NCBI GenBank assembly: GCA_903895855.1
Contig: CAITVN010000057.1
Coordinates: 1-58,246, forward strand
DNA: 58,246 nt
DNA from: Oligoflexia bacterium
Lineage (GTDB): Bacteria; Bdellovibrionota; UBA1018
Direction of reading: 5' to 3'
Positions 1-58,246 of this stretch are shown piece by piece. Position 1 is the first letter of the stretch. Every line of letters starts with the position of its first letter. The notes beneath the pieces were generated by a model, which was not told where the DNA came from, did no database searches, and saw only the letters and a program-made list of their open reading frames with translations. Position numbers and translations under genes: made by a program.

Positions 1-22
1 CGAGTATTCAACCTTCAAGTCA

Positions 23-175
23 CGCGGCAATACCTCGGGTAATTTTATATAGTATCTCACGCTCACAAAGACCCACGCGCGGGCGCACGATGCGCCGATC
101 CCGCGCGCGAGTACACGAAGTACGGGGTCATTTGAGGGTGAGATACTCTATAAAATTACCCGAGGTATTGCCGCG
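23..175. repeat. Long imperfect palindrome (38-bp arms, GC-rich nested core)
   Basis: Positions 23-60 and 138-175 are reverse complements over 38 bp with one mismatch. Between them lies a second nested hairpin: CGCGCGGG at 76-83 pairs with CCCGCGCG at 100-107, with GGCGCA/TGCGCC inside it, and GACCC near 69 can pair with GGGTC near 124. The whole unit can fold as one rod of about 150 nt. It lies directly after the 3' end of the minus-strand peptidase gene, so it could end that transcript, or it could be a MITE or REP-like unit. I saw no target duplication at its edges and no second copy in the window. Confidence 0.8.
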
Positions 176-181
176 TTGAGG

Positions 182-1732
182 CTAGTTATGAAAATACTTG
201 TGAAAGACTGTTTTACGACCGTTTAAGTAATTCTGTCGATCTGCGCTCTTAATGTCTTCGAGAGTTGAATAGAGTTCAGAGGCCGACATGCGCCTTTGCG
301 TCTTTTGCCAGAAATCAGTTTCGCGCGAATCGAGTTCCTTAAGAATCGGCTCACCTGCTTGCTGCAACACCACGATTGTCTCAAGCGTGGTTCGAGGCAT
401 GTACTTCGGAAACTGATCGGCAAAGAGTTTGCCGAATAGCGGAAACTGTCTGATCGTGTGAACGATGTATTTGGCCAAAATGCCCGCTTTGAAATGCGGG
501 TCGAGCGCATAATTATCGACCATCATCCACTCATACATCTTTGTGAGCAGCGCGTCTTTTAAGTGAGTTTCACGCATTTTAAGATGGTCGCGCCACTCGG
601 CAATCAACTCAAAGCGAGTGTCCATCTCAAGATCGCCTGGTAAAAACGATTCAGCTTCAGAGACACCGAGGTCTTTCAAAAATGGGGTACGAGAAAGCTC
701 ATCAAGACGACTGTTCACTTGGGGCACAATATACTGACCCTTTGAAGCCGCTTCATAGGCCATATTGACTACTTCAGAACAAAAAACGGTTTTATGATCT
801 CTCAGATTTAGACCGAAATCATAGTGAATATTTTCGCCGGTCTTCGCCTTTTTTCTATTGGCGTAATCGTACATGATCTTACCTGCTCTTGCGCCTAACT
901 CTTCATCGCTTTGACGAAAAAGAGCCGACCGCACTTTACCATCGTCGAGATACTTTGAGAACTCGGCGACTACCACGCCAAATTCAATGTGGGCCTCGAT
1001 CGTATAGATTTTCTGGGTATCAGGATCTACATAAACAAGAGCGGCGTGGCTAAACTGGGCGTCGATGTCACCTAGCCGGGCAATTGCCGCACTGGTGAGC
1101 GCATCGCCGCGACTGAGTAAGACGTCTCCACTTTTGAGATCGGTCTTCGAGTCGAAAGCTTTCTGACCAGCCTTGAGAAGGGGTGCCGGAGATTTTAGAA
1201 TTTTTGACGTTTTTGGATAATCACCATCTGGTGCGATTACCGTCGGATCAACCAGGTAATCTTCGATAAATCGTGAAGCGCGATAAACATTTCTGACTGC
1301 GACGAGACATTCTTGCGAAACTGGTTGCTCGCTTGAAACAATTTTTAACCATGCTCGAAGCTCTTGACGCATTTTCCAAGATTGCTGAATCAATGACTTC
1401 GCCTTTAATCTGATTTCAGACTGATCAAAATCGCCCGACTTCGCCATTCTAATCGCCTGAAAGACATCAGGCAGAACTTGTGAGCAATTATCACGATTCA
1501 AGCTGCCAGAACGAAGCCAATGGTCGAAGCGAGTCAGATCGTTCACTAACGACCCCGATAGTCGAATCGCACTGCGAGTTGTCTTGTTGCTTTCGTCTGA
1601 AGCCGCTTGGCCTTGACTAACGAAAATGACTGCAGCAAAGGCGATCGCGATCGCAGTCATGCGGGTATCGAGATGCGCTAGCATCGCGAATTTCAACACC
1701 TTCACTAACGACAAACGCTTCAGTTTTTCCAT
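182..1732 (-). CDS. Exported YiiX/NlpC-P60-like permuted papain-fold cysteine peptidase
   Basis: Probably an exported cysteine peptidase or amidase of the YiiX/YebB-like permuted NlpC/P60 group, whose members cut amide bonds in peptidoglycan, lipids or peptides. The central part begins with a typical SGDVLLSRG motif, followed by the candidate catalytic His in FSHAALVYVD, an acidic position in YTIEAHIEFG and the candidate Cys in VFCSEVVNMAYEA. About 180 residues before it and 150 after it are helical and not recognised. The N-terminus has a hydrophobic stretch (roughly residues 19-40) ending in GQAA, which fits a signal peptide. The frame is open from a TTG at 1765, but ATG at 1732 gives a more normal signal sequence; no clear ribosome-binding site decides. 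The family call rests on motifs only. Confidence 0.6.
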   Translation of the reverse strand: MEKLKRLSLVKVLKFAMLAHLDTRMTAIAIAFAAVIFVSQGQAASDESNKTTRSAIRLSGSLVNDLTRFDHWLRSGSLNRDNCSQVLPDVFQAIRMAKSGDFDQSEIRLKAKSLIQQSWKMRQELRAWLKIVSSEQPVSQECLVAVRNVYRASRFIEDYLVDPTVIAPDGDYPKTSKILKSPAPLLKAGQKAFDSKTDLKSGDVLLSRGDALTSAAIARLGDIDAQFSHAALVYVDPDTQKIYTIEAHIEFGVVVAEFSKYLDDGKVRSALFRQSDEELGARAGKIMYDYANRKKAKTGENIHYDFGLNLRDHKTVFCSEVVNMAYEAASKGQYIVPQVNSRLDELSRTPFLKDLGVSEAESFLPGDLEMDTRFELIAEWRDHLKMRETHLKDALLTKMYEWMMVDNYALDPHFKAGILAKYIVHTIRQFPLFGKLFADQFPKYMPRTTLETIVVLQQAGEPILKELDSRETDFWQKTQRRMSASELYSTLEDIKSADRQNYLNGRKTVFHKYFHN

Positions 1733-1869
1733 AGAGTACCCAAGAGCAATGACCATGCCTAGCAAGGGCTAGTGAATTTGGTTAGTTACGGGGCCCCCAC
1801 TGTCAACCGATTGGGCAGACCAGGGTAACTGTTATAGGTATCAGATTTTTGATGAAATCAGACTCTTGG

Positions 1870-2646
1870 CTACTTCTGGCGTAATTTTGCGATGTGCCTT
1901 ACCAGCTCTCTGAGCGGCGGTGCGGGTTCGTCTTCAAGATATCTCTGAAATCCCTGAATCAGGCCTTTTCTAAAAGCCTGAATCTCCGTGAATAGGTCAT
2001 TCCTATTTTGTTTTTTTGAAAGCAAAAAATCACAAGCGGCCGCCGAAAGATTAGCGCCACCCAGCGAAATCAAGACCGATTCTCCAGAAACACCTGCATC
2101 TATTTGATTACCAAGACTCACTAGGTCCTTAATTTGAATATGAGGGAACTCGCCAAATAGCCACATCAGATCGTACAGGTCTTTTTCGCTAGCACGACTG
2201 ACCAGCGTTGCCGCTTTCGTCATGAGCAATGTTCGAAGGTCAGCAACACAAACCCCATTATCAAACCTGTGAAACGCTCCCACGCGAAAAATATTTTCAT
2301 CGAGAACCGCGTCAATGGTAAACACGTGCCTTTCGAGAGAGCAAGTTACGCGAAAATACTGACCGGTTTCAGCGCCGACTTCTAAAAATTGGACCCCGAT
2401 TTTCGTCAAAGACTTCACGGCAAGGACCGTTGCCTTAAAGCTGATCGGGTCTCGCGTGAATAGGTCAATGTCATCAGAACGCCGGTGCCCAGAGTAAAAT
2501 CCTGAAAGTGCAGTGCCACCCACCAACATACACCCCTCGATGCCTTGCTTGAAAAGATGTATAATCGCATTCAATAACGGTTTTGGCAAAACCGCCTTTG
2601 CTAAATCCAGTCTGGGTTTTCGTGCAGTTTCCATATGACCTCGCAT
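1870..2646 (-). CDS. AbiEii/AbiGii-family nucleotidyltransferase toxin
   Basis: Toxin of a type IV-like toxin-antitoxin pair. Family members are nucleotidyltransferases that disable growth, some by adding nucleotides to tRNA acceptor stems. The signature GGTALSGFYSGHRRSDDIDL (about residues 43-62) holds the GG-T/S motif and the two metal-binding aspartates of the DxD type. The later SEKDLYDLMWLF matches the second conserved block of the family. Length (258 aa) is normal. It overlaps the 3' end of the upstream XRE gene by up to 46 bp, as expected of a coupled antitoxin-toxin operon. ATG at 2646 has AAGG 5 nt before it; a second ATG at 2634 has GAGG 4 nt before it, so either start is possible. 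The RNA target cannot be inferred. Confidence 0.8.
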   Translation of the reverse strand: MRGHMETARKPRLDLAKAVLPKPLLNAIIHLFKQGIEGCMLVGGTALSGFYSGHRRSDDIDLFTRDPISFKATVLAVKSLTKIGVQFLEVGAETGQYFRVTCSLERHVFTIDAVLDENIFRVGAFHRFDNGVCVADLRTLLMTKAATLVSRASEKDLYDLMWLFGEFPHIQIKDLVSLGNQIDAGVSGESVLISLGGANLSAAACDFLLSKKQNRNDLFTEIQAFRKGLIQGFQRYLEDEPAPPLRELVRHIAKLRQK

Positions 2647-3074
2647 TGTTGCCTTCTGACGGGCTGAATGTATTTTTTGAATAGCGGAAATTGCTTCCAG
2701 ATACTCACACCAACCACTTTACAAGCAGAGTAAATTCCAAAAACCTGTGTGAGCCGCGCCAAGGCCCTGAAGTCATTTTTGACAAGCGCAACAGCAAAAC
2801 TCTCTAAGTTAGGAAAAAGCCGATCCCAGAGCAGCGAAGTCAGTAAAGTGGTCGAAAGGTGAGCGTCACAAATAACAGGAAGCGGCCGCAAGAGCAGGTC
2901 TACCGACAACCCAAGGGCACTACCGAGTTTTTGTAAATGTTGAGAGTGTAAATTAATCGTATCGCGCTTGGTCCAGAGTGAAACGGCCTGCCTACTAATG
3001 CCGGTCAACTCTGCGATTTGACTTTGGTTAAGGTTTCTAACGGCGAGTAAGGTCTGAAACACTCTGCAATCCAT
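2601..3074 (-). CDS. XRE-type helix-turn-helix antitoxin of the AbiEii pair
   Basis: DNA-binding antitoxin. Residues 9-35 (RNLNQSQIAELTGISRQAVS and following) form a clear XRE/Cro-type helix-turn-helix. The C-terminal 100 residues are helical and carry the short conserved-looking stretch LARLTQVFGIYSACKVVG; these probably neutralise the toxin. Its gene comes first and overlaps the toxin gene, the usual order for AbiE-like modules, although classical AbiEi proteins have a winged-helix rather than an XRE domain. A perfect 8+2+8 bp palindrome 30 bp before its ATG is a likely site for autoregulation. Function is inferred from the helix-turn-helix and its partner. Confidence 0.7.
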   Translation of the reverse strand: MDCRVFQTLLAVRNLNQSQIAELTGISRQAVSLWTKRDTINLHSQHLQKLGSALGLSVDLLLRPLPVICDAHLSTTLLTSLLWDRLFPNLESFAVALVKNDFRALARLTQVFGIYSACKVVGVSIWKQFPLFKKYIQPVRRQQCEVIWKLHENPDWI

Positions 3075-3104
3075 GAGTTAAACCTATCATCTGGCCCCAC
3101 TGTG

Positions 3105-3122
3105 TGTCAAGTACACTTGACA
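3105..3122 (-). promoter_or_regulatory. Palindromic operator of the toxin-antitoxin operon
   Basis: TGTCAAGT-AC-ACTTGACA is a perfect inverted repeat with a 2-bp centre, 30 bp upstream of the XRE antitoxin start. Just upstream on the minus strand is an extended -10-like TGCTATCAT (TATCAT at 3140-3135), with TTACCA 17 bp further upstream as a possible -35. The palindrome would then lie just downstream of the transcription start, where a bound repressor blocks RNA polymerase. The palindrome is seen directly; the promoter assignment is an inference. Confidence 0.6.
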
Positions 3123-3292
3123 AAATTCACTAAAATGATAGCAATGTCAACTATATATGGTAAATTTGCTTACACTGAAACCATCTTCCAAATATCCTCA
3201 TCAGGGCACATTCTCATAGCGCGGTTTCGGTCGCCTTGAGTCAGGCAGTCTACGGGGCGCACATTCAAGCGTTGACTCGCACTCAATAGCGC

Positions 3293-3928
3293 TCAGTCAC
3301 CCACCAACAAGAATCCCTCTTCGCTGATTTCTAAGACTTGGTACCCGCGATTCAGAAGTTTTCGAACGGCTAGACCCGCACCCTCCCAGAGGTTCGTCGC
3401 TACATAGTTTGCAACGCACTTAAAATCTCTACCAAAACTCACGATACGGGTGAACACGAGGCCATCCCAGAATCCGCGTTTAGCACTTTCTGGCGGTTCA
3501 CGTGATGATTCATTCGCCTTTCTGACCACGGCGACACGTTTGAGCGAACTACCTTTTTTTGCGCCGGTCACCAGCATCGCGATACCGCCCGAAAACTCTC
3601 GAATAAACCCCTTCCAGTCTTCGTGCGACCTCGCACGAATGAGCAGGTGCAAGTGATTTCCCACATTGGCGTAACGATAGACCGAAATATTCCAGCTAGC
3701 TTTCAGTTTACCTAAAAGGCCATGAATGTGATTGCAATGCCGCGGATGCAACATCGACTGACTGCCGCGGGCGCGAGATGAACTCAAAACCACATGAAGC
3801 GCTTGTTTCGGGTCGAACGGCCTTCTGCTTTTTCGCTTACCTTTCGTATGCTCGCCTCCGTGAGACGCCCAGAACTTACTTTTTCCGAACCCTGGAAGAC
3901 TCAATTGTCGGCCTATTTTTTTTGCCAT
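3293..3928 (-). CDS. Solitary IS200-like/REP-associated (Y1, HUH) transposase
   Basis: Belongs to the Y1 transposase superfamily, which nicks single-stranded DNA through a tyrosine. The HUH metal-binding motif is seen as NHLHLLIRAR (about residue 92), after RYANVG; a candidate catalytic tyrosine lies in ANYVATNLWEG near residue 183. The N-terminus has the KSRRPFDPKQALHVVLSSSR stretch common in RAYT-like proteins of Bdellovibrio relatives. No flanking IS200 ends, target duplication or accessory gene is visible, so it is probably a chromosomal RAYT-like gene rather than a mobile element. Whether it acts on the long palindrome at the start of the window is unknown. Confidence 0.7.
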   Translation of the reverse strand: MAKKIGRQLSLPGFGKSKFWASHGGEHTKGKRKSRRPFDPKQALHVVLSSSRARGSQSMLHPRHCNHIHGLLGKLKASWNISVYRYANVGNHLHLLIRARSHEDWKGFIREFSGGIAMLVTGAKKGSSLKRVAVVRKANESSREPPESAKRGFWDGLVFTRIVSFGRDFKCVANYVATNLWEGAGLAVRKLLNRGYQVLEISEEGFLLVGD

Positions 3929-4160
3929 TGAATTTCAAATAACACAGGGGCAATGGTATTTCAAGCGTAATTCACCTCAGAGAAAACACAAAACGCAAGG
4001 TCTTGATTTTATCGAGAACACTGGGGTGCGTAAGGGAGGGGTGAGGAAAGAGAAAGAGAGAGTACGGGGGATCGATCAGAAATTAACGTAACCCTTCGAC
4101 TGCTCAGAGGTCTCACCCACACCCCTTGCTTTCCCGATTCAGCCAGGGCACGCTTCAAAG

Positions 4161-4925
4161 ATGAAATTATTCTTCACACACTTGGGCGTTCTGTTCGCTC
4201 TCACATCTGGTATGCTTTCCGGCACAAAGGCCGATGCGCAAACCAATAGCCCTCTTCCAATCGAAAAATGGACTGGCGGGCAGGGTGGCCTAATATTCGG
4301 TTATTCTCCGTTGTTTGCTCCAAAAATCGCGAAACCAGAGCGGTTGAATAGCGGCAAATTTTCAAGTTTCGACTTTGGACTTGAGCTCAAAGAAAATGCT
4401 TCTTTGGCTCTGAGAATTGCCAGAGCAACCGTGCCGTCACTCAAGGTCTATGATTCTGGCACTTTTCTCACTTCTTACTCAGCTAACGCCAATGCCACCG
4501 TCTACGAGTTACTCGTTTCAATCAACGCCCCCCTTCACGCTCCCTATTCTCTATTAGGCCCCGTGCAATTTTTTATTCCGCTGCAATTCGGAAGCTCATA
4601 CTTGTGGATAACCGGCAACACCGAAAAGTACTCAGCAATGTCACTTGAAGGCGCACTTGGTCTCGGCTTGCATCTTTACACCTGGAGCACCGTGAGATTT
4701 GATTTGTCGGGACTCTATCGGTTTGGTTTTCCGTTAATCGAAATTAGCAAGAGCGACTCGACTTTAGTGACCGTACAAAACTCTAATGGCGAAAACCTCA
4801 AGATGAGCTTAGAAGGATTTGAAATGAGAGTAGGAATCACGCTCATGCTGCCAGCACCGGCAGCACCACCGGAACCGCCCGCTGCACCAACTCCGTCGGC
4901 GCCAACTGAAGAGAGGCCACTATGA
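4161..4925 (+). CDS. Exported beta-barrel-like protein of unknown function
   Basis: Not assigned to a named family. A signal peptide (residues 1-26, ending TKADA-Q) is followed by alternating hydrophobic/polar segments typical of an outer-membrane beta-barrel, for example LALRIARATV, ALGLGLHLYTW, VRFDLSGLYRFGF and MRVGITLML. The C-terminal tail is rich in proline and alanine (PAAPPEPPAAPTPSAPTEERPL) and could reach towards the peptidoglycan. Its stop overlaps the start of the following lipoprotein gene (ATGA), so the two are translated together and probably act together in the outer membrane. No clear ribosome-binding site precedes the ATG. Confidence 0.55.
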   Translation: MKLFFTHLGVLFALTSGMLSGTKADAQTNSPLPIEKWTGGQGGLIFGYSPLFAPKIAKPERLNSGKFSSFDFGLELKENASLALRIARATVPSLKVYDSGTFLTSYSANANATVYELLVSINAPLHAPYSLLGPVQFFIPLQFGSSYLWITGNTEKYSAMSLEGALGLGLHLYTWSTVRFDLSGLYRFGFPLIEISKSDSTLVTVQNSNGENLKMSLEGFEMRVGITLMLPAPAAPPEPPAAPTPSAPTEERPL

Positions 4926-6040
4926 GAAGCCCGAAATGGGAGCTAGCCCCCTCACACCCCTTTCACCACTTCTTTCTAACGGTTTTCATGCTAACCGTTT
5001 TCACGAGCGCACTTACCTCATGTTCAGATGTAACTAAAGTAGCGACCGGAAAGACCTTCGTCGTTCGCGGAAAAGCTGAAACTGGCGCTCACCGAGACAA
5101 TCGCAAACCGCTTGCGGGAGGGTATGTGGGACTCGTGAGCCCCGAACCCAGCAAATGGATGCGACTGAGCTTTGCCGAAAAAAGCGGAGTTCCTAACAAA
5201 ACACTCACCAACGCCGATGGGAGCTTCACCTTCACCGTTGATCTTTCGATTATCGTAAGCGAATACCCCATCTATTTAGCGGTCAGTGATTCTGATCAGA
5301 CGTACACAATGATTTCAGAGATTCCAGTTAACCTCGCGACTGAAAATGCCCAATTGGCGCTCGACATCAACCCCACCTCAACCGTTGCCGGAGAGATGAT
5401 TTGCCCTGGTGGCATTTACCCACCCAAGAGCAACTGTTATTGCTACAGCGACCCTCACCATGCCTCAACAACAAAAGATGCGATGATGACCAGCATTGAT
5501 GACTTACTCGCTGGCGAAGAGGCAGCCACTGAAACCGGAACCCCTGCTGATTGGAAAACTTTCGTGACGACGTTACTCGGCGACGAATCGACATTCACCG
5601 AACTTAAGGCGATCGCCACCGACTCTGGAATGGATTTGACCAACTTCACCACTTCAGCCATTGAATCGTCACTGATCGCTTTGCCGTTAATCACCAAACC
5701 CATCTATGGAATAGACGATAACGACCCCACCGAAACCGCATCAAATACGGCAAGTAGCAGCTCGTGCACTAGTGGATGGTTAGGATCTGAAGCATCGTGC
5801 GTACCGTTAGGCGCTGGCGGTAGCTGCGTCTGCGCTGGCAGTACCAACACCTGCGTTTCAAAATCAGAGTTCGAGAGTGTGACCGGACTAACATTTCCCT
5901 CATCTTGCGCGCCGGCCGGAACCACCGGCTGCATGAACGGTGAAAAAGGCACGTTAATTAAACCCTGTTGTGCAGGACTATCGTGTAAACTATCAACAAA
6001 ATGTGGTGGCGGCAGCGTCACCGGGGGCACTTGTATTTAG
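4922..6040 (+). CDS. Cysteine-rich putative lipoprotein of unknown function
   Basis: The N-terminus has a hydrophobic stretch (about residues 16-33) ending in a lipobox-like LTSC, so the mature protein probably begins at Cys34 as a lipoprotein. A beta-rich part follows with KTLTNADGSFTFTVDL, the look of a carboxypeptidase-regulatory-like or other Ig-like fold. The last 130 residues hold many cysteines (CTSGWLGSEASC, CVCAGSTNTC, CCAGLSCKLSTKC) resembling small disulphide-bonded modules. Translationally coupled (ATGA) to the beta-barrel-like protein before it. The n-region is long (15 residues), so an internal start is possible. Function unknown. Confidence 0.55.
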   Translation: MRSPKWELAPSHPFHHFFLTVFMLTVFTSALTSCSDVTKVATGKTFVVRGKAETGAHRDNRKPLAGGYVGLVSPEPSKWMRLSFAEKSGVPNKTLTNADGSFTFTVDLSIIVSEYPIYLAVSDSDQTYTMISEIPVNLATENAQLALDINPTSTVAGEMICPGGIYPPKSNCYCYSDPHHASTTKDAMMTSIDDLLAGEEAATETGTPADWKTFVTTLLGDESTFTELKAIATDSGMDLTNFTTSAIESSLIALPLITKPIYGIDDNDPTETASNTASSSSCTSGWLGSEASCVPLGAGGSCVCAGSTNTCVSKSEFESVTGLTFPSSCAPAGTTGCMNGEKGTLIKPCCAGLSCKLSTKCGGGSVTGGTCI

Positions 6041-6066
6041 CCACCTAAAACCACCACACCTAACTA

Positions 6067-6114
6067 TAATGCCTATAATAAATGTATTTACAATGACGTT
6101 TATTGTGGGCATTA
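6067..6114 (+). promoter_or_regulatory. 16-bp inverted repeat between lipoprotein and AAA ATPase genes
   Basis: TAATGCCTATAATAAA (6067-6082) and TTTATTGTGGGCATTA (6099-6114) are inverted repeats with 14 of 16 positions matching. The repeat ends 10 bp before the ATPase start and begins 27 bp after the preceding stop. It contains TATAAT-like sequence, so it could be an operator and promoter for the ATPase gene, or an AT-rich transcript-ending hairpin. The repeat is seen; its role is not known. Confidence 0.55.
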
Positions 6115-6124
6115 TTAGATTCTA

Positions 6125-7300
6125 ATGGCACATTTACGCGAACGTCACGTCTTACCTATTCTTGAAAAACAAGCTAAATTCTGGCCAGTCGTAGGGCTCC
6201 TCGGGCCCAGACAGTCAGGAAAGTCCACCGTCTTTCGTGACCTGCTTGAACTGGGCGAACCCATCTCTCTAGATGAAATTCAGGCCAAAGAAGAGGCGAG
6301 GAAATCACCTGGGCTGTTTCTCAGAAAACTCGCATCTCCCATTTTAATAGATGAGGCTCAGAAAGCCCCAGAACTTTTTGACGCAATTAAATTGATGGTA
6401 GATAAGAAGAAAATTCCAGGCAGCTTTTTTCTCACCGGTTCATCAGGATTTTCTTCTAAGCTCGGGATACGTGAAAGTCTTACGGGGCGAATTGCTATTT
6501 CAGAGTTGTTGCCAATGACCCTGGCAGAGTTGCATGGGCAACCCTTCCAAAAACACCCAGAAGCCGGCGCCACAGTGCCACGATTTAATCTTGATCAGGC
6601 CATGAAGACCCTAGTGTCTGGAGGCATGCCGGTTCCGGCGTTTTTAAGAGAACCTTCACAGCGCGAGCAATACTGGCGTTCATGGCTTGAGACCACGGTT
6701 TTTCGTGATCTGGCAGCCTTTTTTCCAAAAGGCTATGATTCTGATTTTGCTTTTAGTCTCGTTCATCGAATGGCAACAGTGATGAAAGAAGGAGAACTTC
6801 CCACATTAAAGCATTTCAGTGGGCCGGCACGAAAGACCCGAAACTTCCTCTCGGCAATGCGCGAAATTTTTTTGGTTCGCCAAATTAACTGCCATCCAGA
6901 GGGAATCGGAAAAGAAGCATGGATTTTCATGGATTCGGGTCTTTGCTCTTACCTGCTAGGAAAAACTCAGGGAGAAGGAAATACCCTTACGCTAGCCCGC
7001 CACTTTCTTTGGAACGAATGGGCGGCTCAATCTCTTTATCAGGGAAGGTCTTTTTTTCGTGAATATTATAAGTCGTCGCAAGGAAGTCCAGTTGATGCCG
7101 TATTCGACGGCATTCCGTTTCGAATTGTTGCTTCGACAAGCGACATCACCCGCCGACTACGATTAGAAGAAAGACCGCTATTAGGCGCAATGAAAAAACT
7201 TAAAGCAAAAGTTGGCTATCTAGTCGCTCCAGTCGAAAAGGCAGTGCCCCCCCCAAAAACTGGAGGAATCGGAATTCTTCCTTGGTGCACTTGGAGCTAA
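6125..7300 (+). CDS. AAA-type ATPase with DUF4143 domain
   Basis: ATP-binding protein of the large AAA_14-DUF4143 family (COG1373). Walker A is GPRQSGKST (residues 27-35), Walker B is ILIDEAQ (about 73-79), and FFLTGSSGF matches the sensor region. The C-terminal half has the family's winged-helix and nuclease-like domain, with WNEWAAQSLYQG and SPVDAVFDGIPFRIV. Length (391 aa) is normal. These proteins are widespread in accessory regions and vary greatly between strains; biochemical function is poorly known. It stands alone, after a long inverted repeat, with no partner gene. No ribosome-binding site is obvious before the ATG. Confidence 0.85.
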   Translation: MAHLRERHVLPILEKQAKFWPVVGLLGPRQSGKSTVFRDLLELGEPISLDEIQAKEEARKSPGLFLRKLASPILIDEAQKAPELFDAIKLMVDKKKIPGSFFLTGSSGFSSKLGIRESLTGRIAISELLPMTLAELHGQPFQKHPEAGATVPRFNLDQAMKTLVSGGMPVPAFLREPSQREQYWRSWLETTVFRDLAAFFPKGYDSDFAFSLVHRMATVMKEGELPTLKHFSGPARKTRNFLSAMREIFLVRQINCHPEGIGKEAWIFMDSGLCSYLLGKTQGEGNTLTLARHFLWNEWAAQSLYQGRSFFREYYKSSQGSPVDAVFDGIPFRIVASTSDITRRLRLEERPLLGAMKKLKAKVGYLVAPVEKAVPPPKTGGIGILPWCTWS

Positions 7301-7619
7301 ACTCTCATTCGGCACGCTTAACGTTCAAATTTTGAACGGCGGCGACACTAGCCGATTTCGCTGAAATCGAAAATACATTTGTTGATAGAGTTTTTGGTCA
7401 CCGTTTTTTCCGCAAAAAAGTACCAATGATTTGACGCTGCCACCAAACAGTGCGCCACATTGGCCCCTTTCGTAGCCCAAAATCTTCAACGCATTCCGCC
7501 AATGTCACCTTTTTTTTCAATGAAGCCAGATGGTGTTGTGTTCTCATAAAATTTCGCTATAGTCCGTAATCGTCTAGTATCGTCTGGCAATAAAAACTCT
7601 TCAAAGACTGGCACCAAAA
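7301..7619. other. Intergenic region before the glycogen operon
   Basis: No gene is supported here. Two small hairpins are visible: CGTTCAAA-T-TTTGAACG (7322-7338, perfect) and CGATTTC-GCT-GAAATCG (7353-7369, perfect), which may end transcription from the ATPase gene. The last 120 bp should hold the glycogen operon promoter, but no convincing -35/-10 pair was found, and the operon's first ATG lacks a clear ribosome-binding site. Confidence 0.5.
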
Positions 7620-9635
7620 ATGACTACAAACGCAATGAACATCACAAAGAAAATTTCAACCGCTGAAAATTCTGAAGAATGGTTACTCAGTAACGCGAAA
7701 GGGTCATTTTCAACAGGCTCTGTCGATCGATTGCCGCGCCGAAAATACCACTCACTACTCACGCTACGTGAAACTCCCCAATCGAGCAGCATTTGTACGC
7801 TTCTAGAATTTGCCGAAAGAATTCATTTCGAAAGTGATGCAAAATCACCCATTACACTGGCTGATTTTGATTTTGGTCAGGGAGCCGGCACCACAGGTCG
7901 TAGCGCACTACGCTCTTTTTCTCTTTCACCTGGTAACGACAAAGCAGTTTGGGAATACGAAGTTGAAGGAATGACAGTTACTCGATCGCTTTGGCTTGAT
8001 GAAACTCGCGACCGACTATTCATTCAGTGCGACGTCGGACCGGTTGATCAAAAATTCTCTATCGAGTGGATACCTTTTCTCTCCATGCGGCCATGGCATC
8101 ACCTCACCCATGAAAACATTCAACTCAACGGTCAGTTAAGCAGAATTCCGACATCTGAAAAATTGACTTCTATTTTTGAAATGACACCTTATCAGTCGAC
8201 TCCTAAGTTGCGCATCACTGCTCGCCAAGCCAAGATCGATTTCAAACACCGTGGCGAGTGGTACCGCGGCTTTACCTATTCAGCAGAAAAAGAGCGTGGT
8301 TATCCGCACCAAGAAGATGCCTTTTGTCCGGGCAGTTTTCTTCTCAACCTCTTGCCCAGCAAAACAAAGCAGACGGTACTTTTTGAATTTGATTTTCCTG
8401 AATTGGCGGCAGTTCAGCCAAGACCCACGAACGCCGAGAAGAAAAAATCCAACCCAGTTCACCCGATTTTTGAATCACTCCCTTACGCTGCAAAATCTTA
8501 CTTCTTTGAATCGACCAATCAACTCAAAGGGTTCATTGCGGGCTACCCTTGGTTTGAATCCTGGGGTCGCGACACAATGGTTTGTTTACCTGGGTTTTGT
8601 TTCTTACCTAACCAATCAAAAGAAACACTCGATTTTGGTCTCGAGACTTTACTGCGCTGGCTCGATATTTTTACGGGCGACAATTTGGCCTGGACAAAGA
8701 TGGTCAACCCAAGCGGAGTCGATTCACCCCTACTCTGGATTCGAGCGGCAAAGCAATCGTGGCACCTCATTGACAAGAAAGATGCGAGACGTAAAAAAAT
8801 TCTTGATGGCACGCAAAAACTCATTGAACGCTACTTCACTGGTCTTGACCCCAGAGTGATCATTTCAGACGAAGGCTTGTTCGTTAAGCCGGGTCCATAC
8901 GCCTCTGGCTGGATGGATGCCGTGATCGATTCAAGTCCAGTGACACCGCGTTGGGGTTTTGCCGTTGACCTCAATGCCCTGTTCATTGAAGCGGTCGAGT
9001 TTCTACTCTCCATCTCAACACTAAAAACACTCGAGCTTTTTGAGTATTATGAAAAATGGGCAACGAAGGCGAGGGGCGCTTTCAATTCGCGTTTCTGGCT
9101 TGAAGAACAAGGCCACTTGGCTGATCTCTGCGATGGTGTTCATAGAGATCGAACCCTCAGACCCAATCAGGCCTGGGCTCTCGCGGTTAACCCACCTCTA
9201 TTAGAACCTGAACTTTCAAAACGGGCTCTCGAACAAATCACTCAGCACCTACTGACGCCTGTGGGTTTACGAACCCTATCACCCCATTCACCCCACTATC
9301 GCGGTAAGTGTGTCGGCACTCAACGAGAGCGAGACCAGGCTTACCACCAAGGTACTGTCTGGCCCTGGCTATTGGGTATTTACGCTGAGGCCCTCGTGTT
9401 ACATTACGGCCAGAAAAAAACTCTCGAAATTCTCAAACCAGTTTTCGATCGGCTGCACACACACCTAACTACTGAAGGCTGCCTAGGGCAGATTTCAGAA
9501 ATCTTCGATGGAGAAGCCCCCCACCCCCACCGCGGAACCCCCGCACAAGCTTGGAGTGTGGCAGAACTCATGCGCATCGAAGACCTACTCACTGAAACAT
9601 CTCAAAAAAATAGAAAAGCCGAGGTCCGATCATGA
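7620..9635 (+). CDS. Glycogen debranching enzyme (amylo-alpha-1,6-glucosidase, GH133)
   Basis: Removes alpha-1,6 branch points from glycogen. The N-terminal beta-rich domain carries WLLSNAKGSFSTGSVDRLPRRKYHSLL, the usual start of bacterial and archaeal debranching enzymes. The (alpha/alpha)6 catalytic domain has GYPWFESWGRDTM (about residue 309), DQAYHQGTVWPWLLG and QISEIFDGEAPH, all family hallmarks. Length (671 aa) is normal. First gene of a four-gene operon; its stop overlaps the next start (ATGA). Acting with the phosphorylase at the operon end, it would allow complete breakdown of stored glycogen in the cytosol. A second ATG (codon 6) is possible; no ribosome-binding site decides. Confidence 0.93.
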   Translation: MTTNAMNITKKISTAENSEEWLLSNAKGSFSTGSVDRLPRRKYHSLLTLRETPQSSSICTLLEFAERIHFESDAKSPITLADFDFGQGAGTTGRSALRSFSLSPGNDKAVWEYEVEGMTVTRSLWLDETRDRLFIQCDVGPVDQKFSIEWIPFLSMRPWHHLTHENIQLNGQLSRIPTSEKLTSIFEMTPYQSTPKLRITARQAKIDFKHRGEWYRGFTYSAEKERGYPHQEDAFCPGSFLLNLLPSKTKQTVLFEFDFPELAAVQPRPTNAEKKKSNPVHPIFESLPYAAKSYFFESTNQLKGFIAGYPWFESWGRDTMVCLPGFCFLPNQSKETLDFGLETLLRWLDIFTGDNLAWTKMVNPSGVDSPLLWIRAAKQSWHLIDKKDARRKKILDGTQKLIERYFTGLDPRVIISDEGLFVKPGPYASGWMDAVIDSSPVTPRWGFAVDLNALFIEAVEFLLSISTLKTLELFEYYEKWATKARGAFNSRFWLEEQGHLADLCDGVHRDRTLRPNQAWALAVNPPLLEPELSKRALEQITQHLLTPVGLRTLSPHSPHYRGKCVGTQRERDQAYHQGTVWPWLLGIYAEALVLHYGQKKTLEILKPVFDRLHTHLTTEGCLGQISEIFDGEAPHPHRGTPAQAWSVAELMRIEDLLTETSQKNRKAEVRS

Positions 9636-11152
9636 AAATACTCATGCTGGGATGGGAATACCCACCGCACATCAGCGGCGGACTTGGCACCGCATGCGAA
9701 GGCCTCACGAGAGCGCTGGCAAAAGCCGGAACGCAAATTCATTTTGTCATTCCGAAGGTATTTGGCGACGAAGGTGCCTTTCACATGAAATTGCAAGAGG
9801 CAGGGCACAAAACTTTAGAGAGGCTAAACCGTGGCCCCATTGAAGTTCGACGAGACACCGTGAGTACGCAGAAAAAAACGCGCGCAATTTTGAAAACTGA
9901 CATCAATACTATTACCACAATCGCAAACCTTTCAAAAGCTGCTCAAACCAAGGCAATCGACGAAACTTCAACTGACGCACCGTTTGAATTTCCGGTTCAA
10001 TACTGGGAAATTCCAGCCTATCTTCGCCCTTATTTAACAGAAGAAAGTTACGAAACTTGGCGCCACGAACTGGTTGCTGAGTCAGCTCGTTTGATTGCAG
10101 AAAATCCTGACCAAGCCACTGCCATTCGGCAATCATTTGCACGGTCTTATTTCGAAATTGAAAGTTATTCACAGACTTCATTCAACCAAGAGGTTTCGCA
10201 TTTTCAGCCATCTCACCTAAGCACCGAGACCTATGGAAACTCTTTATTGAACGAAGTTGGGCGCTACACATTAAATGTTCGAGATCTTGCCCAAGCGATT
10301 AGCTTTGATAAAATTCACGCTCATGACTGGATGACCTATTCAGCGGGGGTCGCGGCGAAAGAGATCTCGGGCAAACCACTGATTTGTCATGTTCACAGTA
10401 TCGAGTCTGATCGAAGTGGTGATCACGGAAATCACAGAATTCGTGAAATTGAAAAATGGGGATTAGAAAACGCTGACCGAATCATAGCTGTCAGCTATTA
10501 CACTCGTGAAAAAATTCACCGTGACTATCAAATCCCACTCGACAAAATCGAAGTGGTGCACAACGGCGTTTCTTTTCGAAAAAAGTCACACCAGCACTCA
10601 CAGAACCACCAGCTTCAGCCAGGCGACCACAAAACCGTCTTGTTCTTAGGTAGAGTGACGTTCCAAAAAGGTCCGGATTACTTTGTTGAAGCCGCTAGGC
10701 TAGTGATTCCGCACATTCCGAATATCAAGTTTGTGATGGTTGGCACGGGTGATATGTTGCCCGCAATTAAACGCAGAGTGACCGCCCTTAAGCTGGATGC
10801 GTGGTTTGAGTTTCCTGGTTTTCTATCTGGCATTGAACTCGATGAAGCCTTTGAAAACGCCGATCTCTATGTGATGCCTTCTGTGTCGGAGCCTTTCGGA
10901 ATTTCTGCTCTAGAAGCCTTGAATTTCGATGTGCCTATTTTAATTTCGAGGCAATCAGGTGTTTCAGAAGTTCTCGCACATGCCCTAAAAGCCGATTTTT
11001 GGGACATCGAAGAACTTGCTGACCTCATGATTGGCGCCCTTCTGCACAATGAGCTTCGTAACGACTTACTGAAAATGGCGAGAGAAGAACTCAAGCGCGT
11101 ACATTGGGATGCCGCCGCCGAAAAAACAATTCAAGTGTATCAAAAAACTTAA
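9632..11152 (+). CDS. Glycogen synthase-like glycosyltransferase (GT4/GT5 type)
   Basis: Transfers glucose from a nucleotide sugar to an alpha-1,4-glucan. The GT-B fold starts with MKILMLGWEYPPHISGGLGTA, the donor-binding loop of glycogen/starch synthases. The C-terminal half has VLFLGRVTFQKGPDYFVEAA, HNGV and the EX7E-type motif EPFGISALEALNFD that binds the donor. The segment at about residues 60-190 is longer than in standard GlgA and low in similarity, as in archaeal-type synthases. Coupled by ATGA to the debranching gene upstream and 17 bp before the GH57 gene. The operon also encodes a second, GT3-type synthase, so the division of work between the two is unclear. Preference for ADP- or UDP-glucose cannot be read from the sequence. 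Confidence 0.88.
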   Translation: MKILMLGWEYPPHISGGLGTACEGLTRALAKAGTQIHFVIPKVFGDEGAFHMKLQEAGHKTLERLNRGPIEVRRDTVSTQKKTRAILKTDINTITTIANLSKAAQTKAIDETSTDAPFEFPVQYWEIPAYLRPYLTEESYETWRHELVAESARLIAENPDQATAIRQSFARSYFEIESYSQTSFNQEVSHFQPSHLSTETYGNSLLNEVGRYTLNVRDLAQAISFDKIHAHDWMTYSAGVAAKEISGKPLICHVHSIESDRSGDHGNHRIREIEKWGLENADRIIAVSYYTREKIHRDYQIPLDKIEVVHNGVSFRKKSHQHSQNHQLQPGDHKTVLFLGRVTFQKGPDYFVEAARLVIPHIPNIKFVMVGTGDMLPAIKRRVTALKLDAWFEFPGFLSGIELDEAFENADLYVMPSVSEPFGISALEALNFDVPILISRQSGVSEVLAHALKADFWDIEELADLMIGALLHNELRNDLLKMAREELKRVHWDAAAEKTIQVYQKT

Positions 11153-11169
11153 GTAGGAGACCTTGACCT

Positions 11170-12381
11170 ATGCCGGCAGTCTGCTTTTATTTTCAAGTTC
11201 ATCAACCTTTTCGTATTCGTCGATTTCGTTTTCATGAAATTGGAACTAGTGATCAGTTTTTTGATGACTCGAAGAACAAACTCATCTTAAAAAAAGTCGC
11301 TGAAAAATGCTACCTACCCACTAATGCAAAGTTGCTTGACCTCATTCAAAGGTGGAACGGCCGTTTTCGCGTGAGTTTCTCAATCTCTGGCGTGGCTCTC
11401 GAACAAATGAAGCTATACTACCCAGAGGTGCTCGAATCATTTCAAAGGTTAGCAGCAACCGGGTGTGTTGAGTTTCTGGCAGAAACTTACTACCACTCAC
11501 TCGCTGCGGTGTTTGATCCTGACGAATTCAAAACCCAAGTCGATCAACAGGTAAAAGCAATTCGCAAATATTTCGGACAAGATCCGGTTACTTTTCGAAA
11601 TACTGAGCTCATCTATAGTGACCCCATCGGAAAACTCATTTCTGATCTCGGATTCAAAACCGTACTTGCCGAAGGCGCCGATGATATCATGGCCTGGCGA
11701 TCACCTAACTGGGTATACCATCATCCAGAAAGACCTGAACTCAAGATACTGACAAAAAACTACCGACTGTCAGACGATATCGCCTTTCGTTTTTCAAATA
11801 GAGGCTGGCCTGAATATCCACTCACGGCTCCTAAATTCGCTGATTGGGTTCATCGCATCAGCGGCGCTGGTGACGTTCTTAATCTTTTCATGGATTATGA
11901 AACCTTCGGCGAACATCAATGGGCCGACACCGGAATCTTTGATTTCTTAGACCACCTACCGGGCGAAATTCTCAAGAAATCAGACTGGGTCTTTATGACC
12001 CCTAAAGAAGTAACTCAGTCATACCAATCTCGTGGCGAGCTTTCTTATTGGAGACAGGTGTCTTGGGCTGACCTTGAAAGAGATCTCTCAGCCTGGATTG
12101 GCAATGAAATGCAACAAAAAGCACTGCACGAATTTTTCAATTTGAAAAACAAAGTGCTCGCCAGAAACAACCCGGCACTGACAGAAACTTGGCGCCGACT
12201 CACCACCTCAGATCATTTTTACTATATGTGTACTAAATGGTTTTCTGACGGAGACGTTCATGCCTACTTCAGCCCATTCAAAAGTCCGTACGAAGCATTT
12301 GTCAGCGCGATGAATGTGTTGCATTCTTTAGAGAAGACTTTAGAACAATCAGTACCAACACACACCGAGGTTAAGGCATGA
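11170..12381 (+). CDS. GH57 family alpha-amylase-like glycoside hydrolase
   Basis: Retaining alpha-glucan hydrolase or transferase of family GH57, seven-stranded barrel. The conserved motifs are in order: HQPFR (residue 10), FLAETYYHSLA, the nucleophile Glu in FRNTELIYSD (about residue 146), and the acid/base Asp in MDYETFGEHQ (about 241). Length (403 aa) fits the short bacterial alpha-amylase subgroup. No signal peptide, so it acts inside the cell on glycogen or maltodextrins. AGGAG lies 11 nt upstream of the ATG. Its stop overlaps the next start (ATGA). Branching activity is less likely, since GH57 branching enzymes carry a longer C-terminal part, but no GlgB is present in the window. Confidence 0.9.
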   Translation: MPAVCFYFQVHQPFRIRRFRFHEIGTSDQFFDDSKNKLILKKVAEKCYLPTNAKLLDLIQRWNGRFRVSFSISGVALEQMKLYYPEVLESFQRLAATGCVEFLAETYYHSLAAVFDPDEFKTQVDQQVKAIRKYFGQDPVTFRNTELIYSDPIGKLISDLGFKTVLAEGADDIMAWRSPNWVYHHPERPELKILTKNYRLSDDIAFRFSNRGWPEYPLTAPKFADWVHRISGAGDVLNLFMDYETFGEHQWADTGIFDFLDHLPGEILKKSDWVFMTPKEVTQSYQSRGELSYWRQVSWADLERDLSAWIGNEMQQKALHEFFNLKNKVLARNNPALTETWRRLTTSDHFYYMCTKWFSDGDVHAYFSPFKSPYEAFVSAMNVLHSLEKTLEQSVPTHTEVKA

Positions 12382-15300
12382 GCGCTGAAAAACAACCAGA
12401 TGTTCTTTTTGAAGTATCGTGGGAAGTTGCAAATATGGTGGGAGGCATTCACACTGTCTTACTCACGAAGGCCGGTGAAATGGTCAAAAAATACGGCAGC
12501 GGCTACATTTGCGTAGGGCCAAATATTCCGCACCGAATGGGAAATATCCCGGTTTTTCGCGATGAAATCTGGGATACCGATTTTCATGAAGCGCTACAAG
12601 ATTTAAACCACCAAGGCGTTGCCTGTCGCATGGGGCGCTGGCTCATACCCGGTGAACCCAAGTGTATTTTGGTCGGATTCAAGCGTTTACTTGAAGAAAA
12701 AGACCGAATCTTATCGCACTACTGGGAACGTTACGGATTAAATTCTTTATTTGGTGAGTACGACTACCTTGAACCCGTTCTTTTTTCTCACGGAGTGGGT
12801 TTACTCATTGAGCAAGTTTACTTACGCTGCCTTCTTCCAAAGGCGCAAACTGCAGTGGTGCATTGCCACGAATGGATGACCGGAGCGGCTGCTTTACACT
12901 TGAAAGAACGAGTGCCCGAAGTCGGTTTAGTCTTCACCACTCACGCGACGATACTCGGACGCTCACTTTCATCACGCAACCGTGAAGTTCATTTGCTTGA
13001 TCAGGCTAAAGGCAAGAACCCTGCACAGTTGGCAGAAGAATGCGGCATTGTTTCAAAGCATTCGCTCGAAGCGATTTTGGCTCGCGAGGCCGACTGCTTC
13101 ACCACCGTGAGTACCATTACTGCAGAAGAGTGCCAGGCTTTGTTGCTTAAACGACCAGACATCGTCACCCCCAATGCGTTAGGCGACGATGTTCCACCCA
13201 AGGCTTTGCTAACTGAGCCATCAAGAACAAGAGCCAGAAAGCGACTTCTCGAAATTGCAGGACAAGTCACGGGTACCAGTTACGATTCAGATTCAACTTT
13301 CATTGCCATCACTTCGGGACGCTACGAGTTTATCAACAAAGGTATCGATATCTTCATTGAAAGCCTCGCCGACCTTCGGGGTAAAGTGGCTGGAACCCAC
13401 AAGCGCATCTTAGGCTTCGTTCTTTGCCCGAGAGACCATGGTCCTGCCAGAGTTGTTTCGCCAAATACTCGTGACCCTCAGATTTCTACCCACGAAATTC
13501 CGAACAACAACGATTCGACTATTTACCTCATGCATCGTCTGGGAATGCAGAATACCTCAGAAGAAAATATTCACATCGTCTTAGTGCCGATCTACTTAGA
13601 CGGCCATGATACCAATATTCGCGAAGAATACTGGAACTTACTCTCGGGTGCTGATGTGGGTGTATTTGCGTCTTGGTATGAGCCTTGGGGGTACACTCCG
13701 CTTGAAGCCATCGGAGTTGGCGTGCCAACGATCACTTCAGACCTTGCTGGATTCGGGAGTTGGGCAGCACCATTGGGCCAATTCAAAACCACTGGCGTTG
13801 ACGTCATTACGCGAAAAGGTCGTTCATACGAAAGCGCCAAAGAAGACATTTGTAGCTCACTTTTCAAGCTGTTTGAAATGACTCGGTCTGAACGCGAAAA
13901 TCTCTCAAGAGCCGCACTCAGTACGAGCAGTCGGGCACGATGGGCTGAGTTTTCTAAGTATTACTTTCAAGCTCATTCTAAGGCACTATTGGGCGCCCTT
14001 GACCGAACTAAGGCCTCATCAAAAGACCGCTTTCGTTCATTTTCTCTGGGCAAGGTGGTAGCACCCTCTGAATTTAGCGCGGCACGAGCGCACGTGAGAC
14101 AATTCTCAGTGACCACTCGATTTCCGTACCTCATTCACGAAATGTTAGATGTCGCTGGAAAAGCAGTCGAATGGACCTGGAACCCAAGAGTGACTCGCCT
14201 TTTGTCAGAACTTGATCCGGTTCTCTGGAAAGAAGTTGATCAAGACCCGCAAAAATTCATTGCCCTGGCTAGCCCAATCTTGATCAAACGGCTTTCAGAA
14301 AATCACTTCAGAAGACAGCTCGAAGAAATTCGAAAAAATTTCGCCGAATATCGAAACGAAAGACCGCCAACAAAATTGGCCTATTTCTGCATGGAATATG
14401 GCATTTCTTCAAAGTTACGCACGTATGCTGGGGGCCTAGGCATGCTCGCGGGCGACCACCTGAAAACGGCCGCTGACCGCCGAACTCCGCTTTGCGCTTT
14501 CGGTCTTTTTTATCGCTACGGCTATTTCAGACAATTTGTTTCAACGCTTCAGGGACAAGAGTCGCATTACCACCGCATTGCAGTGTCTGACTTTCCGCTA
14601 CAACCAGTTACTGGTGAAGATGGAAAACCATTGCTTCTTACTCTACAACTTGAAACTCGAAAAATTTTTATCAAGGCTTGGAAAGTTCAACTGCGCGGAG
14701 TTGACCTTTATCTCATCGATACTGACGTCGATGAAAATCCTTCAGACCTACGATTAGTGACTGACCACCTTTACAATGCTGACCCTAAGAAACGCCTGCA
14801 CCAAGAGTGGGTTCTCAGCATGGGCGGTCTAGCGTTCATGAAGTACCTGAAGATTCCGGCGCAAGCGTTTCACATGAATGAAGGACACAATGCGTTTCTC
14901 ATTCTGGGTCGTTGCGCTGAGCTCATGGAGCAAAGTGGTCTTAGCTTTGATGAAGCACTCACCTTCGTCAAAAACACGACGATCTTCACCACCCATACGC
15001 CGGTCGCAGCAGGACATGATCAATTTCACAAATCAATGGTTCACGAAGTGCTAAAGCCATTTCTTGAGAAATCGAAAATACCTGAATCGACTGCGATGGA
15101 GCTTGGCAGAAGTGTGGTATCAGGACCTTCTGATTACTTCAGCATGACCGGCCTCGCCATTCGGGGCTGTCAGTATGTCAATGGTGTGAGCCAAATTCAC
15201 GGTGCGGTCTCGCGTAAAATGTTTCACATGCTGTACCCTGACATCGACGTCGAAGAAGTGCCTATCAGCGGAATCACCAATGGTGTGCATGTGCCTTCTT

Positions 15301-16622
15301 GGCTAGATCCGATGTGGCAAAATTTCTTTTACAAAGAAATCGACCTCGATTGGCCACTGAGACTCTGTGCACCAGAGCCCTGGAATCTAGTAAGAGAAAT
15401 GAGCCTTGAAAAGATATGGAACGTAAAAAAGGCGCTAAAATGTCAGCTGATTGAATTTTTAACCAAGCACATTCGCACTGAACTGAGAAATCATCGAGAC
15501 ATGAGACCAGAGCTCGCGGCGGTATTGGCAAACCTCTCGCAGAATTCACTTCTCATCACGCACGCAAAACGCTTGGCGCCCTATAAACGCGCTGACCTTT
15601 TATTCAGTGATCCAGATCGCCTTCGTAAGCTTTTTCAAAAACATCCAGAAATTATTTTTATCTATTCTGGAAAAGCTCACCCCTCAGATGGAATGGGCCA
15701 AGATCTGCTGCGAAGAATCTTGCACTTTGCTAATGAGCCCGGAATCATCGGTCACATCTTGTTTGTCGAGAATTATGACATGAGTTTCTCTAGAAAGCTC
15801 ATGAGCGGTTCAGATGTTTGGCTCAATACCCCTATCAGGCCACTCGAGGCTTGCGGTACATCAGGAATGAAGGCTGGCATCAACGGCACACTTAACTTGT
15901 CAGTTGCCGACGGGTGGTGGCCAGAGATCTTCAATGGAAAAAATGGCTGGATGATCGGAGAGGCCGAAGACGCGTATTCAGACGAAATTCAGAGCCTTCT
16001 CGACACACAGGCGCTGTTTCACCTGATTGAAACCGAGATGGCCCCAATGTTTAACCAGCGTGATGAAAAGGGAATGCCCGTTACTTGGGTAGAACGCTGT
16101 AGAGAATCAATTGCTTCGCTCATGCCATTTGTAAACTCAGAGCGAATGCTTCGTGAGTACGAAAGAAAACTCTATAGCCCAGCGATTCAAAATGCGGCAA
16201 GGCTCAGCCAGAATGGATTTGAAGCCCTCAAAAGTCTGCAAAGAAATCGTGAGCTTCTTTTCTCACAATGGTCTCAAGTTGAGTTCATAGATGCGAGCCT
16301 ATCGGGTATCGATGCAGGCAAGGTTGCCCGCGGAAATCCTGTGGAGCTTTCAATTCAAATTTCGCATCCGGGCCTGATGCACGACTCACTTGAAGTACAA
16401 GCTGTGCTAACCCGCGGAAGCTCTACTGATCACCGGTCAATCATCTCAAGCCATCCATTGAGCTTTGACCGTTCAGAAAAGCCTTCAAACCAAAGTTGGT
16501 GGAAACTGCGACTCACAACCAGAAGCCCTGGCGATTACGGCCTCATGATACGAGTTTTACCAAAACAGGCAAACGGGACGGTACTTAAAGAAATTGGAAT
16601 GAGCATGGTGCGCTGGCTCTAG
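12378..16622 (+). CDS. Fusion of GT3 glycogen synthase and GT35 alpha-glucan phosphorylase
   Basis: A 1414-residue protein joining two enzymes of opposite direction. Residues 1 to about 545 match the eukaryote-type GT3 synthase: LFEVSWEVANMVGGIHTV at the donor loop and the EX7E region FASWYEPWGYTPLEAIGVG. From about 570 onwards it matches the short alpha-glucan phosphorylases: AYFCMEYGISS, GGLGMLAGDHLK, HMNEGHNAF, FTTHTPVAAGHD, ITNGVHVPSWL, KRLAPYKRADL, and the pyridoxal-phosphate lysine in GTSGMKAGINGTLNLS (about residue 1165). It phosphorolyses glycogen to glucose-1-phosphate. The GT3 donor loop has Met where the family normally has Lys or Arg (GYS: ANKVGG), so the synthase half may be weakened or altered. 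Last gene of the operon; its stop shares CTAG with the convergent transporter gene. Confidence 0.9.
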   Translation: MSAEKQPDVLFEVSWEVANMVGGIHTVLLTKAGEMVKKYGSGYICVGPNIPHRMGNIPVFRDEIWDTDFHEALQDLNHQGVACRMGRWLIPGEPKCILVGFKRLLEEKDRILSHYWERYGLNSLFGEYDYLEPVLFSHGVGLLIEQVYLRCLLPKAQTAVVHCHEWMTGAAALHLKERVPEVGLVFTTHATILGRSLSSRNREVHLLDQAKGKNPAQLAEECGIVSKHSLEAILAREADCFTTVSTITAEECQALLLKRPDIVTPNALGDDVPPKALLTEPSRTRARKRLLEIAGQVTGTSYDSDSTFIAITSGRYEFINKGIDIFIESLADLRGKVAGTHKRILGFVLCPRDHGPARVVSPNTRDPQISTHEIPNNNDSTIYLMHRLGMQNTSEENIHIVLVPIYLDGHDTNIREEYWNLLSGADVGVFASWYEPWGYTPLEAIGVGVPTITSDLAGFGSWAAPLGQFKTTGVDVITRKGRSYESAKEDICSSLFKLFEMTRSERENLSRAALSTSSRARWAEFSKYYFQAHSKALLGALDRTKASSKDRFRSFSLGKVVAPSEFSAARAHVRQFSVTTRFPYLIHEMLDVAGKAVEWTWNPRVTRLLSELDPVLWKEVDQDPQKFIALASPILIKRLSENHFRRQLEEIRKNFAEYRNERPPTKLAYFCMEYGISSKLRTYAGGLGMLAGDHLKTAADRRTPLCAFGLFYRYGYFRQFVSTLQGQESHYHRIAVSDFPLQPVTGEDGKPLLLTLQLETRKIFIKAWKVQLRGVDLYLIDTDVDENPSDLRLVTDHLYNADPKKRLHQEWVLSMGGLAFMKYLKIPAQAFHMNEGHNAFLILGRCAELMEQSGLSFDEALTFVKNTTIFTTHTPVAAGHDQFHKSMVHEVLKPFLEKSKIPESTAMELGRSVVSGPSDYFSMTGLAIRGCQYVNGVSQIHGAVSRKMFHMLYPDIDVEEVPISGITNGVHVPSWLDPMWQNFFYKEIDLDWPLRLCAPEPWNLVREMSLEKIWNVKKALKCQLIEFLTKHIRTELRNHRDMRPELAAVLANLSQNSLLITHAKRLAPYKRADLLFSDPDRLRKLFQKHPEIIFIYSGKAHPSDGMGQDLLRRILHFANEPGIIGHILFVENYDMSFSRKLMSGSDVWLNTPIRPLEACGTSGMKAGINGTLNLSVADGWWPEIFNGKNGWMIGEAEDAYSDEIQSLLDTQALFHLIETEMAPMFNQRDEKGMPVTWVERCRESIASLMPFVNSERMLREYERKLYSPAIQNAARLSQNGFEALKSLQRNRELLFSQWSQVEFIDASLSGIDAGKVARGNPVELSIQISHPGLMHDSLEVQAVLTRGSSTDHRSIISSHPLSFDRSEKPSNQSWWKLRLTTRSPGDYGLMIRVLPKQANGTVLKEIGMSMVRWL

Positions 16623-17938
16623 ACATCCGAGCGGCCCATTTTATTTCGATAATTGACGACTCCTAAAACGATTGCCGAGCAGGCTGATGCGAACAACAGC
16701 AGCATAAAAACGGGCCCCAGAGCCCCACCCGTTTTATCGTACATTTTTCCGATCACTAGTTCCTGAACCACTGAACCCAATGACCCCAAACCATTGATGA
16801 TACCTGCTGCAAGCGTTGCGTGCCTACGCGAGCCCACATCCATAGCCCCGGCACCACTGAGCAGAGCATCAGGCCCATAGAGCGAAAACCCCACCAACCC
16901 CAGACAAGCTGAGAACATGAAAACTGAGTATCGACCCACCGTATACATAAGCAAACATGACGCCACCATGATCAGAATCATGATCAAGCTCACTTTTGCT
17001 CGCCGACTCTTGAACACTTTGTCTGAGAGGTAACCAGTGACAATCACACCTACGATTCCACAAAGATCAAACAAAGTTGAAAGGTATCCAGCTGAACCGC
17101 CATCTTGGTGAAAATTCTTAGCCAAAAAATAGGGTGCCCAAGACCACAGAGCATAACGAATGAATTTCATGAAAAAATAAACCAAACCTATGAGCAAAAC
17201 ATTAGTGATCATCGAACGAGTCCAGCCTGATGAAGCTTTCTGCTTGTCAGCCTGATTTGCCTGCGCCGGCGGGCTTGTTAACCCCCCGGCCTCTTCTTCA
17301 ACTATAGCGTCCAAACCTAAGTCTTCAGGCCTATCTCGCTGATTGAAGACAAAAAATATCCACACACTGAATAAGACAAGTGAGCCAAAGAAAAAACTAT
17401 ACCGAAATCCATAGACGCCTAGAGCGTAAGCGGCCGCCGCATTCGCTAGCACTCCGCCGACTTGAAAGTTAGTGGCCCAAAATCCCATCACAGTACCACG
17501 TTCTCTTCGATGAAACCAATTCGCCATGGTGCCCACCGTACCCGACCAACCCGTTGCCTGCGAAAGGCCATTAATAGCCATAAAGACGACAAAAACCGCA
17601 GTTGAATTAGTAAATCCAAAAACTAAATTGGCTCCGATTGAAAAGGCCATTCCTGAAAGAAGCAGAATCCGCTGGCCCACTTTTTCACCTAAAAAGGCAG
17701 TCAAGAATTGGCCGATGGTATAAGCGATCAAATACACCGCACCAATCAATCCCAAAGTTGAAGCAGAAAATCCGAGTTCTGTGCCCAGTGCGGCTTTGGT
17801 AATGTAAAACGGCTTGCGACAGAAGTACATTCCGGCATAACAAAGCCAAGTCGAGGCAAATACCCGCCAACGCCAATTTTTCTGATCACGAGTGAGGGAC
17901 ATTGAGGGTGAGGTGGCGCTCATTTTTTGTGTAGTCAT
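16619..17938 (-). CDS. MFS transporter of the OPA (sugar-phosphate:phosphate antiporter) family
   Basis: Twelve-helix inner-membrane transporter. Residues following the N-terminus read WLCYAGMYFCRKPFYITKAA, and the family block GWSGTVGTMANWFHRRERGT-MGFWATN is the OPA signature seen in GlpT, UhpT and UhpC. A hydrophilic loop (EEEAGGLTSPPAQANQADKQ) separates the two six-helix halves. Likely exchanges a hexose phosphate, glycerol-3-phosphate or related anion for phosphate. It lies tail-to-tail with the glycogen operon, which makes glucose-1-phosphate, so imported sugar phosphate could feed the glycogen pool (inference). The frame is open from a TTG at 17947, but ATG at 17938 is the more natural start. 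Confidence 0.85.
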   Translation of the reverse strand: MTTQKMSATSPSMSLTRDQKNWRWRVFASTWLCYAGMYFCRKPFYITKAALGTELGFSASTLGLIGAVYLIAYTIGQFLTAFLGEKVGQRILLLSGMAFSIGANLVFGFTNSTAVFVVFMAINGLSQATGWSGTVGTMANWFHRRERGTVMGFWATNFQVGGVLANAAAAYALGVYGFRYSFFFGSLVLFSVWIFFVFNQRDRPEDLGLDAIVEEEAGGLTSPPAQANQADKQKASSGWTRSMITNVLLIGLVYFFMKFIRYALWSWAPYFLAKNFHQDGGSAGYLSTLFDLCGIVGVIVTGYLSDKVFKSRRAKVSLIMILIMVASCLLMYTVGRYSVFMFSACLGLVGFSLYGPDALLSGAGAMDVGSRRHATLAAGIINGLGSLGSVVQELVIGKMYDKTGGALGPVFMLLLFASACSAIVLGVVNYRNKMGRSDV

Positions 17939-17996
17939 GAGTGCCAATCTAAATGTTCAGTTGTAAAAATGCACGCGCTGTCTGATAAAAGAGTGA

Positions 17997-18410
17997 ATGT
18001 TAGTCGTTAACCGCGAAATTCAAATACCGCTTTCTGAAATCGAATTTTCGTTTGTTCGCAGTTCTGGCCCTGGAGGCCAAAATGTGAACAAAGTGAACAG
18101 CAAAGCTGTTTTGCGCTTCAATTTGCGTGAAAGCCCCAGTCTCAGTGAGGTGATACGCCGACGGCTTGAACAAAATTTAGAAAACCAATTAACTCGCAAC
18201 GGTGAACTCTTGATCGCCAGTGATCGATTTCGCGATCAGAAAATGAACCGCGATGATTGCCTCGAAAAATTGGTGAAAATCCTGACCAGTGCCGCATTCA
18301 TTCCTAAAGCGCGCAAAAAAACACGACCCAGCTTTTCGAGTAAGCTTAGGGCGACCGCAGCTAAAAAGCATCAATCTGATAAAAAAAAGCAGCGAAAATT
18401 GTCTGATTAG
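17997..18410 (+). CDS. arfB: Alternative ribosome-rescue factor ArfB (YaeJ-type peptidyl-tRNA hydrolase)
   Basis: Frees stalled ribosomes on messages without a stop codon by hydrolysing peptidyl-tRNA. The GGQ catalytic loop is in RSSGPGGQNVNKVNSKAVL (about residues 22-40). The basic C-terminal tail KARKKTRPSFSSKLRATAA with further lysines is the part that threads into the empty mRNA channel; this tail separates ArfB from RF1/RF2 and other GGQ proteins. Length (137 aa) is normal. AGAG lies 5 nt before the ATG. The gene is intact and ends 21 bp before the TA target of the IS630 element. Cytosolic. Confidence 0.92.
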   Translation: MLVVNREIQIPLSEIEFSFVRSSGPGGQNVNKVNSKAVLRFNLRESPSLSEVIRRRLEQNLENQLTRNGELLIASDRFRDQKMNRDDCLEKLVKILTSAAFIPKARKKTRPSFSSKLRATAAKKHQSDKKKQRKLSD

Positions 18411-18446
18411 TGGGAGGTTTAGCGAGCCTACTAGTACCTCTGCCAC

Positions 18447-19565
18447 TTAATCCTTTCCGTTTTTGTAGTTGAATTTTTGACGAGCTTTTTTGCGAGTAAA
18501 CGTCCAGTTTATTTTGATACGTTTTTTGTTGGCCTCGATGTTCCAGGCCTCAGATCTTTTTGTGAGCTGTTCGATCGTGGCAACTCGTTCTTTTCCAAGG
18601 CATTGTTTTGCATAAATTCCGATTCCAATTTCCGCTTGATTTAACCAACTCGCGTGCTTGGGCGTGAAGTGCACAGTAAATCGCTTCCAGAGTCTATGCC
18701 CTTCGTTAGCTCCAAACGTCTCGGTGAGCGCTTTTTCTGAGTGAGAACTGAGATTATCCATGACGAGATGAATTGTTTTTGCTTTTGGATAACTGGTAGC
18801 AATTTCTTTTAAAAAAGCCGAAAATTCTGGCATTTTTCTTGTTTCAGTAACCTTTGTAAAATGTCTTCCTTTTTTTGGCTCTATGCCACGAAACACATTG
18901 ACTGAGCCTTTTCGCTTGTACTCGTAATCCTGACGAGCTGGCCTGCCAGATTTCATAGGAATTGGGGCGCGAGCATGGTCAAGAAGTTGTACGGGCTTTT
19001 CATCCATGCATACCACCGGCTCCTTTTTGTTGTAGGGTTTTTCGTACACTGCAAGCACGTCCTCCATTCTTTCTATATATTCTTCATTGAGTTTTGGGAC
19101 GCACCACATTTTCTTTTGCCAAGGTTTGAGTTCATGACTGTGAAGAATAAGTCTGATTTCCTCGCGGCTCACTTTGGTGGCAATACCCTTTTTTACCGCA
19201 TGTTCTTTCAAAAGCTCCAGCGTCCATCGAGAATAACCATCGGGTGGAGTTGAGCAGGCCATAGCCGTAATTCGCTGAATTTTTTTTGTTGTGAATGTTT
19301 TCGGCTGACCGCTCCGAGGCTTGTCAAAAAGTGCCAAATTTAAGCCCCCACTACGATAACGACTAAGAATGTTTCTGGCCGTTCTTTCCGAAACATAAAC
19401 AAGATCCTCGATTTCTTTTGCTGGGCAACCTCGATCAATCATGTGTAAAACCATTGCTCTCTTTACGACACGGCCATCGCCATTTGCCCTGATTATTTTT
19501 TTTACTTTTTTCAGATCTTTTTTTCTTAAAACGGTTTCTTTTTTCTTGCTTGCATTCTTATTCAT
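18447..19565 (-). CDS. IS630-family DDE transposase
   Basis: Cuts and pastes the IS630 element. The N-terminus has a winged/homeodomain-like helix-turn-helix (VKRAMVLHMIDRGCPAKEIEDLVYVSERTARNILSR, about residues 34-68). The DDE catalytic triad is visible: D188 in VCMDEKP, D270 in HLVMDNLSSH and E312 in WLNQAEIGIG. Length (372 aa) is complete and no frameshift is seen, so it may be active. The last residues KNGKD and the stop lie within the terminal inverted repeat. Transcription starts from a 41-bp divergent promoter shared with the AbrB-like gene and centred on a perfect palindrome. Confidence 0.93.
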   Translation of the reverse strand: MNKNASKKKETVLRKKDLKKVKKIIRANGDGRVVKRAMVLHMIDRGCPAKEIEDLVYVSERTARNILSRYRSGGLNLALFDKPRSGQPKTFTTKKIQRITAMACSTPPDGYSRWTLELLKEHAVKKGIATKVSREEIRLILHSHELKPWQKKMWCVPKLNEEYIERMEDVLAVYEKPYNKKEPVVCMDEKPVQLLDHARAPIPMKSGRPARQDYEYKRKGSVNVFRGIEPKKGRHFTKVTETRKMPEFSAFLKEIATSYPKAKTIHLVMDNLSSHSEKALTETFGANEGHRLWKRFTVHFTPKHASWLNQAEIGIGIYAKQCLGKERVATIEQLTKRSEAWNIEANKKRIKINWTFTRKKARQKFNYKNGKD

Positions 19566-19568
19566 ATG

Positions 19569-19590
19569 TATATAGTAACCTTACTATATA
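19569..19590. promoter_or_regulatory. Perfect 22-bp palindrome in the divergent promoter of the IS630 element
   Basis: TATATAGTAA-CC-TTACTATATA is a perfect inverted repeat occupying the middle of the 41-bp space between the transposase and AbrB-like starts. It includes TATA-type sequences on both strands that could serve as the two -10 boxes. A dimeric AbrB-like protein would suit such a symmetrical site and could repress both genes. The sequence is seen; binding is inferred. Confidence 0.65.
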
Positions 19591-19606
19591 ACTGGAGAAA
19601 AAATAT

Positions 19607-19795
19607 ATGGGATATATTACAAAAATTCAAAAAGTAGAGAGACTGACAAATCAAACATTTTACGCGAATATTCCGACCGCCCTTGCTCAGGCAATCGGTC
19701 TAGAAAAAGGAGAGGAATTTGAATGGATAATTGAAGACAAGAACTTGCTCTTGTTGAAACGGGTCAAACGGTGGCGCCAAAAATTTCGTGTCTGA
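19607..19795 (+). CDS. AbrB/SpoVT-like DNA-binding protein, IS630 passenger, 3' end replaced by IS256
   Basis: Small swapped-hairpin AbrB/MazE-type protein: GYITKIQKVERLTNQTFYAN, IPTALAQAIGLEKGEEFEW and IIEDKNLLLLKR follow the pattern of this fold. GGAG lies 9 nt before the ATG. The IS256 insertion falls after codon 54 or so and replaces the tail: the present frame ends KRVKRWRQKFRV. Joining across the 8-bp duplication restores KRVKPLKKYVPKNGKD and a stop inside the right IS630 repeat, so the original protein had about 66 residues. The DNA-binding core is intact, so it may still work. It probably regulates its own element rather than being an antitoxin, as no toxin gene is present. Confidence 0.75.
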   Translation: MGYITKIQKVERLTNQTFYANIPTALAQAIGLEKGEEFEWIIEDKNLLLLKRVKRWRQKFRV

Positions 19796-21114
19796 GGGCG
19801 GTGTTTAGTGAATCAGACTTTTCATCGTCTGTTCAATATTGTTAATTCTTGTAGATGATAATTCCAAGTTTGCAAGTTGAATTGCATCGATAGGAATTCT
19901 TTTCCAACCCATTTCTAATCGTAAGGCTGTAAATGCCAGCAAGACCTCGAGCGTTGATTCACTCATCGTGCTCATGGTCTTTGAGCGCTGTTTGAACTCA
20001 CGGTTAATTCGCTCAATGGGATTCGTTGTCTTGAGTGCTCGCCAAAGGGATTTGTCAAATCGGTAGTGTACCAATAGCGAGTTCAAATCCTTTTCAATAC
20101 AGTGCACGGCTCGCTCGGCATCAGTATTCATAGCCTTTTTTAGCTCTAAAAACGATGTTTTTGCTGCTTGTTCACTAGTTGCATACATGACTCGATTCAG
20201 TAATAGTTCATAGGCATCTCTCAATCGTGCCGGCGTCTTACTCATTGAATTTCGCTTTGCGTGAACCCAGCATCTGGCCGTCACGGCATTTCGAAATCTT
20301 TCTTTGAAGGCATTTTCTAACCCCGGCAATCCGTCCATGATACCGACTTGAACTTTGTCAGGGTCTAGGCCACGTTTGATTAAATCGTCGAAAACGGCAC
20401 GCCAGGCGTCTGCGTTATCTTTGGTGCCGGGTTCAATGGCCAGAATACTTTTGGTGTTTTTACTGTCAACGCCAAGTACCACAAGCGACGGTTCGGCTTC
20501 GGTGCTGCCGCGGCGTTGAATCTTAAAGTTAGTTCCATCAATATAGAGTGCCCAATACTGATCATTTATGGGCCTTTTTAGCCATTCTACGGCTCTTTTT
20601 TGTATCGAATCGAGCGAGTTACTGACTGTTTGCTTCGAAACTTCAATGCCCAGCATGCGCTTTGAAATCATAGCCATGGTTCGTGTCGATAGGCCAGCTA
20701 AGTGAAGTACGGCAATGTCTTCTTTGAGTCTAGGATCCATTGTTTCGTGTTTGGGTATGATCGCACTTTCAAATTTTCGATGACGATCAATGGGCACTCG
20801 AACTGAAAAGCCACCTAGACCTTTGACCGAATAATTTTTCGTATAGTAGCCATTTCTCTTATTGCCATTTTGATCACTTTTACCTAGAAAAATAGTCATT
20901 TCTGCATTCATTAGCTGAGTAAAAGCATTCGAAGTGGCTGTCTTTATTTCTGTAGTAACCAGATCGAAAAGACGCCTCTGATTCTGACTTAACGATCTAA
21001 AGGCATCGCCTAACTCCGGTAAATTAATTTCAACTTTGATGATTCCCATGTCCAACATATCTCGTGTCTCCTGACGGTTTGTAAACCCTCAGACACGAAA
21101 TTTTTGGCGCCACC
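19770..21114. mobile_element. IS256-family insertion sequence, complete
   Basis: Perfect 29-bp terminal inverted repeats at 19770-19798 and 21086-21114 begin GGTGGCGCCAAAAATTTCGT. The 8-bp target duplication GGTCAAAC is present on both sides (19762-19769 and 21115-21122), as is usual for IS256. Length 1345 bp with one transposase gene. The perfect repeats and duplication point to a recent insertion. It sits inside the 3' end of the AbrB-like gene of an older IS630 element. Confidence 0.96.
19805..21058 (-). CDS. IS256-family (mutator-type) DDE transposase
   Basis: Copy-out-paste-in transposase of the IS256/mutator family. The catalytic residues are visible: D174 in LYIDGTNFK, D242 in GIMDGLPGLENAF and E349 in NPIERINREFKQRSK. 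The CWVHAKRN block after the second aspartate is the family's C/H pair. Length (417 aa) is full and uninterrupted. The start could be ATG at codon 4 as well. The gene fills the element between its inverted repeats. Confidence 0.96.
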   Translation of the reverse strand: MLDMGIIKVEINLPELGDAFRSLSQNQRRLFDLVTTEIKTATSNAFTQLMNAEMTIFLGKSDQNGNKRNGYYTKNYSVKGLGGFSVRVPIDRHRKFESAIIPKHETMDPRLKEDIAVLHLAGLSTRTMAMISKRMLGIEVSKQTVSNSLDSIQKRAVEWLKRPINDQYWALYIDGTNFKIQRRGSTEAEPSLVVLGVDSKNTKSILAIEPGTKDNADAWRAVFDDLIKRGLDPDKVQVGIMDGLPGLENAFKERFRNAVTARCWVHAKRNSMSKTPARLRDAYELLLNRVMYATSEQAAKTSFLELKKAMNTDAERAVHCIEKDLNSLLVHYRFDKSLWRALKTTNPIERINREFKQRSKTMSTMSESTLEVLLAFTALRLEMGWKRIPIDAIQLANLELSSTRINNIEQTMKSLIH

Positions 21115-21175
21115 GGTCAAACCATTGAAAAAGTATGTGCCCAAAAACGGAAAGGATTAAGTGGCAGAGGCACTA

Positions 21176-21615
21176 GAGGGTTACTTTATGAAAATCAAAA
21201 CAAAGACCCCAGACTCGTTGACATCTCATGATGTTGATCGAAGAAGAAGAGGTGCTGTTCAAAGGAGGGTAATCCTTCAACTCATCTGAGATCTTTGTTT
21301 TGTTCGCTTACAGTCAAACAGACAATAAGCAATCTCACACTCACTTCACACTTATGATTTTGGCACGAACGCACACCAAAAAAAGAGAATCTCCATCAAA
21401 TAAGTGAGGTTCAGATCACACCTATGAGACTTGACCGGCATCGGTGGTTCAACGTTTGGAGTCGGTCATTCCCTACGAATTCAATACCTTCTGTAATAGT
21501 CGTTTTCTTTCTCCCCATTTTTTCGTCTAAAATATTCTTGATTCGGCAATTTCACCCGATTACCCAAAAGACATTTCACCCTAAAACACAGCAGAACTAT
21601 GACATCTAAGAAAAA
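21176..21615. other. Region between the IS elements and the hybrid kinase gene
   Basis: No established gene. A 33-codon frame (21188-21289, + strand, MKIKTKTPDSLTSHDVDRRR...) has AGAGGG 7 nt before its ATG, and the IS630 insertion point lies directly before this site, so the frame may be a small gene cut off from its promoter. A second frame of 61 codons at 21424 is hydrophobic and unlike a protein. The minus-strand kinase gene ends at 21616 without a clear terminator. Confidence 0.4.
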
Positions 21616-23712
21616 TCACACCCAGGGTGCATCCTTTGAGACTATACCTTTAATCCAAAGCATTTCAGGAAAATCCGAGGCCTGGTAACCTGTACACAAA
21701 TAAATTTCTCTAAATCCCATCTCATGTATTTTTTTGCTAATTTCTTCACCTTTAACGCCATTACCGAGGTTCGAGTCGACATAAATCGGAATCCCGAAAT
21801 CAAGTGTGGGCGCCTTAAGAAAAAAATCATTCGGATTAGAAAAATAAATGAATGTCTTATTCCTAGTTTCGGATACCATCCTCCAGGACATTGCAACTAG
21901 ATTGTCGTCATCGAGCAAACAAACATCATACCTTTCTCTAGGCAACTCAACCTCCAGAGGCACCAAACTCGCCATTGTTTTAGGAATCAGTCGTATCCCC
22001 AACTTTTCACAGCGACCTCGAATCGCAGCCTCTTCAAACCGTGACGTGACCAAAATAGCCCGATCGCAAATTTGAAGCTGTTCAATAAGATCCAAACCAG
22101 TTACCGTTTGATCGAACAATTCATAATCACAAAGATAAATCGATTTCGAATTACCGTCATTGATCTTCACCCAATCTCTAAATTCCAAACCAGATGTAAA
22201 TTTTATGTGCTTAATACCGCTGGCAGAGATATTCAGAGAATCAAACCTATTCGAATAAACAGAATGTATAGATGAATCGTCATCGAGACTCACTACAATG
22301 CTATTTACTTCCAAAGTCAGTTTTTCCAAAAACCATTTCGGTGTTGGGGTTGCAGCTGGCAAGGTCATCGCAATTCTAGTACCGACCCCCTCCTCCGTCT
22401 GAATTTCAAATTTTCCACCAAAGCTCTCTATGGTTTTCTTAGCATGGTACACCCCAAGACCAGACCCTGACTGAGTTCCTTCCTTACCGTGGGTAACCCC
22501 TACTTCGCCAAGTCGTTTTAGAATATGCGGGGGAATGCCCTTGCCGTTGTCCGAAATCGAAAGCACACTGAAGTCTTTCATTTTTTCAACCGCGACAATA
22601 ATTTTCCCTCTGCAATCAGGGAAACTTTCTACAGAGTTATTTACTGAGTTGCTTATTAGCCGCTGAAGCTCTGTCGTATTGATGGCCGCAAATGCTCCAT
22701 AAGAATCAACAAAACTTCCCTCTATTTCAATACCAATTTTATCTCGGAATTGGATCCTTTTTTCACTGACAATAGAATCAACTAAAGAAGGAAGCAACTC
22801 TACTGATAACTCTGGCGCTACGCCGGTCACTACACCACCAGCCTTGTCGGCTTGGGTCTGCTCTTTACCTTTTTGAAGAAGTGTATTTGCGATATCAGAC
22901 ATCCGATTAAGGCTGGCCCTAAGAATGACTCGCTGATTCTCAGGGAGTGATGCAAGTTGTGGCAAAATTGCCTGAATCGCACTCAAAGGCGATCTTAGGT
23001 CATGTGAAACCTGCTTTGCCAAGTTAACCATCACCTCTGCAGACTTCCTCTTGGTCAGGTCCTCATTAAGTGTCGCCATTTTCACCGAAAAATCAACGAA
23101 TCGAAGAAAGACGTTTCTTAGATAAATAGATTCAATCTGATCGGCAAATTCATCTGAATGTTTCAAATCAAGAATTGAAGTTGAGCTTGCCAATAGAGAC
23201 ATAATTTTGTTTTGATCGCATTCCCTTCGCCGCCTTGAAATAAAAATTACGATTTGGCCAGAAAGTAGGACAATAAAAATCAAAAATATGAAGGGCAATG
23301 ATTCTTCCAAGACTTGAAAAAAAACGGCACCGTCACTTAGGGCAAATCTAACAATAAGTTCAGGTTTTCCGTTTAACGATAAAACCCTCTCGTGGTGTTG
23401 TAGCGTCGCGGTAATTCGTGCTGGACTTTTAAAAAGAAGAACCTCATTAACAGAAAGGACTTCAAACCACCCGATTTCAGGCGTATTCAGGAACTGCATT
23501 TGTCGCCTGAGCGATCCCAAATCCTCATATGTGCTAAAGACGGAGAAAAAATTTTCACTGGCGACCAATCGACCATTTACTTCATTTAGTAATGACTTCT
23601 TTTTGTTTTGAAACACAAACGATGTCGCCAACAGAAAGGCCACAAAGATTAGTGCATACCCAAAAAAAGAAATAGATCGGTATAACGTTTTTCTCTTCAA
23701 CAAATAAATCAC
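21616..23712 (-). CDS. Membrane hybrid histidine kinase with two C-terminal receiver domains
   Basis: Signal-sensing kinase. Two membrane helices (about 14-33 and 139-158) enclose a periplasmic domain of about 100 residues. H-box histidine is H237 in KQVSHDLRSPLSAIQ; the ATPase part has N355/N359 (ISNSVNNSVESF), D388-NGKG and GSGLG (416-420). Two receiver-like domains follow: the first with DDD at 477-479, phospho-acceptor D529 (LCDYELFD) and K578; the second with DDD at 601-603 and D646 (YVDSNLG). No DNA-binding output is fused or adjacent. Coupled by ATGA to the solute-binding lipoprotein gene before it, which suggests that the bound ligand is the signal. Last gene of the five-gene operon; AT-rich codon use. 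Confidence 0.85.
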   Translation of the reverse strand: MIYLLKRKTLYRSISFFGYALIFVAFLLATSFVFQNKKKSLLNEVNGRLVASENFFSVFSTYEDLGSLRRQMQFLNTPEIGWFEVLSVNEVLLFKSPARITATLQHHERVLSLNGKPELIVRFALSDGAVFFQVLEESLPFIFLIFIVLLSGQIVIFISRRRRECDQNKIMSLLASSTSILDLKHSDEFADQIESIYLRNVFLRFVDFSVKMATLNEDLTKRKSAEVMVNLAKQVSHDLRSPLSAIQAILPQLASLPENQRVILRASLNRMSDIANTLLQKGKEQTQADKAGGVVTGVAPELSVELLPSLVDSIVSEKRIQFRDKIGIEIEGSFVDSYGAFAAINTTELQRLISNSVNNSVESFPDCRGKIIVAVEKMKDFSVLSISDNGKGIPPHILKRLGEVGVTHGKEGTQSGSGLGVYHAKKTIESFGGKFEIQTEEGVGTRIAMTLPAATPTPKWFLEKLTLEVNSIVVSLDDDSSIHSVYSNRFDSLNISASGIKHIKFTSGLEFRDWVKINDGNSKSIYLCDYELFDQTVTGLDLIEQLQICDRAILVTSRFEEAAIRGRCEKLGIRLIPKTMASLVPLEVELPRERYDVCLLDDDNLVAMSWRMVSETRNKTFIYFSNPNDFFLKAPTLDFGIPIYVDSNLGNGVKGEEISKKIHEMGFREIYLCTGYQASDFPEMLWIKGIVSKDAPWV

Positions 23713-25151
23713 TCCACGGTTAGATCTTCAATTTTGTAGAACCCCACCCATTGAGAGGTCAAAGAAGACTCTAGCCCAGCTAGGTTGGAAGGATAATAGA
23801 ACTCCTTTTTTACACTCAAAAGCGGAAGGGATAAATGTCTACTCAGAATCACTTTATTAAAGTCCTGCAACATTGCATTTTTTTGTTCATAGGGATAACT
23901 TGATGTTCGGAATTCTTGAAAACGCTTTCTCAAATCCGCTGGCCCACAGTTAATGAGAGAGTTAGAGGGCTGGTCAGACAAGAAATCAGCAACATAGCCG
24001 TACGGATCCACGCCCGTTTCGCCCAAGAATACGATATCATACTTCTTATGTGGACCTATTATCGAGTATGGTGATTGAGGATCAAATATTTCTTTCTTTT
24101 CCTTTGTAACCACGCTGATCTTTATACCCGTTTTTCTAAAAAAGCCGTCAAAATACTCAACCAACCCTTTTTCGACCGTTGGATAAATGTTGAGGTAAAC
24201 CAATGCTACCCCGCTGGCATTCGAAAGTTTAACGCAATCTTGTGTAATCCCCTCCTTGCGCGCACCTAAAACTCCTCGTGGAATTACTGAATCTGAACCT
24301 TCAACTCGAGCACCCCCATAAATTGGCTTAAATATTTCAACCATGGCATTTCGGTCAATGCAGGAAAATAGGGTCTTCCGAATTGAGTCGTTCTTAATAT
24401 TGAAAAAAAGTGAGCTAACATTTGGATAAAATTTTTGATATTTTGTATACCCTGTTTTATCGATTCTATCGAAGAAATCCATATTCAAAAAATTGGCTTC
24501 TTGAACATCATGGATCGATCTTAATGGCTCTAATGCTGAAACAAGACTCACAACGAATTTGGTAAAATATGGGTGTCCAGACCCTACGTATTCACCAACA
24601 ACCGTTCTCTCATTAGACGTAACAAGTCTGTACGCCGACACCCCCGTTGGAAAACGACTTTCAAATGAATTTGGTTTAATGATGGCTGATTGAAGAGACG
24701 AGAGTGAATTTATTAGACCGGAATTGGGGTCAGCGAATTCTAATTCTAAACACTGAGGCCCCACTTTTTTTATTTTCTTAATGTGCTTAGTTAAAATCGT
24801 GTGCTTCTCAAAATTGTGAAAATTTGCAATCAAGTCCTCAACCAGTAGAGGGGTTCTATCAGAATAGTGTGTCTCTTTTAAACAAAAACTGAACTTTGTA
24901 AAGTTAGCATTAGCTTCCCATTTATTTAGGATACGAGATGAGATCCCGTTGCTGCCATCAAAGAAGAGAGGCTCATGAAACTGATTGATGATAGGCCAAC
25001 ATCGGTCAAGAAGATTATCTCTGGGGTTGTATGACGGGCAAATATCATTGACTATCATTGTAAAGGTTCGCGTCGTTGAAGAGCACGAGAACCCAGCGCC
25101 AAATTGAACTATTAGAGCAAGTAAAATGAATCGGCCTCTGATACCCTTCAT
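23709..25151 (-). CDS. Family 5 extracellular solute-binding lipoprotein (peptide-binding type)
   Basis: Resembles OppA/DppA-type binding proteins. Conserved pattern: HEPLFFDGSNGISSRILNKWEAN, then FSFCLKETHYSD and the middle TGVSAYRLVTSNERTVV, YKTK-like KKVGPQCLELEF and the late RHLSLPLLSVKKEFYYP. The N-terminus MKGIRGRFILLALIVQFGAGFSC fits a lipoprotein signal (Cys about 23), although the -3 residue is unusual. ATG at 25151 has AAGGG 4 nt before it and overlaps the upstream stop (ATGA), so it is preferred over GTG at 25166. No permease or ATPase genes are near, so it is probably a sensor rather than an import protein, feeding the kinase encoded next to it (inference). Confidence 0.8.
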   Translation of the reverse strand: MKGIRGRFILLALIVQFGAGFSCSSTTRTFTMIVNDICPSYNPRDNLLDRCWPIINQFHEPLFFDGSNGISSRILNKWEANANFTKFSFCLKETHYSDRTPLLVEDLIANFHNFEKHTILTKHIKKIKKVGPQCLELEFADPNSGLINSLSSLQSAIIKPNSFESRFPTGVSAYRLVTSNERTVVGEYVGSGHPYFTKFVVSLVSALEPLRSIHDVQEANFLNMDFFDRIDKTGYTKYQKFYPNVSSLFFNIKNDSIRKTLFSCIDRNAMVEIFKPIYGGARVEGSDSVIPRGVLGARKEGITQDCVKLSNASGVALVYLNIYPTVEKGLVEYFDGFFRKTGIKISVVTKEKKEIFDPQSPYSIIGPHKKYDIVFLGETGVDPYGYVADFLSDQPSNSLINCGPADLRKRFQEFRTSSYPYEQKNAMLQDFNKVILSRHLSLPLLSVKKEFYYPSNLAGLESSLTSQWVGFYKIEDLTVE

Positions 25152-26482
25152 GAGACCCTTTGACACTGACTTGAGGCATACCGAAGGATCTTTATTGATC
25201 TGTCTGAATTTCTCTCAAAGAAAGCAACTTCACCATCATAGGGGCCACCAACTATCAGAAAGTGATCTACCTTATCGATTGGGCACAGCGTGGCTTCATC
25301 AAAAAGGCCAGGTAAAGCCGAGTCTACCACTCCCAATCTATTACTTAAAACTGCCAATTGGAACCTGCTGCCATCAAATTGATCTTGGTATAAACCCCTA
25401 TATTCCAAAAGGTGCGCCCATGAAGGCTGACTTGCATTCATATCCTTGATACAACGAAAATGTTTTTCAACAAGGGGTAGAATTGACCTAATAATAGCTT
25501 TAGCAAGAGAAAATAGCAAAGTATCGGAGTTTGTCATCATATTAAATGATAAACCTAAATCTGGAACTAGACAAACTGTACTGCAAAATCCCGGCAAGTG
25601 GCCAGACAAGAAATAGACCCTCCTATTTTCAATGGTTAAACACCTCGTACCCATGGCCGTAAAACTATCGGGAGTCAATCCAAAGTGTCGAGGCAAGAAC
25701 AGCTCATGTTTTAAAAGGTGTGGCACGAAGGCATCATCGTTTGTGAGCAAAATATCCAAAAAACTGGTTAAATCCTCAGCAGAAGAATAGAGTTGCCCAG
25801 CCGGGGCCAGCCCCTTCAATTCCAATGGCATCTGTTTAATTATTGTGTTGTCTTGGCCAATAGAATATCCGTTAGCACTCCCTGGCATAGGCTTTAATGA
25901 TGTTCGCGTTAAAGCCAAAGGCTCAAGAACTAGATCATTCAGAATTTCTGGATAGGTCTTCTTAAAAATTCGTTCTAATGCAAGCCCAACAATATAGTAT
26001 CCAATATTTGAATATTTATATTTTTGATTTTGAAAAAAGACAGGATCAATCCGCACAATGACGTTCAGAAGCTCCTCTGAAGTGGGAAACTGCTGCCAAT
26101 AAATGCTTTCAACATCTCTGGGAAGGCCTGCAGTGTGGGTAACTAAGTGAAGTAAGGTTAGGTTTCCAGTTTTATCTTTAAACGTCTGAGGAAAAATCTC
26201 ATTCAATGTAGTAGAAAAGGTCACTTTTGCCAAACTAACTGCCTTCAAGAGCATCAGAAGTGTAAAAAGCTTTGTTACAGAGCCCACTCTCAACTGATCT
26301 CTGATAGTCAAGACTCTTCGAGTTTCCAGATCTGCAAAACCAAAACTCGAAGAAAATTTCCCGACCCCCTGAAAACTCAGTCCGTAAGACAACCCTATGA
26401 CCCCAGGGTTGTCTTGAAGGTGGATCGAAATAGATTTATCCAAAGAAAGTTTCAGTGTTTCAAGTATTCTAGTTCTGATCAA
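25148..26482 (-). CDS. Serine hydrolase of the beta-lactamase class C/S12 peptidase family
   Basis: Penicillin-binding-fold hydrolase acting on peptides, esters or amides. Catalytic motifs: SxxK as GSVTKLF (S68, K71 in this numbering), YxN as KYSNIGYY (Y157, N159), and a third motif near FLSGHLPGF. LVTHTAGLPRDVE is typical of the family. The open frame continues to 26551, but TTG at 26482 has a perfect AGGAGG 7 nt upstream and reduces the overlap with the radical SAM gene to 14 bp, so it is chosen. With this start there is no signal peptide, so the enzyme would be cytosolic, which is unusual for a family often exported. Coupled by ATGA to the binding-protein gene. Substrate unknown. Confidence 0.85.
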   Translation of the reverse strand: MIRTRILETLKLSLDKSISIHLQDNPGVIGLSYGLSFQGVGKFSSSFGFADLETRRVLTIRDQLRVGSVTKLFTLLMLLKAVSLAKVTFSTTLNEIFPQTFKDKTGNLTLLHLVTHTAGLPRDVESIYWQQFPTSEELLNVIVRIDPVFFQNQKYKYSNIGYYIVGLALERIFKKTYPEILNDLVLEPLALTRTSLKPMPGSANGYSIGQDNTIIKQMPLELKGLAPAGQLYSSAEDLTSFLDILLTNDDAFVPHLLKHELFLPRHFGLTPDSFTAMGTRCLTIENRRVYFLSGHLPGFCSTVCLVPDLGLSFNMMTNSDTLLFSLAKAIIRSILPLVEKHFRCIKDMNASQPSWAHLLEYRGLYQDQFDGSRFQLAVLSNRLGVVDSALPGLFDEATLCPIDKVDHFLIVGGPYDGEVAFFERNSDRSIKILRYASSQCQRVS

Positions 26483-27335
26483 GTTGATACCTCCTACAAA
26501 AAAATGCCTCACAGAGATTGCAAGAAATTGAATTACTTGGGTCGTTTTCAAATTTCTTATCTACAAGCATTTCAAGAAATGAGGTCGCTTGAATTGTCTT
26601 ATAAAAATCACTTTGCACAAGTAACCCAATAGAGCTAAAAGCAACGTTCTCGGCCATGACACTATTTCCAAAAATAAGGTTACCGCAACATGCAGAAAAT
26701 CCCTTAGCGGGAACATAAACAATAGTTGACTCCTCAATCATCAGGCACTTGCCTTTCAAGTCAGCTTTGGAAAAGAGGGCTGGCTCATAATAGGTTTGGG
26801 TCTTTCTTGCTCTGCCCATTCGAACTACTTTGTTGAACTTACATAGTGCCCGCAGCTCTTCAGGTAAAAATTTAATCGCCTCAACATCTCTGGGAGAGGT
26901 CAAAGACACGGCGATAGAAACGAGTGTATTTCGTTTTTTCCAATATTGAACAAATGCTATTAGATCTTCAATTCTGCAAAATTTCGAGTGGAACTTGTCA
27001 ATTGAAACCTGGACCTCATCAAAACCAAAACAATTAAGAAGAGACTCAAAATTTTTCCTAGAGGCAACAGACCCATTTGTAACAACTTTAAGTCTTGGTT
27101 TGTACTCCAGCCTATCAAGGATGTACCGAATCTTATCCGAGTAGCAGGCCAAAGGCTCCCCCCCCGTAAAACTCAACCACTGAGGTCTTTGTTTATTAGC
27201 GAAAGAAATACACTCATTCGTCTCTTCAGGTGTCAACTCCATCGAATTACTCGGGTGACTTTCAACTATGCAGTGCCCACAACTAAAATTACACCTATAG
27301 CCTAGAAGAATTGTAAATTGTGTAATTTCGGCCAT
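26469..27335 (-). CDS. Radical SAM protein with SPASM-like C-terminal cysteines
   Basis: Iron-sulphur enzyme generating a 5'-deoxyadenosyl radical. The cluster motif CxxxCxxC is C15-C19-C22 in YRCNFSCGHC; FTGGEPL (57-62) binds SAM. Cysteines at 197, 216, 217, 272, 275 and 280 (FSACCGN, CNLCEAFFC) resemble a short SPASM/twitch region for auxiliary clusters, as in enzymes that modify ribosomally made peptides. Length (288 aa) is at the short end for a SPASM enzyme. It follows a small exported protein by 16 bp and overlaps the hydrolase by 14 bp. Peptide modification is the natural guess from context, but an unrelated substrate cannot be excluded. GGAAG lies 10 nt before the ATG. Confidence 0.85.
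   Translation of the reverse strand: MAEITQFTILLGYRCNFSCGHCIVESHPSNSMELTPEETNECISFANKQRPQWLSFTGGEPLACYSDKIRYILDRLEYKPRLKVVTNGSVASRKNFESLLNCFGFDEVQVSIDKFHSKFCRIEDLIAFVQYWKKRNTLVSIAVSLTSPRDVEAIKFLPEELRALCKFNKVVRMGRARKTQTYYEPALFSKADLKGKCLMIEESTIVYVPAKGFSACCGNLIFGNSVMAENVAFSSIGLLVQSDFYKTIQATSFLEMLVDKKFENDPSNSISCNLCEAFFCRRYQLDQN
26490..26495 (-). promoter_or_regulatory. Consensus ribosome-binding site deciding a TTG start
   Basis: AGGAGG on the minus strand, followed by TATCAAC and TTG. It is the strongest Shine-Dalgarno sequence in this operon and lies inside the 3' end of the radical SAM gene. It sets the start of the serine hydrolase at 26482. Confidence 0.8.
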
Positions 27336-27351
27336 AACAATTCATCTTCCT

Positions 27352-27639
27352 TTAACCAAGAATGGGTGGTGGTGAAGCCATCTTAAACTCCGTTTGACCC
27401 GCCATCAGCTCCAAAAGGGTGTCCAAAAGATCTTGCCTCTCCTGCAGAGAAAGTTGATCAACATAAATTGTTGCATTATCTCTGTCGTAAAAACCACCAA
27501 AAACTAACACCTCGATCAGTCTTTGCTCTGCTTTATCGCTAGATCGATCATACGAAACAGGTAAACTCGACGCAGCTGAAATTGAAATTGAAATTGACAG
27601 CAGTCCGGATAAATATACAAAAAGTTTTTTTAAATTCAT
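27352..27639 (-). CDS. Small exported protein, possible precursor peptide of the radical SAM operon
   Basis: No family recognised. From ATG at 27639 it has 95 residues: a signal-peptide-like start (MNLKKLFVYLSGLLSISISI, then SAAS), a short acidic/helical body with DQLSLQERQDLLDTLLELM, and a proline-rich end FKMASPPPILG. First gene of the operon, 16 bp before the radical SAM gene, a common arrangement for modified peptides, although those leaders are usually not Sec signals. AGGAAGG at 14-20 nt before this ATG seems to serve a tiny frame, ATG AAA ACG TTA TGA, whose stop overlaps the start (ATGA); alternatively the longer frame from 27669 is used. The ISISIS stretch comes from a 6-bp tandem repeat. 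Confidence 0.5.
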   Translation of the reverse strand: MNLKKLFVYLSGLLSISISISAASSLPVSYDRSSDKAEQRLIEVLVFGGFYDRDNATIYVDQLSLQERQDLLDTLLELMAGQTEFKMASPPPILG

Positions 27640-27686
27640 AACGTTTTCATTTTCCTTCCTAGCGTGCATAACCCATAGACTAGCCG

Positions 27687-27715
27687 TTTACAACGCATCG
27701 CGTTAGATGTGTCAA
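27687..27715 (-). promoter_or_regulatory. Candidate sigma-70 promoter of the five-gene operon
   Basis: On the minus strand TTGACA (27715-27710) is followed after 17 bp by TGTAAA (27692-27687), about 48 bp upstream of the small-protein start. The -35 is a full consensus match, the -10 matches four of six. It is the only good promoter seen upstream of the operon. Confidence 0.5.
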
Positions 27716-27951
27716 AAAAATAATCCTTCCCTTTTCGATGCTTCCAATAACTTCAGAAAGGCACCTCGATAATATACATAAATAGTTTAATAATAGCATG
27801 GGCTTGAAAAGAATGGAGCCTCTCTCGGTAATCAGGGCCAGTCGCGGTCTCAATTGCGGTGCGCAGTTCGGTTCAACTTCGCGAACTAGCTCCTTCGACC
27901 GAACCTTTAGAATGTTGCAGTAGCCTTGTCAAAAACCAAACTTTTAGGTTT

Positions 27952-28185
27952 TTAAGCCTTCCCCAAAATTTTCGAATTAAAACCAAATGTGCTCACGCCC
28001 ATCGAAAAATAGAGTAGCCATTTTTTCTGAGTTAAAGCCGTGATACCAAACATCGCAATGCCAATCGAAAGCAAGGCCTCTGTCAGATCAAACTGGTCGT
28101 CGATGACATAGATACCATCGTATTTTTTTTGAAAACCCTCTGCTTGAGTTTTGATTTCTAGTTTCTCGCTCTTATAGCGACCCAC
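27952..28185 (-). CDS. Small membrane protein, probable C-terminal remnant of a DUF4337-like protein
   Basis: 77 residues from a GTG. A charged amphipathic start (GRYKSEKLEIKTQAEGFQKKY) is followed by two hydrophobic segments (TEALLSIGIAMFGITALTQ and WLLYFSMGVSTFGF). This order resembles the last part of DUF4337 membrane proteins, which are normally 150-200 residues, so this may be a fragment lacking the N-terminal helix. No ribosome-binding site precedes the GTG. A weak hairpin AAAAACC/GGTTTTT overlaps the stop (27931-27953) and could end the transcript. It is divergent from the exported protease gene. Confidence 0.35.
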   Translation of the reverse strand: MGRYKSEKLEIKTQAEGFQKKYDGIYVIDDQFDLTEALLSIGIAMFGITALTQKKWLLYFSMGVSTFGFNSKILGKA

Positions 28186-28221
28186 TTGACAGCACGAGCC
28201 AGGTTAACTAAAGACCTCTCA

Positions 28222-30009
28222 ATGACTCATTTACCCCGGTTTTCGTTAAATTCTTTTTTTGGACTGTTTATTTGCACCCTACTGGGCGCCCAACTAGAAT
28301 CGCCCGCTCAAGCCCTTGATCTAGGACCGGTGGTCAACTGCAATTCTTTCTGGAAAGCATTCAACGGTACCTACTTTTGTCGAGAGGTGAATAGCTTCAG
28401 TGAAACCATACAAGGTGCAAAAGTGAGGTTCTTTCGACACAATTTCGATGGACTTTCTGTGTTACCGCCCGCTCAAGAAGCATTCGTTGATTGGACGAAA
28501 GCGGCAATCAAGGCCTCGTTTGCGAAATATTCGACTTTTGGCAATTTGACCGACATCACCTTCATCTTGGTAAAAGACCCACACCCTCAGTCAGGTGCCA
28601 ACTATGACGTCTACGCTGAAGCAAGACCCTTGAAACAAGGAGCCGGCGAAGCTTGCCCCATTACCCTGTACCCAGAGACCCTCGCCCTACCCGAGGCCAA
28701 ATTCGAACAAATGATTGCGCACGAGCTCTATCATTGTTTTCAAGGAACTAACTTTCACGATCAACTTGCCTGCTCAGAAGGAGGCAGCGTGGTGAGTTGT
28801 GACCAAGCTGTCGTTTGGTGGGCTGAAGGAAGTGCAGATTTTTTTAGTAACCTGGTGTATCCGAGTGCCAATATTGAGTTTGCCCACATCCAGAGTTACG
28901 ACGCCAAATTACCCATTCACCTCCAAACAAATGCTTACGCGACAGCCGCATTTTTTCAGTCTCTTGCCAATCATGCTCCTGATGGCGCCGAGGCCGCTCA
29001 CCGTTTAGTGAGAAATATGGCCAAGACTGATAAACTCGCAGACCATCAAGTCGCATTAGCGAAGAATATACTCATCGCTAACAACCTTCAGTATTTTGCT
29101 CGAGACCTGGTGGCAGGAACCATCACTGACAGCGGTGGTGGTAACATTCCCACCGTTTTCAACGGCGAGCTTGAGCCGATCGCTTTTGACCCTACCCTGA
29201 AATCGATCAAGCTAACCGCGCGGCCATTTACCGCAAAGACCGCACAAATGCTCGTACCGGCCGGGTACCAAATCACCTTGCACCCGATGAACGGAGTCGA
29301 GTCAGATCTCACTGCCCGCGCGTCTGTGCGAAAAATGGGTTCAGCACTCTGGAAAGACCTAGGTTACAAAAGCGCCGTCGAAGACTTTACTTGCCAAGAG
29401 AGCGATTCGACAATTGAAGTATTGGTCACGAGTGCTCGCTCGACCGATGTCGTCAGCGAAATAGAAATTCAAATTGAAATTGAGTCAAAACCCTGCGGCT
29501 GTAAACCGACTAGCCTCATGGATCCCTGCATGCTGGGTGAGTGGAAGTTGTCTAATGATTTGCTGGCCCAAGCTTCGCAGCAATTGCCTGATACCATTAA
29601 GATGACAAAAGACTGGGGAACCATGTCCCTAAACCTCGCCAGCGATCAACTATTCGTATTGGGCTTTCAAGATTTAGGAGCCCATTATGAAATCGACGAC
29701 CCCACTACTGGACCTTTTTCGATGGATACTGTCTTTAATGGCTACTTAAAGGCCCGACTCGGTGTCACACCAGAAAACCTGGCCTGTATACGAAATCAAG
29801 ATGATCAAACTGAACTTCTCACTACAGTCTATTTTCCGGGTTCATCACCCATTGCGAACAAAACAGTTGGCACCTTAAGCGGAGGTAACTCTGAAAGTAG
29901 CGGAACTGGTACCACCATGACCTGCCAGGGCGGTGAACTCAAACTGAACTACACTGTTTCAGGTAGCAACGGGCCAATCGCCTATGAAGCGATTTTCAAA
30001 AAAGAATGA
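28222..30009 (+). CDS. Exported gluzincin-like zinc metalloprotease
   Basis: Likely a periplasmic or secreted zinc protease. A signal peptide covers about residues 1-32 (FGLFICTLLGAQLESPAQA). The zinc motif is H167-E168-L-Y-H171 in MIAHELYHCFQG and the third ligand is probably E202 in WWAEGSADFFSNL, 31 residues later, the gluzincin arrangement. The second half is beta-rich and cysteine-containing (KPCGCKPTSLMDPC, LGEWKLSNDLL), perhaps a lipocalin-like or binding domain. The frame opens at a TTG at 28186; ATG at 28222 gives the better signal sequence. Substrate unknown; secreted proteases of this kind suit a predatory or scavenging lifestyle. Not assigned to a named peptidase family. Confidence 0.65.
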   Translation: MTHLPRFSLNSFFGLFICTLLGAQLESPAQALDLGPVVNCNSFWKAFNGTYFCREVNSFSETIQGAKVRFFRHNFDGLSVLPPAQEAFVDWTKAAIKASFAKYSTFGNLTDITFILVKDPHPQSGANYDVYAEARPLKQGAGEACPITLYPETLALPEAKFEQMIAHELYHCFQGTNFHDQLACSEGGSVVSCDQAVVWWAEGSADFFSNLVYPSANIEFAHIQSYDAKLPIHLQTNAYATAAFFQSLANHAPDGAEAAHRLVRNMAKTDKLADHQVALAKNILIANNLQYFARDLVAGTITDSGGGNIPTVFNGELEPIAFDPTLKSIKLTARPFTAKTAQMLVPAGYQITLHPMNGVESDLTARASVRKMGSALWKDLGYKSAVEDFTCQESDSTIEVLVTSARSTDVVSEIEIQIEIESKPCGCKPTSLMDPCMLGEWKLSNDLLAQASQQLPDTIKMTKDWGTMSLNLASDQLFVLGFQDLGAHYEIDDPTTGPFSMDTVFNGYLKARLGVTPENLACIRNQDDQTELLTTVYFPGSSPIANKTVGTLSGGNSESSGTGTTMTCQGGELKLNYTVSGSNGPIAYEAIFKKE

Positions 30010-30045
30010 TTCACAGTGTTTTGATTAAATTTTTAGAAACGCCAA

Positions 30046-30285
30046 TTATCCGATGAAAGACCGAACTTCCATGGGCACCAAGTGATCTTTGTCTTCGTCA
30101 GCTTCGTTCAAGTTTCGCTCTGCCAGTGAGCCGGCCTCGACTGTGAGAATTTTCAAGAGTCTCGAGTGATCGATCTCTAGATCTTTTGCAAAACTTTTTG
30201 TCGAATACCCCGGCTTAGTTTTTTTTCTTTTTTGCAATTCGATCTTTAAATACTGAACAACAGAGTGTTGGTTTTTTGGCTGCAT
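30046..30285 (-). CDS. Short TIGR02147-like helix-turn-helix fragment
   Basis: 79 residues. The pattern YLKIELQKRKKTKPGYSTKSFAKDLEIDHSRLLKIL matches the N-terminal segment of TIGR02147/DUF4423 proteins, regulators of about 270 residues common in Fibrobacter and Bdellovibrio relatives. The large C-terminal domain is absent and the tail (EDKDHLVPMEVRSFIG) is unrelated, so this is either a truncated gene or a stand-alone small DNA-binding protein. It lies tail-to-tail with the protease gene. No ribosome-binding site is obvious. Confidence 0.45.
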   Translation of the reverse strand: MQPKNQHSVVQYLKIELQKRKKTKPGYSTKSFAKDLEIDHSRLLKILTVEAGSLAERNLNEADEDKDHLVPMEVRSFIG

Positions 30286-30585
30286 ATAAATGACTCTCCC
30301 CTATGATTTTTCAATTCATCTCTACTTTTCATATCTACTAGGCCAAATCTTCAATGACTCAGCTTATACCAACCTAGCTGCCTTATTTAATCAATAACAC
30401 TTACAAAGTTGTCACAGCCGAGCAAGGGAATCATCGTCAACTTTATCAATCGGTACGTCACTTACTATCATGACACACAACAATTACAGCTTACTTTGAC
30501 TCAAGACGCCATGTAGGTCTACGTTGCACTGACTACGACTTATTTTGGGGATATCAGCGGGAATCAGCATCCAAGGGGGATCACT
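30286..30585. other. Intergenic region, 300 bp
   Basis: No gene seen. It separates the helix-turn-helix fragment and the metzincin gene. The last bases AAGGGGGATCACT form a strong ribosome-binding site for the ATG at 30586. No clear promoter pair or stem-loop was found. Confidence 0.5.
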
Positions 30586-31488
30586 ATGAGACTATCAAAA
30601 CACCTACTAGTTTGGGGACCATCCATTCTAGGGTTAGCAGCGTCGGCCGTTCTTGTTCATGGTTCTGAGGCACTCAGAAAGCCAACTTTTATTGAAATGG
30701 CTCGCGAGCTGGGCATCGAAGTCGACAACAACGGCTTATGCCTTGAGAGTAGGCAGAGTCTCACTCCACAGGAGGCCGAACTCGTTGACGTCAAAGACGC
30801 AGACCTACTCGGGCCAAAATGGGGTTGCGTGATGTTTAGCCAAAACCTCAACCGTGAAAGAGGTGTTGCAGGCCACGATTTTCCTTCTCAAGTCTTGGCT
30901 CTCACCAGGGCCAAGGCCGCTCAAGGCTTAGTCACAGTGAATGGCGCGATCAAGTACATGGGTATTAAGAGTGGCGGATTTCATTATGACGTTGAGAAAG
31001 ACCCTTTGAATTCGAAACAAGTGTTGATCACGGTTCGCATTAATTTTGGAGGAATTTATCCAGACCAAAAAACCGACATGCAAGACAAGCTAGACAAAGC
31101 AGCCCAATTTTGGAGCGATAACAGCCCAGAGCGCGCCTTGCGATTTAGTTTTAAGGCAGTCGAAGATACCGAAAACCCCCATTTTTACGTGGGGTTTGGC
31201 CGTGGAAAAAAGCGAACACCCTACTATCAAACCTGGTGGTCTGATTGGGACTCTGACCTCATCTCTCATGAGATCGGCCACATGCTTGGTCTTGACGACG
31301 AATACAACCAATTGAGGGTCACGTTCAGTTCTCGTCGAGCTAATCCTGTTTACACATCTCAATGCCAGTTTGGCAGTATCATGTGCACTTACGCCTGGTG
31401 GGCAAAACCACAGAAATACCACTACTATTTAATTCTCAACCGCGTGAACAATCAATTTGCCTCTCAAACTGATGAAGACTTTGAGTGA
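30586..31488 (+). CDS. Exported metzincin-like zinc metalloprotease
   Basis: The zinc motif HEIGHMLGLDDEY gives H228, E229, H232, G235 and a third ligand D238: the HExxHxxGxxD form seen in snapalysin-like metzincins, where Asp replaces the last His. The N-terminus (MRLSKHLLVWGPSILGLAAS...) is a signal peptide. A strand with KQVLITVRINF and the AAQFWSDNSPERALRFSFKAV region precede the active site. Two cysteines (CQFGSIMC) follow it, just before the place where a Met-turn is expected; the SIM of SIMCTYAWW could be that turn. Strong GGGGG ribosome-binding site 6 nt upstream. Likely a secreted protease of 300 residues; substrate unknown. Confidence 0.72.
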   Translation: MRLSKHLLVWGPSILGLAASAVLVHGSEALRKPTFIEMARELGIEVDNNGLCLESRQSLTPQEAELVDVKDADLLGPKWGCVMFSQNLNRERGVAGHDFPSQVLALTRAKAAQGLVTVNGAIKYMGIKSGGFHYDVEKDPLNSKQVLITVRINFGGIYPDQKTDMQDKLDKAAQFWSDNSPERALRFSFKAVEDTENPHFYVGFGRGKKRTPYYQTWWSDWDSDLISHEIGHMLGLDDEYNQLRVTFSSRRANPVYTSQCQFGSIMCTYAWWAKPQKYHYYLILNRVNNQFASQTDEDFE

Positions 31489-31595
31489 GTGCGTGTGTCG
31501 TGAGCGTGTGCCACAAATATAAATCGTTTTAATGTAGTCGCCTTGAGATAGCGGGTTTAAGTGCCAATCATAGAATCTGGCCAAGGAGATCTCAC

Positions 31596-33020
31596 GTGCT
31601 GAAACTGATACCCACTTTGACTATTTTTTTCGCTACCCTCACAGCTCACGCCTCGCCCCTTGACGTTTTCAATGCCGACCCTAGTCGCCGCGATGGCCAC
31701 ACCTTACGCCTACTACAAACAGGTAAGGACCTGGATACCGCCAGAGATCAGGCGATCTTGGCGGCGAAGCAAAGCATCTATATTTCGACTTACGTTTTGC
31801 ACAATGACCCTAGCGGCGTTCACACAGCAAAATTGCTCTGCAAGAAAGCCGTACAAGGCCTCGACGTGAGGCTCTATTCGTTTCACATGAGCACAGAGAC
31901 CATCTTGGGCTTTGATGACGCCGAAAAAAAATTGGGTGATCGTCTGCAAAGGTGTGGCGTCAAAGTGCTTTTCTTTGAACCCATGAAGTGGAGTATGAAT
32001 GCCTCTACTTGGGCGAATGCTTTGCACGAAAAACTCTTGATCATTGACGCTAAAACCGTTTTTACCGGTGGTAACAATTACGGAAATCACTATTCGCACT
32101 ATAGCCGTGACTCTGAGACCTGGTACGACCTCGACGTCGAAGTCACGGGCCCGGTTGCGTGTCTTTTCCAAAAACGTTTTAACGAGAGCTGGGCTAGAGC
32201 GGCTCGCAATAGCACCTGGGGCATTGCTGGTGATTCCATGGGCGGCCTCGGCGGCAGCAGCCCCGGCTCTTCTCAGGCTAATCTAGACGATTTGGCTGAG
32301 CGTTTGTACCGCATAAAATCACTCAAAAAATGCTCGCCGAAAAAAGCCGAAACCACCCTCGTCCCGATTGCCGTCGACTCTGCCGTCTCGCCAACCTCTG
32401 ACGTGATCAATGATTCATTCATTCCAGTTCTCAATAATCCACTTTGGAGTGATGACCGCCCGGCGATGAAACACTACATCGATCTGATTCACGCGTCGCA
32501 AAAACACATTGTCTTGTTTGCTCCGTATTTTGTTCCAGAAGACCCTTGTAAAGAGGGTAGCCCATGCGCTGAAGTCAGCAATGGCGAAAGCATCTCTGAT
32601 GCCTTGATCGATGCAGTGAAACGCGGAGTCAACGTCGAAGTGATCACCAATTCACCTGAGTCGAATGACGAGTCAAACTCAATCACGATTGCGACTTACC
32701 AAAAGGCTCCGCACTTGATTGACGCCGGAGTCAAAATCTACATCTGGCAGAAAAAGAGCGTCTTTCACAAAAAAGGCGGCCTATTTGACGAAGAAGTGGC
32801 CTTTCTCGGAAGCGACAATTTCGACGGCCGAGGACAAAATTATTCGTCTGAGTCGATCGTACTCACCAGTTCAGCCCTGGTGATCAGCACCCTTAAAGAC
32901 GACCTGATCTGGGAGCGCGATCACATCAAGCTTCTCACTGTTGACGACGTCGATGCCTATCTCTCAACCATTTCGAAGTCAAAGAAGTGGCTCGTGAAGA
33001 AGCTTCAACCTCTATACTAG
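31596..33020 (+). CDS. Exported phospholipase D-family protein (two HKD motifs)
   Basis: Phosphodiesterase-type protein acting on phospholipids or nucleic acids. Both HKD motifs are complete: H144-K146-D151 in LHEKLLIIDAKTVFTGGNNYG, and H391-K393-D398 in FHKKGGLFDEEVAFLGSDNF. Signal peptide at residues 1-19 (TLTIFFATLTAHA). The GTG start has AAGGAG 7 nt upstream. Length (474 aa) suits the cardiolipin synthase/PLD group, but the membrane helices of true cardiolipin synthases are missing, so a periplasmic or secreted phospholipase or nuclease is more likely. Ends 4 bp from the convergent hydrolase gene. Confidence 0.85.
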   Translation: MLKLIPTLTIFFATLTAHASPLDVFNADPSRRDGHTLRLLQTGKDLDTARDQAILAAKQSIYISTYVLHNDPSGVHTAKLLCKKAVQGLDVRLYSFHMSTETILGFDDAEKKLGDRLQRCGVKVLFFEPMKWSMNASTWANALHEKLLIIDAKTVFTGGNNYGNHYSHYSRDSETWYDLDVEVTGPVACLFQKRFNESWARAARNSTWGIAGDSMGGLGGSSPGSSQANLDDLAERLYRIKSLKKCSPKKAETTLVPIAVDSAVSPTSDVINDSFIPVLNNPLWSDDRPAMKHYIDLIHASQKHIVLFAPYFVPEDPCKEGSPCAEVSNGESISDALIDAVKRGVNVEVITNSPESNDESNSITIATYQKAPHLIDAGVKIYIWQKKSVFHKKGGLFDEEVAFLGSDNFDGRGQNYSSESIVLTSSALVISTLKDDLIWERDHIKLLTVDDVDAYLSTISKSKKWLVKKLQPLY

Positions 33021-33024
33021 CCGA

Positions 33025-34134
33025 CTATTTCGAAGTCACGCCAGGCAAGCACTCAGTGGTCACGCCACCGGGTGCAAAGAACCTCGGAAAAATTTCGTCG
33101 AAAAGATCGTCTGGTACTGTTGTGTGGGTGTGTGCTTTTTCTGCGACTTTATTGAATAATTGATACGAGTAAAATTTGTGATCACTGCTCACCCAAGTGT
33201 TCTTGTATTGCTCGGTCAATCTCGCATCGACATCGGCACTTCCATTCATGCCGGCCTGGGTTTTGAGTGAACGAGAGGCTTTGTCGTCTAATGGGCTAAC
33301 CCAAAGATGAAACAGGCACGCATGGTTTTTTTTCACCACCGGAATGTCACGAGTGAGAAAATCAGTGCCTCGTCGAACTCCATTGACGACCTGACTGCAG
33401 GTACCGTCATTGGCGCCAAAGAAATACAATTGGTATTGTGAGGTATCGAGGCCTTCGGCGGCAAGTAGCCCCCCTTTGCCGCAATTTGAATTGCTATGGG
33501 TTGAAATGCTCACTCGATGAAAATCTACGTCAAGACCGGCTTGTGCAATGGCCGCTTTGATCAACTGGATGTGCTGATTGATGTCATAATACTCGGGGCC
33601 AAAAACCGTATCGTGCGGCCCTCTGTCGTGCATCGGGGCAGCGATGATCACTGGTCTAATCAAGGGCACCACTTCGCCCTTCTCATTTCTCGTTTCGCGA
33701 AGATACCTAATCGCAATTTTTTCGATATTTTTCTGAGACGGGTCACGTAGATACACGTTCTCGCCTGGCTTGCCAAACCCCCGCCAACCGTGAAAAGCGA
33801 TGATGAGATCGACGTCGTGATTGCCACACGCTTCTTTGGGCACCCAAACCAAGCCCGTGTTATCTGGAGCACCTTCAGCCCTAAATTCAGCTGGCTTACC
33901 GAGGTGTTGATTGAACGCTTTGACATAGCCTGGCGCCATCGTCGCAGCTAACTTCAAATTCGTGATCTGTAGACCTGCCGGGTAGTGCAAGTCGAGATAG
34001 GTATCGTCGGTACACCCGGTTGCACCCTTAGCTGAAGCAAGATAGCCAACCCAACTCGAAAGTGTCAGTGCAAGAATCGCTATTTTTGGGTTCTGCCTTA
34101 GGTTTCTCGCTTGACCCTTCGTTTCGCTTTTCAT
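33025..34134 (-). CDS. Exported alpha/beta-hydrolase-like protein
   Basis: No close family recognised. The strand-turn pattern DVDLIIAFHGWRGFG (oxyanion region), VIIAAPMHDRGPHD and a nucleophile-elbow-like VSISTHSNSNCGKGG (SxHSxS instead of GxSxG) suggest an alpha/beta-hydrolase fold, with a possible catalytic His in SSDHKFYSYQ. A signal peptide lies at about residues 18-38 (IAILALTLSSWVGYLASAKGA). Cysteines in the mature part suggest disulphides. It could be an esterase, polyester depolymerase or peptidase. Single gene, divergent from a small unknown gene. Fold assignment is from motifs only. Confidence 0.5.
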   Translation of the reverse strand: MKSETKGQARNLRQNPKIAILALTLSSWVGYLASAKGATGCTDDTYLDLHYPAGLQITNLKLAATMAPGYVKAFNQHLGKPAEFRAEGAPDNTGLVWVPKEACGNHDVDLIIAFHGWRGFGKPGENVYLRDPSQKNIEKIAIRYLRETRNEKGEVVPLIRPVIIAAPMHDRGPHDTVFGPEYYDINQHIQLIKAAIAQAGLDVDFHRVSISTHSNSNCGKGGLLAAEGLDTSQYQLYFFGANDGTCSQVVNGVRRGTDFLTRDIPVVKKNHACLFHLWVSPLDDKASRSLKTQAGMNGSADVDARLTEQYKNTWVSSDHKFYSYQLFNKVAEKAHTHTTVPDDLFDEIFPRFFAPGGVTTECLPGVTSK

Positions 34135-34280
34135 TGAATCCGCTTATCAAAGGGGCGCATTCTTGCAAATAGACAAGGCTAAATCTGTGCCAGTATTATA
34201 AGTTTATCATGACAAGCAATAGTTTTCGTAAGTCGCGGCTATTGCAAAATAGCTCAGAACACGCTTAAACTGATTACCCA

Positions 34281-34496
34281 ATGGATAAACCCAAACTAAC
34301 TCTTTCTGAAGCCCTTAAGAAAGCCAATGGTAAGCGTTTTGTTGTCGTTGAATTCAGCGCCCTGGGTGACACCACTTTTCTCGGCGCCTACGACACGAAA
34401 AGCGGGGCTGAAAATTTTGCCTTTCACTACGGTGAACGGGTCACGTGTATCGATCAAACGTCTGGCGAGAGATTTGAGCGCTGGTCGAACCGTTAA
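34281..34496 (+). CDS. Small cytosolic protein of unknown function
   Basis: 71 residues, no signal peptide or membrane helix. The text SEALKKANGKRFVVVEFSALGDTTFLGAYDTKSGAENFAF suggests a compact alpha/beta protein. No family recognised. A strong hairpin 18 bp after the stop supports a real transcript end. No clear ribosome-binding site before the ATG. Confidence 0.5.
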   Translation: MDKPKLTLSEALKKANGKRFVVVEFSALGDTTFLGAYDTKSGAENFAFHYGERVTCIDQTSGERFERWSNR

Positions 34497-34514
34497 CCGT
34501 CGATGCCCAAAAAG

Positions 34515-34549
34515 AACCGGCCAACCTAGATTAGCTTGGCTGGCCGGTT
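34515..34549. terminator. Hairpin between convergent genes, probable bidirectional terminator
   Basis: AACCGGCCA (34515-34523) pairs perfectly with TGGCCGGTT (34541-34549). A weak T-rich run follows on the plus side (GCTACATTTTG). It lies between the small unknown gene (+) and the exported protein gene (-). Confidence 0.6.
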
Positions 34550-34610
34550 GCTACATTTTGAAGCAAAAATTATCAAGAAACACTCAACTGTCGTTTAAAC
34601 GACAGGCGAA

Positions 34611-35210
34611 TTACTTAACAGCCGAACACGTACGTTTGTACGGACCCCAGGTCGGACCCCAATTTCCCGAAGCGGTATAATCTATGAGCTGCGGTGCACC
34701 AGTGGGGTCAAGCTTCACATTAATCGTGTTTGAGAAAATCAATGTGCTTTTCAGATTAGTCTCAAGCGCAGGCCCACCATAACCGCTGACACCAAATTTC
34801 CAAGTATGAGTCGTCACACCACGGACCCCAGCCACGTCTTTGTTCACTACGGTGCTCTCTTTGTATACCTCAGCCAGCTGTTTTTTCTTGCCGTCATAAA
34901 TACTGGCCCATCCATTAACCGTGTCGGTTGGGCTAATCGTTTTCAAAACACCCTTATCGAAGGTCAGCGTCAGATCAGTATAGCCGCCCGGTAAACTACC
35001 CTCTTTTGTTCCTGTTACACCTGTCGAAGGCGTAAACCAAAGGGTAGGTAAGGTAAACGTAGCAGTCGGACCAACACAACGAAATTTAAAATCGCCATTC
35101 GGTACTTTCCTTGTCGCCCCAGTACACACTTCTAACACTTCACCTGAAAACGCTTGCGCTCCGAAAAGGGCGCTCATTGCTAAACCAATCAATCCAATCT
35201 GAACCTTCAT
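34611..35210 (-). CDS. Exported protein of unknown function
   Basis: 199 residues from ATG at 35210 (GGA 9-11 nt upstream); the longer frame from 35240 adds ten residues before the signal peptide. Signal sequence MKVQIGLIGLAMSALFGAQAF then SGEVLEVC. The rest looks like a beta-sandwich (FRCVGPTATFTLPTLWFTP, YTDLTLTFDKGVLKTI, NLKSTLIFSNTINVKLD). The two cysteines near the start and one near the end (KRTCSAVK) could pair. No family recognised; probably periplasmic or outer-surface. Confidence 0.5.
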   Translation of the reverse strand: MKVQIGLIGLAMSALFGAQAFSGEVLEVCTGATRKVPNGDFKFRCVGPTATFTLPTLWFTPSTGVTGTKEGSLPGGYTDLTLTFDKGVLKTISPTDTVNGWASIYDGKKKQLAEVYKESTVVNKDVAGVRGVTTHTWKFGVSGYGGPALETNLKSTLIFSNTINVKLDPTGAPQLIDYTASGNWGPTWGPYKRTCSAVK

Positions 35211-35400
35211 AGTCACATTTCCTTTCAATAACCGGGACACTCACGCATCTAATCAGAGAGCAACCATTGCTCACTTCACATGTCCACGGACTGGTCCTTA
35301 GTATTCAGTTATCAATTTACCGCGCGAGAATGAGTCAGATCAACTGATAATATTTTGACTGCGACAAGCTGAAGTAAAAGGCCCCCACTTTAGGAAAGAT

Positions 35401-37044
35401 TCACTTTACCCAAGTAAACGAAACCAGCGGAGCCACTTCAAATTCAAACAACCACGGCAACGCAAATCCAACATGAGGGCTGATTGTCAAAGAGAAGTTC
35501 TCGAGACTCATACCCGACTCGGCCAACTGCTCACAAGCTCCACCACTCAGTTCAGTAGGCTTCACCACTTGAAAAGCCCGACCGACCATCGGCGAAAGTC
35601 TCTCAGGGTGTTTGAGCGACGACGCTCGATCACGGGCATTTTGCCGAGGCTTGAGATTGGCATCGACGGCCTCGCGTGACTCTCGCTCAAATTCAAAGGC
35701 AATGGCTGCGTTTCCTTCAACTGAAACTAAACCGATCCCTCCATGCAACGCTAACTCAAACTCGGGTTCGATAAAATACAGCTCCCAATTGTTGCCATGT
35801 GCTCTGCGTGCACGCGCTGCGAAAAACCGAGACATTTTTAGGGCCCGACGAATTCCTTTTCTAAAAACATTGCGACTTCCTTTAGCGATATCGAGCGAGC
35901 CCGAATCTCGAAGGCTTGTGACAATAGGGAGCTCATCAGAACTACCATCGGCACTCTCGCCAACACCTGAGCGCTTGTCCTCGGCACCTTCAGACCGCGC
36001 GAATATCAATTTTCCGACCGACGAGATCGCCGTATGAGCAATACCAAACTCAGCTTCTACAGTGACACCCAGTTCAAGATAAAACTCAGTGAGCTTAAAA
36101 CCTTCAGTTTCTTCGATCGCTTTGATTCGATCTGACTGCGACTCAATGTCTGCCATCGCGTTTTTCAGAAATCTCTCAAGCGACGGCCGCCTGCGCCCAA
36201 ACCAGTCGCGCTGCGGTTGATCTCTCACAGACCCTGAGACAGACTCGGCAACAGACTCGGCGCCCGGGCATGCACTCTCGTCTCGGTGAATTTCCCAGGT
36301 CAAATCAAACTGAACGAGCACTCCAGCCGAAATAATTGAAAACACTTCGCCCTCGACATCAATCCCGAGACGCTGCTTGTATTCTCCCAGTTGATAACCA
36401 CTCTGTGAAACGGCATTGCAATCAAGGTTCTTTCCTACCCACTGAAAATATTTTGCCTTAGAAATCAGGTTTTGGCGCACCTTTGAAGCATTTTTAACTC
36501 CAGCGCGAGCCGCTACTTCGGTGACCGCGTCCATTCGACTACTCAGTTCTACCGAGTCGGTTTTGCCATCGAAGTGTACCAAGAGATTTTCTCGAGAGAA
36601 GGGCTTCAAATTCGATTTCTTATCTGATCGGCCTCTTGAGTTTCGATCATCACGTTTAGCCGAACTTTCTCTTCGCTTCCAGAAGGTCTTCACCGAAGCC
36701 TCGCCCTCGCCGATCAAAACTCCAATCAACCCCTCGAGTGAAACAGCCAAGTCAAATCCATAGCGCTGAAGCTTCCAAGAGTCATTGGGTTTTTTGGGTT
36801 CATTATTTTCAAGAGCCTCTTGATTCGCCGAAAACACCGCATCGACTTGCTTGGCCAGTTCAACCTCTTGCGGCGAAGAAGCCGTCAACTCTGCACCCGA
36901 TTCGGGAGATTCGGGCTCTGCTGCGGTATTCGGTTTTACCCACGATTTGATCACCTCGTTTTGACTAGAAACACTCGCTTGGCGACACGCCGTCTGCACG
37001 AACGACAAAGTCACTACAACTACTGAAACCATAAAATTTTTCAT
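35401..37044 (-). CDS. Large lipoprotein with repeated beta modules, unknown function
   Basis: About 547 residues from ATG at 37044, which has AAGG 8 nt upstream and a good lipoprotein signal (MKNFMVSVVVVTLSFVQTAC). At least four or five stretches share a pattern of two glycine-rich beta-strands: YGFDLAVSLEGLIGVLIGEGEASV, QRLGIDVEGEVFSIISAGVLVQF, FYLELGVTVEAEFGIAHTAIS, PEFELALHGGIGLVSVEGNAAI and FSLTISPHVGFALPWLFEFEV. The regions between are charged and serine-rich. The same pattern occurs once in the neighbouring 131-residue protein, so the two probably share an origin and act together, perhaps in the outer membrane. No family recognised. Confidence 0.5.
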   Translation of the reverse strand: MKNFMVSVVVVTLSFVQTACRQASVSSQNEVIKSWVKPNTAAEPESPESGAELTASSPQEVELAKQVDAVFSANQEALENNEPKKPNDSWKLQRYGFDLAVSLEGLIGVLIGEGEASVKTFWKRRESSAKRDDRNSRGRSDKKSNLKPFSRENLLVHFDGKTDSVELSSRMDAVTEVAARAGVKNASKVRQNLISKAKYFQWVGKNLDCNAVSQSGYQLGEYKQRLGIDVEGEVFSIISAGVLVQFDLTWEIHRDESACPGAESVAESVSGSVRDQPQRDWFGRRRPSLERFLKNAMADIESQSDRIKAIEETEGFKLTEFYLELGVTVEAEFGIAHTAISSVGKLIFARSEGAEDKRSGVGESADGSSDELPIVTSLRDSGSLDIAKGSRNVFRKGIRRALKMSRFFAARARRAHGNNWELYFIEPEFELALHGGIGLVSVEGNAAIAFEFERESREAVDANLKPRQNARDRASSLKHPERLSPMVGRAFQVVKPTELSGGACEQLAESGMSLENFSLTISPHVGFALPWLFEFEVAPLVSFTWVK

Positions 37045-37076
37045 CTTCGATACCTTCATCTAAGTTACTTGGCGAA

Positions 37077-37472
37077 TTATTCGACGAATTTTGGATCGCT
37101 ATTTTTTGAATACACAAATCGAAATCGCGGCTTCACCCCTACCGTGATGATGGGCCCAAGACCTGCTTCAACTTTAAACCCGATGCCCACCGTCACACTG
37201 TCTAAGTGAAAGGCTTCAGTCTTTTCACAGGCTGGCGCCACAGCAGCCTCATCGCGTTCGCTTTGCTCGCCGACTTGATTGACAGACTCTGAAGTCATCT
37301 CAATCAAATTTTCAAGTTCGCTGGCAAACCGAGCCTCAGTCAAGCCAACCGCCTGCACTTTTTTCTGAGCGTCTACCCTCAAGACAGTCACCGGGTCAGC
37401 AAGGGCTGACCTGACTGCGAATTGACCAACCAAACACACCACAACTAGTTTTATATTGATACTGAGTCTCAT
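37077..37472 (-). CDS. Small exported protein sharing a beta module with its neighbour
   Basis: 131 residues with a signal peptide (KLVVVCLVGQFAVRSALA). The C-terminus VTVGIGFKVEAGLGPIITVGVKPRFRF has the same two-strand glycine pattern as the repeats of the large lipoprotein encoded 17 bp downstream, so the pair is probably one operon. A middle helix has two cysteines near CEKTEAF. Function unknown. Confidence 0.45.
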   Translation of the reverse strand: MRLSINIKLVVVCLVGQFAVRSALADPVTVLRVDAQKKVQAVGLTEARFASELENLIEMTSESVNQVGEQSERDEAAVAPACEKTEAFHLDSVTVGIGFKVEAGLGPIITVGVKPRFRFVYSKNSDPKFVE

Positions 37473-37570
37473 AATTAAAACAATTAAGCCAATCGTTTCG
37501 AAAATGCACGAGAAAAAATGCTCACTTGATATTTTTGGTCAAAAGAGGAGGCGATTACTTCAGGGAATAA

Positions 37571-39016
37571 TTAAAGAGACACGTCGCCGCGGTCAGGGCG
37601 AGGACCAGAAATCGGTGACCCGGGACCGTCATTGGCGAGATTAGCAAAAAGCGTGTACTCAGAAAGCCAGGCCAGCCTAACTGTCGCAGTTTCACCGGCT
37701 CGATGCTTAGCAATAATCAGCTCTGCGATGCCTTTTTCTTCTGACTCTTTATTGTACACTTCATCGCGATAGACAAAACAAACCATGTCGGCATCTTGTT
37801 CGATAGCGCCTGACTCTCGAAGATCTGAAAGCATCGGGCGCTTATCTTGTCGATTTTCAAGAGACCGATTGAGCTGCGAAAGCGCAATGATCGGACAACG
37901 CAATTCTTTGGCAAGTGCCTTCAAGTTTCGCGAAATCTCTGAAATCTCTCGTTCGCGACTTCCATCGCCTTTTTGAGTGGCTTTCGAGCCCTTCATGAGC
38001 TGAAGGTAATCGACGATGATCAAATCAAGTTTTTTTTCTGAAGCCAGAATACGGCGACAGCGCGCTCTCATGTCCATGACCGTCAAATCACCCGAATCAT
38101 CAATCATGATCTTGGTCTTCGCTAATGCATCGGCAGCGCGAGTCAGATTCTGCCACTCGCGATCGGCAATTTTACCGACCTTTAGGCGTTTTCCCGGAAT
38201 TCTTGCCAAACCCGACACAAAACGAAATCCCAACTCTTCTTTTGACATCTCGAGCGAAAATAACGCCACAACCGCTTTACCCGTAATTGCCGCATTCTGA
38301 GCAGCCGACAAAACTAAACTAGTCTTACCCATGGCAGGTCGGCCAGCGATGATAATGAGCTGACCACCGTGCAACCCGCTAGTGAGTGAATCAAAGTCAT
38401 GAAATCCAGTTGCCAACCCAGTCACATTTTCATTCTTCTGCGACAGCTCTTCAATCATGTGAAGGTTGCTGACCAAAATCTCTTGCATGGTCGCAAACGT
38501 CTTTTTCGTCTTGGTATCAGAAACCGCAAAGACTTTTCGCTCAGCTTCATCGAGATAAGACTCGATGTCGGTGACCCCGTCAAACGCTTCGGCCGCAATC
38601 TCAGCAGTCGTCTCAATCATTCGGCGCAACAACGCCTTTTCTCGAACAATTTTAGCGTAATAAGCTACGTTAGCAATGGCAAAAGTGTCTTCAAATAAGC
38701 CCGTCAGGGTTGAACCACCGCCGACTTCATCGTACCAATTTCGATCGCGCAGAGCTGCGGTCAACGTGACTAAATCGAGAGGCTCGCCTTTTTCAGACAG
38801 TGCAACGAGTGTTTCAAAAATTCTACTGTGTGAGCCACGGTAAAAGTCGCGGGCTTCGATGCCGCTTTCAAGAACTTTAAAGAGCGAATCATTGTGCACC
38901 AAGATGGCGCCCAGAACAGACCGCTCAGCTTCGATATTGTTTGGTTGGGTTCGAACAGACGACGCTCGCGAATTTTGACTTTCGTCAAATCCATGGGCTC
39001 CCGTTTGATCGTCCAT
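37571..39016 (-). CDS. dnaB: Replicative DNA helicase DnaB
   Basis: Hexameric 5'-3' helicase that unwinds the replication fork. The N-terminal DnaG-binding domain starts NIEAERSVLGAIL; the RecA-like core has Walker A GRPAMGKT (225-232), ALFSLEMSKEEL, and the Walker B region LIIVDYLQLMKG. LSQLNRSLENR and RESGAIEQDADMVCFVYR close the core. Length (481 aa) is normal, no intein. GAGG lies 7 nt before the ATG. It is the last gene after rpsF-rpsR-DUF2232-rplI, but a strong hairpin separates it from rplI, so it may have its own promoter. Cytosolic and essential. Confidence 0.97.
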   Translation of the reverse strand: MDDQTGAHGFDESQNSRASSVRTQPNNIEAERSVLGAILVHNDSLFKVLESGIEARDFYRGSHSRIFETLVALSEKGEPLDLVTLTAALRDRNWYDEVGGGSTLTGLFEDTFAIANVAYYAKIVREKALLRRMIETTAEIAAEAFDGVTDIESYLDEAERKVFAVSDTKTKKTFATMQEILVSNLHMIEELSQKNENVTGLATGFHDFDSLTSGLHGGQLIIIAGRPAMGKTSLVLSAAQNAAITGKAVVALFSLEMSKEELGFRFVSGLARIPGKRLKVGKIADREWQNLTRAADALAKTKIMIDDSGDLTVMDMRARCRRILASEKKLDLIIVDYLQLMKGSKATQKGDGSREREISEISRNLKALAKELRCPIIALSQLNRSLENRQDKRPMLSDLRESGAIEQDADMVCFVYRDEVYNKESEEKGIAELIIAKHRAGETATVRLAWLSEYTLFANLANDGPGSPISGPRPDRGDVSL

Positions 39017-39043
39017 TCAAAACCTCACATTCGAAGCTACTCT

Positions 39044-39063
39044 ATTAAGGAAGTCTCCTTAAT
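39044..39063. promoter_or_regulatory. Perfect 8-4-8 palindrome upstream of dnaB
   Basis: ATTAAGGA-AGTC-TCCTTAAT, 28 bp before the dnaB start, between the rplI hairpin and dnaB. It could be a protein-binding site or a small RNA hairpin that controls dnaB. No known binding motif recognised. Confidence 0.45.
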
Positions 39064-39080
39064 AATTATCTAAAACTGTA

Positions 39081-39121
39081 AGGGCCCTCTTTTCATGCAA
39101 ATTGAATGCAAAGAGGGCCCT
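39081..39121 (-). terminator. Hairpin between rplI and dnaB, probable terminator
   Basis: AGGGCCCTCTTT (39081-39092) and AAAGAGGGCCCT (39110-39121) form a perfect 12-bp stem with a 17-nt loop. On the minus strand it is followed by a moderately T-rich stretch. It lies 79 bp after the rplI stop and would separate ribosomal protein expression from dnaB. Confidence 0.65.
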
Positions 39122-39199
39122 CGAAACTTACTATCAGAGCAAGAAAGAACAACGAATAGACGCTACTCTACTGACTACTCGTCGTCGTTACGCTTCTTG

Positions 39200-39646
39200 T
39201 TACTCTTCTTTGACAACCCAAACTTTGACGCTAGCTGAAACGTCTGTGTCGAGCTTAACGGTCACGGTGTGAACGCCAAGAGCCTTGATAGGCTGTTCAA
39301 GATGAATGGCAGTCTTCTTTACGTTAAAGCCAGCGTTCTCAAGCGCCACTTGTACGTCATGTGCAGTCACTGAACCGAAAAGTTTATCTTTGTCGCCAAC
39401 TTTTCTCGCTATATTAACTCTAGCATCTGCCAATGACTTAGCCAAACCTTCGGCAGCCACTAACATCAGCTCACGCTTCTTAACCAATTGCCTCTTGTGA
39501 TTTTCAATTTGCTTAACGTTATTTTCGTCAGCAACTGAAACCATCTTGCGAGGCAATAAAAAGTTGCGCGCGTAACCCTCGGTCACACGAACCAACTCAC
39601 CAATTTTTCCTAAATTATCGACATTCTCACGTAGAATGACTAACAT
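39200..39646 (-). CDS. rplI: 50S ribosomal protein bL9
   Basis: Large-subunit protein that binds 23S rRNA domain V. The N-terminal signature MLVILRENVDNLGKIGELVRVTEGYARNFLLPRKMV is standard, followed by the long connecting helix and the C-terminal domain (DKLFGSVTAHDVQVALENAGF, IKALGVHTVTVKLDTDV). Length 148 aa is normal. Part of the rpsF-rpsR-DUF2232-rplI operon. Confidence 0.97.
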   Translation of the reverse strand: MLVILRENVDNLGKIGELVRVTEGYARNFLLPRKMVSVADENNVKQIENHKRQLVKKRELMLVAAEGLAKSLADARVNIARKVGDKDKLFGSVTAHDVQVALENAGFNVKKTAIHLEQPIKALGVHTVTVKLDTDVSASVKVWVVKEE

Positions 39647-39672
39647 GTTAATCTCCCTTTGTTACTTGATAT

Positions 39673-40710
39673 TCACGATTGCCTGATCTTCGACCTAAAG
39701 TCAAACCAGAGGTCAAAGAAACCCAAACTTAACACTAGTGGTGACAGCACAAATAACGCGACCCCCATTAAGAGTGATCGTGTCCACCGGCGAAGTCCCC
39801 ACACGTCCGAAAAAAAACTCAATATAGCGACGCCCTGAAGCGCATAAACCGCCATAAAAAAACGAAACCCATTGAGCGCGACAGTTGATCCCCATCCCCA
39901 GTCCATCAACGTTCCCAAACCAGCAACCAAAGTTGGCCAAACTAGCCAATCTGGCGCTTTCCAGGATCGAAAATAGTAGGGTGGTAAGCCTAACCTAAAA
40001 CGAATTCCTCGGGGATTTAACCTGAGAACGACCCCAAGGTTAATGACAACGAAGAAAAACGCAAAGATTCCGACGGCTGAAGGAAATTCTCTGAGAATTC
40101 CCTGCTTCCACTCAACAACCTCGATATCTGCCAACAATGCCGTGCGACTCTCAGCCGGTAAACTTTGTAGAAGCTGATCAAGAAACGAGAAAATAAAATC
40201 TCGAAGTTCAATCAGCGGATTTACCCTTGCCGCCAGTCCGTATCCGACCATCAATGCCCAGCCTGACGCCAACAAAACAATCAATAGCATTGAACCCAAT
40301 TGATTGACTGTCAGCTTTCGTCTTGCGAAGACTGGAAATGCTAACACGAATGAGACCACGAGAATCATGAAAATTCCCGCTGAGCCAAGACCCGCGAGTA
40401 ATCCAACCAGGATGAGGTTGGTTAAGATCGCGAAAAAATACAGCGGCTTCTTATTCGTATAGTAATACAATATGATCAGAGGAACCGGTGAGAACACCGA
40501 CAAAATGCCACTCAGATACAAGAACGCACTCATGAAAAACGGAACAACGCCGACCCACTTCGGAAACACTGGCACAAGAATTTGCCCAGCGGTAGACGAA
40601 GCGCCTACCTCCGGACCTCTGGGGCCAGAACTCGCTTCAGTCGAGGACTCACCTTCTGAGTTTTTGCCACTCTTTGAGCGTGATTCAGGCAGCTCGGCGT
40701 TGTCGTTCAT
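39673..40710 (-). CDS. DUF2232-family inner-membrane protein
   Basis: 345 residues with about eight hydrophobic helices (VVPFFMSAFLYLSGILSVF, YFFAILTNLILVGLLAGLG, GIFMILVVSFVLAFPVFA, and others). The N-terminal 40 residues are polar and serine/glycine-rich. Position between rpsR and rplI is typical of DUF2232 proteins in Bdellovibrio and other deltaproteobacterial-type genomes and in Firmicutes (YybS-like). A transporter-like role has been suggested for the family, but function is unknown. The segment FRSWKAPDWLVWPTLVAGL is close to the family's most conserved block. Confidence 0.8.
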   Translation of the reverse strand: MNDNAELPESRSKSGKNSEGESSTEASSGPRGPEVGASSTAGQILVPVFPKWVGVVPFFMSAFLYLSGILSVFSPVPLIILYYYTNKKPLYFFAILTNLILVGLLAGLGSAGIFMILVVSFVLAFPVFARRKLTVNQLGSMLLIVLLASGWALMVGYGLAARVNPLIELRDFIFSFLDQLLQSLPAESRTALLADIEVVEWKQGILREFPSAVGIFAFFFVVINLGVVLRLNPRGIRFRLGLPPYYFRSWKAPDWLVWPTLVAGLGTLMDWGWGSTVALNGFRFFMAVYALQGVAILSFFSDVWGLRRWTRSLLMGVALFVLSPLVLSLGFFDLWFDFRSKIRQS

Positions 40711-40731
40711 AACCGTTCGTTTTTTCTAAGC

Positions 40732-41046
40732 TTAGTTGCCCATGCTCACATAGCCCACAAGCGCGATATTTCTAGCGCGCTTAACAGCTACTGTCAGCTT
40801 TCGCTGATGTGAAGCACAATTGCCTGAAATGCGTCGTGGTACGAGTTTTCCGTGCTCAGAAATGAAAGACTGCATCATGCGCACATCTTTATAATCAAGC
40901 AGGTACTCAGTATCTGCACAAAAACGGCAAACTTTTTTGCGATGAAATCCACCGCCACCACCGCCGCCGCCTTTGCGACCGCGATCGTCACCGTCTCTAT
41001 CCATGTCTCTTGAATCTTCTTTTTTTCTTTCTCTTGCTAAACCCAT
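40732..41046 (-). CDS. rpsR: 30S ribosomal protein bS18 with glycine-rich N-terminal extension
   Basis: Small-subunit protein that pairs with bS6 on 16S rRNA. The core [45 protein letters not shown] is standard. The N-terminus is extended by about 35 charged and glycine-rich residues ([20 protein letters not shown]), longer than the usual 75-residue protein. Start ATG at 41046, 24 bp after rpsF; AGG before it. Confidence 0.96.
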
Positions 41047-41070
41047 TTTAAATTCCTCGTTATCTTTTCT

Positions 41071-41562
41071 TTATTCGTTATCTGAACCCATGTCGCCCAT
41101 ATCGTAGTCCATCTCTGAATGGTCATATCGGCGTTCATGATTACGTTCTTCACGGCGTGCTTCGCGCTCTTCTTCACGGCGTTTAGCAGCAGCTTGAGCA
41201 TCGGTTCTTGATTTTTTGAAATCATCTGGACTGAATTCTTTTCCGAGAGTCACAGTCAAGAAACGAAGAACATGCTCATGAATGCGAAGGTTTCGCTCAA
41301 CTTCGTGAACAACACCTGGCTTACCATTGTAAACAAGGTAAGTGTAGTGGCCGCGAGTTTCTTTTTTGATTGGATAGGCGAGTTTCTTCTTACCCCAATC
41401 TTCGTGCAGAACGATTGTGCCATCAAACTGAGCAACGACTGTACCCATGCGCTCTTGAATCAATTTCAAAGCTTCATCGGTCAATTCGTTTCTGGTGATG
41501 ATCGTAGTTTCGTAGCCTGGAATAAGGTTACCCTTACCCGTTTGGGCTTGAGTGTTAGGCAT
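41071..41562 (-). CDS. rpsF: 30S ribosomal protein bS6 with charged C-terminal tail
   Basis: Binds bS18 on the 30S platform. Core: YETTIITRNELTDEALKLI, VLHEDWGKKKLAYPIKKETRGHYTYLVYN and VERNLRIHEHVLRFLTVTL. The open frame runs to 41667, but ATG at 41562 is preceded by AAGGAG 8 nt upstream, giving 163 residues. The last 45 residues are an Arg/Glu-rich tail ending in acidic residues (DYDMGDMGSDNE), like the post-translationally extended tail of other bS6 proteins but encoded. First gene of the operon; a hairpin precedes its ribosome-binding site. Confidence 0.96.
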   Translation of the reverse strand: MPNTQAQTGKGNLIPGYETTIITRNELTDEALKLIQERMGTVVAQFDGTIVLHEDWGKKKLAYPIKKETRGHYTYLVYNGKPGVVHEVERNLRIHEHVLRFLTVTLGKEFSPDDFKKSRTDAQAAAKRREEEREARREERNHERRYDHSEMDYDMGDMGSDNE

Positions 41563-41582
41563 TGCTATTCTCCTTGTGGACG

Positions 41583-41602
41583 ACAAACAAATTTCTTTGT
41601 TT
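41583..41602 (-). promoter_or_regulatory. Stem-loop with GAAA loop in the rpsF leader
   Basis: On the minus strand CAAACAAA-GAAA-TTTGTTTG is a perfect 8-bp stem closed by a GNRA tetraloop, ending 8 nt before the AAGGAG of rpsF. Many bacteria control rpsF operons through an S6:S18-binding leader; this could be part of such a leader, but I could not confirm the conserved internal CCG loop. Confidence 0.4.
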
Positions 41603-41711
41603 GCTTTCGCCTGTTTCATTTTTATGCTGCGCCCAGCCAAAACAAGCAAGGTTTCTCTTACGCTCATGCGTTCGATGTTTTTTGCGTGAACCCATGCCTA
41701 GCACGAACCTA

Positions 41712-41769
41712 GGCTCAGCCACAAAGAAAAACTCGTCAAAAGACGAGAGCTTTGTGCTAGTCTCGAGCC
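41712..41769. promoter_or_regulatory. Nested hairpin in the rpsF/UDG divergent region
   Basis: Three stems stack: GGCTC/GAGCC (41712-41716 with 41765-41769), CACAAAG/CTTTGTG (41720-41726 with 41750-41756) and CTCGTC/GACGAG (41732-41737 with 41742-41747). It ends 2 bp before the glycosylase ATG, so it would shape either that gene's 5' end or the rpsF leader on the other strand. Role unknown. Confidence 0.45.
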
Positions 41770-41771
41770 CG

Positions 41772-42476
41772 ATGTCTCGAAATCTGCCATTTTTGGAAGT
41801 TCAGTCATGCGCCGATTGCCCCCGACTTCGCGCCTATTGCGCTCAAGTCGCAGAAATTAAGCGTGCCGCACACAGTCATGATCACTACTGGGGTAAACCG
41901 GTCGCAGGATTTGGCGACCCCAACGCTGAGCTCGTGATCGTCGGCCTTGCTCCAGGCGCCCACGGAGCCAACCGCACTGGCAGAATTTTCACCGGAGATC
42001 GCTCTGGCGAGTGGCTGTACCGTGCACTGTACGAAGCGGATTTCGCCAACCAACCTGACTCACATCGGCGCGATGATGGGCTCATTCTCAAAAACGCCTA
42101 CGTCACCTGCGTGGTGAAATGTGCTCCGCCAGACAATAAGCCGACCTTAGACGAACAGAACCATTGCCGAGAAAAATACCTAGTTAAAGAACTCGAAAGC
42201 CTCGCGAGTGCGAAAGTTTACTTAGCCCTCGGCCAAATTGCCCTCATCGGATTATTGAACGCATTGAAAAGTACCTATCGAGTAGAACTCTCGAACCTCA
42301 AAAATCTTAAATTTGGGCATGGCAAAGTGATTGAACTACCCAATGGCAAATCGATCGTCATGTCTTACCACCCTAGCCAGCAAAACACGTTTACGAAAAA
42401 ACTCACCGCCGAAATGTGGCGTGAGATTTTTGTGACTTGCCGAAACCTTTGTGAGCTCAGTCAAAAAAACTCATAG
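41772..42476 (+). CDS. Uracil-DNA glycosylase family 5 (UDGb type)
   Basis: Excises uracil and other deaminated bases from DNA. Motif 1 is GLAPGAHGANRTGRIFTGDRSG; the final motif is SYHPSQQNTFTKKLT; both are the UDGb versions (no polar Asp/Asn in motif 1, as usual in family 5). Cysteines CADC, C and C (CAQV, CVVKCAPP) can hold the 4Fe-4S cluster. The frame opens at 41562, but ATG at 41772 begins MSRNLPFLEVQSCADC, the normal start, giving 235 residues. A hairpin lies just before the ATG. Divergent from the rpsF operon. Cytosolic. Confidence 0.92.
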   Translation: MSRNLPFLEVQSCADCPRLRAYCAQVAEIKRAAHSHDHYWGKPVAGFGDPNAELVIVGLAPGAHGANRTGRIFTGDRSGEWLYRALYEADFANQPDSHRRDDGLILKNAYVTCVVKCAPPDNKPTLDEQNHCREKYLVKELESLASAKVYLALGQIALIGLLNALKSTYRVELSNLKNLKFGHGKVIELPNGKSIVMSYHPSQQNTFTKKLTAEMWREIFVTCRNLCELSQKNS

Positions 42477-42595
42477 CAAGCAACGCCCGTTAAGGCTCCT
42501 ACTCGTCTATTCTCACGTCATGATTTTGGTTTGTCACTTCACGGCCCTGCCTGCTACCTCTCGCGTGAGGGTGCGCAGAAGGGGTCGTTTCAGTC

Positions 42596-43813
42596 ATGCT
42601 TACACAAAATCAGTTTTTATTTTTGAGTGGGCGTTTTGCTCGACTTTCGGGCCGACTCGTAGCCATTGCGGGGTACTTTGTCGCAGCATCAGCCCTTGCG
42701 CTCTTTTCACCAACGGTTACTAGAGCTACCCCCATCGGCGTCGACTTACGCGATGTCGCGCAATTCGATCTCGCGTCGTTTCCGGCAGCGACACTTATAT
42801 TAGAAACATTTAATAAAAATCCTGAGATTTTTGTACCAGCGGGGGTCTCATTTTTGCTAGATGGCCCAGGGCAACCGAATTTTGTGGCGAAACGACTACA
42901 AATAGCCGGAAAAAAAACCTTGGCCAATACGGTTTACGGTGTTGAACTTGCCGAACAGCCAACTTCAAATGCCGATGGCACTTCGCGAGTCTTGCTGAAC
43001 GTTCTTTATCACTTGTCAGGAACGAACTTCTTCTACCGGCAACTCGAGCTGACCCTCAACTCAGAATTGACTAAAATTCAAAATGTAACCGTAACAAAAA
43101 ATGATTTTTCCCTAAATAAGATGCATTTTTCGATGGAGGTCAGCCTCGCAGAGAGAAAAGCGATCTTGAGCGACACGACGACAGGCATAAAAAAAGTCTA
43201 CCCATTAGGTGTCGGCGGATTTGACGAAGGAATCACCCCTGAATCAGGCGGGCGAGTTCGACTCATGTCAGTCCCCAAAGTGAATGCAAAGCTCATGCGC
43301 TCAAAAGCCACCGCTTACAAACTGCCAGTAGAAGAATATTTGAAGCTCCCCTACATGCCGATCACTAAAAGCAATGGGCTCACCATTCCCGTTGCGTTTC
43401 ATATCGTACAGCATTCGAATGAATCGCCGCGGGGACAAATTCCTGGCACCCCCCGCAAACCATTGGGTCGAGACATGAACTACATGATTCGAGGTTTTGA
43501 TTCGCACGCTTGTTACCGACTTCGCGAAAAAGACCTCTACGAGCTTTACGCAATTTTGATGCACCAAGAAAAAGATGCCATTGATCTCAACGTTTCATTT
43601 CAGCTGGGGCAACCGGGACAAGCCGAGCCTGAACTCGAACACCCGATGCCAAAGAGAAACGATGGTTACAAAACCGTCACCAATTATGGAACCGCCGAAC
43701 ACCCAAAGCCCAAAAGAGACCCTAAGTACCACTACTACATCATGAGTGACGTACTTGCGCCGCCCCCAATTGAACAACTAGGACAGGTGGCCGGCTCTTC
43801 GAATTTGCACTAG
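42596..43813 (+). CDS. Exported L,D-transpeptidase-like (YkuD) protein with divergent active site
   Basis: Peptidoglycan cross-linking or remodelling enzyme candidate. The C-terminal YkuD-like region has KKVYPLGVGGFD (the usual PVGxG strand), PVAFHIVQHSNESPRG (position of the conserved HG) and GFDSHACYRLREKDLYEL, which corresponds to SHGCxRL with Ala305 instead of Gly and the catalytic Cys306. A signal peptide or anchor is at about residues 20-42. The N-terminal 170 residues are not recognised. The tail is rich in Pro, His and Lys repeats (EHPMPKRNDGYK, EHPKPKRDPKYH). Confidence in family is moderate because of the altered motif. Confidence 0.6.
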   Translation: MLTQNQFLFLSGRFARLSGRLVAIAGYFVAASALALFSPTVTRATPIGVDLRDVAQFDLASFPAATLILETFNKNPEIFVPAGVSFLLDGPGQPNFVAKRLQIAGKKTLANTVYGVELAEQPTSNADGTSRVLLNVLYHLSGTNFFYRQLELTLNSELTKIQNVTVTKNDFSLNKMHFSMEVSLAERKAILSDTTTGIKKVYPLGVGGFDEGITPESGGRVRLMSVPKVNAKLMRSKATAYKLPVEEYLKLPYMPITKSNGLTIPVAFHIVQHSNESPRGQIPGTPRKPLGRDMNYMIRGFDSHACYRLREKDLYELYAILMHQEKDAIDLNVSFQLGQPGQAEPELEHPMPKRNDGYKTVTNYGTAEHPKPKRDPKYHYYIMSDVLAPPPIEQLGQVAGSSNLH

Positions 43814-43845
43814 ACAGTTGATAAACAAGCCCTCAAGATTAATTC

Positions 43846-44241
43846 ATGAAGGCCCTGGCACTGCTATTCACACTCGTTAGCCTCATTTTATCTCAGACGC
43901 TTGCCAGTCAATCACCACCAGCTATTATTGTCTATTCGCGAGGCCCCCTGCCTCACGAAGCTATCGCAGAGATCGAAGCCGACGCTGATTTCAAAGTCTT
44001 CACGATTCCAGACCATAAACTTCTCGACCAACGTTGGCGAGATTCACTATTCAACAAAGCAGGAGTACTCACCGTTATTCGTGATTCAAACAATCATTTT
44101 GATGCAGCAAAAGAGTCTTGGCTACTTTGGAAAGTATTGAACGAAGAAACTGAAACTTTGAGAAAAGAATTTTCGCAACTCACAGACACTCAGTGTGAAC
44201 GCATCAATAAAGCCTTGAAGAAAGACCTGCAGCTTGAATAA
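43846..44241 (+). CDS. Small exported protein of unknown function
   Basis: 131 residues with a signal peptide (KALALLFTLVSLILSQTLA). The mature part is alpha/beta (AIIVYSRGPLPHEAIAEIEADADFKVFTIP) ending in a charged helix with one cysteine. No family recognised. Overlaps the following protease-like gene by 8 bp, so both are probably translated together and work together. Confidence 0.5.
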   Translation: MKALALLFTLVSLILSQTLASQSPPAIIVYSRGPLPHEAIAEIEADADFKVFTIPDHKLLDQRWRDSLFNKAGVLTVIRDSNNHFDAAKESWLLWKVLNEETETLRKEFSQLTDTQCERINKALKKDLQLE

Positions 44242-45325
44242 GTCGAATCAGAACTCTGGCATCTCTCAGTTTTCTGAACGTCGCCCTCTTCTAGGATACC
44301 TCGCCTTGACCCTTTACTCAGCCTCAGTTTTACCACTGCCTTCTTCTGCTGCTAGCGCCGGAGAACTTTTGTATGTGGGTCTGAATACTCCGGCGGTTGC
44401 GAGTGAAATCAAGATTATTGAAAGCGTTCTCGAAAAAACTAACCAAGGCCCACCGCCAAAGAAACCACCTGATCATCTCTCTACTATTACCAGCTCTGGA
44501 GGCAAGTCGCTTAAAAAAATCGCTTCATACCTTAAAGGACTCAAGAGCAAAAAACCACCAGCTCAGTTTCTAGGAATGGTGATTTCTGGCCACTCAACTG
44601 GCGACGACTTTTTGGTTGAGGGCAACCTAGGAGGTAAACACGCCTTTTCTAGTACACAGTTGGCCGATGTGATTGACCGAACCCCTTTGGCTATTCGACC
44701 GAATGGCATCTACCTGATGGGCTGCTACTCTCTTTCTCCACGACAAGTGAGCAAGTGGCAAAGCATTCAAGACGAAGGTGGGCTAATGTTTACCTTGGGT
44801 TTTTCGAATCAGGCTCCATCTTGTTCGGTTGAAGTGAATAGTGAAATTCTGAAAAAAGTTACAGCAAAGATGACAACTCTCGAAGAACGTAAGTCGAATA
44901 CAAAAATCGACCGTCGAACAAAGTCAACTCCGGCACCCCTCAAACCTGAGGTGACGATTCAAGACCTCGATCAATGGATCAAAAGTCTCGAGCAGCTCTA
45001 TCACGACAATTCAATCGCCGGCTGTACCACCGACAGCTATTTCGATTTCAATTATCGCAGCGGAGAAAAAGACAACCCGGCCGCCCTTACGTGCAATCCC
45101 CAAAGAAAAGAACGCGTCCTGACAGCCATCAACTTGTACCAACGCTACTGTTCAAAAATAATAGCGTTTAACGAAACCCAACTTCGAACGGCATACAATC
45201 ATTTTCAATACTCGATTCAGTGCCTCACAGAAGCCGAGCAAAGCAAGGCCCCAACAGCAATCCAATTTGTAGAGGTCGTGCACGACTCACGAACGGGTTG
45301 CCCACACACTCGCAAGAAAAGCTAG
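44234..45325 (+). CDS. Exported caspase-fold (clan CD) cysteine protease-like protein
   Basis: Candidate clan CD peptidase, relatives of clostripain, gingipain and caspases. A hydrophobic strand precedes His in FLGMVISGHSTGDD (H120), and a second precedes Cys in GIYLMGCYSLS (C164). The His-to-Cys spacing of 44 residues and the strand-H-x-x-G/strand-C order suit the caspase fold. A signal peptide is at about residues 19-40. The C-terminal part has several cysteines (AGCTTDSYF, LTCNPQ, QRYCS, QCLTE, TGCPH), probably disulphides. Start is TTG at 44234, overlapping the upstream gene by 8 bp. No sequence family confirmed; the fold call is an inference. Its stop shares CTAG with the convergent gene. 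Confidence 0.5.
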   Translation: MNKSNQNSGISQFSERRPLLGYLALTLYSASVLPLPSSAASAGELLYVGLNTPAVASEIKIIESVLEKTNQGPPPKKPPDHLSTITSSGGKSLKKIASYLKGLKSKKPPAQFLGMVISGHSTGDDFLVEGNLGGKHAFSSTQLADVIDRTPLAIRPNGIYLMGCYSLSPRQVSKWQSIQDEGGLMFTLGFSNQAPSCSVEVNSEILKKVTAKMTTLEERKSNTKIDRRTKSTPAPLKPEVTIQDLDQWIKSLEQLYHDNSIAGCTTDSYFDFNYRSGEKDNPAALTCNPQRKERVLTAINLYQRYCSKIIAFNETQLRTAYNHFQYSIQCLTEAEQSKAPTAIQFVEVVHDSRTGCPHTRKKS

Positions 45326-45825
45326 GCATTCTCGTCGAGATCAATGCCTCTGGCTTTAAACATCGCCTTCCATCCAATGAGCCTACCAACCCCAATCAAA
45401 CTAATTCCACCGAGCAAATAGAAAGTTGAATGAACCCAAAGGCCATAAAGTGCTCCCACATATCCGGCAACAACAGCAACAAAAGTAACTGGGTTTTTCG
45501 CCATCAAACAATATTGCCCAAAGGCGGTGTCCATCAGCGCCGCCTTGTTTATACCGAGAGTGGTGTAGGTACCTAAAGCTGCAAGTGCCCCTAGTGCTAC
45601 CATCGCGAATGCAAATTCACCTTGCCACAAATAGTACCCCGACCACATGACTGCAAGCGTATCAAGGATGAGCTTCGGCGGATAGGCGTGCTGAACTAGG
45701 GCATTTTCGAATAGAGTGACCTTTCTTGTTCTCAATCCCTCAGCCGGAAGAGCCGAGACGAGCTTGGCTCTCGGCACTTCAACGGTTCTTGCTTCTGATG
45801 TTTGACTAACTTTTTGAGTTTCCAT
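45322..45825 (-). CDS. Inner-membrane protein of unknown function
   Basis: 167 residues from ATG at 45825, which has GGAG 6 nt upstream; the frame also opens at ATG 45837, inside which that GGAG lies. After a polar start (residues 1-50) come three or four hydrophobic helices (LILDTLAVMWSGYYLW, FAFAMVALGALAALGTYTTLG, VTFVAVVAGYVGALYGLWV, YLLGGISLIGVGRLIGW). A short polar end follows. No family recognised. Confidence 0.5.
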   Translation of the reverse strand: METQKVSQTSEARTVEVPRAKLVSALPAEGLRTRKVTLFENALVQHAYPPKLILDTLAVMWSGYYLWQGEFAFAMVALGALAALGTYTTLGINKAALMDTAFGQYCLMAKNPVTFVAVVAGYVGALYGLWVHSTFYLLGGISLIGVGRLIGWKAMFKARGIDLDENA

Positions 45826-45837
45826 GATATTCTCCAT

Positions 45838-46127
45838 TGTTTTGGTTCAAGTACGAGTCAAACCTCTATTCAATTCACATGCCATATCGATTGGTGCACC
45901 TAGGCCATTCATTCACAAGCATTCGCTACGAGAAAAAAAACATCGAGAGCGCCAACTAACGCATTCGGGATTCACCATTTTGGCAATTACCGACACCTGT
46001 AAGAGGCTTCGCTCACCTATATTGGCTCCGACGCCAAATTCTCAGGTGGCATTCAAAATGCAAATGAACGAAACCGTTGCTTGAATGCAGCGAAGCGAGA
46101 TTGGACTCTTGTGAGTGAAAGTCTTAC
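45838..46127. other. Non-coding upstream part of the region before hpf
   Basis: No gene is supported. The plus-strand frame at 45824-46084 has no signal, domain or protein-like composition. A promoter for the downstream structured region may lie here, but no good -35/-10 pair was found (TATATT at 46018 lacks a partner). Confidence 0.4.
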
Positions 46128-46850
46128 CGGCGGAGTTGTCTGTTTGCCGCCGTAGCGAAAGGTCGACGCTTTCGATGGTGACGTCGTTGGTGTGAGCCGG
46201 CCGTTTAAGCTCTTCGGCTCTATTGGAAGGTAAAATCTCTGATGGGTTGATTCGTTTTGAAGAGGTAGTGATTTGATGGGTTGCAGTTTCTCAGAAAGAG
46301 AAATGAGCCTCGATTTTTAGATAATGAATGCAAATGCCGAGCTTGGTCAGGCAAGGCGAAGGCTAGTAGAATGAGCGAAGAAACAGTCGGATGCAGCTCG
46401 TTCAATTTCATTCATTCGAGAGGGTGACACGTCAAAAAAGAGGCTAATTGAAAGCTCGGAACTTCTGAAATGACGCTCGAGGGCCTTTAATCTCGCGCGA
46501 AGCCGTCCGAATAAGCCGGAAGTGACGACCGGCGAACCCGGTGGGTTATTTTCAGAAGGGCAATTGGGGTTGCCAAGGTTCGGCTCGAAAGGGTTGAATC
46601 GAGAACCTCAGAAGTCAAGGTAGACCGAGAAGTCTGCCTGAATGGCAGTGTGGTTTTAGTCAAACAAAACCACACGAGATGTAGATCAGAACCGAGTACG
46701 CGTTCTTCGAATGTGAAAAGGAACTTAAGGAGATTGCGAGTTCGGGATGTGCTACGTGATAGCCAGCTTTTAAAAAAGGAGGGTGGAGCCATTGACAGCT
46801 AACTGAGAGCGTTTTTTCGGTTTGCTGTCAATGGCTCCACCTTTCTTATT
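46128..46850 (+). ncRNA. Candidate long structured non-coding RNA upstream of hpf
   Basis: About 720 nt with no convincing reading frame but many strong stems: CGGCGG/CCGCCG (46128, 46147), GAGCCG/CGGCTC (46194, 46215), AATAAGCC/GGGTTATT (46510, 46543), GGCAA/TTGCC (46559, 46570), AGGTT-CTCGA/TCGAGAACCT (46576-46608), AGGTAGAC/GTCTGCCT (46618-46639), GTGTGGTTTT/AAAACCACAC (46648-46675, perfect 10 bp), AGAAC/GTTCT (46688, 46702), and an 18-bp terminal hairpin. The last seven are consecutive, as in a compact folded RNA. It does not match RNase P, tmRNA or SRP RNA core sequences. It may be a free RNA or a long 5' leader of hpf. Strand is taken from the terminal hairpin and T-rich tail; borders are uncertain. 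Confidence 0.45.
46782..46841 (+). terminator. Strong 18-bp hairpin before hpf, likely terminator or attenuator
   Basis: GGTGGAGCCATTGACAGC (46782-46799) and GCTGTCAATGGCTCCACC (46824-46841) are perfectly complementary, and the pairing continues outward with wobble pairs into GGA/TTTC. The sequence after it is CTTTCTTATTTTTTACG, T-rich as in intrinsic terminators. It ends 34 bp before the hpf start, so it would end the upstream RNA or attenuate hpf. Confidence 0.75.
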
Positions 46851-46875
46851 TTTTACGCTCGCGAGAAAGGGTTCT

Positions 46876-47286
46876 ATGGCAATTCCAGTACAGGTGACTT
46901 TTCACAACCTAGGTCACTCAGATGCGATTGATTCAAGAATTCGTGCAAAGGCAGCGCAACTCGAGAAATTTTATTCGCGAATCACTTCGGTGCGTGTGGT
47001 CATCGGTCCATCTGGCCGACGCCATCGGCATGGTAATCTGTACTGCGTTCGCATCTACCTGACTGTACCTGGGCATGAAATCGTGGTCAGCAGAGACCCG
47101 CCAAAAGACAAATCGCATGAAGACGCTTACGTGGCTATCAGGGACGCATTTGATTCAGCAAGGCGACAACTAGAAGATGCCGTCAGAATCTACTTCTACC
47201 CGAAATCACGTCGGTACCTGAGAAAAATGAGTGAACCATGGGCAAGCAAGAGCCTCAAAGAAAATTCAAGCGTAACCCAATCCTAA
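46876..47286 (+). CDS. Ribosome hibernation-promoting factor (HPF/RaiA family)
   Basis: Short HPF/YfiA-type protein that binds the 30S decoding channel and silences ribosomes. MAIPVQVTFHNLGHSDAIDSRIRAKAAQLEKFYSRITSVRVVIG is the beta-alpha-beta start; HEDAYVAIRDAFDSARRQLEDAVR is the second helix. The long-form C-terminal dimerisation domain is absent (137 residues). The frame opens at 46822, but ATG at 46876 (AAAGGG 5 nt upstream) is the family start. A strong hairpin and a structured region precede it, hinting at regulation at the RNA level. Confidence 0.85.
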   Translation: MAIPVQVTFHNLGHSDAIDSRIRAKAAQLEKFYSRITSVRVVIGPSGRRHRHGNLYCVRIYLTVPGHEIVVSRDPPKDKSHEDAYVAIRDAFDSARRQLEDAVRIYFYPKSRRYLRKMSEPWASKSLKENSSVTQS

Positions 47287-47402
47287 TTATTCTTGCGGTC
47301 ATCTTTGGACTCTTATTTCTCAGTCGAATTCGAACAATCAACTCTACCCCAGAGATGATCAGTCATAGGCAAGTTCTTGAGGGCGAGCTCAAGAAACCTT
47401 GA
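47238..47402 (+). CDS. Small single-helix membrane protein (54 aa), overlapping hpf
   Basis: MGKQEPQRKFKRNPILIILA begins a 54-residue protein with one membrane helix (ILIILAVIFGLLFLSRI) and a polar tail (NSTPEMISHRQVLEGELKKP). The frame starts 49 bp inside the end of hpf. The basic start, single helix and S-x-x-x-L-x-G tail recall the first residues of FtsH, so it could be a truncated FtsH start or an independent small protein. No clear ribosome-binding site. Speculative. Confidence 0.35.
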   Translation: MGKQEPQRKFKRNPILIILAVIFGLLFLSRIRTINSTPEMISHRQVLEGELKKP

Positions 47403-47607
47403 TTGAAGCCACACTCAAGAATTTGTGGCAAAAACACTCTGAATCAGTGCAAGTCAGTGCATGAGTCTTCGACAAAAGAATCAAAGTCGATAGTCAAAAG
47501 TGGCGATGATTTTCGCATTTTTGATTCATTTTTTGAGCCATCGCCAGTCGTGAGAATTTCAAGCACGGGAATGATTTATGCATTCACCAGCCTCGGTGGT
47601 GCAAAGC

Positions 47608-48168
47608 ATGAATTCATCAAGGTGGTTTGTTTTTGTTTCTATTTCTGTTTTGTGGTCATCGCTAGCGGTAGCCGCAGGTAGCGGTTGCCCAGAGGGGGGT
47701 TATTCGGTCATACAATCCCCAGATGGTGGTTCGCTGAGTTTGCTTTTTGACCAGTTTGTTCTAGAGGCAAACGGCGTTAAAACTTGCTCTCTTGCCATAC
47801 CGCTAAATCTACCGGCCGCAACGAGCCTCGGTATTTACCGCGTTGACTACCGTGGTTATGCAAACCTCAGTCGCGGCCAAGCTGCCGAGCTCTCTGTCGA
47901 CTATGCATTAGGCACTCGAGAAAATGGGCGCAGTTTTCGTCGAAGGGTTAGAGGCGCCCACGAAGGTGATTACGTGTTCACAGAAAATCTTGGTGCCGGG
48001 CTCATGAGGCGAGTGGGGTGTGGCGATCAGGCATTACTGAACGTCGCCATCAATCTCACCTTGCAGACTGGCGCACAACCAAATGGAGCCATGGCTTCGG
48101 TCGACTCAGCTGACGGCACCGCAAAGGGAGGCTTACTGTTTAAACTAAATTACCAACCATGCCATTAA
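47608..48168 (+). CDS. Exported DUF4360-family protein
   Basis: Signal peptide MNSSRWFVFVSISVLWSSLAVA from ATG 47608 (the frame opens at 47578). The mature protein shows the DUF4360 order: a cysteine near the start (GSGCPEG), SLSLLFDQFVLEANGVKTCSLAIPLNLPA, then YRVDYRGYANLSRGQAAELSVDYALG, and RVGCGDQALLNVAINLTLQT. These secreted proteins are common in fungi, Streptomyces and Bdellovibrio-like bacteria; function unknown. Four cysteines suggest two disulphides. It begins about 200 bp after the small membrane protein. Confidence 0.7.
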   Translation: MNSSRWFVFVSISVLWSSLAVAAGSGCPEGGYSVIQSPDGGSLSLLFDQFVLEANGVKTCSLAIPLNLPAATSLGIYRVDYRGYANLSRGQAAELSVDYALGTRENGRSFRRRVRGAHEGDYVFTENLGAGLMRRVGCGDQALLNVAINLTLQTGAQPNGAMASVDSADGTAKGGLLFKLNYQPCH

Positions 48169-48193
48169 CTAATCCGTAAAAAAAAGTGAGGAA

Positions 48194-49318
48194 ATGAACA
48201 TGAAAAAGACTGAAGACTTGAACATGAAAAAAAATCGAGTTCTCTTTGCAATCGGTAGCCTATCGGTATTCTTATGGGTCGCCGTCGCACGAGCCGACAC
48301 GCAGTCGGTTTCACTTGAGCAATTGTTCAGCCGCCAAGAGCTGAACATGCAAAGCCAAGAAACCCACCCAATCATGGAACCCCGAATGGTCAGTTCAACG
48401 TGTTATCGCTCGGTTTCTGAGCCTGAAATCGTTTGCCGGTGGGAGCCAGACCCTTGGTGCTGGGATCAAGACCCGCCTCCAGGTCGTCCTGGACATCCAG
48501 GACATCCAGGACATCCTGAGCATCCAGGCCGCCCAGAGCATCCTCGCCCGCCCCATTTTCCGGGCAATCCTGGGTTTGGCTGCCGGCCCGGCCACGTTAA
48601 TCGAATCTGCGAAACCGAGTGGGTTTTGCACCAAGTGCCTTACGCCTGTATGAAAGAAGAAATGGTACAGGTAGGTATTGCGCTTGACTACAATGTGAAT
48701 GCACACATCGCAGTCTTGGCTGAGAAGGTCGGCTTGAACTTCATGCCTGCGAGACTCGATCATGTGTTCTCACTCACTCTAAGTGGAGAATTGCTGAGCT
48801 CTGCAGTCACGACTACACCAACAGGGCCCGCTCTCGCGGTATTTCAAAAAACCCTGACCACTGCCAATATCGTAGGGCCTCAGCAAAAAGAGGTGACCGG
48901 CAATGTTGATTTGAGAATTGCAGACGCAGCAGTCTTAAACCAACTCGACACAACTGGTGTGACACGCATTCACTACGAAGCCGATCAGCTACAATTCACA
49001 ACAGCGGCTGGGCTAGACCCAAGTCTTGCAGTCATTCATCTAATGGTTAAAAGAGATCGCATTCTCGGAGGCGACACGATTCTCTTTAATGATTATGTTC
49101 CGGCTGCAATGATCAATCTAGTGCAAGTGGTAGGCGCCACTCAAGGCGTCATCGACCTTAAGCCACTCACCGCCGGGGGCCTCAAGGGCGGGCGCCATCG
49201 CATTGAATTAGCGATTGAACCAGTCGGAATGCTCACAAACAGGGGCTACCGACTAGTCACCGGAAGCAGCCTAACAGAGCTTCCGAAACTCACGACTGCA
49301 CTCAAGCTAAAGCTTTAG
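48194..49318 (+). CDS. Exported protein with His/Pro/Gly-rich repeat, unknown function
   Basis: 374 residues. Signal peptide after a lysine-rich start (RVLFAIGSLSVFLWVAVARA). Residues about 93-130 form a low-complexity collagen-like run (GRPGHPGHPGHPEHPGRPEH and so on) flanked by cysteines (CYRS, CRWEPDPWCW, CRPGHVNRICETEW). The DNA there is a tandem of GGACATCCA-type units (48481-48545), so its length may vary between strains. The rest is beta-rich (VTGNVDLRIADAAVL, GVIDLKPLTAGGLKGGRHRIELAIEPVG). No family recognised. GAGG lies 7 nt before the ATG. The histidines could bind metal (inference). Confidence 0.5.
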   Translation: MNMKKTEDLNMKKNRVLFAIGSLSVFLWVAVARADTQSVSLEQLFSRQELNMQSQETHPIMEPRMVSSTCYRSVSEPEIVCRWEPDPWCWDQDPPPGRPGHPGHPGHPEHPGRPEHPRPPHFPGNPGFGCRPGHVNRICETEWVLHQVPYACMKEEMVQVGIALDYNVNAHIAVLAEKVGLNFMPARLDHVFSLTLSGELLSSAVTTTPTGPALAVFQKTLTTANIVGPQQKEVTGNVDLRIADAAVLNQLDTTGVTRIHYEADQLQFTTAAGLDPSLAVIHLMVKRDRILGGDTILFNDYVPAAMINLVQVVGATQGVIDLKPLTAGGLKGGRHRIELAIEPVGMLTNRGYRLVTGSSLTELPKLTTALKLKL

Positions 49319-49332
49319 GCAATGAGGGGAAG

Positions 49333-49370
49333 CGGCGCTGATCAGGTTTAGTCGCCCTTGGTCAGCGCCG
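49333..49370. terminator. GC-rich hairpin between convergent genes
   Basis: CGGCGCTGA (49333-49341) pairs with TCAGCGCCG (49362-49370). It sits 15 bp after the His/Pro-rich protein gene and 24 bp before the end of the phospholipase gene, a suitable place for a shared terminator, although no T run follows. Confidence 0.5.
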
Positions 49371-49393
49371 TAAACCCGAAAACTCAATGAAAC

Positions 49394-50659
49394 TTACAGA
49401 TCTTGATCGTCAATTGAGCGTTCGGTGCGGCGGTCTTTCTTACAAGATGAACTCTCTTCGAAATTCTCAGAAGCGGCATCAGAAAAATCTGCCGCCATTT
49501 GATCTCTCAATTTTTTTACCGCATCGGGATCTTCAAAAAAAATTCCAAACTCACGATTGCTACTCAATGAAGTTTGTGACCCATTCACCGACCCTACCCA
49601 CCCGCGTGCATCGTCAACTACAATCGCCTTTGCGTGCAAATAGCCTGGTCTGCCGTGAATCTTCTGGCTAGACGTAAAAAATCGAACTTTGGCACCCACC
49701 GACTCGAGCGTCTGAAAGAATTTTTTTTCTTTCTTAATGTCGGCTGCTTTTGGTTTTCTAAAAGCGCAAATACTGGCAACCTGAACGCTTACTTGACGCC
49801 CCTTTTTCGCCGAATCAATGAGAGCCTGAATCAAGTGCTTGTCGTGAATGTACTGATTCTGTATTCGTACCGAGCTCTTTGCCGACTCGATAAACGCAAC
49901 GATCGGTGACAGAGAGTGTGGACTCACCGTCACTTTCTTAGATACCTGGTTGCCGAGCCTCGATCTGAGGTCGTACTTCACGCCATTGATATCGCTATCG
50001 AACGTAGTCATCAAGGACTCAACTACATCGCGATCAGAGCTCACCACATGATAATCGCGATTACACCGTTTAGGTTTTTCATCTAACAAACAGAGATTAG
50101 AAGCCTCGAAATTTCCGGTGCTAATGAGAGCCTTCTGCGAAGACGTACCGCGATCGACCACCGCAACTTTTCCGTGTTGATAGCAGGGCCTCTTGGGGTC
50201 GCCACAAAACAGTGACTTATTAAAGGCCTCAAAACGTCCGCCTGACGCAACAATCTCTTTTACCAGTTTTCGTTGATCGTCACAGTCTAATAGACTCGCC
50301 TTCTTCGGTTCACGGCCACGACGCTTCTTCTTGGAGCCGCCGGCATGGGCTGCTGCATAACCGCCCTTTGCTTTAATCACGTCATCTGAAAAAAGTGAGC
50401 ACCCTTCTTCGAGAGGATTGGGGTCTTTGAGAATTCGAATCTTCACGCCCCGATGAATCGCATCACGAAGCGAGCGCCTAACCGTTTTGCTACCCATCGT
50501 GTAAATTTCAATATCAATGGTCTTCTTAGCGACGGCAATCATTTCAATGAGTGGGCTCGGCTCATGCCCGAGAAAAAGGCGGTTTACCTGCGGCGCTGCC
50601 TCTGATTGACTAGCCCACTGAAAAATGAACGTCATCGCGACAACGACCACGATTCTCAT
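49394..50659 (-). CDS. Exported phospholipase D-family protein (two HKD motifs)
   Basis: Two complete HKD motifs: H162-K164-D169 in CYQHGKVAVVDRG and H342-K344-D349 in YLHAKAIVVDDARGWVGSVNGS. A signal peptide covers residues 1-21 (MRIVVVVAMTFIFQWASQSE, AA). Basic stretch KKKRRGREPKK near residue 110. The start is ATG at 50659, which overlaps the tatC stop (ATGA); the longer frame from 50683 would lie inside tatC. It is similar in plan to the other phospholipase D in the window (31596-33020) but not a close copy. Probably a periplasmic or secreted phospholipase or nuclease. No twin-arginine motif, so the coupling to tatC is not explained by its own export route. Confidence 0.85.
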   Translation of the reverse strand: MRIVVVVAMTFIFQWASQSEAAPQVNRLFLGHEPSPLIEMIAVAKKTIDIEIYTMGSKTVRRSLRDAIHRGVKIRILKDPNPLEEGCSLFSDDVIKAKGGYAAAHAGGSKKKRRGREPKKASLLDCDDQRKLVKEIVASGGRFEAFNKSLFCGDPKRPCYQHGKVAVVDRGTSSQKALISTGNFEASNLCLLDEKPKRCNRDYHVVSSDRDVVESLMTTFDSDINGVKYDLRSRLGNQVSKKVTVSPHSLSPIVAFIESAKSSVRIQNQYIHDKHLIQALIDSAKKGRQVSVQVASICAFRKPKAADIKKEKKFFQTLESVGAKVRFFTSSQKIHGRPGYLHAKAIVVDDARGWVGSVNGSQTSLSSNREFGIFFEDPDAVKKLRDQMAADFSDAASENFEESSSCKKDRRTERSIDDQDL

Positions 50660-51543
50660 AGCTCGTCTGATTTGCCTGCCCACGAGTGCGGCTCTTTCGT
50701 TTCAGTTGAGTTTGCTGCCTCTTTTGGCGGGCGCCTTTTTTCAGAAAACGCAATGATCAGAATCGCTCCTTCGTACATTAATAAAAGAGGTGCCAACAAA
50801 ATAAGCATAGAAACCGCATCAGGAGGCGCAAAAAAAGCGGCTAAAATGGTCATTCCGATAATTGCATTTTTTCGTGACTGCTTTAACTGGGTCGAACTCA
50901 CCACTCCGAGTAACCCAAGAAGGGTGATGATCACCGGTATCTCGAAGGCCACCCCGAACAAAAGCATGAGCTTTAGGCAAGTCGAGTAATACGAATCAAT
51001 CGTCAACATCGGAACATCGGTCGGCGAACCATAAGTGACGAAAAATTTAAATCCGACCGGAAATAAAATATAATACGCGAAAAGCGCGCCGCCCACAAAA
51101 AACACAGAACTCACCACCACAAAGGGCACTGCATATTTGCGCTCTTGCGGGTAGAGTCCTGGTGCGATAAATCGCCACACCTCAGAAAAGAAGTAAGGTG
51201 AGAGAAAAACAAGCGAAGTGTATCCGGCAATTTTCAGGTGTGTTAAAAAATTCTCAAATAAACTCGTAAAATACAACTTCTGTTGATCTGGGGGTAGCAC
51301 TTTAAACAAAGGCGCCCGCAAGAATTGCAAAATCGGCTCTGAACAAAAATAAAATACAATAAAACCGGCAAAAAACACCCAAAGACAACGCATCAATCGC
51401 GAACGCAACTCTTCTAGGTGTTCAAAAAAACCCATGTTCTTGGCCTGACTAGGGTCGCCTGATGACTCACCCACGAGCCGGGGTGGCCGGTCGGGAATGC
51501 CTGTTTGACCTGATTGGGGCGACTGCGAGTTCGAATTTGCCAT
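50656..51543 (-). CDS. tatC: Twin-arginine translocase subunit TatC
   Basis: Six-helix receptor that binds RR signal peptides and exports folded proteins. FFEHLEELRSRLMRCLWVFFAGF is the family start, followed by FENFLTHLKIAGYTSLVFLSPYFFSEVWRFIAPGLYPQERKY and FGVAFEIPVIITLLGLLGVVSS. The N-terminus has an unusual 35-residue polar extension (NSQSPQSGQTGIPDRPPRLVG). tatA/B are not in the window. Its stop overlaps the phospholipase start (ATGA). Confidence 0.95.
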   Translation of the reverse strand: MANSNSQSPQSGQTGIPDRPPRLVGESSGDPSQAKNMGFFEHLEELRSRLMRCLWVFFAGFIVFYFCSEPILQFLRAPLFKVLPPDQQKLYFTSLFENFLTHLKIAGYTSLVFLSPYFFSEVWRFIAPGLYPQERKYAVPFVVVSSVFFVGGALFAYYILFPVGFKFFVTYGSPTDVPMLTIDSYYSTCLKLMLLFGVAFEIPVIITLLGLLGVVSSTQLKQSRKNAIIGMTILAAFFAPPDAVSMLILLAPLLLMYEGAILIIAFSEKRRPPKEAANSTETKEPHSWAGKSDEL

Positions 51544-51686
51544 AAATTGATAGAGGTTAGCTATAAGGCTTGCCGCGGTTTTAGGTCAAGAACCAGTTTG
51601 TACACTTTGTTACAATCTTTAACCTCGCTGAGAAGCATTACGCGCCAGACTTCTATAGATTCAGACTCAAGGAGACCTACTGAATT

Positions 51687-52121
51687 ATGAAGAAACTAAT
51701 GATATTTGTTATTCTCAGTGTTTTTGGAGCCCTCGCATTTGCCGGTTGTCGGCACCACTCGCCCGAGCAACGAGCCGAGTGGATCACTAAACGAATCGCG
51801 TCAGAATTGAACCTCGATGAAGCCCAAAAGGCCAAACTAAGCGAAGTGGCGAAGGCGATACTTGAGCAGCGCAAATCACACAAGGCACAAATGGATGCCA
51901 CCTTTGTCACCGTCACTGACGAAATCTTGAAGCCAGAACTCGATCGAAAGGTGGTTGAACAGGTATTTGAAGATCACCACAAAACGATGAAGCAAGACCT
52001 TGATATTGTCTTCGTGAAAGTTCAAGAGTTTCACCGCTCTCTGAAGCCTGAGCAAAAATCAAAGGCCGTTGAGAGACTAAAAGAACTGAAAGAGAAATTC
52101 TCAAACTGCCATGGTGACTAA
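51687..52121 (+). CDS. Spy/CpxP-like periplasmic lipoprotein
   Basis: Helical envelope protein of 144 residues. Lipoprotein signal MKKLMIFVILSVFGALAFAGC (Cys21). LNLDEAQKAKLSEVAKAILEQ and SLKPEQKSKAVERLKELKE match the LTxxQ-type repeats of Spy and CpxP, which act as chaperones and dampen the sensor kinase. The following two genes encode an OmpR-type regulator and a kinase, so it is probably both a target and a feedback inhibitor of this system. A strong intrinsic terminator follows the gene. Confidence 0.75.
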   Translation: MKKLMIFVILSVFGALAFAGCRHHSPEQRAEWITKRIASELNLDEAQKAKLSEVAKAILEQRKSHKAQMDATFVTVTDEILKPELDRKVVEQVFEDHHKTMKQDLDIVFVKVQEFHRSLKPEQKSKAVERLKELKEKFSNCHGD

Positions 52122-52133
52122 TTTGAAATAATA

Positions 52134-52176
52134 GCTCAGACTGAGCGAAAACGACTCAGTCTGAGCCTGTTTTTTA
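52134..52176 (+). terminator. Intrinsic terminator between the Spy-like gene and the response regulator
   Basis: GCTCAGACTGAG (52134-52145) and CTCAGTCTGAGC (52155-52166) form a perfect 12-bp stem with a 9-nt loop, followed by CTGTTTTTTAG. The position suggests that the Spy-like lipoprotein is made in excess over the two-component genes, with partial read-through or a second promoter for them. Confidence 0.9.
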
Positions 52177-52207
52177 GATTGAACCCAATTGCAAGGAGAG
52201 TCCACTG

Positions 52208-52918
52208 ATGATTCGCGTGTTGATGATTGATGACGATCAAAAACTAGGCGCACTTCTGAAAGAGTATTTTGAAAAGCACTCCATACAGCTTCACGTTGAG
52301 TCTACCCCTAGCCGTGGACTCGCTGCGCTTGAAAGAGAAAGTCCCGAATTGGTTTTACTCGATGTGATGCTACCTGAAATCGACGGATTTGAAGTCTGTC
52401 GTCAGATTCGAAAATCATCAAATGTGCCCATACTGATGCTCACCGCCCGCGGCGAAGTGACCGACAAAGTGGTCGGACTCGAACTGGGGGCTGATGACTA
52501 CCTGTCGAAACCGTTTGAACCCAGAGAACTCGTCGCTAGAATATTGGCTATTCTTCGACGGGGGCAAACCACCCCAGAAAAAGGTGTAGTATGGGTATGC
52601 GATGAGATTCGGGTCGACATTGAGCGACGCGACGCCAGCCTTAGTGCTCGACCACTTTCACTGACGACGTCTGAATTTAGCTTGCTCAAAGTCTTTCTAG
52701 AAAACTCTGGCAAAGCACTGTCTCGTGACACCCTCATCGAAAAACTTCGCGGACTAGATTGGCAGGCCTTTGATCGGTCAATTGATATTTTAGTGAGCCG
52801 CCTAAGAACCAAACTCGGTGACGAATCTAAGAACCCGAAATACATCAAAACAGTTTGGGGAACCGGCTACCTCTGGATTCAGCCCCTAAAGCGTGAAATG
52901 AAACGAGAAAAATCATGA
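52208..52918 (+). CDS. OmpR-family response regulator (CpxR-like)
   Basis: Receiver domain with acidic D8-D10 (LMIDDDQKLG), phospho-acceptor D52 (LLDVMLPEIDGFE), T/S in MLTARGE and K102 in LSKPFEPRELVARI. The C-terminal winged helix has LTTSEFSLLKVFLENSGKALSRDTL and SIDILVSRLRTKLGD, then YIKTVWGTGYLW. AAGGAGAG upstream. Coupled by ATGA to the kinase gene. Context with a Spy/CpxP-like protein suggests envelope-stress control. Confidence 0.92.
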   Translation: MIRVLMIDDDQKLGALLKEYFEKHSIQLHVESTPSRGLAALERESPELVLLDVMLPEIDGFEVCRQIRKSSNVPILMLTARGEVTDKVVGLELGADDYLSKPFEPRELVARILAILRRGQTTPEKGVVWVCDEIRVDIERRDASLSARPLSLTTSEFSLLKVFLENSGKALSRDTLIEKLRGLDWQAFDRSIDILVSRLRTKLGDESKNPKYIKTVWGTGYLWIQPLKREMKREKS

Positions 52919-54309
52919 CACAGAAAGCTCAAAAAGATCGATTTGAAAGTGAAAATCTCTCATACCATTCGATATTTTTTCGACTGCTTCTGATTTTCGG
53001 TCTGAGCGGTATCATCTTAGTTTCGGGCCTTGGGCTTTTGCATCGAACCCTGTCGGGTATCACGGGACCTTTCGATGCCATTCAGCGATACTCAAGCCAT
53101 TACGCCGAACTCTTAGTAAAAGAACTAGGCACGCCACCTAATCACGCGCTTGCCGAAAAAATTGCTAACGATCAACACCTGGCTATCAAAGTCGTCGGCC
53201 CATCTGGCTCGCCTTTTGGCTTAGGTGAATCGAGCGATTCGTTTCAAACCACTCAATTTCGAGATTTTTTTCAAAAACCAAACCACGGCAACGCGCAAGA
53301 CCACACGGTTACCACTGCTTCGGGAGCCCAAATCACATACCTACACCAAGGTCGGCACTGGGTGATCGAACTCAAACAAGCAGGGTACCAATTTCTGTTT
53401 TCGCCCGAATTGCCGAACTTCGATAATCGAAGCGAGTTTTGGTTTCTTGCCTCGATTTGGGTACTTTTCATTCTAGCGACTACTTACTTTTTGGTGCGGC
53501 GTTTATTAAAACCGGTTTCACTCTTGGTTGACGGTGTCAACCGAATGGGGGCGGGTGATCTCGCTTATCGAATTGATACGTGTCGCCCCAAGGGTGAGTT
53601 TCGCTTAATGGCCAATGCCTTCAACACGATGGCCGAAAAAATACAGACAATCATTCAATCAAAACAGCAGCTGCTACTCGATGTGAGTCACGAGTACCGG
53701 TCACCCTTAACGCGACTTAAAGTAGCTCTCGAGCTTTTACCTTCAAGCGCGACCCTCTCTGGAATGAAGGACGACATTAGCGACCTTGAAATGATGACCA
53801 CTGAAATCTTAGAATCAGCCCAATTAGATTCTTCTGGCTCTAGCCTAAAAAAAACCAACTTTAACGCCGGAGAATTTGCACGCTCGATTCAAGAAAACTT
53901 CAAGAACTACCCGATTCAATGGAGGCTTTCGCTTGAAAATGAGATCGAAAACTCGGTCACTCTCTACGCAGACGAAATGCGTTTGAAAATTGCCATTAAA
54001 AACCTCGTTGAGAATGCACTAAAATATTCACCTCACGATTCAATTGTCGTTTCATTTTCAGCAAGTTTTTCGCGACCACTTGTTATTTCGGTGAAAGACT
54101 ACGGCGAGGGCATTGCCGCAGCCGAACTCAATAAAATCTTTGATCCTTTCTACCGCATTGACCTTGCCCGAACAAAAAAAGAGCGCGGTGGCTATGGGCT
54201 TGGATTATCGTTAGTAAAGAAAATAGTCGACGCTCACCAGGGTAAAATTGAAGTTCACTCTGAAGTAGGCAAGGGCTCAGAATTCATCATTGAGCTGCCG
54301 ACTAGTTAA
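52915..54309 (+). CDS. Membrane sensor histidine kinase (CpxA-like)
   Basis: Two membrane helices (about 21-43 and 175-194) enclose a periplasmic domain; HAMP follows (RRLLKPVSLLVDGVNRMGAGDL). The H-box is H259 in LLLDVSHEYRSPLTRLKVA; the ATPase domain has KNLVENALKYSP, DYGEGIAAAELNKIFDPFYR and GGYGLGLSLVKKI. Length (464 aa) is normal. It probably phosphorylates the regulator encoded upstream. The gene overlaps that gene by 4 bp. Confidence 0.92.
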   Translation: MTQKAQKDRFESENLSYHSIFFRLLLIFGLSGIILVSGLGLLHRTLSGITGPFDAIQRYSSHYAELLVKELGTPPNHALAEKIANDQHLAIKVVGPSGSPFGLGESSDSFQTTQFRDFFQKPNHGNAQDHTVTTASGAQITYLHQGRHWVIELKQAGYQFLFSPELPNFDNRSEFWFLASIWVLFILATTYFLVRRLLKPVSLLVDGVNRMGAGDLAYRIDTCRPKGEFRLMANAFNTMAEKIQTIIQSKQQLLLDVSHEYRSPLTRLKVALELLPSSATLSGMKDDISDLEMMTTEILESAQLDSSGSSLKKTNFNAGEFARSIQENFKNYPIQWRLSLENEIENSVTLYADEMRLKIAIKNLVENALKYSPHDSIVVSFSASFSRPLVISVKDYGEGIAAAELNKIFDPFYRIDLARTKKERGGYGLGLSLVKKIVDAHQGKIEVHSEVGKGSEFIIELPTS

Positions 54310-54325
54310 GGCGACCACTCAAGTG

Positions 54326-54937
54326 CTACTGCAGGTCTTTCTTAATATTCGCGTTCGGAATAATGCCCGCGTCTTGTAGCGACTTCGCCGCCTTTTCGCT
54401 CTTTGTGCGAAGCCAAAGATCGTAAATACGAAGAATGTCTTTTTCTGATTTTGGCGAGGTCTTTTCGCTGATTTCGGCCAAAACATCGACGAAGACTGAA
54501 AATTTTTCAGCAAGTTCGTGATACATTTTTCTCACGGCTTGCTCTTCGAGCATGTGTGAAACTTGATTGTAGGCTCTACCGCCGAGTTCAATGTAATAGT
54601 CAACATCAACCAGTTTGCGAGAAAGACTATCTTGAAAATATCCAGCGGTGTACAGCGAAACGTCTCCGATCTGTCTCAGCAAACTTCGTTGCACTTCGTG
54701 AGAGTCTTGTTCGAGGGCCTCTTTCAGCTTGATCGCCAGAGGTTCGTCTCGCACGTTTCCTTCAGAATCTTTGGTATAGAGCTTGTCTGTCGTGATGAAC
54801 TGATTGAGTAAATTGACCAAATAGAATTCGGTCTCAGGCTGAGGCTTGACGTGATGTTTGTCTAACGCCTCATTAACCAATTCGTAAAAGTATTCTTGTG
54901 GCTGAACCACTAATTTGAGTTTTGATTCACCGTTCAT
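54326..54937 (-). CDS. Cytosolic helical protein of unknown function
   Basis: 203 residues, no signal or membrane helix, nearly all helical (FYELVNEALDKHHVKPQPETEFYLVNLLNQF, SLLRQIGDVSLYTAGYFQDSL, YNQVSHMLEEQAVRKMYHELAEKF). The pattern of a conserved cytosolic protein in Bdellovibrio and Myxococcus relatives is recalled but no function is known. Ends with KSLQDAGIIPNANIKKDLQ. Single gene, tail-to-tail with the kinase. Confidence 0.55.
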   Translation of the reverse strand: MNGESKLKLVVQPQEYFYELVNEALDKHHVKPQPETEFYLVNLLNQFITTDKLYTKDSEGNVRDEPLAIKLKEALEQDSHEVQRSLLRQIGDVSLYTAGYFQDSLSRKLVDVDYYIELGGRAYNQVSHMLEEQAVRKMYHELAEKFSVFVDVLAEISEKTSPKSEKDILRIYDLWLRTKSEKAAKSLQDAGIIPNANIKKDLQ

Positions 54938-55093
54938 GCTTCTTACCTATCGGCAATGTCGCAGATGAATATTAGACTATTTTATGCGGTTACTGTGCAG
55001 CGAGTTGCCTAACCTTCATTTTACGCTAGATTTAGCCAGAGTCAACCTGCGTACGGCCGTCGCAGTCAAAGTCGACACATTATTATCTAAAAT

Positions 55094-56929
55094 CTATTTA
55101 TGACAATTTCCGGCGCAGCTTGGACTGAGATTCATGACTTTTCCAAGTCGCTTAGTATCGTGACAGGCTCCGGCGGCGCCTCCGCACCCCACCCCAAAAC
55201 TGATGGTCTCTTGGTAAGTTTTTGGCGCCCGCGGGCTCTCAAGCCTGAAGTTCATGTGACCTAAATCGGGTTTACCCCACCCCTGGTCATAATCTTTGCC
55301 ACCGAGCCAATCAACAAACCGAGGGTGCGGATAATTTTGGTGGCAAACATTGCACTTGTAGACTCTATCTGATGTGAACATCGTCTTCACATTCAACGGT
55401 TGCGCATCGATTGGTGCAATCGATTCGTGACAACCAAAACAGCTCGTTTGATATTTCTGCAGGTCAAATTTGTCGTCCGGGGTAATCATGAGAGCCACAT
55501 GGTTCCAGTTCGACTGCATGCTATGAGGGTAGAGACTGTGACACTGCAAACAACTCACCTTTGACGTGCCACCTTTCATATCTGTTCCATGACAGGCGGT
55601 CGCACACCCTGCCCATTTTCTTGAATTCAGATAGGCTACCCCATGGACGCCTTTGCCTGACCATCCAGGTTGAATGTGGGGGTAATAATTTGAATTGTTA
55701 TGACATGAAAAGCAGCTCTTTTGCGACGCTCCGCCCTTAAAATCTAGGCCGTGGCAAGCTTGACAGAGCAACGGGTTTGCCTTGTAATCTTTACTGTGAA
55801 CGATACCGTTTGAGTACCGAACTTCGACGGTACACGGTACCATGTTTTCCATTCCATCATCTGAATCACACCACGACTGTGCCGTGCCAATTGGGTGCTT
55901 GCTTTTTCCTGGACCATGGCAACTCACACAACCCGGAGCGGTGGCAGTGCCGGTGAGATTGACTCCATGACAAAGGCTGCATTCTTTAGGGTTTCCCTGA
56001 AGAGTGGTCACCAACGTCTGGCCGTGGCCATTGGCCTGAGTTTTCCAACTAGGCGTATGTAATAATGGGTAGGTCGTGTGACAACTGACGCAGGAGGTGG
56101 CAACTATCGAGGCTCCCGGCCATTTCTTGCCACCTTCAAGGGTAGCCCCATGGCATTGTTTGCATTCAGTTGTGCCCTTTTCAAGCGCCCACGCTCCATG
56201 CCCTGAGGTTTTCCAACTATCAGTCGTATGAACCTCAAGACTCGAGTGACAGCTCAAACACGATTTGGTTTGAAGTCCAGGGTTCGATGCCACCACGTAC
56301 TCTTGCCCCGTAGCATGGCAAGCTAAGCATGACATTTTTCCTAGAACTAGGTATTTTTCACCGTGAGCACCCTTCGCCCAATCAACATTACGGTGCTCGT
56401 TTGGCCAGAGATTGTGGCAAGAACTACACGACACCTTTGATAAACCACCATTCAAGTCAGCTCCGTGACATTTCGTCGCACAAGTTGCGGTAGACTTTTC
56501 TTTTACAAATTGCCCGTGAGCCGTAATTTTTCCCCAATCTGATGAGTGCGGATAATCTTTGTGACACTTCGTACAACTAGGTGCGTTTGGGCTTATTCCG
56601 CCGTGGCAAACCAAACACTGACTCGCATCAGTCTGGCCGTCAGAGCGCACGAGAACACCGTGTTTCTCGGGCAATAGAAAATCCTTCGGATGCGGATAAA
56701 GTGCAACCCCTGAACTCAGCGTTGACGCCGATGAAGTCGAGCTTCGATTAGTCGAACTGGGGGTTCGGTTAGAGGCCGAACAATGCACAAAAGTAACTGC
56801 CAACAACACAACAAAGATGAATCGCCTTATGAGAGGTTCCACAATTTCTCTTCGGCAGGTCAAAACTAAATCTAAAATTTTTGTGATTCTTCTCGCCAGA
56901 CCACTCGGTGGCACTGAGTTTACTCTCAT
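55094..56929 (-). CDS. Large multihaem cytochrome c lipoprotein
   Basis: 611 residues with 14 standard CxxCH haem-binding motifs (CLVCH, CTKCH, CSSCH, CLACH, CLSCH, CKQCH, CVSCH, CSLCH, CVSCH, CQACH, CFSCH, CLQCH, CFGCH, CNVCH), three CxxxCH (CATKCH, CATACH, CAGNCH) and one longer-spaced motif (CGGAAGACH). Repeating 'HG...C..CHG...GG..K.SC..CH' units point to duplicated modules. A membrane-like segment ends in a lipobox (VTFVHC, about residue 50), so it is probably an outer-membrane-linked or periplasmic electron carrier. Its ATG overlaps the previous stop (ATGA), although the n-region is long (37 residues); GTG at about codon 30 would be a shorter alternative. Electron partners unknown. Confidence 0.85.
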   Translation of the reverse strand: MRVNSVPPSGLARRITKILDLVLTCRREIVEPLIRRFIFVVLLAVTFVHCSASNRTPSSTNRSSTSSASTLSSGVALYPHPKDFLLPEKHGVLVRSDGQTDASQCLVCHGGISPNAPSCTKCHKDYPHSSDWGKITAHGQFVKEKSTATCATKCHGADLNGGLSKVSCSSCHNLWPNEHRNVDWAKGAHGEKYLVLGKMSCLACHATGQEYVVASNPGLQTKSCLSCHSSLEVHTTDSWKTSGHGAWALEKGTTECKQCHGATLEGGKKWPGASIVATSCVSCHTTYPLLHTPSWKTQANGHGQTLVTTLQGNPKECSLCHGVNLTGTATAPGCVSCHGPGKSKHPIGTAQSWCDSDDGMENMVPCTVEVRYSNGIVHSKDYKANPLLCQACHGLDFKGGASQKSCFSCHNNSNYYPHIQPGWSGKGVHGVAYLNSRKWAGCATACHGTDMKGGTSKVSCLQCHSLYPHSMQSNWNHVALMITPDDKFDLQKYQTSCFGCHESIAPIDAQPLNVKTMFTSDRVYKCNVCHQNYPHPRFVDWLGGKDYDQGWGKPDLGHMNFRLESPRAPKTYQETISFGVGCGGAAGACHDTKRLGKVMNLSPSCAGNCHK

Positions 56930-57810
56930 TTACCCCAGAAACAGCCAAATCTTTGGTTACAATCATCGGGCCCAGTGAGGGCTGAACAAGCCCGAGATCC
57001 TGAATTCGGATTCTTGCAAACAAAAGAGTCGTCAAGCGTAGTATAGCCGTACTGGTTAAACCACTTGCAGCCGTATCCAGAATTGCACGACTGGAAGTCA
57101 CTTACCTTGTTACAATCAAAAAGAACCGGATCATCTGAAGCGTAGATGCGCTTGCACTTACCTTCGCTCCATGAACATTGTAAAGACTGGGGACATTCAT
57201 ATGCTGTTTTGAAGTCGCTACAGTGAGTTCCAGTGTACTTAGCTCCACCAAAACCAGGTATATTTGAGCAAACCGAAATACTGTCCTCATTCGCTTTTGG
57301 TCTAGTGGCCACACACCCATTAATCCAACAATAATTGATTGAAAAATTTGAACAGTCAAATTCCTCAGATCCCGTTCCTTTGCAGCTTTCTACAGTCGCT
57401 GTGCCTTGAGTCTCTTCTTCCTTATTTGTTTTCCATTCGCACCCTGAAACGAGGCAGGAGTCTTGATCAATATATGAATCGCACGAAAGCTGAACTGGAG
57501 TACCGGTGCACGAAAAATCGGTCTTATCTTTTGGATTCATTTCAAAACACCAGTTTGCCCACGGTGGGATAAAACCACCCTGGCAGTCAACGGTGTCAAT
57601 GGGCTGAGATATCGGACGTTGAGCAAAATCACCAACTTGCTTATTGTATTCTGCAAGCGAATTACTGGGTCCAGGTTTGTATTTGCATCCTGAAATTTTG
57701 TCACAACCGAAACTATTACGATTCATGACTGAACACCTTGCAGTGCCCGAACATCGGCCAGAAGAACCGACAAGAAAGGGTCTACCACCACGGCTTGGTC
57801 GGCCTAAGAG
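56926..57810 (-). pseudogene. Cysteine-rich repeat protein lacking its 5' end
   Basis: Six copies of a cysteine module, C-[ST/K]-GT-x-C-x(7-9)-C-x4-GC-x-W, can be aligned, for example CTGTPVQLSCDSY...CLVSGCEW and CSALTGPDDCNQRFGCFW. The first ATG (57726) falls inside the first module: upstream in the same frame one reads GRCSGTARCSV, then PFLVGSSG, up to a TAG at 57811, without a start codon. So the signal peptide and start are missing and the gene was cut or rearranged near 57790-57813. If translated from 57726, the product (266 aa) would lack an export signal. It is coupled by ATGA to the multihaem cytochrome, so the two were probably exported partners. No family recognised. Confidence 0.6.
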
Positions 57811-57813
57811 CTA

Positions 57814-58217
57814 CCCTAAAACCGTTGTCGAACTTCTTAAGAAGCTTTATCGCGCGAGCGCTTCTGCAACGTTCGTCTTGGTAGATCGGGAGCTGAATCA
57901 TCATCGATTGGAAGGACGGAAAAGTACATTATTTGCGTTGAATTCGTGAAGATTTTAGTGAGTGCACGATTCGTACAAGAGAGAAAAGAAAAACAGTCCT
58001 GTTTTTTTCGTTTGACATCAAATCGGTGTATTTATTCCGATGCCATTTCTTTTTCTCAATGCGTGCTAAATCAGTGTGAGACCGCAACAGATGCGCCAAG
58101 AAGGTGCTGCCACTGAAACATTGGGGCCCGCCACAGTGAAGGTGCGCTGAATGACTGAATGAGGCTTTAAACGCGTGAAAATGCCTTTTTCAAACCCATG
58201 CTATAGCTGATTTACTT
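57814..58217. other. Tail region without a supported gene
   Basis: A plus-strand frame reads RLGRPKSYPKTVVELLKKLY and on to a stop at 57949; it could be a fragment of a transposase-like gene whose insertion cut the cysteine-rich gene, but no ends or motifs confirm it. TTGACA near 58013 has no good -10 partner. Nothing else was recognised. Confidence 0.3.
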
Positions 58218-58246
58218 ATGCAAATCAGTAATCAACCTTCGGTAGC
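58218..58246 (+). CDS. Possible start of a gene cut by the window edge
   Basis: ATG at 58218 begins MQISNQPSV and is open to the window end. No ribosome-binding site is visible; TATAGC lies 16 bp before it. Too short to identify. Confidence 0.2.

What the first reader, a model, noticed from the sequence alone, without database searches (positions are those of the whole stretch)
21616..27639. Five-gene operon: small secreted peptide, radical SAM enzyme, cytosolic serine hydrolase, solute-binding lipoprotein and double-receiver hybrid kinase
All five genes are on one strand with a 16-bp gap, a 14-bp overlap and two ATGA overlaps, behind one good promoter. The parts would make a circuit: a gene-encoded small protein, a radical SAM enzyme with SPASM-like cysteines that could modify it, a beta-lactamase-fold enzyme that could trim or ligate it, a peptide-type binding lipoprotein without any ABC permease, and a kinase coupled to that lipoprotein. 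This looks like production and sensing of a modified peptide (signal or prey-derived ligand). I know of no described system with this combination. The stretch is AT-richer than its neighbours and lies next to nested insertion sequences, so it may be acquired. The function is an inference.
Basis: partly seen in the sequence, partly recalled or inferred. Interest (0 to 1): 0.85.

Follow-up and report, generated by a model that had tools for sequence, protein, structure and literature searches.

The report
Modified-peptide sensing cassettes with swappable enzymes
A relative of the predatory bacterium Bdellovibrio carries nine gene sets in which a small peptide that is predicted to be secreted sits with an enzyme of peptide-modifying type, a binding protein and mostly a sensor kinase, and these sets likely work as private chemical-signal circuits of a kind I found no description of.

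The parts
27352..27639 (-). precursor-type peptide, 95 aa, N-terminal signal-peptide-like stretch, no Cys
   Evidence: my signal heuristic is met; mature part similar to the peptide beside the same enzyme in L228 (score 58, 0 of 3766 other small ORFs as high)
27376..27528 (-). stretch of the peptide (residues 38-88) aligned with the L228 precursor
   Evidence: alignment
26469..27335 (-). radical SAM enzyme of EpeE/YydG type, likely peptide epimerase
   Evidence: C15, C19, C22 (CX3CX2C), C197, C216, C272, C275 invariant and C217 nearly so in 16 sequences
25148..26482 (-). S12 (beta-lactamase-fold) serine hydrolase with SVTK, YSN and HLPG motifs (motif roles recalled); accessory, seen only in this cassette
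   Evidence: its profile hits only this gene (twice, as window slice and L001) in the regions and nothing in those
23709..25151 (-). family-5 solute-binding protein, probable lipoprotein; no permease among the neighbouring genes scanned
21616..23712 (-). hybrid-type histidine kinase: two TM segments (about residues 13-35 and 130-160) around a periplasmic region of about 100 residues, HisKA, HATPase
21619..22320 (-). two divergent receiver-like domains at the kinase's C-terminus
   Evidence: Pfam Response_reg not reached in the window protein

Best explanation
The five window genes are one member of a family of cassettes that recurs across the phylum of Bdellovibrio, in which a small precursor-type peptide and an enzyme of changing peptide-modifying type sit with a family-5 solute-binding protein and usually a histidine kinase, and the cassette is predicted to make a modified peptide that its own binding protein and kinase would sense. 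Proposed mechanism: the EpeE-like enzyme likely inverts one or more residues of the precursor in the cytosol (inferred from fold and conserved Cys; the S12 hydrolase may trim the product, inferred). The signal-peptide-like N-terminus would send the product through Sec to the periplasm, so no dedicated exporter is needed (inferred). The mature peptide would be captured by the binding protein, which would dock on the kinase's short periplasmic domain and set its phosphorylation state (inferred). Phosphate would pass to the two receiver-like domains and on to an unidentified partner (inferred). Because enzyme and peptide differ between cassettes while binding protein and kinase stay the same in kind, each cassette would be a separate channel, sensing the cell's own or its kin's product. 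Shown directly: gene order, co-occurrence, family assignments, conserved residues, precursor similarity. Not shown: the modification, the ligand, the output.
Against: No product, binding or phosphorylation was measured. Of 78 assessable kinase loci, 34 lack the binding protein; one examined has another kind of periplasmic binding protein (L063), so the kinase family is not tied to RiPPs. Two of 26 radical SAM loci lack the binding protein, and 4 of 23 show no small ORF. Of 17 precursors compared with the window peptide only 3 beat all 500 shuffles; 10 show no similarity. The match to the YydG equivalog model is far below its cut-off (52.5 against 300 bits). The receiver-like domains are not recognised by Pfam in the window kinase or by solved response regulators. 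The binding protein of one Elusimicrobia locus (L033) has no Pfam match and was assigned by my own profile only. A cytosolic maturase acting on a Sec substrate is unusual. I saw no recurring protease, immunity gene or output regulator, but many neighbouring genes were not assigned. The binding-protein model is only moderate (pLDDT 66), and family-5 proteins also bind opines, metals and sugars. LanM-linked peptides L155 and L100 have no obvious signal peptide.
Confidence: 0.6

Rival explanations
1. The modified peptides are antimicrobial (bacteriocin or cannibalism type, like the epipeptide), and the binding protein plus kinase is the producer's sensor for autoinduction or self-protection.
For: EpeE's own product is an epipeptide that inhibits Gram-positive bacteria and triggers LiaRS (PMC8326336, passages read); many RiPP clusters carry two-component systems (recalled).
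Against: A motif scan for ABC ATPases finds one in 2 of 59 binding-protein regions and in 0 of 19 radical SAM regions (heuristic), and I saw no recurring immunity gene, though many neighbours were not assigned; 13 loci in one genome with the sensor as the constant part fit signalling better.
Confidence: 0.2
2. The binding protein and kinase sense foreign peptides (prey or host derived), and the locally encoded peptide is a competitor or tuning subunit that sets the threshold.
For: Several relatives are labelled as Bdellovibrio or Bacteriovorax; family-5 proteins bind many peptides.
Against: It does not explain why RiPP-type maturases are the variable part and travel with the binding protein.
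Confidence: 0.1
3. The enzyme does not act on the small peptide but on the binding protein or kinase, or makes a small molecule that the binding protein detects.
For: The pairing of peptide and enzyme rests on neighbourhood and similarity only; 4 of 23 radical SAM loci show no small ORF.
Against: The window peptide resembles those of other loci; four LanM-linked small ORFs share an IDLxx(L/I)-like stretch before Ser/Thr-containing tails (L071, L100, L155, L157; by eye); the L158 enzyme is a RiPP maturase over a curated cut-off.
Confidence: 0.07
4. The genes are neighbours by chance or by linkage in an acquired island without common function.
For: AT-rich stretch next to transposase genes.
Against: 24 of 26 loci found from the enzyme side keep enzyme and binding protein together (two pairs of these loci are near-identical); own-genome controls.
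Confidence: 0.03

Closest known systems
Epipeptide cluster epeXEPAB (formerly yydFGHIJ) of Bacillus subtilis
   Same: Small precursor with a radical SAM enzyme of the same fold and Cys-Cys pair; envelope two-component response triggered by the product (PMC8326336 passages)
   Different: No EpeP-type peptidase and no EpeAB exporter among the ten window genes scanned; instead an S12 hydrolase, a solute-binding protein and a kinase; Gram-negative carriers; Sec-type signal on the precursor
RiPP clusters with two-component regulation (nisin NisRK type; recalled)
   Same: Modified peptide, maturase and kinase encoded together
   Different: There the maturase defines the class and the kinase binds the peptide itself; here binding protein plus kinase is the constant part and the maturase class changes from locus to locus
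Binding-protein-dependent kinases (LuxP-LuxQ, TorT-TorS; recalled)
   Same: Periplasmic binding protein gene next to a hybrid-type kinase gene, no permease seen
   Different: Family-5 (peptide-type) binding protein, and the putative ligand's gene and maturase lie in the same operon
Pheromone-binding lipoproteins PrgZ/TraC of Enterococcus (recalled)
   Same: Family-5 lipoprotein proposed to bind a gene-encoded peptide
   Different: PrgZ hands the peptide to an importer for a cytosolic regulator; here no importer is seen, and a transmembrane kinase stands in its place

Membership tests
EpeE/YydG radical SAM peptide epimerase | Radical SAM CX3CX2C motif | tested here: met
   C15, C19, C22 invariant in 16 sequences; PF04055 over cut-off
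EpeE/YydG radical SAM peptide epimerase | EpeE fold in preference to other radical SAM folds | tested here: met
EpeE/YydG radical SAM peptide epimerase | Catalytic Cys223 equivalent | tested here: met
   EpeE Cys-Cys pair aligns with C216-C217; Cys223 is reported as critical (PMC8326336 passages); that 223 is one of this pair rests on my offset from the entry numbering; C217 is missing in 1 of 16 sequences
EpeE/YydG radical SAM peptide epimerase | NCBIfam equivalog TIGR04078 over cut-off | tested here: not met
   52.5 bits against 300; so not filed as a YydG equivalog, only as EpeE-like
EpeE/YydG radical SAM peptide epimerase | L-to-D inversion of a peptide residue | not testable with these tools
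   needs enzyme assay
Epipeptide (EPE) cluster | EpeP peptidase and EpeAB ABC exporter | tested here: not met
   None among the five genes and five flanking ORFs scanned
RiPP biosynthetic locus | Gene-encoded precursor beside a maturase, kept as a pair | tested here: met
   Small ORF directly upstream in 19 of 23 assessable radical SAM loci; precursor similarity
RiPP biosynthetic locus | Modified peptide detected | not testable with these tools
   needs mass spectrometry
Binding-protein-dependent hybrid kinase | Periplasmic binding protein gene linked to a kinase with the phospho-accepting His | tested here: met
   His in 103 of 106 kinases of at least 500 aa; linkage
Binding-protein-dependent hybrid kinase | True receiver domains at the C-terminus | tested here: inconclusive
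   Putative acceptor Asp in 103 of 106 (first) and 73 of 106 (second; 32 have a gap there); but Response_reg not reached in the window protein, weak in 2 of 6 relatives
Binding-protein-dependent hybrid kinase | Binding protein docks on the kinase periplasmic domain | not tested
   no complex prediction was run
S12 peptidase/esterase | PF00144 over cut-off | tested here: met
   126 bits against 27; nearest solved sequences DD-carboxypeptidase, Flp, alkaline D-peptidase, ClbP

The most novel reading that the evidence does not exclude
A Gram-negative phylum runs banks of private peptide-signal channels. Each channel is a cassette in which a generic receptor unit (binding lipoprotein plus receiver-tailed kinase) is paired with its own Sec-exported RiPP pheromone, and orthogonality comes from swapping the chemistry (D-residues, azolines, dehydrated residues, C-methylation, lactams or esters) rather than only the sequence. 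One genome holds 13 or more such channels.
Probability: 0.5. Interest if true: 0.93.

Novelty: categorically new. Interest (0 to 1): 0.85.

Why it matters
It would be a peptide-pheromone system for Gram-negative bacteria built on RiPP chemistry, with a receptor unit that stays constant while the maturase class changes, in a phylum of predators for which my searches found no described peptide-signalling system. It gives natural-product chemists a handle (binding protein plus kinase) to find unannotated RiPP families with several maturase classes, and gives signalling biologists matched ligand-receptor pairs whose putative ligand gene is next door, so the ligand question is directly testable.

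Tried and rejected
Single-sequence search with the radical SAM protein in 5.8 billion proteins returned only itself; an alignment was needed (17 proteins). The promoter scan gave chance-level hits. DNA comparison of the window with contigs C1, C58, C149 and C42 shows no similarity in the cassette itself, so the window cassette is not a recent copy of those. The idea that the hydrolase belongs to the core set was dropped: its profile hits only this gene in the regions tested. The idea that all kinases of this family are RiPP sensors was dropped: 34 of 78 loci lack the binding protein. Not every YcaO in the class belongs: 15 of 27 matches have the binding protein adjacent or one gene away; a second YcaO locus type without it exists. 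A common leader alignment over all maturase classes was not convincing. EpeE Asp210 (mutated in a deposited structure) has no clear counterpart in the alignment. The attempt to confirm the receivers by solved-structure profile failed.

Limits of the surveys: in the phylum searches only 6 or 7 candidates per genome were scored, the match list was capped, and I fetched neighbourhoods for 40 regions of it and for most but not all of the class list, so the counts are lower bounds and favour high-scoring kinases.

Literature: ten searches of open-access papers, some with capped listings, showed no description of this gene combination; subscription papers and preprints are not held. PMC8326336: passages read. 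PMC8939145 and PMC8067016: passages read; the latter says that RiPP clusters occur in Bdellovibrionota. All other papers: listings only. NisRK, LuxPQ, TorTS, PrgZ, and the S12 and receiver motif roles are recalled.
Full report
OBSERVATION. The five ORFs are present, intact and on the minus strand. Pfam and NCBIfam assign them as read, except that the radical SAM enzyme is nearest the YydG peptide epimerase, and that the two C-terminal domains of the kinase are not recognised as receivers in the window protein. In six related kinases Response_reg appears twice, weakly and below cut-off, and a profile of this part finds no response regulator of known structure. The receiver reading rests on conserved residues. 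Further corrections: one overlap is GTGA, the hydrolase start is TTG, no promoter stands out. The stretch is AT-rich and next to two transposase genes.

PARALOGUES. The window's genome (5.37 Mb, 244 contigs) has three further cassettes with the same kind of radical SAM gene: C58, and two near-identical ones that are split over contigs, C1 (apparently continued on C217) and C149 with C42 (91-94.5% DNA identity; that these contigs belong together is inferred). They show the peptide, the enzyme and the binding protein in this order; C42 also shows the whole kinase, while the C58 kinase ORF stops after 62 aa. A locus in another genome of the same family (G009; the same sequence as a MAG labelled Bdellovibrio sp.) has peptide, enzyme-GNAT fusion, binding protein and kinase. 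The kinases of C42 and G009 are each 36% identical to the window's. The phylum name rests on MAG labels.

THE KINASE AS A HANDLE. A profile of the receiver-like part finds 24 matched stretches in the own genome, 36 of 58 genomes in the class, 110 of 368 in the phylum and 18 loci in named MAGs, including Elusimicrobia. I fetched neighbourhoods of part of these. After removing duplicates there are 129 loci; 78 have at least 3.5 kb upstream. Of these, 44 have the family-5 binding protein within five genes and 28 also a radical SAM, YcaO or LanM-like gene; 34 have no such binding protein. The regions were chosen by kinase score.

THE VARIABLE ENZYME. In the place held by the radical SAM gene in the window, other cassettes have YcaO, a LanM-like DUF4135 protein, another radical SAM type (L081, L135), B12 radical SAM with methyltransferase (L158, L170; L139 without the methyltransferase), ATP-grasp (L080, L172), SagD-like YcaO plus SagB-like dehydrogenase (L094), or alpha/beta hydrolase plus ICMT-like protein (L060; L109, where the ICMT match is just under its cut-off). 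The L158 enzyme is above the curated cut-off for 'RiPP maturation radical SAM C-methyltransferase' (488 against 281.85 bits). Several YcaO matches are below the Pfam cut-off. In the own genome I count 13 loci with a binding protein and one of radical SAM (C57, C58, C1, C149 with C42, C82), YcaO (C184, C189 twice, C180, C2, C46, C188) or LanM-like (C56); C143 (hydrolase, ICMT) and C84 (ATP-grasp) are further candidates. At nine of the 13 (C57, C58, C1, C149, C82, one C189 locus, C2, C188, C56) a small same-strand ORF that passes my signal-peptide heuristic lies in the cassette; at C184 the only candidate is on the opposite strand. Six of the nine show a kinase gene, in whole or cut by a contig end (C57, C149 with C42, C82, C189, C2, C56).

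CONTROLS. In the own genome each of the 7 YcaO matches has a family-5 binding protein within 4 kb and 6 have a kinase of this family within 6 kb. Of 18 such kinases 10 have the binding protein within 6 kb; of 70 other kinases 4 do (Fisher p 6.5e-6). Of 30 radical SAM matches 4 do within 4 kb: three EpeE-like and the C82 enzyme; the fourth EpeE-like one is split over two contigs. In the class, 15 of 27 YcaO matches have the binding protein adjacent or one gene away. Small ORFs with a signal peptide by my own heuristic occur in 22 of 60 blocks against 35 of 595 control genes in the same regions.

THE RADICAL SAM SIDE. An independent survey with the enzyme profile gives 27 matches in 21 of 368 genomes, that is 26 loci if C149 and C42 are one. 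Binding protein present: 24 of 26; the exceptions, G090 and G111, are weak matches with longer proteins. Two pairs (G261/G262, G116/G117:C75) are near-identical. A small ORF lies within about 30 bp upstream in 19 of 23 (one locus is cut by its contig end; L221, L222, L227 and L238 show none). A histidine kinase is seen in 15 of 24; of the other nine, seven are cut by contig ends, C58 has a truncated kinase and G262 has none. Several of these kinases are about 440-450 aa and do not match the receiver profile. In 11 of the 19 regions fetched a 200-280 aa protein stands between enzyme and binding protein; of ten such proteins scanned, five match GNAT families weakly, one of them over its cut-off. 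The window has the S12 hydrolase in that place.

THE PEPTIDE. The mature part of the window peptide aligns with the peptide at L228 (score 58; 0 of 500 shuffles and 0 of 3766 other small ORFs reach it), and with L225 and L229 (50 and 47; 0 of 500 shuffles, but one other ORF scores 51). Of 17 peptides compared, L232 had 2 of 500, three had 11-18 of 500 and ten had no similarity. Of these 18 peptides (window included) 14 pass the signal heuristic. Of 15 YcaO-linked peptides listed, 8 contain Cys. The four LanM-linked ones share an IDLxx(L/I)-like stretch before Ser/Thr-containing tails (by eye). L110 has two tandem peptides with one N-terminal part and different tails.

THE ENZYME. The model (pLDDT 90.6) matches EpeE far above other radical SAM folds. 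C197 and the C216-C217 pair line up with EpeE cysteines. EpeE's Cys223 is the proposed hydrogen donor (PMC8326336, passages); by the entry's numbering it is one of the aligned pair (my inference). Sequence relatives of the S12 hydrolase include enzymes that act at D-residues (alkaline D-peptidase, DD-carboxypeptidase), which would fit trimming next to an inverted residue (inference).

MECHANISM AND LIMITS. I read this as a RiPP-pheromone circuit: cytosolic modification, Sec export, capture by the binding protein, kinase control. Everything after gene linkage, fold, similarity and residue conservation is inference. I saw no recurring output gene, but many neighbours were not assigned. No prior description was found in ten searches of an open-access library, which does not cover subscription journals.

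Noticed in passing
L015 (C1), L059 (C217), L017 (C149), L018 (C42): Two near-identical copies of a radical SAM cassette in one genome, 91-94.5% identical in DNA, apparently split over four contigs by the assembly.
   Followed up: partly
L015 1494-1676, L017 1203-1421, L018 5249-5434, L059 9657-9842: A short repeated ORF ending in the same ten or more residues on all four of these contigs, absent from the window; perhaps a small mobile repeat.
   Followed up: no
L016 111-299; window 47-185: The kinase ORF of the C58 cassette stops after 62 aa; positions 2-140 of that contig are 89% identical to window 47-185, a repeat at two contig ends.
   Followed up: no
L181, L183, L186, L187, L188, L191: A second YcaO locus type in the class, with neighbouring proteins of about 190-250 aa and no binding protein of this family.
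   Followed up: no
L063 4942-6015 and 2888-4945: A kinase of the same family sits next to a Peripla_BP_6/ANF_receptor-type binding protein, so the kinase family may use several kinds of binding protein.
   Followed up: partly
L110 6317-6484 region: Two tandem small peptides with the same N-terminal part and different tails beside several binding-protein genes.
   Followed up: no
L077 2879-3163: The small peptide of the C188 YcaO cassette repeats a GDTPWG segment, as a multi-core precursor might.
   Followed up: no
window 1870-3074: Two overlapping minus-strand genes (258 aa and an HTH-like 157 aa protein) look like a nucleotidyltransferase-type toxin-antitoxin or abortive-infection pair; judged by eye only.
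   Followed up: no
window 19607-19795: A small MazE-like (AbrB-type) ORF between the two transposase genes, slightly under the Pfam cut-off.
   Followed up: no
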